The notes beneath the pieces were generated by a model, which was not told the origin of the DNA, searched no databases, and saw only the letters and a program-made list of their open reading frames with translations. Shown here one piece after another: positions 1-64,000 of a stretch of DNA of 64,000 nucleotides. Within the stretch, counting starts at the first letter, position 1. Each line of letters starts with the position of its first letter. Source of the stretch: a bacterium 1XD42-54 (lineage in GTDB: Bacteria; Bacillota; Clostridia; Lachnospirales; Lachnospiraceae). A program made the translations under genes and the position numbers. Location of the stretch: assembly GCA_003612585.1 (NCBI GenBank), contig RAZH01000002.1:335782-399781 (forward strand). The letters run 5' to 3'.

Positions 1-1
1 C

Positions 2-1633
2 AATAATATCGTTGATATTACGAATTATGTCATGGAAGAGTATGGTCAGCCGATGCATGCGTATGATTATGATACGCTTGCAGGCCATGAGATTGTGGTA
101 CGTCGTGCTGCAAAAGACGAGAAATTTACGACACTGGACGGCCAGGAGCGTACGATGGATGAAAACGTGGTAATGATCTGCGACGGAGAGAAATCGGTTG
201 GCATCGGTGGAATCATGGGCGGCGAAAATTCTATGATTACAGACGATGTAAAAACAATGCTTTTTGAAGCAGCATGCTTTGATGGAACCAATATCCGTCT
301 TTCTTCCAAACGGATCGGTCTTCGCACGGATGCATCTGCAAAGTTTGAAAAAGGCCTTGATCCGAATAATGCGCAGGCAGCGATTGACCGTGCGTGCCAG
401 CTTGTGGAAGAGCTTGGCGCTGGTGAGGTTGTCGGCGGTATGGTGGATGTTTACAGCAAAGTAAAAGAGCCGGTACGCATTCCGTTTGAACCAGATAAGA
501 TCAATGCGCTGCTTGGTACAGATATTCCGGCAGAGCAGATGCTTAGCTATTTCCGGATGGTTGATCTGGAATACGATGAAAAGACGAATGAAATTATTGC
601 GCCGACGTTTCGGCATGATTTGTTCCGTACTGCGGATCTGGCAGAGGAAGTTGCGCGATTCTATGGTTATGACAATATTCCGACCACGCTTCCGAGCGGC
701 GAGGCAACGACCGGAAAACTGCCGTTTGATCTGAGGGTGCGTGCTGTTGCGCAGGATATTGCTGAGTATTGCGGTTTTTCACAGGGAATGATGTATTCCT
801 TTGAGAGTCCGAAGGTGTACGACAAGCTTCTGATTCCGCAGGATTCAAAGCTGCGCGAGGCAGTGAAGATTCAGAATCCGCTCGGGGAGGATTTCAGTAT
901 CATGCGTACCGTATCCGTTGGAGGTATGTTGACCTCTCTGGCATTTAATTACAATCACCGCAACAAAAATGTCCGCCTGTATGAGCTGGGGAATATTTAT
1001 CTTCCGAAAGAACTGCCGCTTACAGAGCTTCCGAAGGAGCGGATGCAGTTTACGCTCGGTATGTATGGAGACGGAGATTTCTTTACAATGAAAGGCGTTG
1101 TGGAAGAATTTCTGGATAAGGTTGGCATTACCGGACGCCGTACGTATTCACCGGAAAATGGAAAGCCGTACCTGCATCCTGGACGCCAGGCGGAGATTCT
1201 TCTTGGAAAGACGGTACTTGGCTATCTCGGAGAGGTTCATCCGGCTGTGGCAGCAAATTATGGAATCGGGGAAAAGGCATACATTGCTGTACTCGATATG
1301 GATGAAGTGACCAAACTGGCAACGTTTGACCGCAAGTATACAGGGATTGCCCGCTATCCGGCAGTAACCAGAGATATCAGTATGGTGGTACCGAAGCATA
1401 TTATGGCAGGCGATATTGAAACAATGATCCTTCAGAGGGGCGGAAAGATTCTGGAAGACTGTCAGCTCTTTGATATCTATGAGGGTGCACAGATCAAGGC
1501 AGGTTTCAAGTCCGTGGCTTATTCGATTGTATTCCGGGCAAACGACCGGACACTGGAAGAAAGCGATATTACGGCTGCCATGAAGAAGATCTGGAACGGA
1601 CTGGAGTCTATGGGAATTGAGATCCGGGCTTAG
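2..1633 (+). CDS. pheT: Phenylalanine--tRNA ligase beta subunit (5' truncated by window edge)
   Basis: This is the beta subunit of the alpha2-beta2 cytosolic phenylalanyl-tRNA synthetase. The reading frame is open from base 2, so the ATG at 32 is an internal methionine; about 250 N-terminal residues of a roughly 800-residue protein lie outside the window. The visible 543 residues begin in the B3/B4 editing domain ([10 protein letters not shown], then GQPMHAYD), continue through a B5 domain (about 150-240) and the catalytic-like core, and end with the FDX-ACB tRNA-binding domain from about residue 447 ([15 protein letters not shown]). The end is intact. pheS is expected just upstream. Family identity is secure. 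Confidence 0.96.
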
Positions 1634-1787
1634 GCTGGGAAAACGCGGATGAAGGCGTTTCTCACGCCGGATTTGCGCCGTGAAATGTGCCAGAAAATTG
1701 TTTTTTGGCATGTGCAGAACGCAGGAAAGAATGCTCAGGCATGATTCAAAATGAAACGTTGGCATTGTATTGTAGAAAGATGTGAAC

Positions 1788-2408
1788 ATGAGATTATATA
1801 TTGTTAGACACGGGGAAACGCCGTGGAATGCGATGCTCCGGCTTCAGGGGCAGACAGACACGAGACTGAATGAAAAGGGGCGCGCGCTTGCGCGTCTCAC
1901 AGGGGCAGCTCTGCAGGAAGTCCCGTTTGATCTTGTTGTTTCCAGCCCGCTGCATCGGGCCAGGGAGACGGCAGAGCTGATTCTGGGTGAAAGAAAGATA
2001 CCGATACTGGAGGATGCGCGGATTGGAGAAATTAGTTTTGGAGAGCTGGAGGGAAAACAGCTCTCCAAAGAGGAAAAAAACGATCCGTGTTCGGAATTTT
2101 ACTGCTTTTTCCATGATCCGGCGCATTATATTCCGCCGGAAGGCGGGGAGACGGTTGCTTCGCTGCTTGAGCGGACACGTGTATTTTTGGATGAATTGAA
2201 GGAGCGGAAGGAATGGCAGGATAAGACGATCCTGATTTCTTCCCATGGAGCAGCCGTGCGTGCGCTTCTGGCAGCGATTAAGGGGCTTTCGCCGAAGGAT
2301 TTCTGGCAGAACGGAGTCCCGAAAAACTGTGCGGTTTCGATTGTTGATCTGGAGGACGGAGCTTGGATTATAAAAGAACAGGATGTAGTGTATTATGAAA
2401 ACGTCTGA
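1788..2408 (+). CDS. Histidine phosphatase family protein (GpmB/CobC-like)
   Basis: A cytosolic phosphoglycerate-mutase-fold phosphatase of about 206 residues. The N-terminus [10 protein letters not shown] carries the catalytic RHG triad with the phospho-accepting histidine at residue 8; a second catalytic histidine is in [11 protein letters not shown] near the C-terminus, and [12 protein letters not shown] supplies the conserved arginine. I place the start at ATG 1788 because GTAGAAAGA at 1772-1780 is well spaced for it; a GTG at 1782 would be too close. The substrate cannot be told from sequence: relatives act on phosphoglycerate, alpha-ribazole phosphate or other phosphomonoesters. The 3' end overlaps queA by 14 bases, which implies cotranscription and translational coupling. 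Confidence 0.85.
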
Positions 2409-3423
2409 TTTTTATTTTAATTTGCCGCAGGAGCTGATTGCGCAGGACCCGCTGGAGGACCGCAGTGCGTCAAGGCTTCTGGTGCTGGGAAAGGAAAGCG
2501 GCAGTATCACACACCGGCATTTTACGGATATTCTGGATTATCTGCGGCCGGGTGACTGTCTGGTGCTCAATAATACAAAGGTTATTCCGGCAAGGCTTTA
2601 CGGTGTGCGGGAAGGGACCGGTGCAGTGATTGAGATCCTGCTTTTGAAGCGAAGGGAACATGATATCTGGGAGACGCTGGTAAAGCCAGGCAAAAAGGCA
2701 AAGCCAGGGACTAAGCTGATCTTCGGAGACGGGATTTTGCAGGGTGAGGTACTGGATATTGTGGAGGAAGGCAACCGCCTGATTCAGTTTTCCTATGAAG
2801 GGATTTTTGAAGAGATTCTGGACAAGCTTGGCCAGATGCCGCTTCCGCCTTATATTACGCATGAACTGAAAGATAAAAACCGATATCAGACCGTCTATGC
2901 AAAACACGAAGGCTCGGCGGCGGCGCCGACGGCCGGGTTGCATTTTACGCCAAAGCTGCTTGAGCAGGTGAGAGATCAGGGGATTCAAATTGCAGAGGTG
3001 ACGCTTCATGTGGGGCTTGGCACATTCCGGCCGGTTAAGGTGGAGGATGTCACACAGCACCATATGCATTCGGAATTTTATGAGGTGACAGAAGAAGCCG
3101 CTTCTTTGATACGACAGACAAAAGCTTCCGGTGGACGGGTGATCTGTGTCGGAACAACAAGCTGCCGTACGATTGAGTCCGTAGCAACACGTTTTGATGG
3201 AAATATCCGCGCGTGCAGTGGCTGGACTGAGATTTTTATTTATCCGGGATACCAGTTTCAACTCATGGACGGTTTGATTACAAATTTCCATCTGCCGGAA
3301 TCGACGCTTTTGATGCTCGTTTCGGCGCTGGCAGGGAAGGAGCATATTTTACATGCCTATGAAGCGGCAGTGAAGGAGGAATATCGGTTCTTCTCATTTG
3401 GGGATGCCATGTTTATCGTTTAA
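2395..3423 (+). CDS. queA: S-adenosylmethionine:tRNA ribosyltransferase-isomerase
   Basis: QueA transfers and isomerises the ribosyl part of S-adenosylmethionine onto preQ1 at position 34 of tRNA, forming epoxyqueuosine. At 342 residues it has the normal family length. Recognisable segments include [19 protein letters not shown] at the start, [39 protein letters not shown] and [19 protein letters not shown]. The start ATG lies inside the end of the histidine phosphatase gene. A strong hairpin terminator follows about 100 bases downstream, closing the unit. tgt, often next to queA, is not in the window. Confidence 0.97.
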
Positions 3424-3519
3424 CACCGCTTTTTAGTATTTGTTAGGGATAAAAAAGAAGCAAAGAACAGCGAAGAAACAATGTTAGTTCGTTTCAACAC
3501 AAGCATAGAAATTATTAGC

Positions 3520-3559
3520 GGACAGCGTTCGGGATAATCCAAGCGGCTGTCCATTTTTT
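3520..3559 (+). terminator. Intrinsic terminator after queA
   Basis: GGACAGC at 3520-3526 pairs with GCTGTCC at 3546-3552 and is followed by TTTTTT. Confidence 0.8.
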
Positions 3560-3737
3560 ATGACATTTGTGCAATAAAAGACAGATTGTCATCTGAAATA
3601 AAAATTCCGCTTCTGAGGCTTCAGACAAACGGAAGCGGGGAGGCTGAAAAAATCAGAACAGCGCTGCGAAATAATCGGATCTCCTGAGAGGTGGAGGTTC
3701 TGTTCGGGCATAAATATGAGACTTTGTTTTAAAGTAT

Positions 3738-3777
3738 GTTAAGAAATGTTAAGAATTGTGCCGATATTTTTTAATAT
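3738..3777 (+). promoter_or_regulatory. GTTAAG-N4-GTTAAG direct repeat with -10 element
   Basis: GTTAAG at 3738-3743 and 3748-3753 form a 10-base-period direct repeat typical of OmpR-family regulator sites. The second copy is 18 bases before TAATAT (3772-3777), so it sits where a -35 box would be. This fits activation of a promoter lacking a good -35. An ATTAAG/GTTAAG version occurs at 39416-39431 before the permease beside a two-component system. That a regulator binds here is inferred. Confidence 0.6.
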
Positions 3778-3826
3778 TATCGTGCTAAAGTATAAGAGAT
3801 TGTGCAATGACAGGAGAGGAGGGACT

Positions 3827-5332
3827 ATGAAAAATATACTGGAGCTTTTGGAAGAGACAGAAGCAAAAAGGAAAGATCAGCCGGCTGTGGATGATGGCTG
3901 TATGTGTTTGACGTATACAGAGCTTGTGGAATTATCGCAGAAAATTGGGACAAAGCTGAGCGGAATGATTGGGCAGGGAGATCCGGTGGTGGTGTTGGCG
4001 GAAAAAAGTGCAATGGTTCTCGCTGCGATGTTTGGCGTGGTATATGCAGGAGGTTTTTATGTTCCTGTCAGTTTGCAGCAGCCGTCCGCGCGGATACATA
4101 AGATTCTGGAAACCGTTCAGGCGGGAGCAGTGATTACAGATCGGGCGAATGCGAAGATGCTGCATGACTGTAATTATCAGGGGACGGTTCTGTTTCTCGA
4201 AGATCTGACTCAGGGACAGAAGGATTCGAAAAAACTGGAGCAGATACGGTTAAGAAGCAAAGAGACAGACCGGCTTTACGGGATATTTACCTCAGGTTCT
4301 ACCGGAAATCCGAAGGGGATTGTCGTGAGTCATAGATCCGTGATTGATTTTATCGGCCACTTTACAGAGCTTTTTGAGATAAAGGAAAAAGATGTTTTAG
4401 GAAATCAGGCGCCGTTTGACTTTGATGTTTCTGTGAAAGATATTTATTCCTGTGTGGCAACAGGCGCCACGCTTGTGATTATACCGAAAAGTATGTTTTC
4501 AACGCCGTCTGTACTCGTGGATTATCTGTGTGAAAAGAAGGTAACGACACTGATTTGGGCCGTTTCGGCGCTGTGTCTGGTGTCAGGTTTGAAGGGATTG
4601 GAATATCGCGTACCGGAGCATGTCAGAAGAGTGCTGTTCAGCGGCGAGAGTATGCCAGCTGTTCATCTGAGGCTGTGGCAGAAAGCATTGCCGCAGGCAC
4701 GCTTTGTGAATCTGTATGGTCCGACCGAGATTACGTGTAACTGTACGTGGTATGCGGTTCCAGAGACGATATCAGATACGGAAAAGCTTCCGATCGGAAG
4801 GGCATTTCCGGGCAGACGGGTATTTTTGTTGGATGACGACGAAAATGAGGTCTGTGCAGAGGGGGAAACCGGAGAAATCTGCGTGTCAGGGGAATCGCTT
4901 GCCGAGGGGTATTATCATAATCCGGAGCAGACGCAGGAACGATTTTTGGTATCTGCGTCAGGAGAACGGTTTTACCGGACCGGAGACGTGGGTTATTTCG
5001 GGAAAGACGGATTGTTGTATTTTGCCGGTCGCAGAGATTTTCAGATCAAGCATATGGGCCACAGAATCGAGTTGGAGGAAATTGAGGCTGTGTTAAACGG
5101 GCTTCCGGGGGTTTGGCGCAGCTGCTGTGTGTTTGACCAGGAGAAACAGAGAATCCTTGCCTATTATGCGGGCGAGCCGGAGCCGGCTGAGGTGCGCAGA
5201 AGGATGAAAGAAGGATTGCCGGTGTACATGGTACCGCACAAATTTGTGAAAGTGGACGAGATGCCAGTGACGAAAAATGGCAAGCTTGACCGGGCCTGGT
5301 TTGGTAAGCTTGCGAAAGGAGCGGCCAGATGA
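3827..5332 (+). CDS. DltA-like adenylation enzyme (amino acid--carrier protein ligase)
   Basis: An ANL-superfamily adenylating enzyme of 501 residues that should activate an amino acid with ATP and load it onto the small carrier protein encoded two genes later. Core motifs are complete: FTSGSTGNPKG near 154-165 (A3), FDFDVSVKD with the amino-group-binding Asp at 200 (A4), LYGPTE near 296 (A5), YRTGD near 382 (A7), GRRDFQIKHMGHRIELEEIE (A8) and NGKLDR near 484 (A10). The start is ATG 3827 behind GGAGAGGAGGG, not an upstream ATG without a ribosome site. Overall it resembles DltA, but LFSGE places Ser272 where, as I recall, D-alanine-specific DltA has a selectivity cysteine, so the substrate may not be D-Ala. 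First gene of the operon, under paired GTTAAG boxes. Confidence 0.85.
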   Translation: MKNILELLEETEAKRKDQPAVDDGCMCLTYTELVELSQKIGTKLSGMIGQGDPVVVLAEKSAMVLAAMFGVVYAGGFYVPVSLQQPSARIHKILETVQAGAVITDRANAKMLHDCNYQGTVLFLEDLTQGQKDSKKLEQIRLRSKETDRLYGIFTSGSTGNPKGIVVSHRSVIDFIGHFTELFEIKEKDVLGNQAPFDFDVSVKDIYSCVATGATLVIIPKSMFSTPSVLVDYLCEKKVTTLIWAVSALCLVSGLKGLEYRVPEHVRRVLFSGESMPAVHLRLWQKALPQARFVNLYGPTEITCNCTWYAVPETISDTEKLPIGRAFPGRRVFLLDDDENEVCAEGETGEICVSGESLAEGYYHNPEQTQERFLVSASGERFYRTGDVGYFGKDGLLYFAGRRDFQIKHMGHRIELEEIEAVLNGLPGVWRSCCVFDQEKQRILAYYAGEPEPAEVRRRMKEGLPVYMVPHKFVKVDEMPVTKNGKLDRAWFGKLAKGAAR

Positions 5333-6552
5333 ATCGGAAAATTCTGGAATACGGTGCACATGCGTACGGGACACCGTTGTACATATTTGACCTGGATGCG
5401 CTGGCAGATGAAGTGCATAGAATACGCGCCTGCCTGGACCAAAAAGCAGAGCTTTGTTATGCAATGAAAGCAAATCCTTTTCTGACCGGCTCTTTTGCAG
5501 AATTGACAGACCGGATTGAAGTTTGCTCGATGGGAGAATTTCGGATATGTCGGGAGCTTGGAATCCATGCGGACAGGCTGGTGATATCCGGTGTCCTGAA
5601 AAAAGAGGAGGATTTGCTGGAAATTCTGGATTACTGCCAAGAAAACAGTGTTTATACGGCAGAATCCATGCGTCAGTTGCGTTGCCTTGCCGGGTGGGCC
5701 GAAAGCCATCAGAAAACGCTTCGCGTATATCCAAGGCTGACCAGTGGAAATCAGTTCGGTATGGATGAAGAGACAATCCGGCATCTGGTGCAGACACGGG
5801 CAGAATATCCTTTTTTGAAGATACAGGGGCTTCATTTTTTTTCCGGCACAGGAAAACGGAGACAGAAAGCGATCGAAAAAGAGCTCCGGTATCTCGATGA
5901 ATTTTTGCAGAACATAGAGCAGGAGGCGCAGTTTTCGTTCGCGGAGCTCGAGTATGGACCGGGGATTGGTGTTCCGTATTTTATGGATGAAGAAATCGAG
6001 ACTTTTTCGGATGAAGGCCTCCGTATGATTGCAGAAACGATTGACGGCATGAAGTGGAGCGGCCGTGTGCGTCTGGAACTTGGCCGTGCGCTTGCGGCGC
6101 GCTGTGGCTGTTATCTTACCACGATCAGGGATGTAAAATGCAGCAGAGATAAAAATTACTGTATTGTGGACGGAGGCATTCATCAAATAAACTATGACGG
6201 GCAGATTCGCGGGATGTATCAGCCTCATGTCATGTTGCTGCCATCAGAGAACAGCGTGACCGGACAGGAAGACGAAAACAGCGAAACTGCGGCGGATCGG
6301 GCATGGACTGTGTGCGGTTCTTTATGTACGGCAAATGACGTTTTGTGTCAGATCACATTGGAAAAAGAGCCGGAAGAAGGCGATGTTCTTGTTTTTGAAC
6401 GCACCGGCGCATATTCTGTGACAGAAGGAATGGCACTGTTTCTGAGCCACGAACTTCCAGGAATTGTTTGTTACAGTGAGAAAGATGGCTGGAAGCCTGC
6501 CAGAGAGCGTCAGGAGCTATACCAGTGGAACATGTGGAAGCAAACAAAGTAG
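5329..6552 (+). CDS. Fold-type III PLP-dependent decarboxylase (LysA/BtrK-like)
   Basis: A 407-residue alanine-racemase-barrel decarboxylase related to diaminopimelate decarboxylase. The PLP lysine is Lys47 in CYAMKANPF; GPGIGVPY forms the phosphate loop region, ELGRALAARCG the substrate arginine region, and the catalytic cysteine is Cys333 in SLCTANDVL. ATG 5329 overlaps the adenylation gene stop by four bases, so the two are translationally coupled. Canonical dlt operons lack such an enzyme. BtrK of butirosin synthesis, from this superfamily, decarboxylates glutamate while it is bound to a carrier protein. I therefore suspect action on a free or carrier-bound amino acid in this pathway; a house-keeping lysA role is less likely in this operon. 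Confidence 0.82.
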   Translation: MNRKILEYGAHAYGTPLYIFDLDALADEVHRIRACLDQKAELCYAMKANPFLTGSFAELTDRIEVCSMGEFRICRELGIHADRLVISGVLKKEEDLLEILDYCQENSVYTAESMRQLRCLAGWAESHQKTLRVYPRLTSGNQFGMDEETIRHLVQTRAEYPFLKIQGLHFFSGTGKRRQKAIEKELRYLDEFLQNIEQEAQFSFAELEYGPGIGVPYFMDEEIETFSDEGLRMIAETIDGMKWSGRVRLELGRALAARCGCYLTTIRDVKCSRDKNYCIVDGGIHQINYDGQIRGMYQPHVMLLPSENSVTGQEDENSETAADRAWTVCGSLCTANDVLCQITLEKEPEEGDVLVFERTGAYSVTEGMALFLSHELPGIVCYSEKDGWKPARERQELYQWNMWKQTK

Positions 6553-6604
6553 TAAGAAACGAATGAAAGAGAAAGGAACAGAACGATAAGTCTGAGGAGG
6601 AAGC

Positions 6605-6838
6605 ATGATGGAGAAAGTAATAGAAATTTTAATGGATATTGATGACAGTGTGGATTATGAGACAGAAGAACGGTTGATTGACGACCGGATTCTGGATTCA
6701 TTCGGTCTGATTTCCCTGGTAGCGGAGTTTGAAAATGAGTTTGGTGTCCGCATTGAGGCCACGGATATGATTCCGGCAAACTTTAACTCTGCCAGAGCAA
6801 TGTGGGCCATGATACAGCGGCTCATGGAGAGGTGCTAA
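6605..6838 (+). CDS. DltC-like acyl/aminoacyl carrier protein
   Basis: A 77-residue acidic four-helix carrier protein. The 4'-phosphopantetheine attachment site is Ser32 in ILDSFGLISLV, followed by the typical EFENEFGVRIE helix. It should hold the amino acid activated by the upstream adenylation enzyme and present it to the MBOAT protein. GAGGAGG at 6594-6600 precedes tandem ATGs at 6605 and 6608. The stop codon directly abuts the ATG of the MBOAT gene, as expected for a stoichiometric carrier/acyltransferase pair. Confidence 0.88.
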   Translation: MMEKVIEILMDIDDSVDYETEERLIDDRILDSFGLISLVAEFENEFGVRIEATDMIPANFNSARAMWAMIQRLMERC

Positions 6839-8428
6839 ATGGCATACCATACGAATTTATATCTGTTTCTTTTTTTGCCGGCGGTGCTTCTGCTGTATCA
6901 GATGGCGCCGCGCAGATGGCGAAGCGGCGTGCTGCTGTGCAGCAGTTATCTGTTCTTTGCTTCAATCAGCAAAGGCCTGGTTATCTACCTTGCGGGGAGC
7001 ACGCTTCTGACGTACGGCACAGGGCTTGCGCTGCTGCATCTGAAACAAAAGTGCAGCAGTGAGACGGCAGAGGTTGCGCGTGCGCAGGCACAGAACATCA
7101 GAGAAAAATTCCGGAAAAAAGAAAAACTTGTTCTTCTGGCCGGGATTTTCTCTCTGGTGTTTCTTTTGGGTTATCTGAAATACTATAACTTTTTTGCAGA
7201 CAATTTAAACCGACTGGTTGAAAGAGCAGGCGGCGCTTCCTTTCTTTCTCTAAAAAGGCTGGCTGTACCGGTCGGGATTTCTTTTTATACGCTGGAAGCG
7301 ATCGGGTACATGATGGATGTCTACTGGGATCGTATGATCGCGGAACGTCGTCCGTGGAAGCTGGCATTGTTTCTTTCCTTTTTCCCCAAAATGATGGAAG
7401 GCCCGATTTGCAGTTATTCTGCTCTGTCTGAGCAGCTAGGTACAGGCGATGCGCTCAAAGCAGAAAATCTGACGCATGGATTTGTACGGATTCTCTGGGG
7501 GCTGTTTAAAAAGATGGTAGTGGCTGACAGGCTGTATCTGATGGTAAATACAGTATTTGATAATTACAAAGGCTACAGCGGCATGGTGATTGTGATAGGG
7601 GCCATTGCTTATACGATACAGCTTTATATGGAGTTTTCCGGGAGTATTGATATTGTGATCGGAAGCGGAAGACTGTTTGGCATTGTACTGCCAGAGAATT
7701 TCCGTCAGCCGTTCTGCGCGGTGAATGCGGCGGACTTCTGGCGCAGATGGCACATATCGCTTGGTGTGTGGCTGAAAACGTATGTGTTTTATCCGGTGTC
7801 TGTATCGGAATATGTAAAGAAGTGGAACCGTTTTGCGAGAAAGCGTTTTGGAAAATACTGGGCGAAGGTAGGGCTTTCTGCGCTGTGCCTGTTTCCGGTA
7901 TGGTTTTTAAACGGACTGTGGCATGGGGCAAAGTGGAGCTATCTGTTCTATGGTATGTATTATTTTGTGATTCTGCTGATTGGCGTGATGGCGGAACCGC
8001 TTGGAAGCCAGGTGCGCAAAGTGCTGCATGTAAAAGAGAACAGCAGGTGGTGGAGATGCCTTCAGATCGGCAAAACATGGCTCATCATTTTTACCGGAGA
8101 ACTGTTTTTCAGAGCGGATACACTGCGTGCCGGCCTTGCGATGTTCGGAAGTATTTTCCGGGATTTTGATTTTGCTACCTTATGGAATGGCACGATTTTG
8201 AACCTCGGACTTGGGAGAGCTGATTTGTTGGCAATTGTGCTGGGGTGTATTGTGGTTGGAATTGTGGGTTCATTAAAGGAACGAAATCGCCCGGTACTGG
8301 ATGGCCTGCTTCAGGCCAGGATGCCGCTTCGCTGGGCGGTGTACTGTACTTTGATTCTGGCTGTTGTGATTTTGGGCGCGTATGGCAGTGGTTATCAGGA
8401 GGTGGATCTGATTTATGCAGGATTTTAA
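6839..8428 (+). CDS. DltB-like MBOAT acyltransferase
   Basis: A 529-residue polytopic membrane-bound O-acyltransferase that should move the carrier-bound acyl or aminoacyl group across the membrane. About ten or more hydrophobic segments are visible. The MBOAT signature is complete: [18 protein letters not shown] with His305, and [16 protein letters not shown] with the invariant His362. Its ATG follows the carrier protein stop without any gap, and its end overlaps the DltD-like gene by 14 bases. At over 500 residues it is longer than typical DltB (about 400) and nearer in size to alginate-type MBOATs, with an insertion between residues 75 and 100. Confidence 0.9.
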
Positions 8429-9392
8429 AAACTGGAAGACAGTAAAAAGAGGCTGCATTTTTTTCCTTTTGGTGACGGCGCTGCTTTTTGTGGCATCCCG
8501 AATGGTGGACCCTGTTTTCTGGTATGCAAAAGGGAACATAGAGGATCGGAACAAGTGCATTGCAGGTGTTTTGTCGGAGGAACCAAATACCGTTGATGTT
8601 CTGGTATTGGGAGATAGTGAGACGTATACTTCATTTTCTCCGTTGCAGCTATGGTCAGAACAGGGGATTCCTGCCTATGTCTGCGGGCAGTCAGGGCAGT
8701 GGATGCAGGAGGCTTACTATATTTAAAAAAAGGTTCTCAAAAAACAGGATTTAAAGACAGTGGTTTTAGAAACGAATATGTTTTTCCGCTGCCAGGGGAT
8801 TATGCAGGATATGCAGCTTTCGCTTGGGGAGCTGACGGCGTATTATTTTCCGATTTTCCGGTATCACAATCTCTGGAAGGAGGCGTTTGACAAGGAAGAA
8901 GATGCGCTGACGAGCTACAAAGGGTTTGAGATCCGGTCTGCTGTGAAACCATATGAGGGCGGAGATTATATGCAGGAAGAGAAGGAGCAGGATAAGCTGT
9001 CCGCTTACGGGCAGTTATACTTTGATCAGATCCTTCGCCTTTGCAGGAAGCACGAAATCCAGGTGGTTTTGTACAGTGTGCCCTCGCCTTCCAACTGTAA
9101 TTACCACACCCATGATGTGATCAGCAACCTTGCAAAGAAAAAAGAGATATTGTATGTGGATCTGAATCTGAAGCTGGAAGAGCTTGGGATTGACTGGAAA
9201 AAAGACAGCCTTGACGGCGGAGATCATCTGAATTTGTCAGGGGCAAAGAAAGCAACTGCTTATTTGGGCCAATATCTGAAAGACGCGTGTGGTCTCGAGG
9301 ACAGAAGGGGTCAGGACGCGTACGACGAATGGGATAAAAAGGCGAAAAAATATAAAAAGAAGGTTCAGAAAATTTTGAAGTCCAGAAAATAG
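8415..9392 (+). pseudogene. DltD-like SGNH protein interrupted by an in-frame TAA
   Basis: A membrane-anchored SGNH-hydrolase-fold protein of about 325 codons, analogous to DltD, which in dlt systems passes the group from DltB to the extracellular polymer. The N-terminal transmembrane helix (about 12-28) is followed by VLVLGDSET with nucleophile Ser68. The frame is cut by TAA at 8724-8726 (codon 104). It continues without a shift as KKVLKKQDLKTVVLETN and reaches the catalytic Asp/His segment DGGDHLNLSGAKKA. Related proteins would be expected to have a leucine (TTA) at the stop, so one substitution explains the damage. Neither half holds the whole triad, so if the stop is real the protein is probably inactive. 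A GTG at 8760 could restart the second half but has no good ribosome site. Confidence 0.8.
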
Positions 9393-9719
9393 AATATCTC
9401 AATAGATTGATATGATGGGAAGAGGCGTACCTCTTCCTTTTTTGTATTTATGTAATTGTATATGCGGAGTTTTTGTGGAAAAAGAAGTACAAAGATGAAC
9501 AGCAGATGAGGGAATATGTGAAAAAATTTGCGAGAAAACAAAGCATATGAAACAGGTAAATGACCATATGTCTGAATACTCTTTGATACAAGAAGAAAAA
9601 GAAATAGCAGAACAGCCACTTGACGGCACCGGCCGAAAATGATACGATAGGGAAGTCTGTACATAATCTAGTAGATGCAGACCTTTGAAAATACATGGTA
9701 TTGTAGAGGACGGGTGTTT
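9393..9719. other. Intergenic stretch before nrdG
   Basis: About 330 bases. It contains the terminator of the dlt-like operon (9418-9443). The rest is AT-rich with only very short ORFs, such as 31 codons at 9547-9642 without a ribosome site. Nothing else is supportable. Confidence 0.5.
9418..9443 (+). terminator. Intrinsic terminator of the dlt-like operon
   Basis: An 8-bp stem GGAAGAGG/CCTCTTCC with a four-base loop, followed by TTTTTT. Confidence 0.9.
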
Positions 9720-10211
9720 ATGCGTTATCATAATATTACGAAGGACGATATGTTAAATGGTGATGGCCTGCGTGTAGTGCTCTGGGTTGCAGGCTGTGGA
9801 CATCACTGTGAGGAATGCCAGAATCCGGTCACATGGGATTCCGAGGGAGGAATACCGTTTGAAAAAAAGGACAAAGAAGAGCTGTTTGCACAGCTTGAAA
9901 AGTCTTATGTTTCAGGGATTACATTCAGCGGAGGAGATCCTCTGTTTCCGACAAATGAGCCGGAGGTGCTGGCGCTTGCCAAAGAAATTCGCAGAGAATT
10001 TCCCGGAAAAACAATCTGGCTGTACACCGGGTATCTCTGGGAGTATGTGAAAAACAGGGAGATTGCAAAGTACATTGATGTGCTGGTTGACGGGCCTTAT
10101 GTGAAGCAGCTGCGCGATACGAAACTTTTCTGGCGGGGAAGTGCTAATCAGCGGGTGATTGACGTAAGAGAGTCACTGGAATCAGGCAAGGTAGTATTGC
10201 ACTGCGGCTGA
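9720..10211 (+). CDS. nrdG: Anaerobic ribonucleotide reductase activating protein
   Basis: A 163-residue radical SAM activase that installs the glycyl radical on the class III reductase NrdD under anaerobiosis. The iron-sulfur motif is C-x3-C-x2-C in AGCGHHCEECQNPVTW, and the SAM-binding GGDPLF follows in GITFSGGDPLFPTN. The sequence starts MRYHNITKDDMLNGDG, as in clostridial NrdG, so I use ATG 9720 behind AGAGGACGG rather than the ATG at 9675. nrdD is not adjacent, which is unusual but known. Confidence 0.93.
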   Translation: MRYHNITKDDMLNGDGLRVVLWVAGCGHHCEECQNPVTWDSEGGIPFEKKDKEELFAQLEKSYVSGITFSGGDPLFPTNEPEVLALAKEIRREFPGKTIWLYTGYLWEYVKNREIAKYIDVLVDGPYVKQLRDTKLFWRGSANQRVIDVRESLESGKVVLHCG

Positions 10212-10283
10212 TTGATGGAAAAACGGAAAAGAAAAAATAGAAAAAAACAGAAAAAGCCAAAGAGGCTACAGACAGGAGTGCTT

Positions 10284-10718
10284 ATGAAACAGATTAAAAT
10301 ACAGTATCTTGATGATGAAATCAAACGCCTTACGTATATCGACGGAAAATCAGATTGGATTGACCTGCGTGCGGCGGAAGAGGTGACGTTGAAAAAAGGC
10401 GAGTTCCGCATGATTCATCTTGGGGTTGCGATGCAGCTTCCAAAGGGGTATGAGGCGCATATCGTTCCGCGCAGTTCTACGTTCAAAAATTTCGGAATCA
10501 TTCAGGTAAATCATATGGGAGTTGTGGACGAGACGTATGCTGGTCCTAATGACTGGTGGAGGATGCCTGTCCTGGCTGTAAGAGACACACAGATTCATAA
10601 GAATGACAGAATCTGTCAGTTCCGCATTATGGAGCATCAGCCGCAGATTCGATTTGAGGAATGCGAGCAGCTCGAAGCCCCGGACCGTGGAGGCTTTGGC
10701 AGTACTGGCATGAACTGA
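10284..10718 (+). CDS. dut: dUTP diphosphatase
   Basis: A 144-residue homotrimeric dUTPase that hydrolyses dUTP to dUMP and pyrophosphate. All five family motifs are present: a DLRAAEE version of motif 1, [10 protein letters not shown] (2), [14 protein letters not shown] (3), [10 protein letters not shown] (4) and the P-loop-like DRGGFGSTG at the end (5). The start is ATG 10284 behind ACAGGAG; a Lys/Arg-rich upstream extension from 10215 lacks a proper ribosome site and is not conserved in the family. With nrdG it forms a small nucleotide-metabolism pair. Confidence 0.93.
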
Positions 10719-10816
10719 CTGGAGGGAGAATATTTAAGATGACGGACAGGAAATGTCCGTTCAACTTATTAAAATGCACCAAATTGTATGAAAAGTTAAA
10801 TAATTGGTAATTTTTG

Positions 10817-10846
10817 GCATTCGCATGGATTTGCGGATGCTTTTTT
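10817..10846 (+). terminator. Intrinsic terminator after dut
   Basis: A 9-bp stem from GCATTCGCA and TGCGGATGC with a six-base loop, followed by TTTTTT. A smaller hairpin ACGGACA/TGTCCGT lies upstream at 10742-10760. Confidence 0.85.
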
Positions 10847-10864
10847 GTGACAAAATTACAGATT

Positions 10865-10894
10865 TTGCTTTACCATATCAGAAAAGTGTATTAT
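10865..10894 (+). promoter_or_regulatory. Sigma-A-type promoter for the ICMT-like/GH3/HD-GYP unit
   Basis: TTGCTT at 10865-10870 and TATTAT at 10889-10894 with an 18-base spacer. Located just after the dut terminator. Confidence 0.55.
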
Positions 10895-10966
10895 GATATA
10901 TGGTAGCGAAAAAAAGAGTATTTTGTAAATAGAACGATAAAACAGGAAGGTACATCAGGTGGAAAG

Positions 10967-11542
10967 ATGATCTGGATAGCCGGAGGACTTTTAACATTTT
11001 TTCTGTATTTGATTTATGATCTGAACAGTGTTCTCTGGCAGAAAAAGATACTGCACGGATTCTTTTTTCTGGGGAATATTCTGCTTGCAGGGGTGACGGT
11101 GGTCCAGATTCTGGAAGCGGTTTCTGAGGTACGGCTTGGCGCGTGTTTTTGGATTTTTGCCGTACTTTCGGGGGTATTTTTGTTACTCCTGATTGACACC
11201 TTATTTTTTGCGCTTCCTTTTGAGTGTACCTATCTGGAGGTAGGCAAAAAGCCCTGCGTCTGTGACTTTGGAATGTATGCGTTGTGTCGCCACCCGGGGG
11301 TGCTGTGGTTTTTTCTGTTCTATTTTTGTCTAGGGATTGCATTATATCCGGCAGAGTTGATTTATGCTGGGATGTTTTACAGCATATTAAATCTGTGCTA
11401 CGTAATTTTTCAGGATCACTGGACATTTCCGCTTACTTTTGCGGATTATGAAAATTATAAAAGGACGACGCCGTTTTTGATACCGAATCAGAGAAGTATA
11501 CGGCGGGCGATCCAGACCAGACGGTCAAAACAGTCAGAATGA
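10967..11542 (+). CDS. Isoprenylcysteine methyltransferase-like membrane protein
   Basis: A 191-residue integral membrane protein with about five hydrophobic helices. The C-terminal half has the pattern of the ICMT/phospholipid methyltransferase superfamily: CRHPGVLWFFLFY, then a long helix, then FADYENYKRTTPFLIP. In that superfamily these residues bind S-adenosylmethionine at the membrane face. The substrate is unknown. It starts at ATG 10967 behind GGTGGAAAG and lies 25 bases before the GH3 gene, so it probably forms an operon with it. A methyltransferase role is inferred from motif pattern only. Confidence 0.65.
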   Translation: MIWIAGGLLTFFLYLIYDLNSVLWQKKILHGFFFLGNILLAGVTVVQILEAVSEVRLGACFWIFAVLSGVFLLLLIDTLFFALPFECTYLEVGKKPCVCDFGMYALCRHPGVLWFFLFYFCLGIALYPAELIYAGMFYSILNLCYVIFQDHWTFPLTFADYENYKRTTPFLIPNQRSIRRAIQTRRSKQSE

Positions 11543-11567
11543 TCCTCAAAAGAGGAGATTTTGACTG

Positions 11568-13226
11568 ATGGGGGAGAAGAAGATGCGGTTTCAGGAGAAG
11601 CTTCGCAGATACTCAAAATCGGAAATCTGGGAAGAATATTGTGGCTTTCTGGATATGACGATGGAAGAGTATATGAACATGCAGAAGCGCCTCGTGGCAG
11701 AGGAGATTAAACTGTGGTGTGGCAGTGAGCTTGGAAAGCGGATTTTAAACGGGAAGTGTCCCGGTACGCTGGAAGAGTTTCGTGCCATGGTTCCACTTAC
11801 GACTTACGATGATTATGCAGATATTCTGTTGCGAAAAGAGACGACCAGCCTTCCGGAGGAGCCGGTACTTTGGATACAGACGACGTGGGAAGGCGGGATG
11901 TATCCGATGAAAATGGCGCCGTATACGAAGAGTATGCTGGACACTTATAAACGAAATGTCATGGCCTGTTTTATTCTGGCAACCGGAAAAGAGCGCGGCG
12001 ATTTTGACATATCAGTTACGGATCATATGCTGTACGCTCTGGCGCCGCTTCCGTATGCGACAGGGCTTTTGCCATTGCTGCTTCATGATGAGATTGATAT
12101 TGAATATTTGCCTCCTGTCAAGGAAGCAGTCCATATGAGTTTTCAGGAACGCAATGCAAAAGGATTTAAAATGGGCCTGAAAAAAGGAATTGAGTACTTT
12201 TTTGGGCTTGGCAGCGTGACGTATTTTGTTAGTAAAAGTCTTTCGGCTTTACAGGAAGGCGGGAAAGGTTCACTTGCCGGAAAACTGAACCAGATTTCTC
12301 CGAAGATGATGCTGCGCTATGTCTCAGCCAGAAAAAGATGCAGACAGGAGGAGCGGGAGCTTTTGCCGCGCGATCTGTTTACACTGAAAGGTTTTATGTG
12401 TGCCGGAACGGATAACTGGTGCTACAAAGACGAGCTGGAAGAGATGTGGGGCATCCGTCCGATGGAGATTTTTGCCGGAACAGAACCGACATGTGTGGGA
12501 ACTGAGGCATGGTCCAGGAGCGGTATGTACTTTTTTCCGGATGCCTGCTTTTATGAGTTTATACCGGAAAACGAAATGTACAGAAATCTGGACGACCCGT
12601 CTTATGTGCCGCGCACTTATCTGATGGATGAGCTGACAGCGGGAGAGAAATATGAGATTGTAGTTACAGTCTTAAAAGGCGGTGCGTTTGCGCGGTATCG
12701 TGTGGGTGACGTATACCGTTGTCTTGGAAACGGCTGCCGGGAAGATGGCACGAAGATTCCAAGATTTTCCTATATAGACCGGGTACCTTGGGTGATTGAT
12801 ATTGCCGGATTTACCCGGATTACGGAAAAATCGATTCGTCATGCGATCGAATTATCCGGTCTGAAGATTGAGGATTGGTTTGCAGTGAAGGAATATACAA
12901 AGGAAAACAGGCCGCAGCTTCATATGTATGTGGAGCTTAGGCGAGACTGTATTTCAGGAGCAGCGCTTGGCAGAGAGATTCTGAAAGAGCATTTGAGCGT
13001 GTATGTAAAATATGTGGATGATGATTATAAGGATCTGAAAAAGATTCTTGGCATGGACCCATTAAATATTACGGTAGTAAAATGCGGAACCTTTGAGAAA
13101 TATGAGAGCGTGTATGGATGCAAAATACGTAAAATAAATCCACCGGCCTGCGAGGTGGCGGACTTTGTTGCGCTGCAAAGCGCCAGAGGCCCGCTGTGGA
13201 AGGGAGGCAGTTATGGTGAGCTATAG
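11568..13226 (+). CDS. GH3-superfamily protein (putative acyl-adenylate/amido synthetase)
   Basis: A 552-residue protein resembling bacterial members of the GH3 auxin-responsive family, which share the ANL fold and adenylate carboxylates. Supporting segments are VPLTTYDDYADILLR near the N-terminus, the central FAGTEPTCVGTEAW nucleotide-binding region, and AFARYRVGDVYRC followed by PRFSYIDRVPWVIDIAGFTRITEKSI, which matches the C-terminal lid. ATG 11583 behind GGGGGAG is an alternative start five codons in. The end overlaps the HD-GYP gene by 14 bases, so the two are coupled. The substrate and pathway are unknown; the surrounding genes suggest a membrane or signalling link only by association. 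Confidence 0.75.
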   Translation: MGEKKMRFQEKLRRYSKSEIWEEYCGFLDMTMEEYMNMQKRLVAEEIKLWCGSELGKRILNGKCPGTLEEFRAMVPLTTYDDYADILLRKETTSLPEEPVLWIQTTWEGGMYPMKMAPYTKSMLDTYKRNVMACFILATGKERGDFDISVTDHMLYALAPLPYATGLLPLLLHDEIDIEYLPPVKEAVHMSFQERNAKGFKMGLKKGIEYFFGLGSVTYFVSKSLSALQEGGKGSLAGKLNQISPKMMLRYVSARKRCRQEERELLPRDLFTLKGFMCAGTDNWCYKDELEEMWGIRPMEIFAGTEPTCVGTEAWSRSGMYFFPDACFYEFIPENEMYRNLDDPSYVPRTYLMDELTAGEKYEIVVTVLKGGAFARYRVGDVYRCLGNGCREDGTKIPRFSYIDRVPWVIDIAGFTRITEKSIRHAIELSGLKIEDWFAVKEYTKENRPQLHMYVELRRDCISGAALGREILKEHLSVYVKYVDDDYKDLKKILGMDPLNITVVKCGTFEKYESVYGCKIRKINPPACEVADFVALQSARGPLWKGGSYGEL

Positions 13227-15738
13227 CTGGGTTTCGGTGATTGCTTTGCTGGGATATCTGTTTTTGTTTCTGGCTTTTGCGTCTGCAAAGAAAACAAGGG
13301 TAATCAATTCCTTTCTTCTTCTTTTGCTGATTTTGATTTTTTGGAGCGGCGGCTCTTTTATGATGCGGATTCGCTTCTGGCCATCCGTAAATTTCTGGCA
13401 TTACGTATCAATTGCTGGAATTATGATGGTACCTTATGGATTTTACCGGTTTTATCTGGATTTTCTGGAAGAAAAACAGAAGGGCAGAAGGAAATTGTGG
13501 TTTCTGTTTTTCCTGTCCTGTTTTATTGTGAACTGGTTCACACAGATTTTTATCCCCACGCCTGAAATAGTCACAGGAACAGACGGCCACGTGAAATTTA
13601 TTTACTGCTACGGATGGCCGATTTATCTTCTGGCGCTTGCGGTTGTCGTGCTTCTGGCAGAGATCATCCAACTGTTTTTTAAATATTGCAAGGGAGATGT
13701 ACTGACCTTTCGGCAGCTCCGTCCGATTCTGATTGGAATTTTAATCGTAGCAGTAGGCAATGTGGCTTCCACGGCAAAGATTTTTTCAGGGATTCCTGTG
13801 GATATTATATCGGGGATGCTTTTTGCATATTTTTTGTTTTATGCACTTTATAAGAAAAAAATGTTTAAGCTTACAGTACTGATTGCCCCGACAAACTGTT
13901 ATGTGATTGCACTTGTAATTAGTGCACTTTTGTTTCAGAATATGTTTTTGCCTCTGAAAACCTGGATGGAGAAAAGGCTTGGAATGGGAGAGTCTGCGGC
14001 GCTGCTTTTTATCGCCATGCTGATGGTTGGCCTGATCTATTTTCTCGTAATTGTAATGAAGAAATTTCTTGATAATCTGTTTGTAAAAGAAGAACAGGTA
14101 CAGGCGCAGACGATCAAAGATTTCAGCCATACGGTGTCGCAGACACTGAAAAAGGAAGAAATATTGTCAAGCCTCGTTGAGGTTATCCTGAAAATGATTG
14201 AGGTTGACAGGGTATATGTATTTATCCAGAATGCAGACAATGCGTATGTGATGGAACAGACGGCCAGCCCGCTTGAAAAAAGAGGTTTCCTGTTGCCGGA
14301 GGATCACCCGTTGATTCAGTATTTGCGGTCGCATGATCAGTGCCTGCTTATTGAGGACTTCAAGCGTACAAACAGCTACCATTCGATGTGGGAGGCTGAA
14401 AAGCGTCAGTTTGAAGACTGGGGCGTGGCCTGTATTGCCCCCATGAAGGATAACAGCGAACTGGTAGGCGTTATTATGCTTTCTGAAAAAAGAAAAGGGC
14501 GTGCATACAGCTACGACGATATGAGTCTTTTGCTGTCCGTAAATTCTGTCTGCTCCATGGCTGTGAAAAATTCCAGACTGTATGAACAGGCGTACAATGA
14601 GGCGCGCAGGGATGAACTGACAAGATTGTTTAACCGAAAAAGGTTTTATGAGGTTATCCAGGAACAGTTTGAAGGGTGCCATGAGTGTTCTCTGGCGCTT
14701 GTGATGATCAATGTGGATGATTTTAAACTGTATAATCAGCTGTACGGGGCAAAGGAGGGAGATCTTGCTCTGAAGAAAATTGCGTCGATTATTGATGCAG
14801 CGACAGCAGACAGAGGAATTGCTTTTCGCATGGTCGGAAAAGAATTTTCCATCCTGCTTCCTTCCTATGATATTTATTCGGCGAAGGTGTTGGCTGAGTC
14901 TATATCAGATCAGGTGCGGAGCATGAATGAGCAGACGAGTCTCTACAAAATGAAAACACTGACTTTAAGCTGTGGAGTCTGTGCATCGCCCTATATGGCA
15001 TCAAGTGCCGAGGAACTGATTGCGAATGCAGATCTTGCTGTGTACAGTGCAAAACGTTTCGGAAAGAATGCAGTTGTCATGTATTCTGATGATGTCAAAG
15101 CACAGGATAATGAACAGGAGAAGAACAGAAAAGTCAGCTATTACGATACGTATGCTTCTACCATCTATGCGCTGACGGCGGCGATTGATACAAAGGACCA
15201 TTATACATTTGGCCATTCCCAGAATGTCGCTTACTATGCAGCAGAGCTTGCACGGGAAATCGGAATGAACGAGGAATTCATGGATATTGTAAAAGAGGCG
15301 GGGCTTCTTCATGACATCGGAAAAATTGGCGTCCGAGAGGACATTTTGAACAAGCCGGGCAGACTGTCAGCAGAAGAATACGAGATTATGAAAGGTCACG
15401 TGGAAAATGCAATCGGTATTATCCGTCACCTGCCTTCGCTGGATTACGTGATTCCGGCGGTGCTTTCGCATCATGAGCGCTATGATGGTCGTGGTTATCC
15501 GCGTGGGATTGCAGGGGAGGATATTCCGGTAATGGGAAGAATCCTGTGTGTAGTAGATTCGTTTGATGCGATGATTTCCAAACGAAGCTACAAAAAGGCG
15601 ATGCCGGTAGAACAGGCATTGCGGGTACTGGAGGAAGAGCGGTTTGGCCAGTTTGATCCAAAGCTGGCGGATGTGTTTATCCGAATGGTACGTGAGGAAA
15701 AGATTGAGATACGGCTGATGGCGCCGGAAAGTCCATAA
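13213..15738 (+). CDS. Membrane HD-GYP phosphodiesterase with GAF and degenerate GGDEF domains
   Basis: An 841-residue putative cyclic-di-GMP signalling protein. An N-terminal seven-helix sensor region (about 1-220) and two further helices (about 230-295) are followed by a GAF domain (about 320-460), a GGDEF domain (about 475-625) and an HD-GYP domain (about 655-835). The GGDEF signature is MVGKEF, so it has lost catalytic residues and should not make c-di-GMP. The HD-GYP motifs are intact: LLHDIGKIG and HHERYDGRGYP, indicating a c-di-GMP hydrolase. The start is ATG 13213 behind AGGGAGG, inside the end of the GH3 gene. A terminator follows. Confidence 0.9.
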   Translation: MVSYSWVSVIALLGYLFLFLAFASAKKTRVINSFLLLLLILIFWSGGSFMMRIRFWPSVNFWHYVSIAGIMMVPYGFYRFYLDFLEEKQKGRRKLWFLFFLSCFIVNWFTQIFIPTPEIVTGTDGHVKFIYCYGWPIYLLALAVVVLLAEIIQLFFKYCKGDVLTFRQLRPILIGILIVAVGNVASTAKIFSGIPVDIISGMLFAYFLFYALYKKKMFKLTVLIAPTNCYVIALVISALLFQNMFLPLKTWMEKRLGMGESAALLFIAMLMVGLIYFLVIVMKKFLDNLFVKEEQVQAQTIKDFSHTVSQTLKKEEILSSLVEVILKMIEVDRVYVFIQNADNAYVMEQTASPLEKRGFLLPEDHPLIQYLRSHDQCLLIEDFKRTNSYHSMWEAEKRQFEDWGVACIAPMKDNSELVGVIMLSEKRKGRAYSYDDMSLLLSVNSVCSMAVKNSRLYEQAYNEARRDELTRLFNRKRFYEVIQEQFEGCHECSLALVMINVDDFKLYNQLYGAKEGDLALKKIASIIDAATADRGIAFRMVGKEFSILLPSYDIYSAKVLAESISDQVRSMNEQTSLYKMKTLTLSCGVCASPYMASSAEELIANADLAVYSAKRFGKNAVVMYSDDVKAQDNEQEKNRKVSYYDTYASTIYALTAAIDTKDHYTFGHSQNVAYYAAELAREIGMNEEFMDIVKEAGLLHDIGKIGVREDILNKPGRLSAEEYEIMKGHVENAIGIIRHLPSLDYVIPAVLSHHERYDGRGYPRGIAGEDIPVMGRILCVVDSFDAMISKRSYKKAMPVEQALRVLEEERFGQFDPKLADVFIRMVREEKIEIRLMAPESP

Positions 15739-15750
15739 ACATACATAAAG

Positions 15751-15800
15751 AAGGGCTGCTGCAAGAACTTGAACGAAAGCACTTGTAGCAGCCTTATTTT
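15751..15800. terminator. Bidirectional terminator between HD-GYP gene and the carbamate-kinase-like gene
   Basis: GGCTGCTGCAAG and CTTGTAGCAGCC form a long stem between convergent genes. On the + strand it is followed by TTATTTT and on the - strand by a shorter T-rich run. Confidence 0.8.
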
Positions 15801-16725
15801 ATGAGATAACGGTACCTGTTTTGCCAAGGTATGCGTCTTTTGCATGGTCCGCGGAGGTGATAATCGCCTTGCGGCCATTTTTTTGTGAAACAAAATGTAC
15901 GGCAGCCTCGACTTTGGGCAACATCTTATTTTTGCCGAATTCTTTATTTTCAATATGCTTCAGCGCTTCACCTGGAGTGATATTCTGAAGCGGTATCGGA
16001 TGCTCGGAGTCATGATGCAGGCAGACAAATTCGTCGTTTGTCAGAAGCATAAGAATATCTGCATCGGTCAGATCTGCGAGCCGTCCGCTGACGAGGTCTT
16101 TTTCAATTACGGCGCTGGCGCCTTTTAAGTTGCTTCCCTGTTTGAGAACAGGAATCCCGCCCCCGCCTCCGGCAATCACGATGTGTCCGGCATCCACAAG
16201 CGCATTGATCGCATCAATTTCTACAATATCAAGCGGTTTCGGAGAGGCTACGATTCGGCGAAAGCCCTTTCCAGGCTCTTCTATAACATAGTTTCCCTTT
16301 TTCTCTTCCGCGGCGGCTTCCTCTGCAGTGAGATAACGGCCGATTACTTTGATGGGATGATAGAAAGCTTCATCGTACGGGTCTACGGTAACTTGTGTAA
16401 GTACAGTGGCTACTGTTTTGTAAATACCACGTTTTAGAAGCTCGCAGCGCAGCGCGTTTTGGATGTCGTAGCCAATATAGCCCTGACTCATGGCAGAGCA
16501 GACGGACATGGGAGCTCCGTATGTATCATGAAATTTGGCAAATTCATTCATGGCAGTGTGAATCATGCCTACCTGGGGAGCATTGCTGTGCGTAATAATA
16601 AGCTGCGCTCCTTCTTCGATCAGATCTGCCAGAATCGGCACTGAGGCTTTAAGGGCCGACTGTTGCTCAGGAAACGTTGTGCCAAGGGCTTTATGGCCCA
16701 GAGCAACCACAACTTTTTTCTTCAT
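15799..16725 (-). CDS. Carbamate kinase family protein
   Basis: A 308-residue amino-acid-kinase-fold protein. Carbamate kinase makes ATP from carbamoyl phosphate and ADP at the end of arginine, citrulline or purine fermentation. Family segments are THSNAPQVGMIH, IVAGGGGGIPV in the form VIAGGGGGIPVLKQ, and AVIEKDLVSGRLADLTDADILMLLT. The N-terminal catalytic loop reads ALGHKALG where well-studied enzymes have ALGGNALG. His11 and Lys12 therefore replace the Gly-Asn pair that contacts carbamate and phosphate, and substrate or activity may differ. No other arginine deiminase gene is nearby. It has its own promoter and a ribosome site GAGGATT. Confidence 0.82.
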   Translation of the reverse strand: MKKKVVVALGHKALGTTFPEQQSALKASVPILADLIEEGAQLIITHSNAPQVGMIHTAMNEFAKFHDTYGAPMSVCSAMSQGYIGYDIQNALRCELLKRGIYKTVATVLTQVTVDPYDEAFYHPIKVIGRYLTAEEAAAEEKKGNYVIEEPGKGFRRIVASPKPLDIVEIDAINALVDAGHIVIAGGGGGIPVLKQGSNLKGASAVIEKDLVSGRLADLTDADILMLLTNDEFVCLHHDSEHPIPLQNITPGEALKHIENKEFGKNKMLPKVEAAVHFVSQKNGRKAIITSADHAKDAYLGKTGTVIS

Positions 16726-16772
16726 ATGGGAATCCTCATGCTTTCTTAAATTCAGTTCAATTACCTGACAAT

Positions 16773-16801
16773 ATTATAGTATTTCTCCGGTAAAAAAGCA
16801 A
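16773..16801 (-). promoter_or_regulatory. Sigma-A promoter of the carbamate-kinase-like gene
   Basis: Read on the - strand, TTGCTT (16801-16796) and TATAAT (16778-16773) are separated by 17 bases, about 50 bases before the ATG. Confidence 0.7.
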
Positions 16802-16859
16802 ACAGAAAAAGGAGAGCTTCTGCCGAGAAAAGGAAGGGAAGGATTTTGGCAAAAAGGAG

Positions 16860-16888
16860 TCATATCAGGAAAGGCTGTCCCATATATT
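16860..16888 (+). promoter_or_regulatory. SigE-like promoter of the spoIIIA operon
   Basis: TCATATC at 16860-16866 and CATATATT at 16881-16888 are 14 bases apart, close to the Bacillus SigE pattern (ATATT-like -35, CATACAAT-like -10). spoIIIA is a known mother-cell SigE operon, so the placement 27 bases before the spoIIIAA ATG makes sense. Confidence 0.55.
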
Positions 16889-16914
16889 GAAAGCAGGAGC
16901 AAAAGGAGTCTGGT

Positions 16915-17901
16915 ATGCCAATGGAAAAGAACGCGTATGAAGAAACAATTTATTGTCTGCTGGCTGTACGTCTGCGAATGCTGCTTGCACAAAGTAGGAT
17001 TGACCCGGAAGGGTTACAAGAAATCCGTTTGCGGGCAGGGAAGCCTTTGCTTCTTTCCTATCAGGGACAGGAGTTTGCACTAAACTGTGACGGAATGCTT
17101 TCAAACTGTGTGGAAGACGACACATGTATTGTGACAGGGGAGGAGATTGCGGAGACGCTGGAATACATTTCCGGATATTCACTCTATGCGTTTTCGGAGG
17201 AACTGAAACAGGGATTCCTTACTGTTCCCGGAGGACATCGGGTGGGATTATCCGGCAGGATTGTGATGGAGGGGGATACGGTTTCGTGTATTCGCCATAT
17301 ATCTTTTCTGAACATCCGACTGGCTCATCAGCTTCGCGGCTGTGCAGATTTGGTGCTGCCTTATCTGTTTTCAGAGGAGGGGTTTTGTAACACGCTGATT
17401 ATTTCACCTCCCGGCTGCGGTAAGACAACGCTGCTTCGGGATATCATCCGTCAGCTGTCCAACGGTTCGAAAAGACAGGCAGGTATGACCGTGGGCGTTG
17501 TGGATGAGCGTTCGGAAATTGCAGGCTCGTATCTTGGAGTTCCACAAAATGACATTGGGATTCGTACGGATGTTCTGGACTGTTGCCCGAAACGGCAGGG
17601 TATGATGATGCTGCTTCGATCCATGGCGCCGCAGGTGATTGCGGTGGATGAGATCGGAAGCCTGGAAGACAGGGAAGCTCTGGAATATGTGAAAAACTGC
17701 GGCTGCCGTCTGCTTGCTACGATGCATGGATATTCTTTTGAGGATGCGGCAGGGCGTCTGACAGGCAGCGAAATGGCAGCGGATGATCGCGGAGGGGTTT
17801 TGCCGGTATTTGAACGCTTTGTCGTACTTGGGAAAAATCCGGTGGGGACAGTCAGGATGATTCTGGATTTGAAGGGCAATCTTTTGTATCGGGCATCCTG
17901 A
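16915..17901 (+). CDS. spoIIIAA: Stage III sporulation protein AA (secretion-type ATPase)
   Basis: A 328-residue mother-cell ATPase thought to energise the SpoIIIA-SpoIIQ channel between mother cell and forespore. It resembles type II/IV secretion ATPases. Walker A is SPPGCGKTTLLRDI (about 163-176), and Walker B lies in APQVIAVDEIGSLED. LQEIRLRAGKPLLL near the N-terminus is characteristic of the family. ATG 16915 follows AAGGAGT. It is the first of eight spoIIIA genes, all present and in the canonical order. Confidence 0.95.
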   Translation: MPMEKNAYEETIYCLLAVRLRMLLAQSRIDPEGLQEIRLRAGKPLLLSYQGQEFALNCDGMLSNCVEDDTCIVTGEEIAETLEYISGYSLYAFSEELKQGFLTVPGGHRVGLSGRIVMEGDTVSCIRHISFLNIRLAHQLRGCADLVLPYLFSEEGFCNTLIISPPGCGKTTLLRDIIRQLSNGSKRQAGMTVGVVDERSEIAGSYLGVPQNDIGIRTDVLDCCPKRQGMMMLLRSMAPQVIAVDEIGSLEDREALEYVKNCGCRLLATMHGYSFEDAAGRLTGSEMAADDRGGVLPVFERFVVLGKNPVGTVRMILDLKGNLLYRAS

Positions 17902-17956
17902 AGTGATCTGTGAAGAAAGGCAGATGGGGAAAAGCAGGCGGTTGGGGGGAGAGAAC

Positions 17957-18484
17957 GTGCAGCTTTATGTGAAAACAATCGGAGCCTGCTGTATTATGGC
18001 AGCAAGCCTTCTGATGGGGATGCAGATAGACAAAGGTATGAAACATAAATGCATTCTTTTGCGGGAGATGTACGATCTGCTGGCTTTTTTGGAAAAAGAA
18101 ATGACGTTTCATCGTTCCCCGGTGCCGGAGGCACTTCAAAATGCAGCCCAGCAGTGTACGACAGAGCTTTCTGATGTATTAAAAGAGACAGCATCAGGCA
18201 CTGTAAGGCGGGAGGGGAAAGTGTTTGCTGATATCTGGAGAAACGCTCTGGAACAGTGCATTCCGCCACAGATTCTGACAGAAGAAGAAAAATCTGCTTT
18301 TCGGGAGGCAGCAGATGCGCTGTGCAATGCAGATACCATTATGCAGCGGACCATGCTTCAGAAACATGCCGAACGGTTTAAAAATATGTATCAGAGGGAG
18401 CTTGAGCGCTATCAGGAAAAAAGTACGCTGACACGCAGACTGAGTACGTCGGCAGGCATATTTCTTATTATTGTGCTGCTTTGA
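17957..18484 (+). CDS. spoIIIAB: Stage III sporulation protein AB
   Basis: A 175-residue membrane-associated component of the SpoIIIA complex, distantly related to type II secretion GspF proteins. One N-terminal hydrophobic helix (TIGACCIMAASLLMG) is followed by an amphipathic region (LREMYDLLAFLEKEMTFHRSPVPEAL) typical of the family, and a C-terminal membrane segment (SAGIFLIIVLL). I choose GTG 17957 because GGGGGGAGAG lies just before it and the length then matches the usual 170 residues. A GTG at 17903 would add an unlikely hydrophilic leader. Confidence 0.9.
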   Translation: MQLYVKTIGACCIMAASLLMGMQIDKGMKHKCILLREMYDLLAFLEKEMTFHRSPVPEALQNAAQQCTTELSDVLKETASGTVRREGKVFADIWRNALEQCIPPQILTEEEKSAFREAADALCNADTIMQRTMLQKHAERFKNMYQRELERYQEKSTLTRRLSTSAGIFLIIVLL

Positions 18485-18512
18485 TAAAGCTGCCAGGAAA
18501 GAAGGGTGAGCC

Positions 18513-18707
18513 ATGAGTGTAAATCTGATCTTTAAAATAGCCGCAGTAGGAATTCTTGTCTCTGTGATGGGGCAGATTCTCAAACAGAGCGGGAGAGAGG
18601 AGCATGCATTTTTAACCGGGATTGCGGGGCTGGTGCTGGTATTGTTCTGGCTGGTTCCTTATATCAGCCAGCTCTTTGAGACGATCAAATCCCTGTTTGC
18701 GCTGTAA
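18513..18707 (+). CDS. spoIIIAC: Stage III sporulation protein AC
   Basis: A 64-residue protein with two transmembrane helices, the normal size for SpoIIIAC. The segment IAAVGILVSVMGQILKQSGREEHAF is split here as IAAVGILVSVMG and QILKQSGREEHAF, and both match the family. It is an integral part of the SpoIIIA channel basal region. It is followed almost immediately by spoIIIAD. Confidence 0.93.
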   Translation: MSVNLIFKIAAVGILVSVMGQILKQSGREEHAFLTGIAGLVLVLFWLVPYISQLFETIKSLFAL

Positions 18708-18711
18708 AAAA

Positions 18712-19095
18712 ATGAATATGATAAAAATTGTATGCCTTGGACTCTCCGGCGTGATGCTTGGATTGTTTCTGCGGCAGTTGAAGTCCCCTTTTGCGGAAGT
18801 AATCAGCCTGGCTACCTGCCTGCTGATTATTTTTTACAGTCTGACAAAGCTCTCAGGGGTGTTTGGGATGATTAATACGTTCAGTTCCTATTTTGAAGGA
18901 CAGAAGGACTATTTCCGGATTCTGCTGAAAATCATCGGAATTACATATCTGGCAGATTTTTCTGCAAATATCTGCCGGGATGCCGGATATAGTTCAGTAG
19001 CCGGACAGATTGAAATTTTCGGAAAAATTTCAATACTTGCGATTAGCTCTCCGATTATTCTTGCACTGTTGGAGGCAGTATATGATTTTCTGTAG
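18712..19095 (+). CDS. spoIIIAD: Stage III sporulation protein AD
   Basis: A 127-residue protein with about four transmembrane helices, homologous to SpoIIIAC in its fold and part of the same channel. Segments LGLSGVMLGLFLRQ and YSSVAGQIEIFGKISILAISSPII match the family. The start is ATG 18712 or ATG 18718; only four bases separate it from the spoIIIAC stop, so translation is coupled and the weak ribosome site is not surprising. Confidence 0.92.
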   Translation: MNMIKIVCLGLSGVMLGLFLRQLKSPFAEVISLATCLLIIFYSLTKLSGVFGMINTFSSYFEGQKDYFRILLKIIGITYLADFSANICRDAGYSSVAGQIEIFGKISILAISSPIILALLEAVYDFL

Positions 19096-19107
19096 AGGAG
19101 GGCGAGG

Positions 19108-20295
19108 ATGAGACTGATGTTGGTCCTGTTTTTGGAACTGGCAGTCCTGTTTTGGAATTGCGGTACCCAGGCTGCTGCAGAAGTATCTGACGGAGAAAGT
19201 TCTTCCGTGCAGCAGGAAGATACCACGTCCGGTTGGATGGAGGAATTAGAAGAAATCAGTGGCCTGCTTGATCTGGAACGTATTGACCAAGAGATTTCCG
19301 AACTTCCGGGTAATACTGAATTTTCTTTTGCAGATACGTTTCAGAAGCTTTTGCACGGGGAAGTTCCGTTTGACATCAAAGAACTGCCCGGAATGCTTGT
19401 GAGGATGTTTCTGTCAGAGCTGGAACAGCAAAGGAGGATGGCATTACAGATTCTCATTATTGTACTGGCCTCAGCTATTTTTTCAAACTTTATCCGGGTA
19501 TTTAACAGCAGCCAGATTGCGGATATCAGTTTTTATATGATGTATCTGCTGATCTGCGGTCTGTTGATCCATTCTTTTATGGCAATGAATCAGATTGTGC
19601 TGGATACATGCAGCCAGATTAATTCTTTTATGAAAATTTTGTTGCCGGTTTATGTTGGAGCTGTGGTTTTGTGTGCCGGTTCCATATCAGCGCTCGGGTT
19701 TTATGAAGTGACTCTGCTTGGCATCAATCTGACGCAGAATCTTGTGATTCGAATGGTTCTTCCGGTGATCAATTTTTATCTGGTATTGCTAATTCTGAAT
19801 CAGATGTCGGAGGAGGATTACTTTTCGCGGTTTGCAGATCTTCTGGAAATGGGAGTCGGATGGGTACTGAAAACGGTTACGGGCCTGGTGGTTGGTCTGC
19901 AGGCAGTGCAGTGTCTCGTCACGCCATCCGTGGATGCGCTGAAGAGCACGTCATTGCAACGGCTTGCAAAGGCAATTCCAGGAATCGGTGGTTTGCTGGA
20001 TTCTGCTGCGGAGACGGTGGGGGCCTGTGCACTGGTGATTAAAAATGCAGCCGGGACTGCCGGGATTCTGGCATTGCTGCTGATCTGTATGTTACCGCTT
20101 GTAAAACTGGCTGTATGTATTTTTATTTTCCGGCTTTTATGTGCGTTTATTCAGCCAGTCAGTGAGCGGAGAATGGTAGAGGGAATCGGAAGCATTTCCA
20201 GAAGCGCGGTACTGCTGCTTAAAATTTTGGTCATGAATGTGTCTGTATTTGTAATTTCGATTGCAATGGTTACTTCTTCGGTGAAAGGGGGATAA
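19108..20295 (+). CDS. spoIIIAE: Stage III sporulation protein AE
   Basis: A 395-residue polytopic membrane protein and the largest integral component of the SpoIIIA complex. An N-terminal signal-like helix (LMLVLFLELAVLFWNCG) precedes an acidic extracellular stretch (about 25-105) and then about eight transmembrane helices. LGLSGV-type cues are absent, but LPVYVGAVVLCAGSISALGF and SVDALKSTSLQRLAKAIPGI are typical of SpoIIIAE. ATG 19108 is preceded by AGAGGAGGG. Confidence 0.93.
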   Translation: MRLMLVLFLELAVLFWNCGTQAAAEVSDGESSSVQQEDTTSGWMEELEEISGLLDLERIDQEISELPGNTEFSFADTFQKLLHGEVPFDIKELPGMLVRMFLSELEQQRRMALQILIIVLASAIFSNFIRVFNSSQIADISFYMMYLLICGLLIHSFMAMNQIVLDTCSQINSFMKILLPVYVGAVVLCAGSISALGFYEVTLLGINLTQNLVIRMVLPVINFYLVLLILNQMSEEDYFSRFADLLEMGVGWVLKTVTGLVVGLQAVQCLVTPSVDALKSTSLQRLAKAIPGIGGLLDSAAETVGACALVIKNAAGTAGILALLLICMLPLVKLAVCIFIFRLLCAFIQPVSERRMVEGIGSISRSAVLLLKILVMNVSVFVISIAMVTSSVKGG

Positions 20296-20298
20296 GTG

Positions 20299-20799
20299 AT
20301 GGAGCAGTGGTTGAAAACAATGACTGGAAGCATGTGCGTCATAACGATTCTGATGCATTTGCTGCCGCAGGGGAAATTTACCAAGTATGTCCGGTTTTAT
20401 GCAGGACTGCTGCTGTTTTTGATTGCGGTTCGCCCTATTTTGAATGTTTTTACCGGAGAGGGAGGATTTGAGCGGCTTTTGCAGATGGAATTTTTGCGCG
20501 AGGAATCTTATGATATGGAGACGTTTGCAATTGGGATGGAAGAACTCAAGGATGATCGGATTGCGCGGGCGTATCAGGAGGAGCTGCGCCGTCAGATTCG
20601 GGAAATGACGGCTTCTTACGGGCTGGAACCGGTGGAAATTCTTTTCGAGGTTGATGAGGCGGATCCGTATCGGGTGAAAAAAATAGAAATATCGGTCTGG
20701 GAATTGAAAGATACAAGGCAAAGTGATGCTTTGAAAGAAGAGCTTTTTACTTTATATATGGTTGATAAAAAGGATATTGTCATAACGGGGCGGAGGTGA
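20299..20799 (+). CDS. spoIIIAF: Stage III sporulation protein AF
   Basis: A 166-residue protein with two N-terminal transmembrane helices (TGSMCVITILMHLLP and VRFYAGLLLFLIAVRPIL) and a soluble C-terminal ring-building-motif-like domain, as in SpoIIIAF. ATG 20299 lies behind AAGGGGGAT; GTG 20296 is one codon upstream. The gene begins within a few bases of the spoIIIAE stop. Confidence 0.9.
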   Translation: MEQWLKTMTGSMCVITILMHLLPQGKFTKYVRFYAGLLLFLIAVRPILNVFTGEGGFERLLQMEFLREESYDMETFAIGMEELKDDRIARAYQEELRRQIREMTASYGLEPVEILFEVDEADPYRVKKIEISVWELKDTRQSDALKEELFTLYMVDKKDIVITGRR

Positions 20800-20805
20800 C
20801 CAGGT

Positions 20806-21369
20806 TTGAAGGAATGGCTGGGGAAAATAAAAAGTCTGAAAAAGGACCAGATTATGATACTGCTTCTGGCGGGTGTGCTTTTGCTTGTCATTTCAATCCC
20901 GTCGGAGACACAGCCACAGCCAGAAATCCTTCCCCAAACCAGAGAAAAAGAGACGGAAGCTGTGACAGAGGATCCGTTTGGCGTTGCAGAACTTGAAAAT
21001 CGTCTGAAACGGATTCTTGCCCAGGTAGACGGGATTGGCCGTACTGAGGTCATGCTGACGCTGAAATCAGGAGGCAAAAATATTGTGGAAAAAGATCTGG
21101 AGCAGTCCCGGGGAGAGGAGGTGGGCGGAAATGAGGGAAATTCCGGGAATTCCAGTGAGATAAAAAGCAATGAGAGTACAGTGTATCAAAAGGACAGTTA
21201 CGGCAATGAAACCCCTTACATCATGGAAAAGTTGGCACCGGAAATAGACGGCGTTCTGGTAATTGCACAGGGAGCGGGAAATGCTTCCATTACAAGTGAG
21301 ATAACAGAAGCAGTTATGGCATTATTTAATGTTCCGGCGCATAAAATCAAAGTAATGAAAATGAAATAA
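20806..21369 (+). CDS. spoIIIAG: Stage III sporulation protein AG
   Basis: A 187-residue protein that forms a large ring in the intermembrane space in Bacillus. It has one N-terminal transmembrane helix (IMILLLAGVLLLVISIP) and a ring-building-motif domain containing VDGIGRTEVMLTLKSGG and GVLVIAQGAGNASI. The start is the unusual TTG at 20806: GGAGGTG at 20792-20798 is seven bases upstream, and no in-frame ATG gives the membrane helix its usual leader. Confidence 0.92.
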   Translation: MKEWLGKIKSLKKDQIMILLLAGVLLLVISIPSETQPQPEILPQTREKETEAVTEDPFGVAELENRLKRILAQVDGIGRTEVMLTLKSGGKNIVEKDLEQSRGEEVGGNEGNSGNSSEIKSNESTVYQKDSYGNETPYIMEKLAPEIDGVLVIAQGAGNASITSEITEAVMALFNVPAHKIKVMKMK

Positions 21370-21388
21370 TGAAATGAGGAGGATTTCA

Positions 21389-22057
21389 GTGAAACGTATT
21401 TTTAAGAAAAACCAGATCATTATTACAACACTGGCGATCATGATTGCAATCGCCGGCTATCTGAATTATTCAGGCAGGATCCTGGGTAAAAAGACCGATG
21501 TGGTGAACGGAGATGATACAGTGCTGCTGACCGATGCAGGGACTTCAGCCGTATCATCGGATACATACACAGATAATTATGCGGATATCGTAAGCCTGGA
21601 CGATGACGGAATTGAAGCATCAGGAAGCGCAACCGATCAGGGTAGCGTAGGTGAAGCCGTACTGGCAAGCTCTCAGGCGAATGACGGTATTCTGGCGGCT
21701 GCAAAGCTGAACCGGGAGCAGGTGCGCGCAAAGAGCAAGGAGACACTGCTTGAGATCATCAATAACACAGGTATTTCAGAAGATCAGAAACAGAACGCAG
21801 TCGCTACGATGACAGAAATGACGCAGATTGCAGAAAAGGAAGCTGCGGCAGAACTGTTACTTGAGTCAAAAGGCTTCGCCGGTTGCGTTGTAAGCATTTC
21901 AGACGGAAGCTGTGATGTTGTAGTAAATGAGGCCGAGCTGACAGATGCACAGCGGGCTCAGATTGAGGATGCGGTAAAGAGAAAAACGGATATATCCGGC
22001 GAAAATATTATTATTACACCAAAAGATTATTATGTAGCAGATACAATGGAAAAATAA
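21389..22057 (+). CDS. spoIIIAH: Stage III sporulation protein AH
   Basis: A 222-residue mother-cell membrane protein that pairs with SpoIIQ from the forespore. A single N-terminal helix (QIIITTLAIMIAIAGYLNYSG) precedes a long low-complexity acidic linker and the conserved YscJ-like domain (RAKSKETLLEIINN to the C-terminus). The real start is GTG 21389 behind AGGAGG at 21376-21381; ATG 21374 lies upstream of that site and cannot use it. Last gene of the operon, followed by a strong terminator. Confidence 0.93.
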   Translation: MKRIFKKNQIIITTLAIMIAIAGYLNYSGRILGKKTDVVNGDDTVLLTDAGTSAVSSDTYTDNYADIVSLDDDGIEASGSATDQGSVGEAVLASSQANDGILAAAKLNREQVRAKSKETLLEIINNTGISEDQKQNAVATMTEMTQIAEKEAAAELLLESKGFAGCVVSISDGSCDVVVNEAELTDAQRAQIEDAVKRKTDISGENIIITPKDYYVADTMEK

Positions 22058-22066
22058 CTGAAGAGA

Positions 22067-22112
22067 GGGATGCTGCCTAAATACAACACTGTATTTTGCA
22101 GCATTCCTTTTT
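22067..22112 (+). terminator. Terminator of the spoIIIA operon
   Basis: A 10-bp stem from GGGATGCTGC and GCAGCATTCC with one G-T pair, followed by TTTTT. Confidence 0.9.
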
Positions 22113-22160
22113 CGCATAGCGAAAACTTTGATGAATTTGAGTAGCTCCGGTGAAATATTC

Positions 22161-22188
22161 TTGTAATGAGAAAAATATATGGTATGAT
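22161..22188 (+). promoter_or_regulatory. Promoter of the Lon-like AAA gene
   Basis: TTGTAA at 22161-22166 and TATGAT at 22183-22188 with a 16-base spacer. Confidence 0.5.
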
Positions 22189-22244
22189 GGTAGAGATATT
22201 TTGGAACTTTCATCTTAATTTGTGAAAAATAAGGAGTGTCGATC

Positions 22245-23735
22245 ATGCCGGTATTTGATTTCAGCAGCAGCACATCAGTCAAGACAGACGAGTTTGAGTG
22301 TACATACAGGATCGTTCGATCCAATGAGGCAAAAGCTTCTCCGGAAAAGCCAATTTTGGTTCTGGATAACAGGGAACAGGAATGGAAACACCATTCCAGC
22401 GGCGTTTTCGCAAAGCCGGATAAAAAAACAGCGTTCGAATTTGACGAGGCAGGCGAGGTGGTCAGCGCTGATATTTTACAGATTGACGCCCGTTTTGTGA
22501 GCCTCATCCGATGGATGGGGGAAAACCGTATCCATGTGCGGTTGTCGGGAGAGAACCGACAGGAGGGGTATGCGGTTTACCGGATTCGGGAAATTGCCTT
22601 CGGCGGAGGAACAAAGCTTTCTGCAGAGGATGGCTTTTTGCAGTTTATGATTGAACGGCTCCTGGCAAGCAGCGCTCCTGCCGATGAGGAAGAGGATGAT
22701 GATAAGGAGGAAACCGGCGATGTGATGAAGCTTACAAGTCTTCAGAGCATCTCGGATTTTATGACGTGCGCGGGAAAAACATTGCCTGATAATATCCGGC
22801 TCTGGGCACGGAGGAATCTTGCTGTTGCCCGATCCCATGAAGTTACGCCGGAGGAACGGCGTCATGCGCAACGAGCGCTGTCTATTATGATGAATATCCA
22901 GTGGAAAAATCAATATTTTGAATCCATTGATCCTGCGGAGGCGCGCCGGATTCTTGATGAGGAACTTTATGGAATGGAGCGGGTAAAGCAGCGTATTATT
23001 GAGACGATCATTCAGATCAACCGTACGCATACGCTTCCGGCATACGGTCTTTTGCTGGTAGGACCTGCTGGAACGGGAAAGTCTCAGGTGGCTTATGCGG
23101 TTGCACGGATTCTGAAGTTGCCGTGGACAACTCTGGATATGAGCTCAATCAACGATCCGGAACAGCTAACAGGAAGTTCACGCATTTATTCCAATGCAAA
23201 ACCGGGTATTATTCTGGAAGCATTTTCCATGGCGGGGGAGTCCAACCTTGTTTTTATCATCAATGAACTGGATAAGGCAGCAGCCGGAAAAGGCAACGGC
23301 AATCCGGCGGATGTACTGCTGACGCTCTTGGATAACCTCGGCTTTACGGACAATTACATCGAATGTATGGTTCCGACGGTGGGCGTATATCCGATCGCCA
23401 CGGCAAACGATAAGACGAAGATCAGCGCACCTTTGATGTCCCGCTTTGCTGTGATTGATATTCCGGACTATACACGGGAAGAGAAAAAAGTGATCTTTTC
23501 GAAATTCGCACTACCGAAGGTTTTGAAGCGTATGGGACTGTATGAGAATGAATGTGCGCTGACACCGGAAGCCCTGGATGAAGTGATTGAGATATACGCA
23601 AATACAAGCGGCATCCGGGACCTGGAGCAGGCCGCGGAGCATATCGCTGCCAATGCGCTTTATCAGATTGAAATCAATCAGGTGCAGGAAGTGATTTTTG
23701 ATGGCGAGCAGGTACGGGAACTGCTGATGTCATAG
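22245..23735 (+). CDS. Lon-like AAA ATPase without protease domain
   Basis: A 496-residue cytosolic protein. The N-terminal half (about 1-170) matches nothing I recognise and ends in an acidic run (DEEEDDDKEE). The second half is an AAA+ module like that of Lon: LYGMERVKQRIIETI, then Walker A GPAGTGKS at about 272-279, sensor and arginine-finger region SRFAVIDIPDYTREEKK, and a helical lid (TSGIRDLEQAAEHIA). No Lon peptidase domain follows. The Walker B segment reads VFIINELDKA, with Asn where Lon has Asp. ATG 22245 follows AAGGAG. It may be a chaperone-like remodeler; its substrate is unknown. Confidence 0.75.
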   Translation: MPVFDFSSSTSVKTDEFECTYRIVRSNEAKASPEKPILVLDNREQEWKHHSSGVFAKPDKKTAFEFDEAGEVVSADILQIDARFVSLIRWMGENRIHVRLSGENRQEGYAVYRIREIAFGGGTKLSAEDGFLQFMIERLLASSAPADEEEDDDKEETGDVMKLTSLQSISDFMTCAGKTLPDNIRLWARRNLAVARSHEVTPEERRHAQRALSIMMNIQWKNQYFESIDPAEARRILDEELYGMERVKQRIIETIIQINRTHTLPAYGLLLVGPAGTGKSQVAYAVARILKLPWTTLDMSSINDPEQLTGSSRIYSNAKPGIILEAFSMAGESNLVFIINELDKAAAGKGNGNPADVLLTLLDNLGFTDNYIECMVPTVGVYPIATANDKTKISAPLMSRFAVIDIPDYTREEKKVIFSKFALPKVLKRMGLYENECALTPEALDEVIEIYANTSGIRDLEQAAEHIAANALYQIEINQVQEVIFDGEQVRELLMS

Positions 23736-23756
23736 GAAAATGATGATTGAATCAGT

Positions 23757-23781
23757 GTTTCCTTAGAATTCTTAAGGAAAC
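23757..23781. repeat. Near-perfect 25-base palindrome
   Basis: GTTTCCTTA and TAAGGAAAC flank a central GAATTC-like core. No T-run follows, so it looks more like an operator or a processing site than a classic terminator. Confidence 0.5.
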
Positions 23782-23874
23782 TGTCGGTAGCTTTTTACGA
23801 TACACTATGCTATGATACCTTCAGAGGGCATTTTGAAACGAGCTTGAATGAAAAAAGAAATACAGGAGAGCATA

Positions 23875-24795
23875 ATGGAAAATACAACATTGGTTATTAT
23901 GGCTGCCGGAATCGGGAGCCGCTTTGGCGGAGGGGTAAAACAACTCACGTCATTTGGTCCGTTCGGTGAAATTATTATGGATTATTCCATTTATGATGCA
24001 CTGGAGGCAGGCTTCAACAAGGTCGTTTTTGTGATTCGCAAAAACATGTTTGAAGATTTTAAACAGATTATCGGGGAGCGTATTGCAAAACAGGTTCCGG
24101 TGGAGTATGCATTTCAGGAGCTGGAAGATGTACCCGAAGGCTTCTTAGTTCCGCCAGAGCGGAAAAAACCGTGGGGGACCGGACAGGCAATTCTGGCTTG
24201 CAAGGGAATCGTAAAGGAACCGTTTGCAGTCATCAATGCAGATGATTATTATGGAAAGGATGCGTTCCGAAAGGTGCATGATTATCTGGTAAATGCCGGG
24301 GAAGCACAGAAGGGTGTGTATCAGTTCTGTATGGCGGGTTTTGTACTGGAAAATACACTTTCCGAGCATGGAGGCGTTACGAGAGGGCTTTGCCGTATCG
24401 GAGAGAACGGGGAACTTTCTGCAATACGCGAGACAAAAAATATCATAAAAACAGAATCAGGCGCTGCCGTATCTCTGCCGGACGGCACACAGCAGTCGCT
24501 TGACGCGAAAAGTCTTGTGTCCATGAATTTCTGGGGCTTTACTCCGGACTTTATCGACGAACTGGAACAAGGTTTCGCAAAGTTTCTGTCAGAGCTTGGC
24601 GACTGTATGCTGACGGGAGAGTATCTGTTACCGACAATCGTGGACGGGCTGATTCAGGAAAAACGTGTAAAGCTTACTGTTTTGCCTTCCAGGGATAAGT
24701 GGTTTGGCGTGACTTTCCGGGAGGACGTGCCTTATGTGAAGCAGGCTTTTCTTGATCTTGTACAGGATGGCGTTTATCCGGAAAAGCTGTTTTAA
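23875..24795 (+). CDS. NTP_transferase-family sugar nucleotidyltransferase
   Basis: A 306-residue protein starting with the nucleotidyltransferase signature VIMAAGIGSRFGGGVKQL, which binds NTP, and carrying a metal-binding NADDYYG in FAVINADDYYGK. PWGTGQAILACKG is the base-recognition segment. It should join a sugar phosphate to a nucleotide, but the sugar cannot be inferred. ATG 23875 behind ACAGGAGAG is preferred over ATG 23848. No sugar-pathway neighbours are present. The palindrome at 23757 lies between it and the preceding gene. Confidence 0.8.
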   Translation: MENTTLVIMAAGIGSRFGGGVKQLTSFGPFGEIIMDYSIYDALEAGFNKVVFVIRKNMFEDFKQIIGERIAKQVPVEYAFQELEDVPEGFLVPPERKKPWGTGQAILACKGIVKEPFAVINADDYYGKDAFRKVHDYLVNAGEAQKGVYQFCMAGFVLENTLSEHGGVTRGLCRIGENGELSAIRETKNIIKTESGAAVSLPDGTQQSLDAKSLVSMNFWGFTPDFIDELEQGFAKFLSELGDCMLTGEYLLPTIVDGLIQEKRVKLTVLPSRDKWFGVTFREDVPYVKQAFLDLVQDGVYPEKLF

Positions 24796-24856
24796 AACAA
24801 GCGTGGTTGTGATGCGATCTGTATCAGAAATGGTTATTTCTAAGAGAAAATAAGAC

Positions 24857-24885
24857 TTTACAACAGAAGACATTTCTAGTAAAAT
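24857..24885 (+). promoter_or_regulatory. Promoter of tRNA-Pro
   Basis: TTTACA at 24857-24862, a 17-base spacer, TAAAAT at 24880-24885; the tRNA begins 11 bases later. Confidence 0.7.
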
Positions 24886-24895
24886 AGAAATGTTC

Positions 24896-24969
24896 CGGGG
24901 TATGGCGTAGCTTGGTAGCGCGCTCGGCTGGGGGCCGAGAGGTCGCAGGTTCAAATCCTGTTGCCCCGA
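24896..24969 (+). tRNA. tRNA-Pro (anticodon GGG)
   Basis: The cloverleaf can be read directly. Acceptor arm CGGGGTA pairs with TGCCCCG; the D arm is GCGTAGCTTGGTAGCGC; the anticodon arm CTCGG/CCGAG has loop CTGGGGG, giving anticodon GGG; the T arm GCAGG/CCTGT has loop TTCAAAT. The discriminator base is A and the CCA end is not encoded, so it must be added by the CCA-adding enzyme. A terminator follows at once, so it is a single-gene transcript. Confidence 0.96.
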
Positions 24970-24976
24970 TTGGATG

Positions 24977-25022
24977 AAAAAAGTCAAAACACCTTTATTT
25001 ATTAGGGTTTTGGCTTTTTTAT
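24977..25022 (+). terminator. Terminator after tRNA-Pro
   Basis: AAAAAAGTCAAAAC pairs with GTTTTGGCTTTTTT with a loop of about 16 bases. T-rich on both ends. Confidence 0.85.
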
Positions 25023-25069
25023 TTGTTTTTTTCAGCCCTAAATTATGCCATGCTTAAAATGAAATTTAG

Positions 25070-25099
25070 TTGTATCTGTAGTATTGGTTATGGTAAAAT
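25070..25099 (+). promoter_or_regulatory. Promoter of the YHYH protein gene
   Basis: TTGTAT at 25070-25075 and TAAAAT at 25094-25099 with an 18-base spacer. Confidence 0.5.
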
Positions 25100-25132
25100 A
25101 TTTTTATTATTATACGAAGGAGGAAATTTATC

Positions 25133-25699
25133 ATGACAAAATTATCAAAGAGAATTGTTACATGTATGTTGTCAGGTCTTTTAATTTGGCAACCGACAGC
25201 TTTTAACGTATCAGATGGGTTTATGATTACAGCAGAAGCACATTCAGGTCGTACTGACAGTAGTGGTGGACATAATGACAATAAAAATAAAAGTGGGTTA
25301 GGCTCTTATCACTATCATTGTGGTGGTTATCCGGCACATCTACATGATGGAGGTGTGTGTCCGTATTCCTCTGCTGCGACAAGTGGGAATTCAGTTAGTA
25401 ATTCAGAACCGTCTTCCAATAGCAGTACACAAAGTGTTGCATCCGAACCGAGCAACATTATTTCTATGACAGGAAAATCAATAAAGTTAAGTACTGGTGA
25501 GAAGCTTGATTTATCTAAAGATTTGGTTAAGCTTGTACAGGATGTACTGAATCAAAAAGGCTACGATTGTGGAACAGCAGATGGTATAATTGGCGAAAAA
25601 ACAAAAGATGCTATTAAAAAATATTTAGATGAAAGCGATGACAAAGATACTGATTCTATGATTATTTCTATGATTTGTGAAGGACTCGAAATTGAATAA
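25133..25699 (+). CDS. Secreted YHYH-domain protein with peptidoglycan-binding-like C-terminus
   Basis: A 188-residue predicted secreted protein. The N-terminus (KLSKRIVTCMLSGLLIWQPTAF) looks like a signal peptide. Residues about 40-75 carry a His-rich YHYH domain (HSGRTDSSGGHND, then GSYHYHCGGYPAHLHDGG), possibly metal-binding. A Ser/Asn-rich linker leads to a segment like PG_binding_1 (VQDVLNQKGYDCGTADGIIGEKT). The gene is noticeably more AT-rich than its neighbours and sits directly after a tRNA gene, which hints at acquisition by transfer. AAGGAGG precedes ATG 25133. Confidence 0.7.
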   Translation: MTKLSKRIVTCMLSGLLIWQPTAFNVSDGFMITAEAHSGRTDSSGGHNDNKNKSGLGSYHYHCGGYPAHLHDGGVCPYSSAATSGNSVSNSEPSSNSSTQSVASEPSNIISMTGKSIKLSTGEKLDLSKDLVKLVQDVLNQKGYDCGTADGIIGEKTKDAIKKYLDESDDKDTDSMIISMICEGLEIE

Positions 25700-25722
25700 A
25701 ATAATAAAGAATAATGTTAAGG

Positions 25723-25758
25723 AGCATACCAAGTATAGATTTATTTGGTATGCTTTCT
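25723..25758 (+). terminator. Terminator after the YHYH protein gene
   Basis: A 10-bp stem AGCATACCAA/TTGGTATGCT followed by TTCTT. Confidence 0.75.
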
Positions 25759-25803
25759 TAATAATCTTCACATAGAGTAATCCTTAAATTCTGTGACAAA
25801 GAA

Positions 25804-25832
25804 TTGCTTCTGTACTTCTGTCATGGTATGAT
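25804..25832 (+). promoter_or_regulatory. Promoter of the sodium symporter gene
   Basis: TTGCTT at 25804-25809, a 17-base spacer, TATGAT at 25827-25832; AAGGAGGA then precedes the ATG. Confidence 0.65.
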
Positions 25833-25867
25833 AGAAAAATGAATGAAATTCTAAGGAGGACAGAAAA

Positions 25868-27265
25868 ATGGAAGAAAACAAAAATGCCGGAGTTTCTCCG
25901 AACAACGGAAAGGTACGCAGCCGTTTTTCAGGAAAACTCGGGTATGTGCTGGCAGTTGCGGGATCTGCTGTAGGTCTTGGAAACATCTGGAGATTCCCGT
26001 ATCTGGCAGCAAAGTACGGCGGAGGTATGTTCCTGCTGGTGTATCTGGTTTTAATGCTGACATTCGGCTATGCGTTGATTGTCTCAGAGACTGCGCTGGG
26101 ACGTATGACAAGAAAAAGTCCGGTCGGGGCTTTCGGGGCCTTTGGTAAAAGCGCTTCGTTTCGGTTTGGCGGCTGGGTGAACGCTGTAATTCCGATGCTG
26201 ATCGTACCGTATTACAGTGTAATTGGAGGATGGGTGTTAAAGTACCTGTTCGAATATCTGAAAGGAAGTACGGCTGTGCTGGCGGAGGACGGCTATTTCA
26301 GCGGTTTTATTGCAAATGGTTTCAGCGCTGAATTCTGGTTCCTTGTATTTACCCTGATCGTTCTGGCCGTTCTTCTTGGCGGCGTTAAGCAGGGCGTGGA
26401 GCGCGTTTCAAAAGTGATGATGCCGGTGCTTGTTGTGCTGGCTGTTTTTGTTGCAGGTTATTCTATGACCCGTCCGGGAGCCCTGGAGGGAGTAAAGTAT
26501 TTCCTGATTCCGAACTTCAGCAATTTTTCGTGGATGACTGTGGTGGCTGCCATGGGTCAGATGTTTTATTCTCTGTCAATTGCCATGGGTATTTTGTATA
26601 CGTATGGTTCTTATATAGAAAAGGACGTTGATATTGAAAAATCCACGAAGCAGGTAGAATTGTTTGACACAGCAATTGCAATGCTTGCAGGCCTTATGAT
26701 TATTCCGGCAGTGTTTGCATTTTCCGGCGGGGACCCGGCGATGCTGCAGGCTGGTCCTTCCCTGATGTTTATCACGATTCCGAAAGTATTTGCAAGTATG
26801 GGATTCGGAACAGGTGCAGGAATCACGTTTTTCCTGCTGGTGCTGCTTGCGGCACTGACGAGCGCCATCTCGCTGGCAGAGTCCGGCGTCTCTACTTTTG
26901 AGGATCAGCTTGGCTGGAGCAGACGTCGTTCCACATTGTTGATGGGTGTGGTTATTGTTTTATTTGGTTCCGCTTCAGCGCTTGGATTTGGCGTGCTGGA
27001 TTTTGTTACGGTGCTTGGGATGTCTGTTCTTGATTTCTTTGATTTCCTGACAAATTCGCTCATGATGCCGATCGCTGCTCTGGCGACCTGCCTTCTGGTT
27101 ACGCGTGTTGCAGGCCTTGACAGGATTGCGAAAGAGGTGGAGCAGTCTTCCTCGTTTCGAAGAAAAGGAATGTATTGCTTCTTCATGAAGTATCTGGCTC
27201 CGATCTGCATTGTACTGATTCTATTGAGCTCTGTTGCAAACGTGTTTGGCTGGATTACGCTGTAA
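25868..27265 (+). CDS. Neurotransmitter:sodium symporter (NSS) family transporter
   Basis: A 465-residue inner-membrane secondary transporter of the LeuT/MhsT family, importing an amino acid or related solute with sodium. The family hallmark GSAVGLGNIWRFPYLAAKYGG at the first helix is intact (read as GSAVGLGNIWRFPYL plus AAKYGG) and includes the unwound segment that binds substrate and sodium. About eleven hydrophobic segments are visible, as in many bacterial members. It has its own promoter. It may be cotranscribed with the ABC exporter, whose TTG start follows 17 bases after its stop. Substrate unknown. Confidence 0.9.
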   Translation: MEENKNAGVSPNNGKVRSRFSGKLGYVLAVAGSAVGLGNIWRFPYLAAKYGGGMFLLVYLVLMLTFGYALIVSETALGRMTRKSPVGAFGAFGKSASFRFGGWVNAVIPMLIVPYYSVIGGWVLKYLFEYLKGSTAVLAEDGYFSGFIANGFSAEFWFLVFTLIVLAVLLGGVKQGVERVSKVMMPVLVVLAVFVAGYSMTRPGALEGVKYFLIPNFSNFSWMTVVAAMGQMFYSLSIAMGILYTYGSYIEKDVDIEKSTKQVELFDTAIAMLAGLMIIPAVFAFSGGDPAMLQAGPSLMFITIPKVFASMGFGTGAGITFFLLVLLAALTSAISLAESGVSTFEDQLGWSRRRSTLLMGVVIVLFGSASALGFGVLDFVTVLGMSVLDFFDFLTNSLMMPIAALATCLLVTRVAGLDRIAKEVEQSSSFRRKGMYCFFMKYLAPICIVLILLSSVANVFGWITL

Positions 27266-27282
27266 GGAAAGGGGACGGGCTT

Positions 27283-29469
27283 TTGAAAAAGGTATGCGAG
27301 GGGATTACCGGATGCTACAGGAGATTGCTTCTGATACTTGCTTTATTGGTTTTGCAGGTGGGCTGTACCCTGGCACTGCCTTATCTGACTGCCGGGATGA
27401 TCGATATAGGAGTAGGTCAGGGCGGAATTCCCAGCGCACTTGCAACTCATATCAGTGCGGAGGGGATGGAAAAACTGTTGCTGCTCATGAATCAGGAAGA
27501 GCAGGAAAAGGTATGCGCCGGATATCGCAATGAGGGGCAGGTTTATACGAAAAATGAGATGAATCGCGAGGAAGAGGAAGCGCTGGCAGATTTGATGACG
27601 CCGCCGATGGTAGCTGTTTATGCGCTTTCTACGGATGGCGCAGACTATAAAGAGGTGCTGGGGGAAGATTTGTATGTGCCGCGGGAACTGGACGCATTTG
27701 GGATTCTGAAACTACTTCCGGAAGATGCGCGTCTGGAGCTGACAAAAGCGGCGCGGGAACGAATTGCAGCAATTCCGCTTACCCTGGTGCATCAGGCTGC
27801 TGTGAACTTTATTCGTGAAGATCTGGAAATCCAGGGTGTTCATGTGCAGGAACTTCAGGACAGTTATCTGCTCAAAAAAGTTATTTTTATGGTTCTGTCT
27901 GTGGTGGGAATTATCCTGTCAGCGGTTTTAAGTGCGCGTTTTTTGGCGCGTCTATCAGCAGATTATGCGTTTGAACTGCGAAGAAGAATGGTTCGACAGG
28001 TATTTAACCTGGATGAAGAGCAGGCCGCATCGTTTTCGGTGAACGATCTGATCGGAAGGACGATGGAAGATACGGAAAAAATACAGCATTTTTTGCGGCT
28101 GTTTTTACAGGAAATTTTATGTCTGCTGTTGCTCGGTGTGGGGGGAACTGTGCTTGCATGGCGCATGAGCCGGCAGCTTGGAACAGTAGTTCTTACTGCT
28201 TTTGGTGTGGCACTTTTTCTGCTCGCATTTTTTACAACAATCGGCCACAGATCTGCAGGGAAGATACAGAATTCTAAAAGACATCTGCTGCGCATGATTC
28301 GGGAAAATTTGAGGGGCATGATGGTGATCCGGGTGTTTGGCCAGGAAAAACGTGAGCAGGAACAGTTTCACCGGGCGGCAGGAAGCTGGAGCAGGATGAG
28401 CGCGCGGGCGGGACGGACATGTTTCTTTCTTACGCCCGGGCTTTTGCTTGTTATGAACGTGGGTTTTTTGTGGCTGGCAAAAAACAGTGCATCCGGAATC
28501 AATCAGGGCTGGTTGCAATCAGGTGAGTATGTGGCATGCATCCAGTATATGATTCTTGTAATTGGTGCATGCTTATCCGTAGCGGACCAGATATCGGCGC
28601 TGCCGGAGGGGGTAGCTGCATATCGAAGGGTTGCACAGCTACTGGCATTGTCGGAGGAAAAGGAGACTTGTTGCAAAGGAGAAGCAACAGAGGACAAGCG
28701 GGCACCCATACTATGCTTTGAGCATGCGACGTGTCAGTATCCTGGCAGCAGTGAAGCTGTATTGCAGGATATATCTTTTTCGGTACGCGCAGGTGAGACT
28801 GTGGCAGTTGTCGGCGGTCTTGGAACGGGAAAAACAGCGCTTTTGTTGATGGCACTTGGAAAAATGAAGATCCGTGAGGGGCGTGTTCTGATAAATGGAA
28901 AGGAGGCAGCGTCGTATGACAGGAAATGGCTTGCGGGGGCAATCAGTTACATTCCGCAGAATCCAAAACTTTTCAGCGGGAGTATCGCGCAGAATCTCCG
29001 ATTTAGGAAGAAGGATGCGTCAGATGCAGAGCTTATGGAGGCAGTCCGGACAGCGCAGGCGGAAGTATTCGTCAGCCAAATGGAAAAAGGGCTGGAGGCT
29101 GCGGTTTCGCCGGGCGGGACAAATTTTTCGGGCGGGCAGAGGCAGCGTCTTGCTGCTGCGCGGTCTATGGTTGGCGATGCACGAATCTATCTCTTTGACG
29201 ACTGTTATTCGGCATTGGATGCAAAAACGGCTCTGCAACTTAAAGCGGCGCTTGCCAAAAAGACAAAAGATGCGGCTGTTCTGATGACGGCTTCGCGTCT
29301 GGAGCTGATTCAGGATGCAGATCAGATTCTTGTGCTGGATCATGGAAGAATTGCAGGAGTGGGGCGTCATGAGGAGCTGCTGCAAAGCTGCGATGTTTAC
29401 CGCGAACTGGCAGCTTCACAGGGATGCGATATCCATACTGCCGGGGAGGTGACGCAGGATGTGTATTAG
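27283..29469 (+). CDS. ABC exporter half-transporter, degenerate-site subunit
   Basis: A 728-residue half-transporter with six membrane helices and a C-terminal ATPase. The first helix pair is separated by a long extracellular insertion (about 40-195). The ATPase has Walker A VGGLGTGKTALL and signature FSGGQRQRLAAARSM, but Walker B reads YLFDDCYSALD, with Asp where the catalytic Glu belongs. This is typical of one half of heterodimeric exporters such as BmrCD or TM287/288. I choose the TTG at 27283 behind AAAGGGG, since upstream sequence in this frame overlaps the symporter gene. The partner overlaps its end by 11 bases. Confidence 0.85.
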   Translation: MKKVCEGITGCYRRLLLILALLVLQVGCTLALPYLTAGMIDIGVGQGGIPSALATHISAEGMEKLLLLMNQEEQEKVCAGYRNEGQVYTKNEMNREEEEALADLMTPPMVAVYALSTDGADYKEVLGEDLYVPRELDAFGILKLLPEDARLELTKAARERIAAIPLTLVHQAAVNFIREDLEIQGVHVQELQDSYLLKKVIFMVLSVVGIILSAVLSARFLARLSADYAFELRRRMVRQVFNLDEEQAASFSVNDLIGRTMEDTEKIQHFLRLFLQEILCLLLLGVGGTVLAWRMSRQLGTVVLTAFGVALFLLAFFTTIGHRSAGKIQNSKRHLLRMIRENLRGMMVIRVFGQEKREQEQFHRAAGSWSRMSARAGRTCFFLTPGLLLVMNVGFLWLAKNSASGINQGWLQSGEYVACIQYMILVIGACLSVADQISALPEGVAAYRRVAQLLALSEEKETCCKGEATEDKRAPILCFEHATCQYPGSSEAVLQDISFSVRAGETVAVVGGLGTGKTALLLMALGKMKIREGRVLINGKEAASYDRKWLAGAISYIPQNPKLFSGSIAQNLRFRKKDASDAELMEAVRTAQAEVFVSQMEKGLEAAVSPGGTNFSGGQRQRLAAARSMVGDARIYLFDDCYSALDAKTALQLKAALAKKTKDAAVLMTASRLELIQDADQILVLDHGRIAGVGRHEELLQSCDVYRELAASQGCDIHTAGEVTQDVY

Positions 29470-31129
29470 ATTCCGGGATTATTTAAAAAAATATGGCCTC
29501 CGGTTTGCGGCAGCTTTGACATGCGGCATTTTATCCTGCGTCCTGCTGGCTTTCGGGCCGCAGCTTTTGGGGGATATCACAACATATATTTTCAGCGGTA
29601 TTTTAGCGAAACTAAATGGGACAGGAGCCATGGATCTGGAAGCAATTGCGGGAATTCTGAGGCTTCTGGCAGGAATTTATTTTACTGCATTTGTGTTTCT
29701 GGCAATTTGCGGCTGGATATTGGAAGGAGTCTCAGCAGATTTCACCTGCCGGTTGCGGGAAGATTCCCTGAAAAAACTGCATACACTGCCGCTTTCTTAT
29801 TTTGAAACACAGTCGGTCGGAGAACTGCAAAACTGTGTTGCTTCTGATTCGGAGATAGTGGGCAGAAGTGCTGGACATGGTATTTTTCAGTTTGTGACAG
29901 GAATCTCTTCGATTGCAGGTATTGTGATTATGATGGTGCGAATCAGCGCGCTTCTTGCTGTAACAGTGGGTATTCTTCTGGCGTTTTCAGCAGTACTGAT
30001 GTATCTGGTATCCAGAAAATTTCAAATATATGCAAACAGACGGCAGGAGGCGAATGCTGCGGCAAACGGCTATGCGGAAGAGATATATTCGGGCCGTAGT
30101 CTGCTTCAGATTTTTGGCCGGGAGGAAACGGTGGCGGAAATGTATTCTGTGTACAATGAACGGCAGCGTGAGGCAGCGTGGCAGGCGGATTTCGCGGCAG
30201 GGCTTATGTCTGTTGTCATGCAGGCCGGTTCCATGGCAGGATACGTTGTAGCAGTACTGGTCGGTGGTATTTATGCACTGCATGGAAATTTGTCAGTAGG
30301 TGATATTCAGGCATTTGTTCATTATATCCGGAACACAGAAAGACCAGTGAAGCAGGTGGCGCAGGCTTTCCGGGAAGTACGTTGTGCTTGTGCTGCGTGG
30401 GGGCGGTTAAAAGAACTTCTGGAGGCAGAATCAGAACCGGAAGCAGAAACAAAAACAAAAGGAAAAACAGAAGCTGCAGCCGGTGAGGTGCGTTTTGAGC
30501 ATGTTACATTTTCCTATGGAGACAAAGAGCCGGTGCTTGCGGATTTTTCGGCAGTGATTGCTCCAGGGACGTATACGGCTATCACAGGCTGTACCGGTGC
30601 AGGTAAAACCACGATTGTGAAACTGCTGATGCGCTTTTATGATGTGCAGAGCGGGGCGATTTACATAGACGGAAAAGATATAAGGGAATACGATCGCAGA
30701 ACGCTTCGGGCAAAATTCGGTATGGTGCTGCAGGAAGTCTGGTTGTTCCGGGGCAGTATTCTTGAAAATATCCGATACGGGAAACCGGAAGCATCCGAAG
30801 AGGAGGTGCGCCTGGCTGCTACGCGTGCAGGAGCTGATGATTTTATCCGTTTTTTGCCGGAAGGGTACGAAACTGTCGTGGGAGAGGACGGGTATCAGCT
30901 TTCCGACGGTCAGAAACAACTGCTGACGATTGCCAGAGCAATTCTTGGAAAACCAGAAATCCTGATTCTTGACGAGGCGACAAGCTCTGTAGACACAAGG
31001 ACAGAACAAAAGATTCACGAGGCGCTGACGACTCTGATGCAGGGAAGAACCTGTTTTGTGATTGCGCACAGGCCGGGAACCATCCGGGAAGCACAGCAGG
31101 TAATTCACATCGGAAAAAACGGGGGTTGA
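29459..31129 (+). CDS. ABC exporter half-transporter, catalytic-site subunit
   Basis: A 556-residue half-transporter with six transmembrane helices and an ATPase domain. Walker A is TGCTGAGKTTIVKLL and Walker B ILILDEATSSVDTR with the catalytic Glu. The signature is LSDGQKQLL, a variant of LSGGQ. Together with the preceding gene it should form a heterodimeric exporter with one competent and one degenerate ATP site. Substrate unknown; drugs, lipids or peptides are possible. ATG 29459 uses GGAGGTG at 29446-29452. The stop overlaps the -35 box of the leuA leader promoter. Confidence 0.9.
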   Translation: MCIRFRDYLKKYGLRFAAALTCGILSCVLLAFGPQLLGDITTYIFSGILAKLNGTGAMDLEAIAGILRLLAGIYFTAFVFLAICGWILEGVSADFTCRLREDSLKKLHTLPLSYFETQSVGELQNCVASDSEIVGRSAGHGIFQFVTGISSIAGIVIMMVRISALLAVTVGILLAFSAVLMYLVSRKFQIYANRRQEANAAANGYAEEIYSGRSLLQIFGREETVAEMYSVYNERQREAAWQADFAAGLMSVVMQAGSMAGYVVAVLVGGIYALHGNLSVGDIQAFVHYIRNTERPVKQVAQAFREVRCACAAWGRLKELLEAESEPEAETKTKGKTEAAAGEVRFEHVTFSYGDKEPVLADFSAVIAPGTYTAITGCTGAGKTTIVKLLMRFYDVQSGAIYIDGKDIREYDRRTLRAKFGMVLQEVWLFRGSILENIRYGKPEASEEEVRLAATRAGADDFIRFLPEGYETVVGEDGYQLSDGQKQLLTIARAILGKPEILILDEATSSVDTRTEQKIHEALTTLMQGRTCFVIAHRPGTIREAQQVIHIGKNGG

Positions 31130-31154
31130 CAAAATCGCTTTTCGATGCTAAAGT
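31126..31154 (+). promoter_or_regulatory. Sigma-A promoter of the leuA T-box transcript
   Basis: TTGACA at 31126-31131, a 17-base spacer, TAAAGT at 31149-31154. The -35 box shares bases with the stop codon of the ABC gene. Confidence 0.8.
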
Positions 31155-31159
31155 GATAC

Positions 31160-31464
31160 AAACAAAGCGAAAACAGAGTAAAGTGAAATGCGAAGATGGA
31201 GAATAGTACGTTCGTATTCTTTTTTCAGAGAGATGCCGGAGGGTGCGAGGCATCAAAAGAAATGAACAGAACTCACTCCTGAGCGGCTGTCCCAAATCTG
31301 TATGATACAGAGAGTAGACGCAGACGGTATCCCGGCCGTTACCCGGGCAGGATATAAGACCTTGGTCCGTATCCGATGAGTGTATGAGCGATCATAAATG
31401 AGAGTGGTACCGCGAAAGATTGTAATCTTCCGTCTCTTGGGAATTTTCCGGGAGGCGGTTTTTT
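31160..31464 (+). promoter_or_regulatory. T-box leader with leucine specifier
   Basis: A tRNA-sensing transcription attenuator. The AGAGAG motif is at about 31227-31232, a distal stem GATGCC/GGCATC follows, and the specifier CTC (Leu) lies at 31272-31274 in GAACTCACTCCTGAGC, the usual context for T-box specifier loops. The T-box sequence ATGAGAGTGGTACCGCG spans about 31398-31414 and offers the bulge that pairs with the NCCA end of tRNA. The terminator CCGTCTC.../GGAGGCGG with TTTTTT is at 31430-31464. Uncharged tRNA-Leu should favour antitermination and leuA expression. Confidence 0.92.
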
Positions 31465-31622
31465 GTGTTGCTGAAACGTTGTGCTGCTGAAGTATTTTTC
31501 AATTTTTACATGACACAAAATGCGCTCCACAATTTTAATTATTTTACGCATTTTACCGTGATTCTGACTTTGAGAAAAGTTTTGCAATTTTATAAAAGAA
31601 AGGGAAAAGGAGAGAGATTGCG

Positions 31623-33299
31623 ATGATGAATTACAGAAAGTATACGAGACAGTATTTTATGCCGCCCGTTTCCTGTCTGAAATGGGCTGAGAAGGAATAT
31701 GTGGATCATGCGCCGGTATGGTGCAGCGTAGATCTGCGTGATGGCAATCAGGCGCTGGTGGTACCGATGTCGCTGGAACAGAAGATTCAGTTTTTCAAGC
31801 TTCTGGTGCAGGTTGGTTTTAAGGAGATTGAGGTCGGCTTTCCGGCGGCTTCGGATACAGAGTACCAGTTTCTACGCAGGCTGATTGAGGAAGACCTTAT
31901 TCCGGATGATGTGACGGTGCAGGTGCTCACTCAGGCGAGAGAGCATATCATCCGCAAAACGTTTGAGGCTCTTAAGGGTGCGAAAAATGCGATTGTGCAC
32001 GTATATAATTCTACCTCTCTTGCACAGCGCGAGCAGGTGTTCCATAAGTCCAAAGAAGAGATTCTTCAGATTGCAGTAGACGGCGCAAAGCTTTTGAAAA
32101 AGCTTGCTGAAGAGGAAGGGGCGAACTACCGTTTTGAGTACAGCCCGGAGAGCTTTACCGGAACGGAGGTTGATTATGCGGTGGACGTGTGCAATGCAGT
32201 TCTGGATATCTGGCAGCCGACAGCTGACCGGAAGGCCATCATCAATCTTCCGAGTACGGTGCAGATGTCAATGCCACATGTCTATGCAAGCCAGGTTGAG
32301 TATGTGAATGCGCACCTGAAATACAGAGAAAACGTTGTGATTTCGCTACATCCGCATAATGACCGTGGATGCGGTATTTCAGATGCAGAGCTGGGGCTTC
32401 TTGCCGGTGCGGATCGGATTGAGGGCACTTTATTCGGAAACGGAGAACGTACTGGAAATGTGGACATTGTAACGCTTGCCATGAACATGTATGCGCAGGG
32501 CGTGAATCCGGAGCTTGATTTTTCAGACATGACGGCTGTCACAGAAGCATATGAGACATACACGGGAATGAAAGTGGATGAACGCAGCCCGTACAGCGGC
32601 GCTCTGGTATTTGCGGCCTTTTCCGGTTCCCATCAGGATGCGATTGCAAAAGGAATGAAATACCGTGAGGAGCATCACTGTGAGACGTGGACAGTTCCTT
32701 ACCTTCCGATTGATCCGACTGATATCGGACGTTCCTACGATGCAGATGTGATCCGCATTAACAGCCAGTCCGGCAAAGGCGGTGTCGGTTATATTCTGGA
32801 GCAGCATTACGGTCTGCGGCTTCCAAAGAAGATGCGCGAGGCGATGGGATATATCACGAAGGGTGTTTCCGATACGCAGCATAAAGAGCTTATGCCGGAA
32901 GAGATTTTCCAGCTGTTTAAAGAGAAGTTTGAGAATATCACGGAACCGTACCGGATTGAGGAAGTACATTTCAAACAGCATAACGGTATTATTGCGGAAG
33001 TTACGGCCAACTATGACGGAAAGACCAGCGTGATTGTGGCATCCGGAAACGGACGTCTGAATGCGGTGAGCAATGCGTTAAAGAAACATTTCCGTCTGGA
33101 ATATGATCTGGTTACGTATGAAGAGCATGCGCTGGAGCAGAGCTCAAGCTCCCGCGCAATCGCATATGTCGGAATTCGTGACAAGAGCGGAAAGATTCAC
33201 TGGGGATCTGGTTTGGATGTCGATATTATCAGAGCGTCGATTGACGCGCTACTGACTGCGGTGAACCATATGGTTGAATCTCATACGAAAGAAGTTTAA
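31623..33299 (+). CDS. leuA: 2-isopropylmalate synthase
   Basis: A 558-residue enzyme that condenses acetyl-CoA with 2-oxoisovalerate in the first step of leucine synthesis. It is the long type (LeuA2) also found in actinobacteria and fungi. The catalytic barrel carries WCSVDLRDGNQAL with the metal-binding Asp, ISLHPHNDRGCG with metal-binding histidines, and LFGNGERTGNVD. The C-terminal leucine-binding regulatory domain runs from about residue 430. Two adjacent ATGs follow AAGGAGAGAG. Expression is under the upstream T-box, and the enzyme is probably feedback-inhibited by leucine. Other leu genes are not in the window. Confidence 0.96.
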   Translation: MMNYRKYTRQYFMPPVSCLKWAEKEYVDHAPVWCSVDLRDGNQALVVPMSLEQKIQFFKLLVQVGFKEIEVGFPAASDTEYQFLRRLIEEDLIPDDVTVQVLTQAREHIIRKTFEALKGAKNAIVHVYNSTSLAQREQVFHKSKEEILQIAVDGAKLLKKLAEEEGANYRFEYSPESFTGTEVDYAVDVCNAVLDIWQPTADRKAIINLPSTVQMSMPHVYASQVEYVNAHLKYRENVVISLHPHNDRGCGISDAELGLLAGADRIEGTLFGNGERTGNVDIVTLAMNMYAQGVNPELDFSDMTAVTEAYETYTGMKVDERSPYSGALVFAAFSGSHQDAIAKGMKYREEHHCETWTVPYLPIDPTDIGRSYDADVIRINSQSGKGGVGYILEQHYGLRLPKKMREAMGYITKGVSDTQHKELMPEEIFQLFKEKFENITEPYRIEEVHFKQHNGIIAEVTANYDGKTSVIVASGNGRLNAVSNALKKHFRLEYDLVTYEEHALEQSSSSRAIAYVGIRDKSGKIHWGSGLDVDIIRASIDALLTAVNHMVESHTKEV

Positions 33300-33309
33300 A
33301 AAAGGAAAA

Positions 33310-33367
33310 GGTTGTTACACAATTCGGCTTTTGTAAAATTTTCGGATTGTGCGACAGCCTTTTTTTA
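33310..33367 (+). terminator. Terminator after leuA
   Basis: GGTTGTTACACAATTCGG pairs with CGGATTGTGCGACAGCC, followed by TTTTTTT. Confidence 0.85.
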
Positions 33368-33433
33368 TGGATGCATGTTATTTCTGAATTATGTGAATAC
33401 TTTTATAATAGAAAAGAAGGAGGTAACAGGCAT

Positions 33434-34429
33434 ATGAAAATTTTGTTTTTTGGTACGAAAAGTTATGATGAGAGATTTTTTACAGAGTGTATACAGAAGG
33501 AACGCTACCAGGGCATCGAAATAAACTTTATTGAGCCGGATTTGACACCGAACACGGCAGCATTGGCAAAAGGTTATGATGCTGTGTGTGCTTTTGTCAA
33601 TATGGACATCGGCACGAGAACTGTGGAGATTCTGGGAGACTGTGGAATCCGGATGATTCTGATGCGCTGTGCAGGTTATAACAATGTTGATTTGGAGGAG
33701 GCAAAAAAACGTGGCATTCGTGTGGCGACGGTTCCGGGATATTCGCCGGAATCTGTTGCGGAGTATGCGCTGGCGCTTGCCCTGACTGCAACGCGGAGAC
33801 TGCACAAGGCTTATATTAAGGTGCGTGAAAATAATTACAGTCTGGTAGGCCTGATGGGGATTTCTTTTTACGGAAGAACTGCGGGAATTGTCGGTACGGG
33901 ACGTATTGGTGCTGCGATGGCCCGTATTTGTTATGGACTTGGCATGAAGGTTTTGGCATATGATATGTATCCGAATAAGAGTCTCGATTTTGCCGAGTAT
34001 GTTGATCTTGATACGCTGCTTTCCAATTCAGACCTGATTTCTCTGCATTGCCCTTTGACTGAGGAAAGTTACCACATAATTAATAAGGAATCAATTAGCA
34101 AGATGAAGGACGGTGTGATTCTTGTGAATACTTCCCGAGGAGGACTGATCAAAACAGATGATCTTGTGCAGGGAATTCGTGACAATAAATTTTTTGCGGT
34201 TGGTCTTGATGTGTACGAGGAAGAAAACGGGCAGGTATACGAGGATAAATCCGATGAGATTTTGCAGCATTCCACAGTTGCAAGGCTTCTGTCTTTCCCG
34301 AATGTCATGGTAACCTCGCATCAGGGATTTTTTACGGTGGAGGCGCTGCGTGCAATTAGCGAGACAACGCTTGAGAATGCATTGGCTTTTGCGAAAGGAG
34401 AGCGTGGAGCAAATGAGCTGTTGTCCTGA
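33434..34429 (+). CDS. ldhA: D-lactate dehydrogenase (2-hydroxyacid dehydrogenase family)
   Basis: A 331-residue NAD-dependent enzyme reducing pyruvate to D-lactate, recycling NADH in fermentation. The Rossmann motif is GIVGTGRIGAAMARI; the catalytic Arg lies in NTSRGGLIKT, the Glu in GLDVYEEENG and the His in VTSHQGFFT, the set expected for D-LDH. MRCAGYNNVDL is also diagnostic. ATG 33434 is preceded by AAGGAGGT at 33416-33423; an upstream ATG at 33347 is inside the leuA terminator region. A TATAAT at 33404-33409 is the likely -10. Other D-2-hydroxyacids are possible substrates. Confidence 0.85.
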   Translation: MKILFFGTKSYDERFFTECIQKERYQGIEINFIEPDLTPNTAALAKGYDAVCAFVNMDIGTRTVEILGDCGIRMILMRCAGYNNVDLEEAKKRGIRVATVPGYSPESVAEYALALALTATRRLHKAYIKVRENNYSLVGLMGISFYGRTAGIVGTGRIGAAMARICYGLGMKVLAYDMYPNKSLDFAEYVDLDTLLSNSDLISLHCPLTEESYHIINKESISKMKDGVILVNTSRGGLIKTDDLVQGIRDNKFFAVGLDVYEEENGQVYEDKSDEILQHSTVARLLSFPNVMVTSHQGFFTVEALRAISETTLENALAFAKGERGANELLS

Positions 34430-34503
34430 TTGATAGTATAGTCCGAAATTCGGGGAAGCAGATTCGAGGAAAAGATTTCATTACGTAGAAAGTCACAAAA
34501 GAT

Positions 34504-34562
34504 GGCTGCCACACAATTTATTCGTCGAATACGGACGGTTGTGGCAGCCGTTTTGCTTTTTT
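34504..34562 (+). terminator. Terminator after ldhA
   Basis: GGCTGCCACA and TGTGGCAGCC form a 10-bp stem with a loop of about 27 bases, followed by GTTTTGCTTTTTT. Confidence 0.85.
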
Positions 34563-34843
34563 CATCTGAAGAAATAAAAAAGGAAAAAAGTTAAAAAATA
34601 TTACATAAATATTAAAAATATGCCAGAAATATTTCTGATTCGACAGGAAAGCTCGAAAAATAAAGGAAAAATGCGAATGAGAAATTTTTGGGGAAATGTC
34701 AAAAGTGACAAATACTGGAAAATAGAACAGTTATATTTTACAAAAAATAAGATGATTATAGAAAAAAATTATATAAAAATAATATATTTTAAAGAACGAA
34801 AAAAGTCGTCGAAATAATATGTTACAAAAATATAAAAAATATA

Positions 34844-34873
34844 TTGACAGATCGTTTCGATATTTTGTATAAT
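34844..34873 (+). promoter_or_regulatory. Strong sigma-A promoter of the SleB-like gene
   Basis: Consensus TTGACA (34844-34849) and TATAAT (34868-34873) with an 18-base spacer. Confidence 0.88.
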
Positions 34874-34973
34874 ACAGGTACGTTGTGGGAAGTAGCATTC
34901 ATGAATAAGTGATAAGGGACAGGCATTCCGCAAGGGGAGAGACGCGGAAGCAAAACGAGCGACAGGAGAATTT

Positions 34974-35795
34974 ATGATGCTGTTACAAAACGGACTGAAC
35001 TCATTCTATGATTTCACACGACGTATCATTGGCCGTTATATTCTGGACATTGTGCTGATTCTAACAGGTGCACTTCTGGTCACCTGGGTAGTAGTTGGTA
35101 TTTCAGAATTTGATACCGGTGGACATGGACGAGTATATGCTGTAGATTCCTCGGCTGAGGAAGAGGGAAGGGTGCAGCAGGCTCAGACAGGTCTGATGGG
35201 AGTCGTTAATGGAGTAGCAGATATGGAACGATATTCTGATGCTACCAGGCTGGTGAGCGTTGCAAGTGCGAATGAAGAAGTACTGGCAGGAGTCAGCGGG
35301 GTGGATAGAAGAGCTATTCATAGAACCACCATCGAGGCGGGAACAAAGGTTGCCAGTGAACTTGGCTATTACGCGCAGCAGGCAGTCCATGACAATCAGA
35401 TGTCATCGGACGAGTATTATACGCTGTTGCAGATTGTAGAAGCTGAGGCAACTGGCGGGGATGTGACCAGCAAGATGATGGTGGCCGGCGTTGTACTCAA
35501 CCGTGTACGGGATTCGCATTTCCCTGATACCATTTATGAAGTGGTATGGCAGAAATCACAGTTCCAGCCAACGGCTGACGGCAGGTTCTATTCCTGCACA
35601 GTTACAGATACGACGGTGGAAGCTGTGGAGCGTGTGCTTCAGGGAGAAGATTTTTCACAGGGCGCCTTGTTTTTTGCAGCGCGGGATTCGGCAGAGAGTG
35701 TCAACATGCGCTGGTTTGATTCCAGCCTTGTAAAGCTGTTCGAGTATGGCGGGCATGAGTACTTCACATACAAAGAATATGTGGAAGAGGCGTGA
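34974..35795 (+). CDS. Cell wall hydrolase, SleB family (membrane-anchored)
   Basis: A 273-residue protein with an N-terminal membrane anchor (ILDIVLILTGALLVTWVVVG), a variable extracellular stalk (about 50-145) and a C-terminal SleB/Hydrolase_2 domain. YYTLLQIVEAEATGGDVTSK contains the catalytic glutamate (read as LLQIVEAEATGGDV), and VAGVVLNRVRDSHFP is the conserved helix. Members cleave peptidoglycan glycan strands; SleB itself acts in spore germination, but many clostridial paralogues are vegetative. Tandem ATGs at 34974 and 34977 follow ACAGGAG. A strong promoter and long leader suggest high or regulated expression in growing cells. Confidence 0.85.
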   Translation: MMLLQNGLNSFYDFTRRIIGRYILDIVLILTGALLVTWVVVGISEFDTGGHGRVYAVDSSAEEEGRVQQAQTGLMGVVNGVADMERYSDATRLVSVASANEEVLAGVSGVDRRAIHRTTIEAGTKVASELGYYAQQAVHDNQMSSDEYYTLLQIVEAEATGGDVTSKMMVAGVVLNRVRDSHFPDTIYEVVWQKSQFQPTADGRFYSCTVTDTTVEAVERVLQGEDFSQGALFFAARDSAESVNMRWFDSSLVKLFEYGGHEYFTYKEYVEEA

Positions 35796-35802
35796 GTAAA
35801 AA

Positions 35803-35836
35803 AGGACTGTTGTTTTCATTGCAACGGTCCTTTTTC
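35803..35836 (+). terminator. Terminator after the SleB-like gene
   Basis: A 10-bp stem AGGACTGTTG/CAACGGTCCT with one T-G pair, followed by TTTTT. Confidence 0.88.
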
Positions 35837-35889
35837 TGTGCTATACTGCGAAGGTAATGCACTGATAAAAAAGAAAAAGGATGAACGAA

Positions 35890-37377
35890 ATGAATTTAAT
35901 GTTTAGAAGTACAAGAAATGAAGCTCATCAGGTGACCGCTTCACAGGCTGTATTGAAAGGACTGGCACCGGATGGCGGGTTGTTTGTGCCAGAACAGATC
36001 CCGGTTCTTGATTTTCCGACAAAAGAGCTGGCGCAGATGAATTATCATGAGACGGCATATGCGGTGATGAAGCAATTCCTGACAGATTATACGGAGGAAG
36101 AGCTCAAGTACTGTATTCGTATGGCATATGATGAAAAGTTTGATACGCAGGAGATCGCACCTGTAAAAAAGGCAGACGGCAGGTTTTATTTGGAGTTGTT
36201 CCACGGTGCGACGATCGCATTTAAAGATATGGCCCTGTCCATTCTCCCTTATCTAATGACGACAGCGGCAAAGAAGAATCAGGAAAAAAATGAGATTGTG
36301 ATTCTGACAGCGACTTCCGGTGATACTGGAAAGGCAGCGCTTGCCGGGTTTGCCGATGTGCCGGGCACGAGGATTATTGTTTTTTATCCGAAAAACGGCG
36401 TGAGTGCTGTGCAGGAGAAGCAGATGGTGACACAGAAGGGAAAAAATACTTGTGTCATTGGTATTCTTGGCAATTTTGATGATGCGCAGTCCGGTGTTAA
36501 GAAGTTGTTTGGCGATGAAGCGTTAAAGGAAGAACTGGATCGAGCAGGCTTTTGTTTTTCTTCTGCGAATTCCATTAACATCGGAAGACTTGTTCCGCAG
36601 ATTGTTTATTATGCCTATGCATACGGAAGGCTTTTGAAGTCAGGCGAGATAAAAGACGGGGAAAAGGTGAATGTTGTGGTTCCTACCGGGAATTTCGGAA
36701 ACATTCTGGCCGCATATTATGCGAAAAATATGGGGATTCCGATTGGCCGCCTGATCTGTGCATCCAATGAAAACCGCGTACTGTTTGATTTCTTCGAGAC
36801 CGGAATTTACAATCGCAACCGTGACTTTATTCTTACGACCTCTCCGTCCATGGACATTTTGATTTCGAGCAACCTGGAACGACTGATCTATCGTATGGCG
36901 GGAGATGATGCAAAGACGAATCAGGAGCTTATGCGTGCGCTTTCTGAGCAAGGCAGCTATGAGATTACGAGTGAGATGAGAAACAGAATGCAGGATTTCA
37001 TCGGCGGATATGCGACGCAGGAGGATACTGCAAAGGAGATCGCGCGACTTTATCAGGAGACGGGGTATGTACTGGATACGCATACGGCAGTTGCGTCTTG
37101 TGTCTGCTGCCGGTATCAGGAGCAAAGCAAAGACGATACAAAGGCATTGATTGCATCTACGGCAAGTCCGTATAAGTTTGCACGCAGTGTGATGGAGGCA
37201 ATTGATGAAAAGTATAGCGGCATGGATGATTTTGCTCTGATTGACGAGCTGAGTCGGCTTTCAGGCACGGCGATTCCGAATGCAATTGAGGAAATTCGAA
37301 ACGCTCCGGTTCTTCATGATAAAGTAATTGAAAAGGATGCGATGGAAGAAGCAGTAAAAGCTTTTTTGGGTATATGA
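35890..37377 (+). CDS. thrC: Threonine synthase
   Basis: A 495-residue PLP enzyme converting O-phosphohomoserine to threonine. NLMFRSTRNEAHQVTASQAVLKGLAPDGGLFVP is the family's start (given here in parts: NLMFRSTRNE and KGLAPDGGLFVP). The PLP lysine is in FHGATIAFKDMALS and the phosphate loop in VVPTGNFGN. The length fits the longer fold-type II ThrC group of Gram-negative and clostridial type. I prefer ATG 35890 because AAAAAGG lies eight bases before it; ATG 35881 is three codons earlier. thrB and hom are not adjacent. Confidence 0.95.
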   Translation: MNLMFRSTRNEAHQVTASQAVLKGLAPDGGLFVPEQIPVLDFPTKELAQMNYHETAYAVMKQFLTDYTEEELKYCIRMAYDEKFDTQEIAPVKKADGRFYLELFHGATIAFKDMALSILPYLMTTAAKKNQEKNEIVILTATSGDTGKAALAGFADVPGTRIIVFYPKNGVSAVQEKQMVTQKGKNTCVIGILGNFDDAQSGVKKLFGDEALKEELDRAGFCFSSANSINIGRLVPQIVYYAYAYGRLLKSGEIKDGEKVNVVVPTGNFGNILAAYYAKNMGIPIGRLICASNENRVLFDFFETGIYNRNRDFILTTSPSMDILISSNLERLIYRMAGDDAKTNQELMRALSEQGSYEITSEMRNRMQDFIGGYATQEDTAKEIARLYQETGYVLDTHTAVASCVCCRYQEQSKDDTKALIASTASPYKFARSVMEAIDEKYSGMDDFALIDELSRLSGTAIPNAIEEIRNAPVLHDKVIEKDAMEEAVKAFLGI

Positions 37378-37434
37378 TAGCAGCTGTACCGCAGGGCGGA
37401 TACAGGAGTGTGAAAAAAGAGAGGTGAACGAAGG

Positions 37435-37788
37435 ATGAATACGGATTCCATTTATGCATTGATGGATGCAGTGATTGTCGGCAGCGGCGTGTACATCATC
37501 TATCTGTATATAAACATGATCACAACGGGTAAGCTCAGGCAGTCGATGCTGATTCCGCAGAACCTCGATGTGAAAAAATGCAAAGACGTACCGGGATATA
37601 TTGCATATACAGGGACAAAGCAGCTGATTTTCGGGATAGTCGCCATTGTCTGTGGGGCAGTTGGGCTTGTTCAGGATTTTACGCAGCTGATTGGAGTGGT
37701 TCCTTATCTGATTACAATTGTACTTTTTTTTGCTTATGCGATCTGGTTTGGTTTTCAGATCAAGAAAGCAGCGAAGATGTTCTGGTAG
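37435..37788 (+). CDS. Small membrane protein of unknown function
   Basis: A 117-residue protein with three hydrophobic helices (about 8-30, 60-80 and 88-110) and short charged loops such as KLRQSMLIPQNLDVKKCKD. I do not recognise a family. Its ATG at 37435 follows GAGAGGTGAACGAAGG, a good ribosome site. It lies 57 bases after thrC and before a strong terminator, so it probably belongs to the thrC transcript. Confidence 0.7.
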   Translation: MNTDSIYALMDAVIVGSGVYIIYLYINMITTGKLRQSMLIPQNLDVKKCKDVPGYIAYTGTKQLIFGIVAIVCGAVGLVQDFTQLIGVVPYLITIVLFFAYAIWFGFQIKKAAKMFW

Positions 37789-37806
37789 AATCTTAAAATT
37801 GTGTGA

Positions 37807-37844
37807 ACCGCATCAAAAGTAATTGCTTTTGATGCGGTCTTTTT
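37807..37844 (+). terminator. Terminator after the thrC unit
   Basis: A perfect 13-bp stem ACCGCATCAAAAG/CTTTTGATGCGGT with a six-base loop, followed by CTTTTT. Confidence 0.93.
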
Positions 37845-37930
37845 GTATACTGAAAAAGAAATATGCTTTCGAAAGAAAAGGGGATCTTTGTCTGTACGGA
37901 AGGAACAAAAGAGATAAAGGGGAAGATAAA

Positions 37931-38620
37931 ATGAAACGATTGAAAGAGTGGCTGTCTGACTATCTCAGATATTTTATGCTGATTCTGGCAGCCGGATTGC
38001 TTTTTATTATCATTATGATCGGGGTTAAAGTGTATCAGCAGTATGATTCGGAGACTTCCGGACAGAATATCGAGATTCTGAAAGAGGGCGGTAAGCCGAA
38101 AAAAGGAAGCGGAACGCTTACAGAGGATGCGACGAAGGAGCAGAGCGAAAAAACAACGGAAAACGTTGATCAGAAAGTGCCGGGAAATGATGGCCAGAAG
38201 GCAGAGACTTTACCAGTGCAATCAGAACAGGCTACAAAGAGCGATGCGATGAATGATAATCAGTCTGCAGGAAATGAAACAGAGGGACAGACGCAGCCAC
38301 TGACACAACCTCAAACGCAGGTACAATCTGAAACACAGGTTCAGCCGCAAACGCAGCCTCCTACAGAACCAGAGCCTGCAACACAGGCACCGACAGAACC
38401 ACCAACGGAGCAGCCGACAGAGCCACCCACAGAGCCTCAACCGGTTTATAAAACGATGATAGGTACCTGTAATTTCCGCAGTGGCCCCGGATATGAGTAT
38501 GAGGTTATGGCAGAGTATCCGGCAGGTACGGTTGTAGAGTATCTCGGACTGGTAGAAGGCTGGAGTCAGGTACGGATTGACGGTGTGATCGGATATATGG
38601 GACCTCGTTTCCTCGAATAA
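37931..38620 (+). CDS. Membrane-anchored SH3b-domain protein with Pro/Thr/Gln-rich stalk
   Basis: A 229-residue envelope protein. An N-terminal helix (FMLILAAGLLFIIIMIGV) anchors it; residues about 45-110 are charged. A low-complexity stalk (about 110-168) is made of repeated TQPQ, TEPP and APTEP units; the C-terminus is an SH3b-like domain (MIGTCNFRSGPGYEYEVM, then GTVVEYLGLVEGWSQVRIDG). SH3b domains usually bind peptidoglycan peptides. ATG 37931 follows AAGGGGAAG. The repeated codons could make stalk length variable between strains. The next gene follows after about 30 bases. Confidence 0.8.
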   Translation: MKRLKEWLSDYLRYFMLILAAGLLFIIIMIGVKVYQQYDSETSGQNIEILKEGGKPKKGSGTLTEDATKEQSEKTTENVDQKVPGNDGQKAETLPVQSEQATKSDAMNDNQSAGNETEGQTQPLTQPQTQVQSETQVQPQTQPPTEPEPATQAPTEPPTEQPTEPPTEPQPVYKTMIGTCNFRSGPGYEYEVMAEYPAGTVVEYLGLVEGWSQVRIDGVIGYMGPRFLE

Positions 38621-38652
38621 GAAAGTGAAGATTGAAGGTGCAAGACAGAACT

Positions 38653-39228
38653 ATGTGGAAAAAGGGAATTTTGACAGCATTATTTTTTGCATATATAGCG
38701 ACAGCTCCTGTGAGTGCGTCGGAAAACAGCATCCAGTCTGTGTCATTGAAGGGTTTACATACTTCTTTTGTACAGGATCATGAAACGGTAAAACTGACGG
38801 ATGTCTCTGAATCAGCGGCAAGCAAGGGGCAGAAACCGGTGTATACCAGGATTGATGCGCCTGATGATCCGTATCGGATTGAAGTGGAGGACTATAAGGG
38901 CATTCCGGAGAATCAGCAAGACGGAACGCAAAGTATGGAATATGACCGATATATCCGTCTTGTTTCAAACGAAGACAAGACAGTGGCGGTTGAATGGTTG
39001 TTTCGCGCTATGTTTGTTTATGATGGAAAGACAAGCTATTGTACAGATGCGGATGTTATTGTCCGAAATTTTGCTCTGCGTGATTTCGTTGTCACAGATC
39101 ACGGATTTGAAACGTCCGGGGATAGAGCAGTTGGAAGCTGCGGGGCAGTATTAAAGGCAAAAGGCAGAAAATACGGTGAAAAAATTCAAATTGGCGTAAC
39201 ATTGTCTGGAGAAGTTCATTTGCAGTAA
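38653..39228 (+). CDS. Secreted protein of unknown function
   Basis: A 191-residue protein with a clear signal peptide (MWKKGILTALFFAYIATAPVSAS, cleavage after about residue 23; shown here as MWKKGILTALFF and AYIATAPVSAS). The mature part contains no domain I recognise; it has two cysteines late in the chain (SYCTDADV and VGSCGAVLKAKG) that could form a disulfide. I prefer ATG 38653 because it gives the signal peptide; a TTG at 38632 is possible. It probably shares a transcript with the SH3b protein and ends at a long-armed terminator. Confidence 0.7.
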   Translation: MWKKGILTALFFAYIATAPVSASENSIQSVSLKGLHTSFVQDHETVKLTDVSESAASKGQKPVYTRIDAPDDPYRIEVEDYKGIPENQQDGTQSMEYDRYIRLVSNEDKTVAVEWLFRAMFVYDGKTSYCTDADVIVRNFALRDFVVTDHGFETSGDRAVGSCGAVLKAKGRKYGEKIQIGVTLSGEVHLQ

Positions 39229-39293
39229 AATTGATTTTATAGGCCCCGGAGTTGAGCCCGGGCAATTGTGGTAGTTTTAGTTAAATATGTAAA

Positions 39294-39396
39294 AGGGCTG
39301 TTGTAAAATAGCGAATCCATACAATATATGGAACAGATGTAGAAGCATCGGAATCCATATGTTGCAGGAAGGCGGTATTTTATAACAGCTCTTTTT
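39294..39396 (+). terminator. Long-armed terminator-like hairpin
   Basis: GGGCTGTTGTAAAATAGCG (39295-39313) pairs with CGGTATTTTATAACAGCTC (39373-39391), followed by TTTTT. The loop of about 60 bases holds a smaller hairpin CCATA/TATGG and two copies of GAATCCATA. Confidence 0.75.
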
Positions 39397-39415
39397 GCGT
39401 ACCAAATTCTGTGGC

Positions 39416-39431
39416 ATTAAGAAACGTTAAG
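39416..39431 (+). promoter_or_regulatory. ATTAAG-N4-GTTAAG direct repeat before the permease gene
   Basis: ATTAAG at 39416-39421 and GTTAAG at 39426-39431 have the same 10-base period as the GTTAAG pair before the dlt-like operon. The site is 85 bases before the permease ATG and 1.5 kb before an OmpR-type regulator gene, its likely but unproven ligand. The -10 box is unclear. Confidence 0.55.
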
Positions 39432-39515
39432 AAATGGATGCTGGTATTTTAAGAAATCTGTAGTACGGTATTTTATGGAAGGCATACCGGGAAGGAAAAA
39501 GGAGGACAGCTACAG

Positions 39516-40772
39516 ATGTTTGAAAATATAAGGCTTTCGTTTCAGGGGATATGGTCACATAAAATGCGTTCTTTTTTAACGATGCTCGGAATTATCATTG
39601 GCATTGCGTCAATTATTTCTATTGTATCTACTATTAAGGGGACAAACGACGAAATTAAAAATAATCTGATTGGGGCAGGAAACAATACAGTACAGATAAA
39701 GCTGGAGGAAAACGGTTTCGAATACTCAGTATCAGATGGTACGGAACTTCCTTTTGGTGTTCCTGAAGTGACGGAAAAAGTAAAAAAGGAGATTCTGGAA
39801 CTGGACAGTGTTGAGAATGTCACCTGTTACACAGAAAGAAAGAATCCGGAGCAGGTATTTTATCGAAACCAGTCACTGGCGGAATTTGCAGTTCGCGGGA
39901 TTGATACGAATTATTTTACGACGAATGGATATATCATCCGAACGGGACGGAATTTCCGGACAGATGATTTAAAGAGATTTCGCAAGGTTTTGATTGTAGA
40001 TGATGAGCTTGCGGAAAATTTGTTTCCAGGGGAAAGCCCAATTGGAAAGGTAATCGAGATCAGGAAAGTTCCCTTTACGATAATTGGTTCTGTAAAGAAG
40101 GCGGGAAAATTTCAGCCGAGGATCAGTTCCATTGCGGATTATAAGGCATATACAACGAATACACCGGGAAATCTCTATATGCCAAAGGCGTGCTGGCCTG
40201 TCACCTATTTTTATGATGAGCCGGAGCACGTAATTGTGAAGGCAGTTTCTGTAGATGATATGGAGGCGGCGGGCCGTGAAGCAGAGAAGATTTTAAATGC
40301 GACGATTTCTCCAAAGCAGACAGCATTGAAGTACAAGGCGGACGATGTTCTGAAGCGGGCCAAAGATATGCAGAATCTGTCGGAAGCTTCGAATAAGCAG
40401 CTTATCTGGATTGCCAGTATTTCTCTTTTGGTAGGTGGTATCGGGGTAATGAATATCATGCTGGTATCTGTGACAGAGCGTACAAGTGAGATTGGCCTGA
40501 AAAAAGCGATTGGGGCGAGAAAGGGGGCAATCCTCTGGCAATTTCTTACAGAAGCTGCGGTATTGACAAGCACAGGGGGGCTTATTGGTGTGATTGCAGG
40601 AATTGCAATGGCGCAGGTGATCAGCCAGGTGTCACAGGTAGCTGTATCAATCAGTGTTCCGGCTTCTGTGGCTGCGGTACTGTTTTCAATGGCAATTGGT
40701 ATTGTTTTTGGATTACTTCCATCTGTGAAAGCTGCAAATTTGGATCCGATTGAGGCTCTGAGAAGAGAGTAG
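39516..40772 (+). CDS. MacB/FtsX-type ABC transporter permease
   Basis: A 418-residue permease of the type VII ABC (MacB/LolC) fold. One N-terminal helix (LTMLGIIIGIASIISIVSTI) is followed by a long extracytoplasmic MacB_PCD domain (about 45-270) and three C-terminal helices. The signature MLVSVTERTSEIGLKKAIGARKGAI (read as VSVTERTSEIGLKKAIGA) is present. Such permeases export peptides or lipoproteins or act as antimicrobial-peptide sensors together with a two-component system. No ATPase gene is adjacent. ATG 39516 follows GGAGGA. The paired boxes upstream and the downstream VanR/VanS-type pair suggest an envelope-stress module. Confidence 0.88.
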   Translation: MFENIRLSFQGIWSHKMRSFLTMLGIIIGIASIISIVSTIKGTNDEIKNNLIGAGNNTVQIKLEENGFEYSVSDGTELPFGVPEVTEKVKKEILELDSVENVTCYTERKNPEQVFYRNQSLAEFAVRGIDTNYFTTNGYIIRTGRNFRTDDLKRFRKVLIVDDELAENLFPGESPIGKVIEIRKVPFTIIGSVKKAGKFQPRISSIADYKAYTTNTPGNLYMPKACWPVTYFYDEPEHVIVKAVSVDDMEAAGREAEKILNATISPKQTALKYKADDVLKRAKDMQNLSEASNKQLIWIASISLLVGGIGVMNIMLVSVTERTSEIGLKKAIGARKGAILWQFLTEAAVLTSTGGLIGVIAGIAMAQVISQVSQVAVSISVPASVAAVLFSMAIGIVFGLLPSVKAANLDPIEALRRE

Positions 40773-40779
40773 GGGGCAC

Positions 40780-40809
40780 TTGTGGGGATTGGTTTCCATA
40801 TGATATAAT
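40780..40809 (+). promoter_or_regulatory. Promoter of the response-regulator transcript
   Basis: TTGTGG at 40780-40785 and TATAAT at 40804-40809 with an 18-base spacer. Transcription would begin near 40816, directly before the two-hairpin element. Confidence 0.65.
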
Positions 40810-40820
40810 GTTAACCAGAC

Positions 40821-40932
40821 GAGCCCTGATACAGTGTACAAAAACGGGGTTCCGAACAAACAAGTTACCCCTTGTTTTGTGCACTGTATCAGGGCTCAGG
40901 GTTCGGTTATGATTTTAGTGTTTCAGAAATCA
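40821..40932 (+). ncRNA. Two-hairpin conserved element, copy A (candidate leader RNA)
   Basis: Hairpin 1 has a perfect 16-bp outer stem (40821-40836 with 40882-40897), then CAAAA/TTTTG, GGGG/CCCC and an 18-base loop ending CAAACAAGTTA. Hairpin 2 pairs TGATTT (40910-40915) with AAATCA (40927-40932) around AGTGTTTCAG. Copy B at 48514-48614 shares the inner core, the loop and hairpin 2 but has a different outer stem that still pairs. It lies in the 5' leader of the response regulator gene. No T-run follows, so it is not a simple terminator. RNA function is inferred. Confidence 0.55.
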
Positions 40933-40980
40933 AATAGTGGTTTTGGAAGAGTGATGTATTGTTGGAAAGGGAAGAGGATT

Positions 40981-41697
40981 ATGGCGGGTGAGACGATTTT
41001 GATGATAGAGGACGATGCGGATATCCGGGAAGGAGTCCGCATTTTGTTGGAAAGTGAGGGGTATACGGTAAAAGAGGCGGGGGATGGACGCAGCGGATTG
41101 GCATTGTTGACGCAGGAGACAGATCTTGTGATTTTGGATGTGATGATGCCGGGGCTGTCCGGTATCCGTACATGTGAGGAGATTCGAAAGATATCAAATG
41201 TACCGGTTTTATTTTTGACAGCAAGAACACAGGAGTCGGACAAGCTTCTTGGATTAATGGCGGGTGGCGATGATTATCTGCCTAAACCTTTTTCTTATAC
41301 GGAACTTCTTGGCAGGGTAAAAGCGCTGCTTCGCCGGTACACGATTTATCGGGGCAAGCATCAAAAGGAAACAGATACCGGCCAAAATGTTCTTGAACTG
41401 GCCGGCATCCGAATCAATCAGGAATTTAATGAGGTTATGATAAACGGGAAGAAGACAGAGCTGTCCGAGACGGAATACCGAATCTTATTGCTTCTGATGC
41501 AGTTTCCGGCTAAAATTTTTTCCGCGCAGAATTTATATGAGAGCATCTGGAATGAACCATACTTTTATTCATGCAATGGTACCGTGATGGTACACATTCG
41601 AAAACTGCGGGTAAAGATTGAGGAGGATGCACAGAATCCGAAATATATACGAACTGTCTGGGGGAAAGGTTACAGGTTTGGTGGCGGATATGAATAG
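40981..41697 (+). CDS. OmpR/VanR-type response regulator
   Basis: A 238-residue two-component transcription factor. The receiver domain (about 1-120) has the acidic pair in MIEDDADIR, phospho-acceptor Asp near residue 53 in LVILDVMMPG, and the conserved Lys in DDYLPKPFS. The C-terminal winged helix (about 140-235) includes LSETEYRILLLLMQFP and VMVHIRKLRVKIEEDAQNP. ATG 40981 behind GGGAAGAGG is the start; the upstream frame overlaps the hairpin element. Its stop overlaps the kinase start by eight bases. OmpR-family regulators bind direct repeats with 10-11 base period, so it is the best local candidate for the GTTAAG boxes. Confidence 0.93.
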   Translation: MAGETILMIEDDADIREGVRILLESEGYTVKEAGDGRSGLALLTQETDLVILDVMMPGLSGIRTCEEIRKISNVPVLFLTARTQESDKLLGLMAGGDDYLPKPFSYTELLGRVKALLRRYTIYRGKHQKETDTGQNVLELAGIRINQEFNEVMINGKKTELSETEYRILLLLMQFPAKIFSAQNLYESIWNEPYFYSCNGTVMVHIRKLRVKIEEDAQNPKYIRTVWGKGYRFGGGYE

Positions 41698-43012
41698 AAG
41701 GGAGTCACTTTATTTTCAACTGGCAAGGCTTCTCATCCTGGCAGCAGTATGTTCGGGCATTGCATTTTCAGGCATGAGGGGAATTGGGATCTATTTTCTG
41801 AACCATTATTTTGAGACTTCAGATTATATTGAACAGAAGAATCATGACCGTATGAAAGAATTGCAGGATTCTGTGACACAGAATAACATTAGTACGCGGG
41901 ATTCGGAATTTTTGACCAGATGGGTGTACCGTCAGCGTGGAATTTTTATGCAGGTTTATTGTAACAGTGTGCTTGTGTATGATTCAAATTATGCGGAGGA
42001 GACGGAAGGGTGGGATGCTCCGGTCGAGATTGGTTATTATGACTGGGAGGCATATTATAAAATCCGTTTTTCGGACAGCGAGGCAGAGGTGATGCTGTAT
42101 GGATTTTATGAGCGGAAATTTTACGGATATGCGTTGATTGCAGAAATATTGGTGAGTATATTGCTGTTTTTGATGATTGTCATGTTTGGGATTCGTAATA
42201 AAATGAAGTACATCACACAGCTCAGCCGTGAGATTGGAATTCTGGAAGGCGGTGATCTGAAATATCAAGTGACCGTAAAAGGAAAGGATGAGCTGGCAGT
42301 ATTGGCGCGTGGAATTGATGATATGAGAAAATCCTTTGCGTATCAGGTGGAACAGGAGGCGCACCTTACAAAGGCGAATCGCCGGATGATTACGGAGATG
42401 TCTCATGACCTGCGTACACCGCTCACATCTATGATGATTTATATGGAAATTCTGAAGAACCACAGATATCACGATGAGGCGCAGATGGAGGAATACATTG
42501 ACCGGATCGACCGAAAGATGCACCAGCTGAAACAACTGTCTGAGCATATCTTTGAATATTCTCTGGTAAGCAGCGAAGTAAAGGTGGAATTAGAGGAGCC
42601 GGAGAGCTTTCAGACACTGTTTTATGATCTGCTCTCAGAGGTTTCGGCATATCTGGAACAGAATGGATTTACCGTAGAGATGAAACTGCATTGGGGGAAT
42701 GGTTTGATACGAATAAACGCGGGATATCTTACACGTGTGATGGACAATGTATTGTCTAATTTGCTGAAGTATGCAAAGCAGTCGGAACCCGTCACAATCA
42801 TTGCATTTGAGAAGGAAGAAGAGGCATGCATCTGTTTTGAAAATCAAATCAGACAGCTGGAGAGGAAAGAGGACAGCACGAATATTGGCCTGGTAAACAC
42901 AAAGCGTATGATGGAAAAAATGCATGGAACGTGTCGGACGGAAAATACGACGAAAATATTTCGGACAAAGCTTTGTTTTTTTAAAGTCGGGAGGGGGGCT
43001 GAAAGGTGCTGA
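41690..43012 (+). CDS. VanS-like sensor histidine kinase
   Basis: A 440-residue membrane kinase partnered with the preceding regulator. Two transmembrane helices (about 10-30 and 145-170) enclose an extracellular sensor region; a HAMP linker and a dimerisation domain with the phospho-accepting His near 238 (MSHDLRTPLTSMMIY) follow. The ATPase domain has an N-box (VMDNVLSNLLKYA), but the usual DxGxG box is replaced by FENQIRQLERKEDS, and the later Gly-rich part is only NIGLVNTKRMM. It may bind ATP weakly or differently. The large extracellular loop suggests direct ligand sensing. Confidence 0.85.
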   Translation: MNRRESLYFQLARLLILAAVCSGIAFSGMRGIGIYFLNHYFETSDYIEQKNHDRMKELQDSVTQNNISTRDSEFLTRWVYRQRGIFMQVYCNSVLVYDSNYAEETEGWDAPVEIGYYDWEAYYKIRFSDSEAEVMLYGFYERKFYGYALIAEILVSILLFLMIVMFGIRNKMKYITQLSREIGILEGGDLKYQVTVKGKDELAVLARGIDDMRKSFAYQVEQEAHLTKANRRMITEMSHDLRTPLTSMMIYMEILKNHRYHDEAQMEEYIDRIDRKMHQLKQLSEHIFEYSLVSSEVKVELEEPESFQTLFYDLLSEVSAYLEQNGFTVEMKLHWGNGLIRINAGYLTRVMDNVLSNLLKYAKQSEPVTIIAFEKEEEACICFENQIRQLERKEDSTNIGLVNTKRMMEKMHGTCRTENTTKIFRTKLCFFKVGRGAERC

Positions 43013-43035
43013 AGTTCTGAAAGCAATCATAAGTC

Positions 43036-43065
43036 TTGACCATATGCCTGCTGATATGTTAAAAT
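43036..43065 (+). promoter_or_regulatory. Promoter of the hybrid kinase gene
   Basis: TTGACC at 43036-43041 and TAAAAT at 43060-43065 with an 18-base spacer. Confidence 0.65.
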
Positions 43066-43119
43066 ACACAGTGGTTTCGTGTCGGATAATACGTGAAATT
43101 CAGGAGGGATAAAGCACGG

Positions 43120-45690
43120 ATGGAGCATAACCATATAAAGATAAGAAACAAGACAACCCGTTTTCTGACGGCCAGTTTTATCGGGCTGGTGCTATTTAGC
43201 TCCATTGTCTTTGGTTTTCTGGCTTTGTTTATGAACAATAGAAGTGCGCAGACGATTCATGAGGTCGGTGAGTTGTATATGACCGGAATGGGTGAAGAGC
43301 TGTGCAAGCATTTTGAGACGACGATAGAATTGAGATTTCGACAGGTAGAGGGTCTGGTGGAGGTTGTGCAGCTGGAAGATGATGCCAATGCAGAAAAGCT
43401 GTATGAGGAGCTGATTTACAGAGCGCAGGTCAGAGATTTTGATTATCTGGCTATGTGTTCTGAGGATGGTACCTTTGATACGCTCTATGGGGAGTCGATT
43501 CAGGCGCTTAACCCGGAACCTTTCCTGGATGCTCTGAACAGAGGAGAGAAAAGAGTTGCGCTTGGATACGATTCCTCGGGCAATGAGGTGGTGCTTTTTG
43601 GAGTTTCAGCTGAGTATCCTATGAAAAATGGAGAAATGAGTACCGCAGTGGTGGCAGCTGTTCCGAAAAAGTATATCAGCGACACACTTTCTTTGGAGGA
43701 TGAAGAGTCTTTGCTGTACTGCCATATATTAAGAAGAGACGGAAGTTTTGTGATCAGTAATTCCAATACAGAGCTGTTGGAGCATTTTGGAATTACTTTG
43801 TCGCATGATGGCACGGATAGTTCTGAGAAGACGCTGGCAGATTATCTGGAAGGGCTTGCGTCTGCGGCGGAGGAGGGAACTGCCTATTCCTCTATTATAT
43901 CCTTGGAAGAAGGGCTGAGGCAGATTTATGGAACACCGTTGCCCTTCTCAGAGTGGTATCTGATTATGGTGATGCCATACAGTGAGCTGGATGAGGCTGT
44001 GAACGGCTTAAGTGTTCAGCGTATGGTGGTGACTCTGGCAGCGTGCGGCGCAATACTTGTTTTGTTGATCCTGATTTTTATCCGGTATTTTGCACTGACG
44101 CGTCAGCAGCTTCAGGAGCTTGAGGAGGCCAGACAGACTGCTGTCGAGGCATCGAAGGCAAAAAGTGAATTTCTTTCTAATATGAGCCATGATATCCGCA
44201 CACCGATGAATGCGATTGTAGGTATGACTGCGATAGCAGTGTCCCATATAGATGACCGGGAACAGGTATATAGCTGTCTGAAAAAAATTGCAATGTCGAG
44301 TAAGCATCTGCTGGGGCTGATCAATGATGTACTGGATATGTCAAAAATAGAAAGCGGTAAAATGACACTCACGATGGATCAGGTTTCCCTGCGTGAGGTT
44401 GTGGAAGGGCTTGTCAGCATTGTGCAGTCACAGGTAAAGGCCAAGAAACAAAGTTTTGACGTACATATTGAAAATATTGTGACTGAAAACGTCTATTGTG
44501 ACAGTGTGCGTCTGAATCAGATATTGCTCAATCTTTTGTCGAATGCGACAAAATATACGCCGGAGGGCGGGGCAATTGAATTATGTATGATAGAAGAGGA
44601 GTCCCCCAAAGGCGAGGATTACGTCAGAATTCATATCAGAGTCAAGGATAATGGAATCGGAATGTCTCAGGAGTTCCTGAACAAAATATATGACTCCTAC
44701 AGCCGTGCGGATGGCGCCAGAATCCACAAGACAGAGGGCGCTGGTCTTGGAATGGCGATCACAAAGTATATCGTAGATGCAATGCAAGGGAAGATCGAGA
44801 TACGAAGCGAGCTTGGCAAGGGCACAGAGTTCCATGTCATTCTTGATTTTGAAAAAGCACAGATTGTGGAAGAGGATATGGTACTTCCGGCCTGGAATAT
44901 GCTTGTGGTGGATGATGATGAATTGTTATGTCAGACTGCTGTGGATGCGTTAAAATCAATTGGGATCAATGCGGATTGGACATTGAGCGGTGAAAGCGCA
45001 ATAAAAATGATAACAACGCATCATCAGAAGAGGGAAGATTATCAGATTATTTTACTTGACTGGAAATTGCCTGGCATGGATGGTATTCAGGTGGCAAAAG
45101 AGATCCGGCAAAGACTTGGCGAAGAGATTCCGATTATTCTGATTTCAGCTTACGACTGGAGTGAGTTTGAGACAGAGGCGCGCGAAGCCGGGATCAGTGG
45201 ATTTATCTCAAAGCCGTTGTTTAAGTCCACGTTGTTTTATGGACTGCGTCCGTTTGTGACAGGGCTTGAGTCGTCACAGGATGATGTACCGGAACAGGAT
45301 AGTGCTCTGAAAGGACGGCGTATCCTCCTGGCTGAGGATAATGATCTTAACTGGGAAATTGCCAGCGAACTGTTGTCTGATCTTGGACTGGAGCTTGAAT
45401 GGGCAGAAAACGGGCAGATCTGCTTAGAGAAATTCCAGGCGTCAAAAGTAGGATACTATGATGCAGTCTTTATGGATATCCGGATGCCAGTCATGACCGG
45501 TTATGAAGCCACAATAGCAATCAGGGGATTGAAGCGTTCCGATGCTTCTACGATTCCGATTATTGCGATGACGGCAGACGCTTTTTCAGAGGATATTCAG
45601 CATTGTCTGGATTGTGGCATGAATGCGCATGTCGCCAAGCCTATTGATATCGGCGAGATTGCCCGCCTGTTAAAAAAGCATCTGAATTAA
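43120..45690 (+). CDS. Hybrid sensor histidine kinase with two receiver domains
   Basis: An 856-residue membrane kinase. Two transmembrane helices (about 18-38 and 303-325) enclose a Cache-like extracellular sensor domain. The kinase core has its His near 356 (MSHDIRTPMNAIVG), an N-box (LNLLSNATKYTP), DNGIGMS and GAGLGMAITKYI. Two receivers follow: the first (about 592-705) with Asp in LLDWKLPGMDG, the second (about 732-850) with Asp in VFMDIRMPVMTG. Both keep the acceptor Asp and the conserved Lys. There is no visible Hpt or output domain, so a separate partner is needed. The start is ATG 43120 behind AGGAGGG; GTG 43093 lies upstream of that site. Confidence 0.93.
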   Translation: MEHNHIKIRNKTTRFLTASFIGLVLFSSIVFGFLALFMNNRSAQTIHEVGELYMTGMGEELCKHFETTIELRFRQVEGLVEVVQLEDDANAEKLYEELIYRAQVRDFDYLAMCSEDGTFDTLYGESIQALNPEPFLDALNRGEKRVALGYDSSGNEVVLFGVSAEYPMKNGEMSTAVVAAVPKKYISDTLSLEDEESLLYCHILRRDGSFVISNSNTELLEHFGITLSHDGTDSSEKTLADYLEGLASAAEEGTAYSSIISLEEGLRQIYGTPLPFSEWYLIMVMPYSELDEAVNGLSVQRMVVTLAACGAILVLLILIFIRYFALTRQQLQELEEARQTAVEASKAKSEFLSNMSHDIRTPMNAIVGMTAIAVSHIDDREQVYSCLKKIAMSSKHLLGLINDVLDMSKIESGKMTLTMDQVSLREVVEGLVSIVQSQVKAKKQSFDVHIENIVTENVYCDSVRLNQILLNLLSNATKYTPEGGAIELCMIEEESPKGEDYVRIHIRVKDNGIGMSQEFLNKIYDSYSRADGARIHKTEGAGLGMAITKYIVDAMQGKIEIRSELGKGTEFHVILDFEKAQIVEEDMVLPAWNMLVVDDDELLCQTAVDALKSIGINADWTLSGESAIKMITTHHQKREDYQIILLDWKLPGMDGIQVAKEIRQRLGEEIPIILISAYDWSEFETEAREAGISGFISKPLFKSTLFYGLRPFVTGLESSQDDVPEQDSALKGRRILLAEDNDLNWEIASELLSDLGLELEWAENGQICLEKFQASKVGYYDAVFMDIRMPVMTGYEATIAIRGLKRSDASTIPIIAMTADAFSEDIQHCLDCGMNAHVAKPIDIGEIARLLKKHLN

Positions 45691-45698
45691 AAAATTTT

Positions 45699-45757
45699 AA
45701 AATGGGACGGTCACACCCGGAAAAATGTATTCCTGATGTGACCGTCCCATTTGATTG
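45699..45757. terminator. Bidirectional terminator between convergent genes
   Basis: AAATGGGACGGTCACA and TGTGACCGTCCCATTT form a perfect 16-bp stem between the hybrid kinase gene and the ABC-F gene. T-rich sequence follows on the - strand. Confidence 0.9.
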
Positions 45758-45789
45758 ATGGCAGAAGGAGCTGAAATGAAAAATAGTAT

Positions 45790-47703
45790 TTATTCAGACA
45801 ATTCCGCCCATTTTTCATACAGCATATCAAGTTTTTCCACAACTGAGGCTTTTTCATTGCTCAATTCAAGGCATTTAGCTATGTCGGTAAAAATTTCTTC
45901 TTTGGACATTAATGTGTCGATTTCTGCACTTCGTTTTTCTAAAGAAGCAATCTGGTCTTCTGTTTTTTTCAGTTCGTTCTGGCGTTTGCGTTCTTTGGCC
46001 TGTTCTTCTTTCTGGCGTGCCCAGCTTTCGCGCGAAGAGGCTGTATCTGGTTGCTGACTTCCAGGATTGGAAGGCGTCGGGGCGTATACTTTTGTCAGTT
46101 CCTCCGCTTTTTCCAGATAATAATCATAATTGCCGATATAATTGATCACAGTCTGATTTTTCAGTTCGAGGATACGGGAGGCAGTCTGATTGATAAAGTA
46201 TCGGTCATGGGATACGTACAGGACCGTTCCGGAATAATTACGTATGGCTTCCTCAAGGATTTCCTTTGAGGTAATATCCAGATGGTTTGTCGGCTCATCG
46301 AGAATCAGGAAGTTTGATTTTGAGAGCATGAGTTTTGCCAGAGCAAGACGTCCGCGTTCTCCGCCGCTCAGATCATGAATACGTTTGAACACATCATCAC
46401 CGGTGAACAGAAAAGCAGCCAGAATGTTGCGGATTTCTGTTCCTGTCATGTCCGGATAAACGTCAGAGATTTCTTCGACAAGCGTTTTATCCATATGGAG
46501 AAGCTGATGTTCCTGATCGTAATAGCCGATATGTACGCGGCTTCCCAGTGTGAAAGCGCCGGCATCGGCTGCTTCCAGTTCGTTTAAAATTTTCAGGATC
46601 GTGGTTTTACCTGTACCATTATCACCGATAATTGCGACTTTTTCACCGCGGCTGATCGTAAAATTCAAATCAGAGAAAAGCAGGTTCCCCGGAAAGGATT
46701 TGGCAAGATGTTCTACCTTGAGTACGTCGTTTCCGCTTGTGATCTGAGGGGAAAAATGAAGATGCATATCTGCGCGGATTTCCACCGGCTTTTCAAGCAC
46801 TTCGATTTTTTCAAGCATTTTTTCACGGCTCTCGGCGCGTTTGATTGATTTCTCACGATTAAAAGATTTCAATTTGGCGATGACCGCTTCCTGGTGTTTG
46901 ATTTCTTGCTGTTGGTTGAGGTAGGCCTTCCACGCTGTTTCACGAAGCTGTGCCTTTTTTTCAGCATAATCCGTATAATTTCCGGAAAAGGAGGTGATAC
47001 GGCCATTGTCCAGTTCGATGACTTTCGAGACTACCTTGTTCAGGAAATAGCGGTCGTGTGCGACGATGAGTACAGCGCCGCTGTAGTTCAGAAGATACGT
47101 CTCCAGCCATGCAATAGAGGTCAGATCCAGGTGGTTGATCGGCTCGTCCAAAAGCAGGAGATCCGGTTTGGATAAAAGTAACCGTCCAAGAGCTACCCGT
47201 GTTTTCTGCCCGCCGGAGAGCGTGCAGATCTGTTTGGAAAAATCTTCTTCCAGAAAACCAAGACCTTTGAGGACACCAGTTACTTCACTTTGCAGCGCAT
47301 AGCCGTTTTGATGTTCAAATTCCATAGAAATGCGGTTGTATTGTTCCATAAGCGCTTCCAGCTCAGTACCAGAAAGATGTTTCATTTCCTGCTCCATGGC
47401 GCGCAGACGCTGCTCCATTCTAAGAACATCCTGTTTTACCGAGAGAAGTTCCTCATAGATCGTGGCAGTGCTGTTTACGTCCTGATGCTGTGCCAGATAG
47501 CCGATCGTTTTTCCACGTGAGAGTGCCACCGTGCCGCTGTCCGGTTCAAATTCGCCGATGATCATCCGCAAAAGAGTTGTCTTGCCAGCTCCATTGATTC
47601 CTACAACAGCGACTTTTTCGTGTTCCTCGATATGGAAAGAGCCGCCGGAAATAATCACATCTGTACCGAAGGCTTTTGTTATATTCTGACATGAAAGTAT
47701 CAT
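45790..47703 (-). CDS. ABC-F family ATP-binding protein
   Basis: A 637-residue soluble protein with two ABC ATPase domains and no membrane segments. Domain 1 has Walker A GINGAGKTTLL and signature LSGGQKTRVALG; domain 2 has Walker A GDNGTGKTTIL and signature LSGGERGRLALAK. Both Walker B motifs keep DEP (LLLLDEPINHLD, LILDEPTNHLD). A charged linker joins them and a coiled coil forms the C-terminus (QKEEQAKERKRQNELKK). ABC-F proteins act on the ribosome; some rescue stalled ribosomes and some protect against antibiotics. The arrangement is closest to YdiF-type house-keeping members, but resistance function cannot be excluded. Confidence 0.93.
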   Translation of the reverse strand: MILSCQNITKAFGTDVIISGGSFHIEEHEKVAVVGINGAGKTTLLRMIIGEFEPDSGTVALSRGKTIGYLAQHQDVNSTATIYEELLSVKQDVLRMEQRLRAMEQEMKHLSGTELEALMEQYNRISMEFEHQNGYALQSEVTGVLKGLGFLEEDFSKQICTLSGGQKTRVALGRLLLSKPDLLLLDEPINHLDLTSIAWLETYLLNYSGAVLIVAHDRYFLNKVVSKVIELDNGRITSFSGNYTDYAEKKAQLRETAWKAYLNQQQEIKHQEAVIAKLKSFNREKSIKRAESREKMLEKIEVLEKPVEIRADMHLHFSPQITSGNDVLKVEHLAKSFPGNLLFSDLNFTISRGEKVAIIGDNGTGKTTILKILNELEAADAGAFTLGSRVHIGYYDQEHQLLHMDKTLVEEISDVYPDMTGTEIRNILAAFLFTGDDVFKRIHDLSGGERGRLALAKLMLSKSNFLILDEPTNHLDITSKEILEEAIRNYSGTVLYVSHDRYFINQTASRILELKNQTVINYIGNYDYYLEKAEELTKVYAPTPSNPGSQQPDTASSRESWARQKEEQAKERKRQNELKKTEDQIASLEKRSAEIDTLMSKEEIFTDIAKCLELSNEKASVVEKLDMLYEKWAELSE

Positions 47704-47735
47704 AAGTTTACTCCTTATATATAGAATCTCTTTTT

Positions 47736-47763
47736 ATTATAACGAAAATTGAAAAAAAGACAA
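47736..47763 (-). promoter_or_regulatory. Promoter of the ABC-F gene
   Basis: Read on the - strand, TTGTCT (47763-47758) and TATAAT (47741-47736) are 16 bases apart. It diverges from the rex promoter. Confidence 0.65.
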
Positions 47764-47778
47764 TATTTGGATACTTGA

Positions 47779-47807
47779 TTGACATAAAATTCATGGTTTA
47801 GTATAAT
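47779..47807 (+). promoter_or_regulatory. Sigma-A promoter of rex
   Basis: Consensus TTGACA (47779-47784), a 17-base spacer, TATAAT (47802-47807). Confidence 0.88.
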
Positions 47808-47842
47808 AACTCTATATGTAAAAGATGAAAGAGGCGTAAAAA

Positions 47843-48478
47843 GTGGACGAACATGGAATCTCAAAAGTAGTAGTGAAACGGTTGCCGCGGTATTATCGGT
47901 ATCTTGGTGATCTTCTGGAGGCAAAGGTTGAACGCATTTCATCGAATGAACTGAGTGATATGATGAATGTGACTGCTTCACAGATTCGTCAGGATTTGAA
48001 TAATTTTGGAGGATTTGGCCAGCAGGGGTACGGATACAATGTAAAATATCTTCACAGTGAGATTGGAAAGATTCTTGGTCTTGACAAGACGTACAATATG
48101 GTTATCATAGGAGCCGGAAATCTGGGACAGGCTTTGGCTAACTATGTTAAATTTGAAAAGCGGGGTTTTCTGGTAAAAGGTATTTTCGACGTAAATTCCA
48201 GACTGCGCGGAGTGTCAGTTCGTGGCATTGAAATCCGCATGATAGAAGAGCTTCCGGAGTTTATAGAAGAAAATCAGATTCAGATTGCCGCGCTTACGCT
48301 TCCCAAAAGCGGGGCAGAGTCGGTAGCTCCAATGCTGGTTGAAAACGGTGTGAAAGCGATCTGGAATTTTGCGCATACGGATCTTCATCTACCAAAGGAT
48401 GTCGTTGTGGAGAATGTCCATTTATCAGAGAGCCTGATGCAGCTTTCTTATAAGCTGACACATGCAGAAAAACGATAA
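47843..48478 (+). CDS. rex: Redox-sensing transcriptional repressor Rex
   Basis: A 211-residue dimeric repressor that senses the NADH/NAD+ ratio and controls fermentation genes. An N-terminal winged helix (KRLPRYYRYLGDLLE, SSNELSDMMNVTASQIRQDL) is followed by a Rossmann domain (VIIGAGNLGQALANY) and a C-terminal swapped helix. NFGGFGQQGYGYNV is the Rex hallmark linking them. It starts at GTG 47843 behind AAAGAGG. It plausibly regulates the ldhA in this window, but no clear Rex operator was seen there. Confidence 0.96.
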   Translation: MDEHGISKVVVKRLPRYYRYLGDLLEAKVERISSNELSDMMNVTASQIRQDLNNFGGFGQQGYGYNVKYLHSEIGKILGLDKTYNMVIIGAGNLGQALANYVKFEKRGFLVKGIFDVNSRLRGVSVRGIEIRMIEELPEFIEENQIQIAALTLPKSGAESVAPMLVENGVKAIWNFAHTDLHLPKDVVVENVHLSESLMQLSYKLTHAEKR

Positions 48479-48513
48479 GCGATTTGTGAGAGCGAGAGGT
48501 CACTGAAACGGAC

Positions 48514-48614
48514 GGAGCATGATAAAACGCGCAAAAACGGGGTTTCGAGGCAAACAAGTCCCCTATTTTGTATATTTTATCATGGTTCTGATTTTGAAAT
48601 TGTGTTTCGAATCA
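48514..48614 (+). ncRNA. Two-hairpin conserved element, copy B
   Basis: Outer stem CATGATAAAA (48518-48527) pairs with TTTTATCATG (48575-48584); the inner core has CAAAA/TTTTG (48532-48536 with 48566-48570) and GGGG/CCCC around a 17-base loop TTTCGAGGCAAACAAGT. Hairpin 2 pairs TGATT (48589-48593) with AATCA (48610-48614) around a loop containing GTGTTTC. It lies 35 bases after rex and 145 bases before nnr. Core and loop match copy A at 40821-40932, while the outer stems differ. Confidence 0.55.
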
Positions 48615-48757
48615 ATCATAAATATATAGTGAGCGGAGAGGCTTGAAAAGGCCTTTGGCGTTTAGGGCCTGTATAGCATGGACGGGGGCAGTTTATACTT
48701 CTCGTGCCGTGAAGTATACAGGTTTTTGTATATATAGATGTTAAGAAGGAACTTATT

Positions 48758-50278
48758 ATGGAATTTCTGGTGAATGCATTGCAAATGAAAAAATACGACA
48801 GTGGTACCATACAGCAACTCGGAATTCCTGCGCTTGTTTTGATGGAGCGGGCTGCGTTGTGTGTGACGGAGGAGATGGAGCGGGAGGGATATCTGGAAGG
48901 ACAGGTTTTAGTCGTATGCGGAGCCGGGAACAATGGTGGGGATGGGTTTGCTGTTGCGAGGCTGCTTGTACAGCGCAGTGTGGACGTTACGGTAGTTTTT
49001 GTCGGAAAAGAAGAGGCTTTGTCAGAAGAAGCAAGAATTCAGAAGAAAATTTGTGAAAATTGTGGAATAAAAATCAGCACCAATTTATACATGCGTGAAT
49101 ATACTACTATAGTAGATGCCATTTTTGGCATTGGACTTTCCCGAAACGTAGAAGGACCGTATCTAGAGCTGATTGAGTGGATCAATCGGCAGTCGTCTTA
49201 TGTTGTGGCAGTGGATATTCCTTCGGGTGTTTCTGCCGATACCGGACAGGTTTTGGGAACGGCAGTTCGGGCTGATTTGACGGTAACGTTTGCTTACCGC
49301 AAAATGGGGCAGTTGTTATATCCGGGCGCTTCTTATTGCGGCAAAATTGTCTGTCGTGATATTGGGATATCGGCACAGTATTTTACGGGAGAAGAAAATC
49401 CATCCAATGTTTTTACTTATACAAAGGAAGATCTGTCAGACATTCCAAAGCGAAGACCTTATTCCAATAAAGGGTCGTACGGGAAGGTACTTCTGATCGC
49501 GGGAAGCAAAGGAATGAGCGGTGCTGCATGTCTTGCCGCGCGGGCAGCGTATCGGACGGGATGTGGCCTTGTCAGAGTATTTACCCCGGAAAGTAACCGC
49601 CAGGTGATTCAGACGTATCTGCCGGAGGCGATTGTAACTGTATGGGAAGGGGATTCTTTTCCAGAGCAGGAGCTGATGGCAGCGCTTGCATGGTCGGATG
49701 TGGCTGGGATTGGTCCGGGGGTTGGTACGGGAGAGATACAGAGAGAAATACTGACACATGTTCTTACACAGTATGATAAGCCTCTGGTGATTGACGCCGA
49801 TGGGCTGAACCTTCTGGCAAAAGAGACAGAGATTCTGAAAAAGGTGCGTTCGCCGGTTATTCTGACGCCGCATGTCGGCGAAATGGAACGGCTGATCGGT
49901 ATGAATAAAGAAGAATTTCTGAAGGATATTGTAAATACAGTTTGCGAATTTGCAAAAGAATACAAGGTGATCTGTGCCCTGAAAGATGCGAGAACAGTTG
50001 TGTCGGATGGGGCAAGCATATATGTGAATACATCCGGAAACAGCGGCATGGCGACCGGGGGTTCGGGGGATGTACTGACCGGAATTGTTTTGGGGTTGCT
50101 TTCACAGGGAATGTCACCGTTTGAGGCGGCATCTGTGGGCGTATATTTGCATGGCCTTGCGGGAGATGAAGCGCGCAGGAAATCTAGTGCGTACGGTATG
50201 CTTGCCGGAGATATTGCAGAGGAGGTCGGTGTGGTATTAAAGGCAGCAGATGTGACGGCGGAGAAGGCAGAGCTGTGA
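48758..50278 (+). CDS. nnr: Bifunctional NAD(P)H-hydrate epimerase / ADP-dependent dehydratase
   Basis: A 506-residue metabolite-repair enzyme. The N-terminal YjeF domain (about 1-215) epimerises damaged NAD(P)HX and contains VVCGAGNNGGDGFAVARL. The C-terminal ribokinase-like domain (about 225-500) dehydrates the S-form using ADP and contains GPGVGTGEIQ, LTPHVGEMERL and MATGGSGDVLTGIVLGLL. ATG 48758 follows AAGAAGG. In many Firmicutes acpS precedes this gene; it is absent here. alr follows after 100 bases. Confidence 0.95.
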   Translation: MEFLVNALQMKKYDSGTIQQLGIPALVLMERAALCVTEEMEREGYLEGQVLVVCGAGNNGGDGFAVARLLVQRSVDVTVVFVGKEEALSEEARIQKKICENCGIKISTNLYMREYTTIVDAIFGIGLSRNVEGPYLELIEWINRQSSYVVAVDIPSGVSADTGQVLGTAVRADLTVTFAYRKMGQLLYPGASYCGKIVCRDIGISAQYFTGEENPSNVFTYTKEDLSDIPKRRPYSNKGSYGKVLLIAGSKGMSGAACLAARAAYRTGCGLVRVFTPESNRQVIQTYLPEAIVTVWEGDSFPEQELMAALAWSDVAGIGPGVGTGEIQREILTHVLTQYDKPLVIDADGLNLLAKETEILKKVRSPVILTPHVGEMERLIGMNKEEFLKDIVNTVCEFAKEYKVICALKDARTVVSDGASIYVNTSGNSGMATGGSGDVLTGIVLGLLSQGMSPFEAASVGVYLHGLAGDEARRKSSAYGMLAGDIAEEVGVVLKAADVTAEKAEL

Positions 50279-50378
50279 AGGAATATTAAATTGCCAGAAA
50301 TACAAAAATAAAGAACAGGGATAAAAACACAGAACGGACAGAATACCGGAAACAGGAACAGAAAGGCCAGGGCAGGGT

Positions 50379-51506
50379 ATGGAAAAACACGGAAGGATGA
50401 CCGCATATATCCACATGGATGCAATTGCGGAGAATTTCAGCAATATGAAAAAAAATCTGAGGCAGGACACGCAGATGGTGGCAGTCATAAAGACGGACGG
50501 GTATGGGCATGGCGCGGTTCCGATTGCGCAGATGACGGAGGCGTATGACTATATTTGGGGATTTGCAGTGGCGGCTGTCTCGGAGGCCAGGGAATTAAGA
50601 GAGGCCGGAATTAAAAAACCGGTGCTGATTTTGGGCTATACCTTTGAGGAAGATTATGAGTGGATGGCGACAAATAGTATTCGTCCGGCTGTTTTTACAT
50701 ATGAAATGGCACAGGCATTTTCCGATGCAGCCGGGAAGGCAGGTGTCTGTGCTCCGGTCCATGTGGCGGTGGATACGGGAATGTCCAGGATTGGTGTGAC
50801 CTGTGACGGGCCAGGGGCAGACCTGGCAGAGCAGATTGGTCGTTTGCCGGGGCTTTTTATAGAAGGTGTTTTTACACACTTTGCGAAGGCAGATGAAACG
50901 GATAAAACCTTTACGAAGACTCAGATTGAACGATTTGCAGCATTTTGCGCTGACCTGAAAAAACGGGGATTTGAGAAACTGATCAGGCATTGCTCCAACA
51001 GCGCGGGGATTCTTGAGATTCCTGAGGCAAATATGGATATGGCGAGAGCCGGAATCAGTATTTATGGCATTTATCCATCGAATGAGGTGAACCGGAAGTT
51101 CGTAAAGCTGTGTCCGGCCATGGAATTAAAATCTCATATTGTGTACGTGAAGACAATAGAACCGGGAACTTCGGTCAGTTATGGCGGAACATTTACTGCG
51201 GAAAAAGAAATGAAGATTGCGACCATTCCGGTTGGCTATGGGGACGGCTATCCACGAAGCCTGAGCAACAAAGGATATGTTTTGATAGGTGGAAAACGCG
51301 CGAAGATTCTGGGACGCGTATGTATGGATCAATTTATGGTGGATGTTACTGGACTGGACGTGCACGTGTTGGATGAGGTGACGCTACTTGGACGTGATCA
51401 GGATGAGGAGATTACGCTGGAGGAGCTGGATCAGCTGTCGGGAAGATTTCCTTATGAGTTTGTTTGCGATATCGGAAAAAGGGTTCCAAGGAAATATATC
51501 AGATAA
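50379..51506 (+). CDS. alr: Alanine racemase
   Basis: A 375-residue PLP enzyme interconverting L- and D-alanine for peptidoglycan synthesis. The PLP lysine is in MVAVIKTDGYGHGAVP, the catalytic tyrosine in IPVGYGDGYPRSLSN, and RVCMDQFMVDVT is the conserved C-terminal segment. Length is normal. ATG 50379 follows a weak GGCAGGG site. The order nnr, alr, mazF-type toxin matches the alr-ndoA neighbourhood of other Firmicutes. It would also supply D-alanine to any D-alanylation pathway. Confidence 0.96.
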   Translation: MEKHGRMTAYIHMDAIAENFSNMKKNLRQDTQMVAVIKTDGYGHGAVPIAQMTEAYDYIWGFAVAAVSEARELREAGIKKPVLILGYTFEEDYEWMATNSIRPAVFTYEMAQAFSDAAGKAGVCAPVHVAVDTGMSRIGVTCDGPGADLAEQIGRLPGLFIEGVFTHFAKADETDKTFTKTQIERFAAFCADLKKRGFEKLIRHCSNSAGILEIPEANMDMARAGISIYGIYPSNEVNRKFVKLCPAMELKSHIVYVKTIEPGTSVSYGGTFTAEKEMKIATIPVGYGDGYPRSLSNKGYVLIGGKRAKILGRVCMDQFMVDVTGLDVHVLDEVTLLGRDQDEEITLEELDQLSGRFPYEFVCDIGKRVPRKYIR

Positions 51507-51637
51507 GAGTGAAGGAATCATTTTTGAATGAATCAGGTTGTCTGAAAAATATTTCACATAGGTGTATATACAGAAGAAACAGGGAAATACTGAGAATATA
51601 AAGAGTACAAAAATCCTTGTATCGGAGTGTGAATTGT

Positions 51638-51985
51638 GTGAATATTAGAAGAGGAGACATTTTTTATGCGGATCTGCGTCCGGTAGTCGGATCAGAACAG
51701 GGCGGTGTGCGTCCGGTGCTGATTATTCAGAACAACATTGGCAACCGACATAGCCCTACCGTAATCTGTGCCGCGATTACTTCGAAGATGAACAAGGCGA
51801 AGCTGCCTACCCATGTGGAAATAGAAGCAGGAAAATATCAGATTGTAAAGGATTCCGTCATTCTTCTGGAACAGCTTCGGACAATCGACAAACGCCGTCT
51901 CAGGGACCGGGTGTGTCATTTGGATGAGCCTTTGCTTTCTAGGGTTGACAAGGCACTTCAGGTGAGTCTGGAACTGATTACATAA
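51638..51985 (+). CDS. ndoA: MazF/PemK-type endoribonuclease toxin (NdoA/EndoA-like)
   Basis: A 115-residue toxin-fold RNase that cuts mRNA at short sites. [22 protein letters not shown] and [24 protein letters not shown] (read in parts [31 protein letters not shown]) match Bacillus NdoA closely, including the catalytic Arg and Thr. I start at GTG 51638 behind GGAGTGTGA; TTG 51617 would add seven unconserved residues. In Bacillus an antitoxin gene sits between alr and ndoA; here only 131 bases remain and no antitoxin ORF is visible. Confidence 0.92.
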
Positions 51986-52005
51986 GTTTCCGGGGATTTC
52001 AATTC

Positions 52006-52034
52006 TTGACGAATGATAGGGAAAATGCTATATT
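52006..52034 (+). promoter_or_regulatory. Promoter of the CNNM/CorC gene
   Basis: TTGACG at 52006-52011, a 17-base spacer, TATATT at 52029-52034. Confidence 0.75.
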
Positions 52035-52084
52035 GAATTAATGTATCTGATGATGTATCCGAATTTGAAGGAGTTATATACTTT

Positions 52085-53365
52085 ATGGATAGTGATGCGG
52101 GGTATCTATCAGGGGCCGCACTTTTAATTCTTTTATTGTTATTTGATTTTATTATGACTGCATTTGCTTCCGCGCTGCACCATATATCGGACACAGAGCT
52201 GCAGCCTGCTTTTTCAGAGCAGGAGAAACCTCCGGACGAGATATCAGCGCTGCGCGAGCAGTCTGTAAGGCTGAAGCATACATGCTGGCTGCTCCATGCT
52301 GTTACATATGTTGGAGCAGGATTTTTTTGCAGCCGTTTGTCGGAGCGTGTTTCTCCTTGGTTTCTGCTCCCGGCGCTGATGATTCTGTTTTACCTTGCGG
52401 GAAATTCCGTACCGGAGATGCTGGGACGCAAAAATGCCATACACTGGGTTATGCGCCGTTATCGTCTGGCTGGGAGGATTCTTGCGCTTTTATCGCCGTT
52501 TACCTTTGTGATGACAGCCCTCTCTGACGCTTGCGTGCGTCTGCTTGGCATTGATCCGCGTTCTCTTGAACAGGAGGTCACGGAAGATGAGATCATCTCC
52601 ATGGTAAATGAAGGCCATGAGCAGGGGGTCCTTGATGCGAGAGAGGCAGAGATGATCCAGAATATTTTTGAGCTGGATGACAAAAATGCAGGCGATATCA
52701 TGACGCACCGGAAAAATATTATCGGCATTAGCGGAACCACGAATCTGCGGGATGCGATTTCATTTATGGTAGGTGAGCCTGTTTCGCGTTTTCCGGTTTA
52801 TGACGGAAGTATTGAGTATATTACAGGGATTCTGCATTTTAAAGATGCGATGAAATTCCACACGATGGAGAAATACGACAGCTGGCTGATCAAGGATATA
52901 CCGGGATTGCTTCGTACAGCCCGTTTTATTCCGGAAACGAGAGGAATCAACCTTTTATTCCGCAGCATGCAGGCAGAGCATTTGCAGATGGTGATCGTCG
53001 TAGATGAATACGGAGAGACTGCAGGACTTGTGGCGATGGAAGATATCCTTGAGGAGATTGTCGGGAATATTCAGGATGAATACGACAGAGATATCCAGCT
53101 TATCCGTGGAGATGCGGACAGCGGCTATCTGATGGATGGCATGGCTCCGCTTGATGAAGTGAAGGATACGCTTGAAATTACGCTGGAAGACGAGGAATAC
53201 GATACTTTGAACGGAATGCTGATTTCCAGACTGGATCGAATCCCGGCAGACGGAGAACGGTTTGAAATTACGGCATACGGTTATCTGTTCCAGATATTAA
53301 AGGTAGAAAACAAGATGATACGTCTTGTGAGAATAACAAAATCTAAGGAAGAGGAAAAGGAGTGA
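52085..53365 (+). CDS. CNNM/HlyC-CorC family membrane protein with CBS pair
   Basis: A 426-residue protein. The N-terminal CNNM (DUF21) membrane domain has about four helices (residues 5-150). A CBS pair follows (about 205-335), with the DIMTHRKNI start typical of the family, then a CorC_HlyC domain (GYLMDGMAPLDEVKDTL to the end). Relatives transport or regulate magnesium or cobalt and are often mislabelled hemolysins. ATG 52085 follows AAGGAG with a 12-base gap. YebC starts ten bases after its stop, so the two may be cotranscribed. Confidence 0.88.
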   Translation: MDSDAGYLSGAALLILLLLFDFIMTAFASALHHISDTELQPAFSEQEKPPDEISALREQSVRLKHTCWLLHAVTYVGAGFFCSRLSERVSPWFLLPALMILFYLAGNSVPEMLGRKNAIHWVMRRYRLAGRILALLSPFTFVMTALSDACVRLLGIDPRSLEQEVTEDEIISMVNEGHEQGVLDAREAEMIQNIFELDDKNAGDIMTHRKNIIGISGTTNLRDAISFMVGEPVSRFPVYDGSIEYITGILHFKDAMKFHTMEKYDSWLIKDIPGLLRTARFIPETRGINLLFRSMQAEHLQMVIVVDEYGETAGLVAMEDILEEIVGNIQDEYDRDIQLIRGDADSGYLMDGMAPLDEVKDTLEITLEDEEYDTLNGMLISRLDRIPADGERFEITAYGYLFQILKVENKMIRLVRITKSKEEEKE

Positions 53366-53374
53366 CATTCAGTT

Positions 53375-54103
53375 ATGTCAGGGCATTCAAAATTTGCTAA
53401 CATTAAACACAAAAAAGAAAAAAATGACGCGGCAAAGGGAAAGATTTTTACAATCATCGGCCGTGAAATTGCAGTAGCGGTAAAAGAAGGCGGATCAGAC
53501 CCGGCTAACAACAGCCGACTGCGTGATATCATTGCAAAAGCGAAAGCCAACAACATGCCGAATGATACCATTGAAAGAGGTATCAAAAAGGCTGCCGGTG
53601 AACTTGGCGCTGTAAATTATGAGTATGTTACATATGAGGGCTATGGACCGGGTGGTATCGCGATTATAGTAGACGCGCTTACTGACAACAAGAACAGAAC
53701 TGCATCCAATGTACGAAACGCTTTTACAAAGGGAAGCGGCAGCATCGGAACACAGGGATGCGTATCTTATATGTTTGACCAGAAAGGGCAGATCATCATT
53801 GACAAAGAAGAATGCGAGATGGAAGCGGATGATCTGATGATGACGGCACTTGACGCGGGTGCAGAGGACTTTTCTGAGGAGGAAGACAGTTATGAAATTC
53901 TGACCTCGCCGGAAGACTTCAGCGAAGTGCGTCAGAGTCTTGAAAATGCAGGGATTCCGATGGCATCCGCAGAGGTGACCATGATTCCGCAGAATTATGT
54001 AGCGCTTACGGATGAGACGTCCTTGCGACAGTTGAACCGGACATTGGATCTTCTGGATGAAGATGATGACGTTCAGGCGGTGTATACAAATTTGGAGGAG
54101 TAA
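53375..54103 (+). CDS. YebC/PmpR family protein
   Basis: A 242-residue member of the TACO1/YebC family. The start [25 protein letters not shown] (read as [19 protein letters not shown]) and [20 protein letters not shown] are diagnostic, as is [19 protein letters not shown]. Members were long called transcriptional regulators; recent work points to a role in translation of difficult peptide stretches. ATG 53375 follows AAAAGGAG. It is immediately followed by the CFI-box protein gene, four bases downstream. Confidence 0.95.
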
Positions 54104-54107
54104 GTAA

Positions 54108-54878
54108 ATGAATTACTATCTGACCGGGATTGAAGGTATGCCGAAGCTGCTGGAGTGCTGTGAGGACCCGATGCGCTATTTTAAGAAAACTCTGTATTCT
54201 GATGCATTCAGGCGGTTTTATCAGGAGAATGTTCCTACGTTTGATGCGATTGAAAACGGCTATAATTCCGTGATTGACAAGGAGCAGTTCCTTGAAAATA
54301 TGGCGGAAGCTATGGCTGAGTATGCGCTTTCAAAAGTAGAGGAATGCAGGAAAAAAAGCGAAAAAGAACGTTTACAGCTGGATCTGAATATGATGGTAGC
54401 GGTATTTGTAATTCCGATGGTACTGGAGTACAAAGGCAATTCTTCCCGGCCGTTAGCGGACAAGATCATCGCTTCCTGGAAAAAAGCATTTCCGAAATCG
54501 AATATTCAGGCAGCAGAGTTTTCCTTTGTGGAGAAGGGATTTCATAAAAAATTCTGTTATATCACGACAGCTGTCTGTGAATCTTTTCAAAAAGCTGACA
54601 ACTGTTATGAGCTTAGTTTGCTGCGCGATTACCGGGATGCATATCTTGCAGGGTTACCAAACGGAGAGGCATTAATTGACGAGTATTATGATGTAGCCCC
54701 GTCGATTGTGAAGCATATCAATCAGAGGGAAAATTCCTATGAAATTTATCATTCCATCTGGAAAAAGTATCTTTCTCCATGTATTGCCCTGATTGAAGAT
54801 GGTAAGATGGAGGAATGTCAGGAGCTTTATAAACAAATGGTTTTTGACCTCAAAAAAGATTATTTTTATCTGCAGTAG
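54108..54878 (+). CDS. Uncharacterised CFI-box-containing protein
   Basis: A 256-residue soluble protein without signal peptide or membrane helix. Most of it is alpha-helical and unrecognised. Residues about 150-185 contain [20 protein letters not shown], then [12 protein letters not shown], which resembles the CFIATAAYG-type box found near the ends of many clostridial proteins of unknown role. Four bases separate it from yebC, so they are cotranscribed. Its stop codon sits within the loop of the terminator hairpin. Confidence 0.75.
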
Positions 54879-54905
54879 ACGGATCTGCTGCAGATTTTTT
54901 TGTTT
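54868..54905 (+). terminator. Terminator overlapping the end of the CFI-box gene
   Basis: ATCTGCAG (54868-54875) pairs with CTGCAGAT (54888-54895); the loop contains the stop codon; TTTTTTT follows. Confidence 0.85.
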
Positions 54906-55006
54906 TTCGCCGTGTGCTTTCTGGTGTACTTCTTTGTGGGGTATGTTTTCCGGTTTTTGGGAAATACTATCGGGGAATATCCCATATACATTTAAGGAGG
55001 AACAGG

Positions 55007-55693
55007 ATGAATCAGGAAAAGGAAAAGCAGGGCGGGGAAAAGGAAGAAAAAAATAAAGAACAGCGCGAAGCGATTAAGGAGATGGGAGAAGTAGATTTGA
55101 GTCACAGAATCCATCTTCTTACGGTAATTGGTGAAATCGAGGGACATGAATGTCTGTCGGCAAATTCCAAGACGACAAAGTATGAGCATGTGCTTCCGAA
55201 GCTTGCCGCTATTGAGGATAGTCCGGAGATCGACGGTCTTCTGATCTTGCTGAATACAGTAGGCGGAGATGTGGAGGCAGGACTTGCCATTGCCGAGATG
55301 ATTGCATCACTCAGCAAGCCGACCGTTTCTCTGGTACTTGGAGGCAGTCATTCGATCGGAGTGCCGATTGCCGTATCAACAGATTATTCATTTATTGTAA
55401 AAACAGGAACGATGGTTATTCATCCGGTGCGTATGAGCGGAACCGTCATTGGCGCGCCTCAGACGTATGATTATTTCCGGCAGATGCAGGATCGTATTCT
55501 TGGTTTTATTTCTGAGCATTCCAAAGCTTCCAGGGATCGTCTGGAAGAGCTGATGCTTGATACGGGGATTTTGACGAAGGATCTTGGAACCATTCTCGTT
55601 GGTCCGGATGCAGTGCGGGAAGGATTGATCAATGAAACAGGAGGCATCAGTGATGCGCTGAAAAAACTGTATGCGTTAATTGCCGAACACTGA
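55007..55693 (+). CDS. ClpP-like protease, TepA family
   Basis: A 228-residue ClpP/crotonase-fold serine protease. A charged N-terminus (about 1-30) precedes the catalytic domain. The nucleophile Ser is in [15 protein letters not shown], the His in [10 protein letters not shown], and [21 protein letters not shown] forms the oxyanion-hole segment (read as [15 protein letters not shown]). TepA in Bacillus has been linked to protein export. Here the gene lies a few kilobases before ftsK/spoIIIE, an order seen in other Firmicutes. ATG 55007 follows AAGGAGG. Confidence 0.88.
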
Positions 55694-55775
55694 TGCCAGT
55701 TCAGAGCGCTTTTCAGATAAGAATAGGATATGGATTCTTTGATGGAAAGCCTCTTTTTCAGAAAAACGAAAAAGC

Positions 55776-55803
55776 TTGTGTCTGCGGGATTTTATGGTAT
55801 ACT
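55776..55803 (+). promoter_or_regulatory. Promoter of uppP
   Basis: TTGTGT at 55776-55781 and TATACT at 55798-55803 with a 16-base spacer. Confidence 0.6.
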
Positions 55804-55872
55804 AGTAAAAGCGGATGGAGGAAGTCCATATGTGCATACGGTTTTTCTGCCCGCAGTTAGGAGGAGGGTATT

Positions 55873-56748
55873 ATGTCAATTATTGAGTCTATTTTACTTG
55901 GCATTGTCCAGGGAATTACAGAGTTTCTTCCGGTCAGCAGCTCCGGACATCTGTCGATACTTCAGAATATCTTTCATGTGGAGACGAACGGCAGTATGCT
56001 TTTTGATATTATGCTGCATCTGGGCACGCTTGTGGCAGTATTTATCGTGTACTATAAAGATATCTGGAACATGATAAAAGAGTTTTTCCTGATGTTAGGC
56101 GATATCTTCAAAAATGCACGAAATTTTTTCCTGAACCGAATACATAAAACATCATTGAAGTACACGAAGGTGGTACACAACAGTTATCGTAAATTCGTTG
56201 TATTGATTCTTGTTTCAACGATTCCGACTGGTATCATTGGTGTTTTGGGGAAAGATCTGATTGAGGATGCATCAAAGACTCTGCTGATACCAGGAATCTG
56301 TCTTCTGATTACGGGCGTACTTCTTCTGATGGCTGATCTGGCCAAAGAAGGAAGAAAGAAACCGAAAGATGTGAGCTATAAAAATGGTGTTGCAATCGGT
56401 ACCGCACAGGGCCTTGCTACACTGCCGGGACTTTCCCGTTCCGGGACAACGATTGCAGCCTGTATTTTTTGTGGCCTTGACCGGAAATTTGCTGTAAAAT
56501 ATTCCTTTATTTTATCAATTCCAGCGATTCTCGGTGCGGCAGTTCTCGAGGTAAAGGATGTCATTGCGGAGCCGGTTGATATGAGCCAGATCGGAATCTA
56601 CGCAATCGGAATGGTATTTGCCGGATTAGTAGGCTATATCTGCATTAAAACGATGCTGGTCATTGTGCGAAATAAGAAATTCAAATATTTTTCTTATTAC
56701 TGTTTTGTTGTCGGCCTTGTGGCAATTGTGGGACACTTTTTTATTTAA
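55873..56748 (+). CDS. uppP: Undecaprenyl-diphosphatase
   Basis: A 291-residue membrane enzyme (BacA family) that dephosphorylates undecaprenyl pyrophosphate so the lipid carrier can be reused for cell wall synthesis; extra activity gives bacitracin tolerance. Both signature loops are present: QGITEFLPVSSSGHLSIL near residue 15 and LPGLSRSGTTIAACIFCGL near 180. About eight transmembrane helices are visible. A non-family insertion of about 20 residues lies near 75-95 (IFKNARNFFLNRIHKTSLKY). ATG 55873 follows AGGAGGG. Confidence 0.95.
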   Translation: MSIIESILLGIVQGITEFLPVSSSGHLSILQNIFHVETNGSMLFDIMLHLGTLVAVFIVYYKDIWNMIKEFFLMLGDIFKNARNFFLNRIHKTSLKYTKVVHNSYRKFVVLILVSTIPTGIIGVLGKDLIEDASKTLLIPGICLLITGVLLLMADLAKEGRKKPKDVSYKNGVAIGTAQGLATLPGLSRSGTTIAACIFCGLDRKFAVKYSFILSIPAILGAAVLEVKDVIAEPVDMSQIGIYAIGMVFAGLVGYICIKTMLVIVRNKKFKYFSYYCFVVGLVAIVGHFFI

Positions 56749-56837
56749 GGGTTCGGCCCGGGCAGATCAAATTCCAGGAAAAGACTTGAGGATATTGAAT
56801 AAGAGTTTCAGGCAGAAATAGAAGAGGGGAAAAGAAA

Positions 56838-59800
56838 TTGGCTACAAATACAGCAAAGAAAAAAGCTGCGTCTGGCAGCAAAGCTTCGAATACAGCGTCA
56901 AAGGGGAAAGGCGCCACAAGTCGAAGCGCAGGGGCAAAGACTGCCCCAAAGAAAACGGCAGTAACAAAAACATCGAACAGGAAAACAACTGGAAGCGGCA
57001 GAACAGAACCTGCCGCTTTCTATGAGCAGAAGCCACGGGAGCAGACGAATCCGCTGATTGTGAAGGAGGCCGCGTTGTGGCTGATTCTTGCTGTCTGCAT
57101 TCTGATTTTTATCAGTTATTTTGGAATCGGTGGATATGTCGGTGAGATGATATCGGATATCAGTTTTGGAACATTCGGCCTCAGCGCATACGTTTTTCCG
57201 CTGCTTTTCTTTACAGCAACTGCTTTTTTGATTGTGAATCGGGGAAGCAGGATTGCAGGACTGAAATTTGCTTCGTCGGTGGGACTGTATCTGTGTGTGT
57301 GCAGTTTTACAGCTCTTTTATCAAGTGAATACGATACGGTCAGCAATTTCCGTGAACTGTATGAGATGAGCGCCGCGAAGAAGAGCGGTGGCGGAATAGT
57401 CGGAGGATTTCTCTGTGGTCTGCTGCGTCCTGCGCTTGGGGACATTGGCACAGGACTCATTCTGGTGATTCTGGCACTGATCTGTGGGCTTCTGATTACA
57501 CAGAAATCACTGATGCGTGGTGTAAAACAGCAGAGCAGCAGGATGTATCATTCCGCAAAGGAAAACGGTGTGCGGCGCAGACAGGAACGTGCCAGACGTG
57601 AAGAAGAGTGGGTGCGTGAGCAGGAAGCGCGTGGCATTGCAGAGACTGAGGAATTTTTAAAAACAGAATTTGACAGCGAGCAGAAGATAGCGGCGCAGAC
57701 AAAAGAAAACCGGAAAAATCAAAGAAGATACAGTGCCCATGAGACGCAGGCATGGCCTTCTCAAAAGGAGCTTCGCAGACCTTCCGGGGAGATGCGGTCG
57801 CAGTACAGCACGCATCCATCGAAGCCGGTGGAGGCAGACTATGCACAGAACAGGAAATATCAGGCACAACAGGGAAGAACCGAGATTGATGTACCGGTTC
57901 TGTTTCCGGTATACGGGAGAGAACATCGGGCGGAACGTCGTATTACCGGTGTGACGATGGACACAAAGCTTCAGGGAAGACCAGAGCGAATCGGGGCAGA
58001 AATTCATGAAATTCTCCCGAAGAGACAGCCAGAGGCTCCGGTTCCGACGTGGACAGAACGAACACAACCAGCCCAAGATGGAGGTCCGGTCAATGATACC
58101 GCAGAACGTGAGACATCTTATATTGATCTGGAGCAGGTGCATCCGAAAAAGAAAAGTACCGGAAAAAAGAAAAAGGATTCCGGGCTTGAGGTATATCAAG
58201 AGTCTGTGGAACTTCATATTGAAGGGCTGCCGGAACAGGAAGGGGTTCCACAGGTTGAAGAACTTTCGAAGTTGGAAAACAAGTCAGACTCCTCTGTGAT
58301 GACAGCGCAGAAGGAACCCGATTTTTCTGCTTTTACAAAATTAGATGAACCGGATTGCTGCGATGATTTGGAAGAGATATCGGTTCCGGAGGCTGAGGTA
58401 GTTTCAGAGACTGTGCCGTCTGCGAAAAAGCAGTCTGTGAACAGACAGGAGCTTTCAAAAGCTGCGCCTGCAACGGCTGAAAACTCGTCCGCGCCTAAGA
58501 AGCAGCCGCGTTCCTCACAGCAGGAAATTGAAGACGGAATTGCAAGTGTGGAGGCTGAGGCGGCAGAAAGTGCAAAGGCAGTGTGTCCGGAGTATGTGTA
58601 TCCGCCGCTTACGCTTCTGAAAAAAGGCAAGGGCAAGTCCGGCAATGGACAGGAGCAGGAAATTCGTCAGACCGCGGCAAAGCTGCAGCAGACGCTGGAC
58701 AGTTTTGGCGTGCATGTGACTGTTACAAACGTAAGCTGCGGTCCAAGTGTTACGCGTTATGAATTGCAGCCGGAACAGGGCGTTAAGGTCAGCCGGATTG
58801 TTTCCCTTTCCGACGATATTAAGCTGAATCTGGCAGCTGCCGATATTCGAATTGAGGCCCCGATTCCGGGCAAGGCGGCTGTTGGAATTGAGGTGCCAAA
58901 TGCAGAGAACAGCGCTGTGGCGCTGCGCGACCTGCTTGAATCCGATGAGTTTCAGAACCACAAATCAAGACTGGCCTTTGCTACCGGCAAGGACATTGGC
59001 GGCAAGGTTGTCGTATCGGACATTGCAAAGATGCCGCATCTTCTGATTGCAGGTGCAACTGGGTCCGGTAAATCCGTGTGTATTAACACGCTAATTATGA
59101 GTATTCTTTACAAGGCTCATCCGGATGATGTAAAGCTGATTATGATAGACCCTAAGGTCGTGGAATTAAGTGTTTACAATGGGATTCCGCACCTTTTTAT
59201 TCCAGTTGTGACTGACCCGAAAAAAGCGGCCGGAGCGCTGAACTGGGGTGTGGCTGAGATGACGGATCGTTATAATAAGTTTGCGGAATTTGGCGTGCGC
59301 GATTTGGCGGGTTATAATAAAAAAATTGAGGCTTTAGCGGATATTGAAGATGAAAACAAGCCAAAGAAACTGCCACAGATTGTGATCATTGTCGACGAGC
59401 TGGCAGACCTTATGATGGTTGCGCCTGGAGAGGTGGAGGATTCGATCTGCCGCCTGGCTCAGCTTGCGCGTGCTGCCGGTATTCATCTGATTATTGCGAC
59501 ACAGCGTCCGTCTGTCAACGTTATCACTGGTTTGATCAAGGCAAATATGCCGTCCAGAATCGCTTTTTCCGTTACTTCAAATGTGGATTCCAGGACGATT
59601 ATTGATATGGCCGGCGCGGAAAAATTGCTTGGAAAGGGTGATATGCTGTTTTATCCGCAGGGCTACCAGAAGCCAGCGCGTGTTCAGGGAGCTTTCGTGT
59701 CAGACGAAGAAGTCTCCGATGTGGTTGATTTCCTGAAGAATAAAAATACAGACGTTTCCTACAGCGCAGAGATTCAGGAGCAGATTGCAAAGGTACAGAG

Positions 59801-60050
59801 CGCGGCCTCGGCGGCGCGTGGTGATGAGGACTGTGACGCGCTTTTTGCAGATGCCGGAAAATTTATCATTGATAAGGACAAAGCGTCGATCGGTATGTTA
59901 CAGCGTGTATTCAAGATTGGCTTTAACCGCGCTGCCCGTATTATGGATCAGCTTTCCGAGGCGGGAGTGGTCGGACCGGAAGAGGGAACCAAGCCGAGAA
60001 AAATCCTGATGTCAGCGGAAGAGTTCGAAAATTATCTGGAGCAGAATTAA
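56838..60050 (+). CDS. DNA translocase FtsK/SpoIIIE
   Basis: A 1070-residue septal DNA pump for chromosome segregation in division and sporulation. A Lys/Ala/Thr-rich N-terminus (1-60) leads to four or five membrane helices (about 70-220) and a long charged linker (about 220-590). The RecA-like motor follows with Walker A GATGSGKSVCIN near 747 and Walker B VIIVDELADLMM near 857. The gamma winged helix closes it (ASIGMLQRVFKIGFNRAARI) and should read polar DNA motifs. The start is TTG 56838 behind GAGGGG. The linker is long for SpoIIIE (about 790 residues) and nearer FtsK in total size. Confidence 0.94.
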   Translation: MATNTAKKKAASGSKASNTASKGKGATSRSAGAKTAPKKTAVTKTSNRKTTGSGRTEPAAFYEQKPREQTNPLIVKEAALWLILAVCILIFISYFGIGGYVGEMISDISFGTFGLSAYVFPLLFFTATAFLIVNRGSRIAGLKFASSVGLYLCVCSFTALLSSEYDTVSNFRELYEMSAAKKSGGGIVGGFLCGLLRPALGDIGTGLILVILALICGLLITQKSLMRGVKQQSSRMYHSAKENGVRRRQERARREEEWVREQEARGIAETEEFLKTEFDSEQKIAAQTKENRKNQRRYSAHETQAWPSQKELRRPSGEMRSQYSTHPSKPVEADYAQNRKYQAQQGRTEIDVPVLFPVYGREHRAERRITGVTMDTKLQGRPERIGAEIHEILPKRQPEAPVPTWTERTQPAQDGGPVNDTAERETSYIDLEQVHPKKKSTGKKKKDSGLEVYQESVELHIEGLPEQEGVPQVEELSKLENKSDSSVMTAQKEPDFSAFTKLDEPDCCDDLEEISVPEAEVVSETVPSAKKQSVNRQELSKAAPATAENSSAPKKQPRSSQQEIEDGIASVEAEAAESAKAVCPEYVYPPLTLLKKGKGKSGNGQEQEIRQTAAKLQQTLDSFGVHVTVTNVSCGPSVTRYELQPEQGVKVSRIVSLSDDIKLNLAAADIRIEAPIPGKAAVGIEVPNAENSAVALRDLLESDEFQNHKSRLAFATGKDIGGKVVVSDIAKMPHLLIAGATGSGKSVCINTLIMSILYKAHPDDVKLIMIDPKVVELSVYNGIPHLFIPVVTDPKKAAGALNWGVAEMTDRYNKFAEFGVRDLAGYNKKIEALADIEDENKPKKLPQIVIIVDELADLMMVAPGEVEDSICRLAQLARAAGIHLIIATQRPSVNVITGLIKANMPSRIAFSVTSNVDSRTIIDMAGAEKLLGKGDMLFYPQGYQKPARVQGAFVSDEEVSDVVDFLKNKNTDVSYSAEIQEQIAKVQSAASAARGDEDCDALFADAGKFIIDKDKASIGMLQRVFKIGFNRAARIMDQLSEAGVVGPEEGTKPRKILMSAEEFENYLEQN

Positions 60051-60121
60051 ATGGTTGTCGAATATGAAAAATCTTCCACCACTATTTGCTGGCAGAAGGC
60101 TCAGAAATTGTCATTTTTTCG

Positions 60122-60150
60122 TTGAATTTTAAAGTACTTTGTTTTATACT
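60122..60150 (+). promoter_or_regulatory. Promoter of the nfnAB pair
   Basis: TTGAAT at 60122-60127, a 17-base spacer, TATACT at 60145-60150. Confidence 0.6.
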
Positions 60151-60230
60151 GAACAGGATATGATCTACTGGAAAAATCCACAGTAGTATGAAAGCGGGAG
60201 ATCCCTGCTGCACAGATATGGAGGTATAGT

Positions 60231-61124
60231 ATGTATAAGATTTTGAAAGCAGGAAAGCTTGCGGGCAACATCTATGAGATGGTTGTAGAAGCACCGCGCG
60301 TTGCAAAGCGCTGCCTGCCGGGACAGTTTGTGATTGTCAAGATGGATGAGGTTGGTGAGAGAGTTCCGCTTACCATCTGTGATTATGACAGAGAGGCTGG
60401 TACGATCACGATTGTATTTCAGCCAATCGGAGCTTCAACCGAGAAGTTTACAAAGCTTCAGGCCGGCGATTCGTTCCGGGATTTTGTAGGGCCGCTGGGA
60501 TGTCCGTCTGAGCTTTGTGAGGAGCAGAACCTGGAAGAAACAAAGAAAAAGAAAATTCTGTTTGTTGCAGGCGGCGTAGGTACGGCTCCGGTATATCCGC
60601 AGGTAAAATGGCTGCATGAGCATGGTGTTGAGGCGGATGTTATTATCGGCGCTAAGACAAAAGAGCTCGTGATTCTTGAAGATCAGTTCAAGGAGGTTTG
60701 CGGTAATCTTTACATAACGACCGACGACGGTTCTTACGGAAGAAGCGGTATGGTTACAAAGGTGATCGACGATCTGATTACCGAAGAAGGAAAGACGTAT
60801 GATCACTGTGTATCCATCGGACCGATGATCATGATGAAATTCTGTTGTCTGACAACAAAAAAATATGATCTGCCGACGATTGTCAGCATGAATCCGATCA
60901 TGGTAGACGGTACCGGTATGTGTGGTGCCTGTCGTGTGATGGTTGGCGATGAAGTGAAGTTTGCCTGTGTGGACGGACCGGAATTTGACGGACACAAGAT
61001 TGACTTTGATGCAGCGATGAAGAGACAGGCAATGTACAAGACCGAAGAGGGAAGAGAACTGCTGAAGCTGCGTGAGGGAGATACGCATCACGGCGGATGC
61101 GGCAATTGCGGAGGTGACAAATAA
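60231..61124 (+). CDS. nfnA: Ferredoxin--NADP+ reductase-like subunit (NfnA / sulfide dehydrogenase beta type)
   Basis: A 297-residue FAD- and [2Fe-2S]-binding subunit. The N-terminal flavin-binding barrel has RVPLTICDYDREAG; the NAD-binding half has FVAGGVGTAPVYPQVKWL; the cluster cysteines are in GTGMCGACRVMVG and FACVDGPEFDG. The C-terminus ends in GGCGNCGGDK, an extra cysteine pair. With the next gene it resembles NfnAB, which links NADH, NADPH and ferredoxin by electron bifurcation. The stop overlaps the partner ATG by one base. TGGAGGT precedes ATG 60231. Confidence 0.9.
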   Translation: MYKILKAGKLAGNIYEMVVEAPRVAKRCLPGQFVIVKMDEVGERVPLTICDYDREAGTITIVFQPIGASTEKFTKLQAGDSFRDFVGPLGCPSELCEEQNLEETKKKKILFVAGGVGTAPVYPQVKWLHEHGVEADVIIGAKTKELVILEDQFKEVCGNLYITTDDGSYGRSGMVTKVIDDLITEEGKTYDHCVSIGPMIMMKFCCLTTKKYDLPTIVSMNPIMVDGTGMCGACRVMVGDEVKFACVDGPEFDGHKIDFDAAMKRQAMYKTEEGRELLKLREGDTHHGGCGNCGGDK

Positions 61125-62515
61125 TGGCAGACGTATTAAAGAAGGTTCCGGTCAGAGAGCAGGAGCCGAACGTTAGGGCGACAAATTTTGACGAGGTATG
61201 TCTCGGTTACAACAAAGAAGAGGCAATGGAAGAAGCAGTGCGCTGTCTTCACTGCAAAAATGCCAAATGTATCGAGGGCTGCCCGGTAAATATTAATATT
61301 CCGGATTTCATCGGACATGTAAAAGAAGGCAATATTGAAGAGGCTTACAAATCTATTTCTGAGTCCAGTGCACTTCCGGCAATCTGCGGACGTGTCTGCC
61401 CGCAGGAGAGTCAGTGCGAGGGTAAATGTATCCGCGGTATTAAGGGCGAGGCTGTTTCGATCGGAAAGCTGGAGCGCTTTGTTGCTGACTGGGCAAGAGA
61501 AAACGGTATCAAACCGCCGGCGCCGGAGACAAAGAACGGCCGCAAGGTAGCTGTGATTGGTTCCGGTCCTTCCGGACTTACCTGTGCAGGCGACCTGGCT
61601 AAACTTGGCTATGATGTAACGATTTTCGAGGCGCTGCATGAGGCAGGCGGCGTGCTTGTTTACGGTATTCCGGAGTTCCGTCTTCCGAAGCTTGATGTTG
61701 TGGCAAAGGAAGTGGAAAATGTAAAATCTCTCGGCGTTAAGATCGAGACAAACGTTATCATCGGCAAATCCGTTACGATCGACGAGCTGATGGATGAAGA
61801 GGGATTTGAAGCTGTATTTATTGGTTCTGGTGCAGGTCTTCCGATGTTTATGGGCATCCCGGGTGAAACCGCAAAGGGCGTATTCTCTGCAAATGAATAC
61901 CTGACAAGAAACAATCTGATGAAAGCATTCCGTGAGGATTACGATACTCCGATTGTACACGGCAAGAAGGTAGCCGTTGTCGGCGGAGGAAATGTTGCAA
62001 TGGACGCAGCAAGAACTGCGCTTCGCCTTGGCGCTGAGGTACATGTGATTTATCGACGCAGTGAGGCAGAGCTTCCGGCAAGAGCAGAAGAAGTGCATCA
62101 TGCAAAAGAAGAGGGTATTATTTTTGATCTGCTGACCAATCCGACGGAAATTCTTGTAGATGAGAATGACAGTGTATGCGGTATTCGCTGCATCCGTATG
62201 GAGCTTGGCGAGCCGGATGCATCCGGAAGAAGACGTCCGGTAGAGGTTCCTGGTTCTGAGTTTGATATGGAAGTGGACACAGTTATCATGTCACTTGGAA
62301 CATCACCGAATCCGCTGATTTCATCAACCACGATTGGATTGGATGTTAACCGCAGAAAGTGTATTATTGCTGACGAGGAGACCGGAAAGACCTCCAAAGA
62401 CGGCGTATTTGCAGGCGGGGATGCTGTGACTGGCGCAGCGACGGTTATTCTTGCCATGGGTGCAGGAAAAGCCGCAGCAAAGGGAATCCATGAGTTCCTG
62501 AGTGCTAAGAATTAA
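61124..62515 (+). CDS. nfnB: NADPH-dependent glutamate synthase small-subunit-like flavoprotein (NfnB type)
   Basis: A 463-residue protein with an N-terminal domain carrying two [4Fe-4S] cysteine sets (LHCKNAKCIEGCPVNINIP and ICGRVCPQESQCEGKCIRG), an FAD motif (VAVIGSGPSGLTCAGDLAKL) and an NADPH motif (VAVVGGGNVAMDAARTAL). Often annotated gltA, but no glutamate synthase large subunit is nearby and the coupling to the preceding gene argues for NfnAB. The complex would balance NADH, NADPH and ferredoxin pools in this fermenter. A terminator follows at 62568. Confidence 0.92.
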   Translation: MADVLKKVPVREQEPNVRATNFDEVCLGYNKEEAMEEAVRCLHCKNAKCIEGCPVNINIPDFIGHVKEGNIEEAYKSISESSALPAICGRVCPQESQCEGKCIRGIKGEAVSIGKLERFVADWARENGIKPPAPETKNGRKVAVIGSGPSGLTCAGDLAKLGYDVTIFEALHEAGGVLVYGIPEFRLPKLDVVAKEVENVKSLGVKIETNVIIGKSVTIDELMDEEGFEAVFIGSGAGLPMFMGIPGETAKGVFSANEYLTRNNLMKAFREDYDTPIVHGKKVAVVGGGNVAMDAARTALRLGAEVHVIYRRSEAELPARAEEVHHAKEEGIIFDLLTNPTEILVDENDSVCGIRCIRMELGEPDASGRRRPVEVPGSEFDMEVDTVIMSLGTSPNPLISSTTIGLDVNRRKCIIADEETGKTSKDGVFAGGDAVTGAATVILAMGAGKAAAKGIHEFLSAKN

Positions 62516-62567
62516 ATAAAGACCGCTTTTCGAATATTTTTTGACTATAGGGCTGTGAAAGAATGAT

Positions 62568-62610
62568 AAAAAGATCCTTTGTACTGAACATTAGTATGAG
62601 GGATCTTTTT
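62568..62610 (+). terminator. Terminator after nfnB
   Basis: AAAAAGATCC pairs with GGATCTTTTT around a loop of about 23 bases; T-rich in both directions. Confidence 0.82.
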
Positions 62611-62679
62611 GGTGAATCAGATATCATATAGAAAAAGCAGGGTGAAAATGTTATGAAAAAAAGATAGATGCCAGGAAGG

Positions 62680-63174
62680 CGTTTTGAATCCTTCTACAGG
62701 AAATCCTCTGACGATGGCCGATTATGTGCCGATCAGATGGTCCTCTGACCTGGAGTATATAGCCAGAATCCGGGCGGCAGAGGCAAGTGTGACAATGGCT
62801 CATACTAGAACAAACGGCGCAAGCTGTTTCGAAATACAGAGTCCGAATGGTATTAGGAGTTACGGTGAGATTTTAGCCTGGAACTGGAGTAATCCATGCT
62901 CGACGGAATTGAGCAGTGGTATGCGGAAAAGCAGGACTGGGTGAAGCAGAATGCAAACGCTGTGACAGGACATTATACGCAGATGATTGATCCGGAAAAT
63001 CTTTATGTTTGGAATGGGGACATTTTGTAACGAAAAAGTACAATATTACAACACTATAGCCGGAGAATTTGCGTCTGGCAGCGGTCTGGATGAGTCATGC
63101 AGAGCAGGCATCAATGACTGCAGCCAGGTTCGGATGGGATTGTCAGGGCAAATTATTGTGGTACAGATTGCTTA
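62680..63174 (+). pseudogene. CAP/SCP-domain secreted protein remnant, frameshifted and 5'-truncated
   Basis: Three fragments of one CAP-like domain are spread over two frames. Frame A (62684 on) reads IRWSSDLEYIARIRAAEAS, then AHTRTNGASCFEIQSP and YGEILAWNWS. Frame B (62896-63030) continues GIEQWYAEKQDWVKQ and VTGHYTQMIDPENLYV. Frame A resumes near 63005 with GMGTFCNEKVQYYNTIAGEF. CAP proteins of gut Firmicutes have these blocks in this order. The signal peptide and N-terminal stalk are missing and no start codon with a ribosome site is seen, so the gene is dead. The two frame changes lie near 62890 and 63005. Confidence 0.75.
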
Positions 63175-63201
63175 AAGAGAAAAAGAAAGCAGGACAGAGT
63201 A

Positions 63202-63681
63202 ATGAAAATAACACTGGTGACAGTAGGAAAAATAAAAGAAAAATTTTTTCAGGCCGCAATTTCAGAGTACAGCAAACGACTGGGCCGGTATTGCTCGCTG
63301 AATATCGTTGAGGCCGCAGATGAAAAGACGCCGGACGGAGCAGGAGAATCGCTGGAGCGGCAGATCAGAGAAAAAGAGGGACGACGGATTCTTGATGCAG
63401 TCAAAGAAGATGCGTATGTAATTGCGTTGGCTATACAGGGAACGGAACGTTCTTCTGAGAACCTGGCGGCGCATCTTGACGCGCTTACGGTACAGGGAAA
63501 TAGCCATCTGTGTTTTGTAATCGGAGGTTCCCTGGGGCTTTCGGAAGAGGTGCTTGCCAGAGCAGATGAGCAGCTCAGTTTTTCTGCAATGACGTTTCCA
63601 CATCAGCTGATGCGGGTCATTTTGCTGGAACAAATTTATCGGAGCTTCCGGATTATAAGGGGAGAGCCATATCATAAATAA
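63202..63681 (+). CDS. rlmH: 23S rRNA (pseudouridine1915-N3)-methyltransferase
   Basis: A 159-residue SPOUT methyltransferase that modifies helix 69 of 23S rRNA on assembled ribosomes. MKITLVTVGKIKEKFFQ, FVIGGSLGLSEEVLARAD and the SAM-binding knot FSAMTFPHQLMRVILLEQIY (read as MTFPHQLMRVILLEQIYR) through the C-terminal RGEPYHK are all typical. Length is standard. ATG 63202 follows a weak AGGACAGAG site. A terminator-like hairpin lies about 140 bases downstream. Confidence 0.97.
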   Translation: MKITLVTVGKIKEKFFQAAISEYSKRLGRYCSLNIVEAADEKTPDGAGESLERQIREKEGRRILDAVKEDAYVIALAIQGTERSSENLAAHLDALTVQGNSHLCFVIGGSLGLSEEVLARADEQLSFSAMTFPHQLMRVILLEQIYRSFRIIRGEPYHK

Positions 63682-64000
63682 TAAATTTTAAATTTGCAAA
63701 AACAATTTTTGTTTTTATATTTTATGAATTAAGAAAAGTAACAGTATAAAATGAAATCCGGATAATGGAAAAATCTGTTACTTTCACCTTGTATCACCAG
63801 TATGAAAATGATATATTAAATACAGGCACAGGTGCCGCCAAAATGCTGAAGAATGTTCAGGTGGCGTGCAGCTGTGCCTGTGTTTTTATTTCAGAAAGAA
63901 GTGTTTGCAGGCTATATTTTTTGGAATACAAGTCCAGCTAAGAAATGTCAATAGGTAAATTGAAAAATGTTTAAAAATTTTTTTTCGAGCAGTTGATCTA
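63682..64000. other. Intergenic end of window
   Basis: About 320 AT-rich bases with no gene visible. The only clear feature is a hairpin terminator at 63822-63888, which may close the rlmH transcript or a small untranslated RNA. Confidence 0.5.
63822..63888 (+). terminator. Terminator downstream of rlmH
   Basis: ACAGGCACAG pairs with CTGTGCCTGT, with an inner CGCC/GGCG helix, followed by GTTTTTATTT. Confidence 0.82.

Follow-up and report, generated by a model that had tools for sequence, protein, structure and literature searches.

A Dlt-like operon with a built-in PLP-dependent decarboxylase in the Lachnospiraceae bacterium 1XD42-54 and its possible role in non-alanine surface acylation

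Introduction

D-alanylation is the textbook route to positive charge on Gram-positive surface polymers. The operon described here, from the Lachnospiraceae bacterium 1XD42-54, shares with DltABCD(X) a stand-alone adenylation enzyme, a carrier protein, a DltB-fold MBOAT acyltransferase and a DltD-like SGNH protein, all in one operon. It differs in having an extra decarboxylase, a different adenylation pocket, and adenylation, carrier and MBOAT proteins that all score under the Dlt equivalog cut-offs, in a genome that has its own DltA. A motif similar to that of the DltX microprotein is fused to the operon's MBOAT.

PatA/PatB and the other MBOAT–SGNH pairs treated in PMC12148441 (2025) likewise combine a C-terminal FXYXXF-type motif with a separate SGNH protein, according to the accessible part of that paper. 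In the structure model of the operon's MBOAT, two long C-terminal helices precede the hexapeptide, a likeness to PatA at the level of general layout. However, PatA uses acetyl-CoA, and the accessible text describes pathways with the acyl-shuttle hexapeptide fused to the MBOAT as carrier-less, acyl-CoA systems, whereas the operon has both a carrier and an adenylation enzyme. Because the fused shuttle is described there for carrier-less systems, the operon, with a carrier plus a fused shuttle, is a hybrid, a combination absent from the description in that text.

The grouping of an adenylation enzyme, a stand-alone carrier and a PLP decarboxylase is known from the β-amino-acid starter systems AfcQ/AfcK/AfcP, BolO/BolC/BolN, VinN/VinL/VinO and FlvN. 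From the accessible parts of the respective papers, L-Asp is loaded via its β-carboxyl and decarboxylated on the carrier in the AfcQ/AfcK/AfcP system, as shown in vitro for AfcP (PMC12186527), and on-carrier decarboxylation is reported for VinO (PMC11284099). AfcQ/AfcK/AfcP, VinN/VinL/VinO and BolN offer direct precedent for the operon's trio. All of these systems feed secondary metabolites, and the available text mentions no MBOAT/SGNH transfer module. Among decarboxylases of solved structure, the closest to the operon enzyme is BtrK of the butirosin BtrI/BtrK system, and the two have the GxLCT..D region in common; the context differs, and the overall resemblance is distant (95 bits). The best NCBIfam match of the operon decarboxylase is TIGR03099, from the exosortase A-associated ligase/decarboxylase pair (TIGR03098/TIGR03099), but its 157.4 bits fall far below the cut-off of 478.45. 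Finally, AlmE, which acts in LPS glycylation, is an adenylation enzyme that also serves aminoacylation of a surface glycolipid, with an active site likened to that of DltA; it is Gly-specific, and the accessible text does not mention a decarboxylase (PMC11253843). Among the matches listed in a search of the open-licence literature, judged by titles and abstract openings, we found no operon of the present kind.

Results

Organization and conservation of the operon

The window, that is, the whole 64,000-nucleotide stretch of 1XD42-54 DNA analyzed, contains a five-gene operon terminated by a terminator-like hairpin (Table 1). The hairpin has a folding z of -4.13, and 0 of 200 shuffles folded equally well. 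An earlier note on this DNA had described five tightly coupled genes with overlaps of 4, 0 and 14 bases. The genes, their coupling and these values all agree with the coordinates: the decarboxylase start overlaps the end of the adenylation gene by 4 bases, the MBOAT begins directly after the carrier stop, and the SGNH frame overlaps the MBOAT end by 14 bases. Three features go beyond that note: a spacer of 52 bases separates the decarboxylase stop from the start of the carrier gene, the hairpin follows the last gene, and the fifth gene is split by an in-frame TAA.

Table 1. Features of the operon in the window.
Feature	Position	Strand	Remarks
Adenylation enzyme (A), stand-alone, NRPS/DltA type	3827..5332	+	
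Pocket codons D200-V201-S202-V203-K204 (GrsA 235-239)	4424..4438	+	Includes the invariant Lys at 239
Decarboxylase (D), fold-III PLP, LysA/BtrK superfamily	5329..6552	+	PF02784, PF00278; nearest PDB BtrK
Predicted PLP-binding Lys47 codon	5467..5469	+	K in 90/90 aligned sequences, window included
C333-T334-A-N-D337 motif	6325..6339	+	Cys and Asp retained; Glu of LysA replaced by Thr
Carrier protein (C), ACP/DltC-like	6605..6838	+	PF00550, AmcB and DltC models, all below cut-off
Predicted phosphopantetheine Ser32 codon	6698..6700	+	Ser in 79/79 carriers, window included
MBOAT acyltransferase (B), DltB-like fold, C-terminal acyl-shuttle motif	6839..8428	+	PF03062
C-terminal hexapeptide LIYAGF, FXYXXF-type acyl shuttle	8408..8425	+	Leu replaces first Phe
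N half of DltD-like SGNH gene	8415..8726	+	GDSE motif; hydrophobic segment at the N terminus, judged by eye; closed by in-frame TAA
In-frame TAA interrupting SGNH gene	8724..8726	+	Intact copy in database
C half of DltD-like SGNH gene	8760..9392	+	GDHLN motif; same frame as N half
Intrinsic terminator-like hairpin and T run	9417..9444	+	

Neither half of the SGNH gene had a Pfam or NCBIfam match; their assignment comes from sequence motifs and from related proteins. The N half is identical in 101 of 103 residues to a 325-residue database protein (P0121; a cluster of 23 member sequences from 13 contigs), and the C half is 100% identical to it. This near-identity means that an intact copy of the gene exists, and that the TAA either arose as a nonsense change at strain level or is an artifact of assembly. 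Both the Ser and the His motif are present in the window, in separate open frames divided by the TAA; among 54 relatives longer than 250 residues, 53 have the Ser pattern and 49 have G[DN]HLN.

The grouping of the genes is more than coincidence: of 80 related loci, 69 have all five clustered on the same strand, with gaps of at most 1.2 kb. The order A-D-C-B was present in 63 of the 73 loci possessing those four genes, and no adenylation gene was found near two of the 80 (L067 and L071). In an independent sample, a Dlt-like adenylation gene adjoined the decarboxylase in 24 of 26 decarboxylase-bearing genomes (1XD42-54 included). In a phylum sample of 299 genomes, 3 had the decarboxylase at a threshold of E 1e-60, with 1XD42-54 counted.

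Flanking clusters present in at least four loci were inspected and named by eye. A response regulator formed the largest, with 26 loci, followed at 19 loci each by a histidine kinase and by a divergent SGNH protein that belongs to the operon itself; no glycosyltransferase or teichoic-acid gene, and no recurrent acceptor-polymer gene, was seen among these clusters.

The adenylation enzyme has a pocket unlike that of DltA

The operon adenylation enzyme scored 353.2 bits against the NRPS-type amino-acid adenylation model TIGR01733, above the cut-off of 317.4, but only 317.4 bits against the DltA equivalog TIGR01734 (cut-off 559.85). The product of a separate canonical dltA in 1XD42-54 exceeds the latter cut-off. 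Both Asp235 and Lys517 are present in the operon enzyme. When this was mapped by motif onto the GrsA position list of PMC12283262, its pocket read DVKSLSLCNK, versus DLMSLCTVAK in the strain's own DltA. All 75 operon adenylation enzymes of relatives, comprising those of the 80 loci with a frame longer than 440 residues, carried the pattern DVK[SP]xS[LIV]CNK. At the positions of the D-Ala pocket of B. cereus, given as D197, L198 and C269 in the accessible text of PMC11253843, the Asp is retained, but Val takes the place of Leu and Ser that of Cys, both in 1XD42-54 and in 75 of 75 relatives. We rejected a canonical D-Ala dlt operon on the basis of the sub-cut-off Dlt scores, the different pocket and the separate DltA, and the pocket, which is not the D-Ala pocket, agrees with the earlier proposal of a possible non-alanine system.

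The identity of the substrate is less easily read from the pocket. Six of its ten positions match the serine code DVWHLSLVDK. Lys239 is also carried by homoserine codes, according to the accessible part of PMC12283262, and by DAKSAGLGMK pockets, which mostly occur without a decarboxylase; we therefore rejected Lys239 as diagnostic of Glu. An acidic substrate for the DVK pocket, as predicted below, is likewise not proved, given the occurrence of Lys239 elsewhere and the resemblance to the serine code. As for the features of VinN, its Ser301 is present, but its Arg331 is missing and replaced by Asn; the β13–β14 loop is shortened in VinN, and there the operon enzyme aligns ungapped to LgrA.

Two decarboxylase-bearing loci (L118 and L123) encode enzymes without Asp235 and with Arg239. 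These do not fit α-carboxyl activation, because α-amino-acid adenylation domains keep Asp235 (PMC12283262, accessible text). At L135, which has a third pocket of this IAR type, no decarboxylase or MBOAT lies close by. The existence of related operons whose pockets differ points to a broader, uncharacterized family.

Predicted pathway and the place of the decarboxylase

We propose, and give the proposal an even chance of being right, that the operon carries out Dlt-type surface acylation in which a decarboxylated amino acid is built on the carrier and then esterified to a surface polymer. First, an acidic amino acid, with Asp favored over Glu, would be activated at its side-chain carboxyl by the adenylation enzyme and loaded onto the carrier, where the decarboxylase would strip the free α-carboxyl to leave a β-alanyl- (or GABA-) carrier. 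The MBOAT would then carry the acyl group through the membrane onto the hexapeptide Tyr at its own C terminus; from there the group would go to the SGNH Ser and finally to a hydroxyl of the polymer. The substrate, the on-carrier timing, the product and the acceptor are all predictions here. The conversion of Glu to GABA, given as an example in the earlier note, is possible, but that of Asp to β-alanine would be at least as likely, since the pocket is small. In 1XD42-54 itself the last step could work only if the stop is an artifact of assembly or if a different SGNH protein takes over.

In the family sample, the decarboxylase adjoined the DVK pocket in 20 of 25 loci and other pockets in 3 of 23 (Fisher p 3e-6), an association that is clustered on the tree, for which an independent-pairs test was unable to reach significance, and that is thus not independent of relatedness. 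Five same-pocket loci had no adjacent decarboxylase: in G064, G066 and G067 it was located at another locus, while G001 and G046 had no decarboxylase match at E 1e-30 and no PanD match, so that the same pocket seems workable without a decarboxylation step. The view that the decarboxylase is an integral member thus holds for the operons of most sampled relatives, but not for these five.

Alternatively, the decarboxylase might use an amino acid in free form, and its product (for example β-alanine or GABA) would be what the adenylation enzyme loads for transfer by the Dlt-like module. Action on free substrates is known for fold-III enzymes, LysA among them, and same-pocket operons lacking a decarboxylase would be expected if the product could be obtained elsewhere. 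Both of the genomes without a decarboxylase match, however, also lack the PanD match, and the invariant Lys239 would better suit a substrate retaining a second carboxylate. In addition, direct activation of β-alanine by AfcQ was excluded (PMC12186527), and β-alanine feeding failed to rescue a BolN mutant (PMC7756342), both according to the accessible text. We consider this arrangement unlikely, if credible. A role in pantothenate supply was rejected: neither PanD nor PanC had a match in the 1XD42-54 genome, so that free β-alanine for CoA is not the operon's reason.

The carrier, the MBOAT and the destination of the acyl group

The carrier scored just under the PF00550 cut-off (20.7 versus 20.8 bits), reached 38.6 bits, also below cut-off, with the AmcB model, and fell well short of the DltC models NF003464 (33.8 versus 68) and TIGR01688 (21.9 versus 52.35). 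The MBOAT scored 141.7 bits against the DltB model TIGR04091 (cut-off 375), but the best PDB fold match of its structure model (pLDDT 86.5) was DltB, and residues H305 and H362 were invariant (29/29). The 80 loci yielded 73 complete MBOATs, of which 68 ended in the FXYXXF-type pattern and 72 had the Tyr in position. The dlt-like carrier/MBOAT/SGNH pathway described in the earlier note is supported.

It is improbable that the operon makes a soluble or lipid-linked small molecule instead of a polymer ester. Homologous trios do make natural products, and of the 24 decarboxylase-plus-A loci whose contigs extend far enough, 4 (L121, L127, L129 and L144) have no MBOAT match on the same strand within 6 kb. 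Against this, an acyl-shuttle MBOAT and an SGNH protein form a cell-envelope acylation pair in the accessible description of PMC12148441, and both genes were found in 69 of the 80 loci as well as in the window, there with a broken SGNH frame.

The decarboxylase resembles BtrK more than LysA

The nearest PDB structures to the operon decarboxylase were those of BtrK (2j66 and 7ru7), ahead of diaminopimelate decarboxylases. Cys333-Thr334 is as in BtrK and 6knh, unlike the Cys-Glu of LysA, and in an alignment of 90 sequences that includes the window, the motif's Cys and Asp were both invariant (90/90 each), the residue after the Cys being Thr in 86 and Ser in 4. The comparison with BtrK made in the earlier note is thus well founded, the PLP Lys, the Cys and the Thr after it being shared.

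That note had also suggested that lysine might be made for loading. Such a lysine/ornithine-pathway decarboxylase, with lysine or another basic α-amino acid attached, would account for the resemblance to LysA: the lysA model gave 143 bits and matched 22 of 22 rows of alignment A1, as did TIGR03099 (window included in the TIGR03099 count), and one relative is called a 'diaminopimelate decarboxylase family protein' in its public record. But the lysA score is far below the cut-off of 297.9, the Glu of the CE motif is replaced by Thr, and the invariant pocket Lys would disfavor a basic side chain. Moreover, 1XD42-54 has a separate LysA-like gene (290.5 bits, slightly below the same cut-off) whose product has Glu after the Cys. 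Lysine supply was rejected on the separate gene, the low score and the Glu-to-Thr change, and we regard this explanation as very improbable. A racemase making a D-amino acid for Dlt-like transfer, as the Ala_racemase_N match (PF01168) and the source name 'alanine racemase' of P0021, P0109 and P0110 might suggest, is equally improbable in view of the PF02784 and PF00278 decarboxylase domains, the invariant decarboxylase-motif Cys and Asp, and a score of 19.6 bits against the racemase model TIGR00492 (cut-off 168).

Discussion

The preferred reading, on-carrier decarboxylation followed by Dlt-type transfer, joins a decarboxylase step to a Dlt-like module. More broadly, and with slightly less confidence than the pathway itself, we suggest that the operon may be one branch of an unrecognized, Lachnospiraceae-centered family of Dlt-like surface aminoacylation systems that vary their pockets and insert tailoring enzymes after loading and before transfer. 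For the present branch, the products would be ω-amino-acid (β-alanyl or GABA) esters of cell-surface polymers, formed via the fused shuttle, cationic but distinct from D-alanine.

With a carrier protein and a fused shuttle side by side, the operon offers a setting in which the acyl-shuttle model can be tested. If the proposal is true, the surface of some Clostridia bears a different amine, which might alter its charge, the tolerance of antimicrobial peptides and immune sensing.

Organization of the operon and the interrupted SGNH gene

The gene coordinates (Table) bore out the overlaps of 4, 0 and 14 bases claimed in the earlier note, and the decarboxylase and carrier genes were separated by 52 bases. 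About 2 kb past the operon, at 11568–13226, the window encodes a GH3-family protein (PF23571 over the cut-off, PF03321 just under), a family that we take to be adenylate-forming.

Table. Features of the operon in the window.
Feature	Position	Strand
Adenylation gene	3827–5332	+
Fold-III PLP decarboxylase gene	5329–6552	+
Carrier gene	6605–6838	+
MBOAT gene	6839–8428	+
DltD-like SGNH frame	start 8415	+
Terminator-like hairpin with T run	9417–9444	

The earlier note had overlooked an in-frame TAA at 8724–8726 that splits the SGNH gene, after which the reading frame continues unchanged. With the GDSE motif upstream of the stop and GDHLN downstream, the split protein would be inactive. The first half was identical to a 325-aa database protein at 101 of 103 residues and the second half matched the same protein at 100%, so that public data contain a near-identical intact copy of the gene. 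Neither half had a match in Pfam or NCBIfam, and the assignment as SGNH rests on the motifs and the names of relatives.

Conservation and distribution

Scanning genomes with the decarboxylase as query yielded 291 confirmed relatives, the best 80 of which were fetched as loci. The record titles of these 80 give Mediterraneibacter, Blautia, Clostridium, Eubacterium, "Lachnospiraceae bacterium" and others, including one MAG titled Bacteroides. All five genes were co-stranded with every gap ≤1.2 kb in 69 of the 80 loci, 68 of them without a gap >300 bases; most of the remaining 11 were truncated by contig ends. Two loci (L067 and L071) had the decarboxylase, carrier, MBOAT and SGNH genes, with no adenylation gene within ~8 kb upstream. 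Of the 73 loci that had all four of adenylation enzyme, decarboxylase, carrier and MBOAT, 63 kept them in this order and 10 were rearranged.

Because these loci had been selected by the decarboxylase, a second, separate set of 100 genomes was sampled from the same family. Counting the source genome, 26 carried the decarboxylase (E 1e-30) and 41 the adenylation enzyme (E 1e-100). A Dlt-like adenylation gene adjoined the decarboxylase in 24 of the 26; the exceptions were G057, with carrier, MBOAT and SGNH genes and no adenylation gene on the contig stretch, and G091, a relative at 30% identity. In 19 of these 24 loci, source genome included, a co-stranded MBOAT match lay no more than 6 kb away. 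Of the other five, L126 was on a contig of 3.3 kb, and L121, L127, L129 and L144 had no MBOAT match within that distance on the same strand. In a phylum sample, the decarboxylase was found in 3 of 299 genomes, including the source genome (E 1e-60).

Adenylation enzyme and transfer module

The adenylation enzyme scored over the cut-off of the general amino-acid adenylation model and under that of the DltA equivalog; NRPS adenylation domains and DltA tied as closest to its predicted structure (pLDDT 90.1). Its pocket at the ten GrsA positions reads D-V-K-S-L-S-L-C-N-K, while that of the source genome's own DltA reads D-L-M-S-L-C-T-V-A-K. The pattern DVK[SP]xS[LIV]CNK was kept in 75 of 75 adenylation enzymes (the loci among the 80 with a frame >440 aa). 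Since this pocket is nearly invariant and differs from that of DltA, the operon group seems to share one substrate other than D-alanine. Lys239 suggests a carboxylate or polar group in that substrate, and Val236, Ser301 and Leu322 suggest that it is small. Aspartate, proposed from size and precedent, is a guess, because Lys239 is also found in homoserine codes and the pocket shares six of ten positions with a serine code (PMC12283262).

The MBOAT model (pLDDT 86.5) matched DltB best and ended in long helices at 460–481 and 495–513, followed by a low-confidence tail (516–529) with the LIYAGF acyl-shuttle motif. Fusion of such a motif to the MBOAT has been described for acyl-CoA systems that have no carrier (PMC12148441); this operon contains both a carrier and the fused motif. 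The pattern [FILVMYW].Y..F fitted 68 of 73 complete MBOATs from the 80 loci. Among the remaining five, the Tyr position is conserved in four, and L040 lacks the motif. A second MBOAT class, ending in FIYAQF, accompanied the same decarboxylase half at L045, L050, L067 and similar loci, in many (19 loci) with a divergent SGNH partner; this class possibly serves a different acceptor.

Loci with the same and other pockets

The family sample, with the source genome excluded, provided 48 adenylation enzymes as natural controls. The decarboxylase adjoined 20 of 25 with the DVK pocket versus 3 of 23 with other pockets (Fisher p = 3e-6); the association was clustered on the tree, and there were too few independent pairs for a test. 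Among the five genomes whose DVK loci had no adjoining decarboxylase (L098, L099, L103, L106, L107), G064, G066 and G067 carried one at another locus, and G001 and G046 had no match at E 1e-30. At L099 (5086–8525), the adenylation enzyme and the carrier are separated by a formyltransferase-domain gene, and an upstream gene with no Pfam match looked amidotransferase-like by eye; this operon may use an alternative tailoring. Repeat-bearing proteins, some transglutaminase-like by eye, adjoin L098 and L107.

In L118 and L123, where the decarboxylase is present, the pocket reads IARSCSQASK; the missing Asp235 and the Arg at 239 argue for activation of a carboxyl other than the alpha-carboxyl. A third, similar pocket, at L135, had neither decarboxylase nor MBOAT nearby. 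Fourteen of the 20 sampled other-pocket enzymes without a decarboxylase were accompanied by a carrier, an SGNH protein and an MBOAT whose Tyr motif resembles the shuttle (L100, L102, L104, L105, L108–L110, L112, L113, L115, L116, L131, L133, L134), which points to a wider, diversified family of Dlt-like gene sets. L111 is a similar set with a shuttle-type MBOAT and no carrier match.

The decarboxylase and its possible substrate

Lys47, Cys333 and Asp337 were present in all 90 aligned decarboxylases, window included. Position 334 was occupied by Thr in 86 sequences and by Ser in the other 4, and is Glu in the LysA-like protein of the source genome. The nearest solved structure was BtrK, followed by 6knh and DAP decarboxylases. 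In a 22-row alignment that included the window, TIGR03099 matched all 22 and the N-citrylornithine decarboxylase model FslC 18, but all 22 were also matched by lysA. A substrate with a conjugate, not a free group, at its distal end would fit these matches, which are no proof of it. At L119 (7616–10960), the decarboxylase frame also encodes, in fusion, Ig/Rib-like domains, a transglutaminase core and what by eye is a membrane segment.

There is direct precedent for decarboxylation of a loaded amino acid: AfcP decarboxylates L-Asp that AfcQ loaded on AfcK (PMC12186527), the VinO substrate is VinL-bound 3-methylaspartate (PMC11284099), and BolN is proposed to decarboxylate in the same manner (PMC7756342). 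The best reading, in which we place roughly even confidence, is that an acidic amino acid would be decarboxylated on the carrier.

Role in the source genome

Six MBOAT matches were found on contigs 4, 11, 23 and 31 of the source genome, including those of the operon and next to dltA. The genome encodes a DltA that scores over the cut-off and adjoins a DltB-like MBOAT, and it has a LysA-like gene (290.5 bits against a cut-off of 297.9); neither PanD nor PanC had a match. In light of this gene content, the decarboxylase seems dispensable for both lysine and pantothenate, and the operon appears to supplement D-alanylation rather than replace it. The operon is a variant of Dlt-type surface acylation that is conserved and centred on Lachnospiraceae, and most of its sampled same-pocket copies include a decarboxylase.
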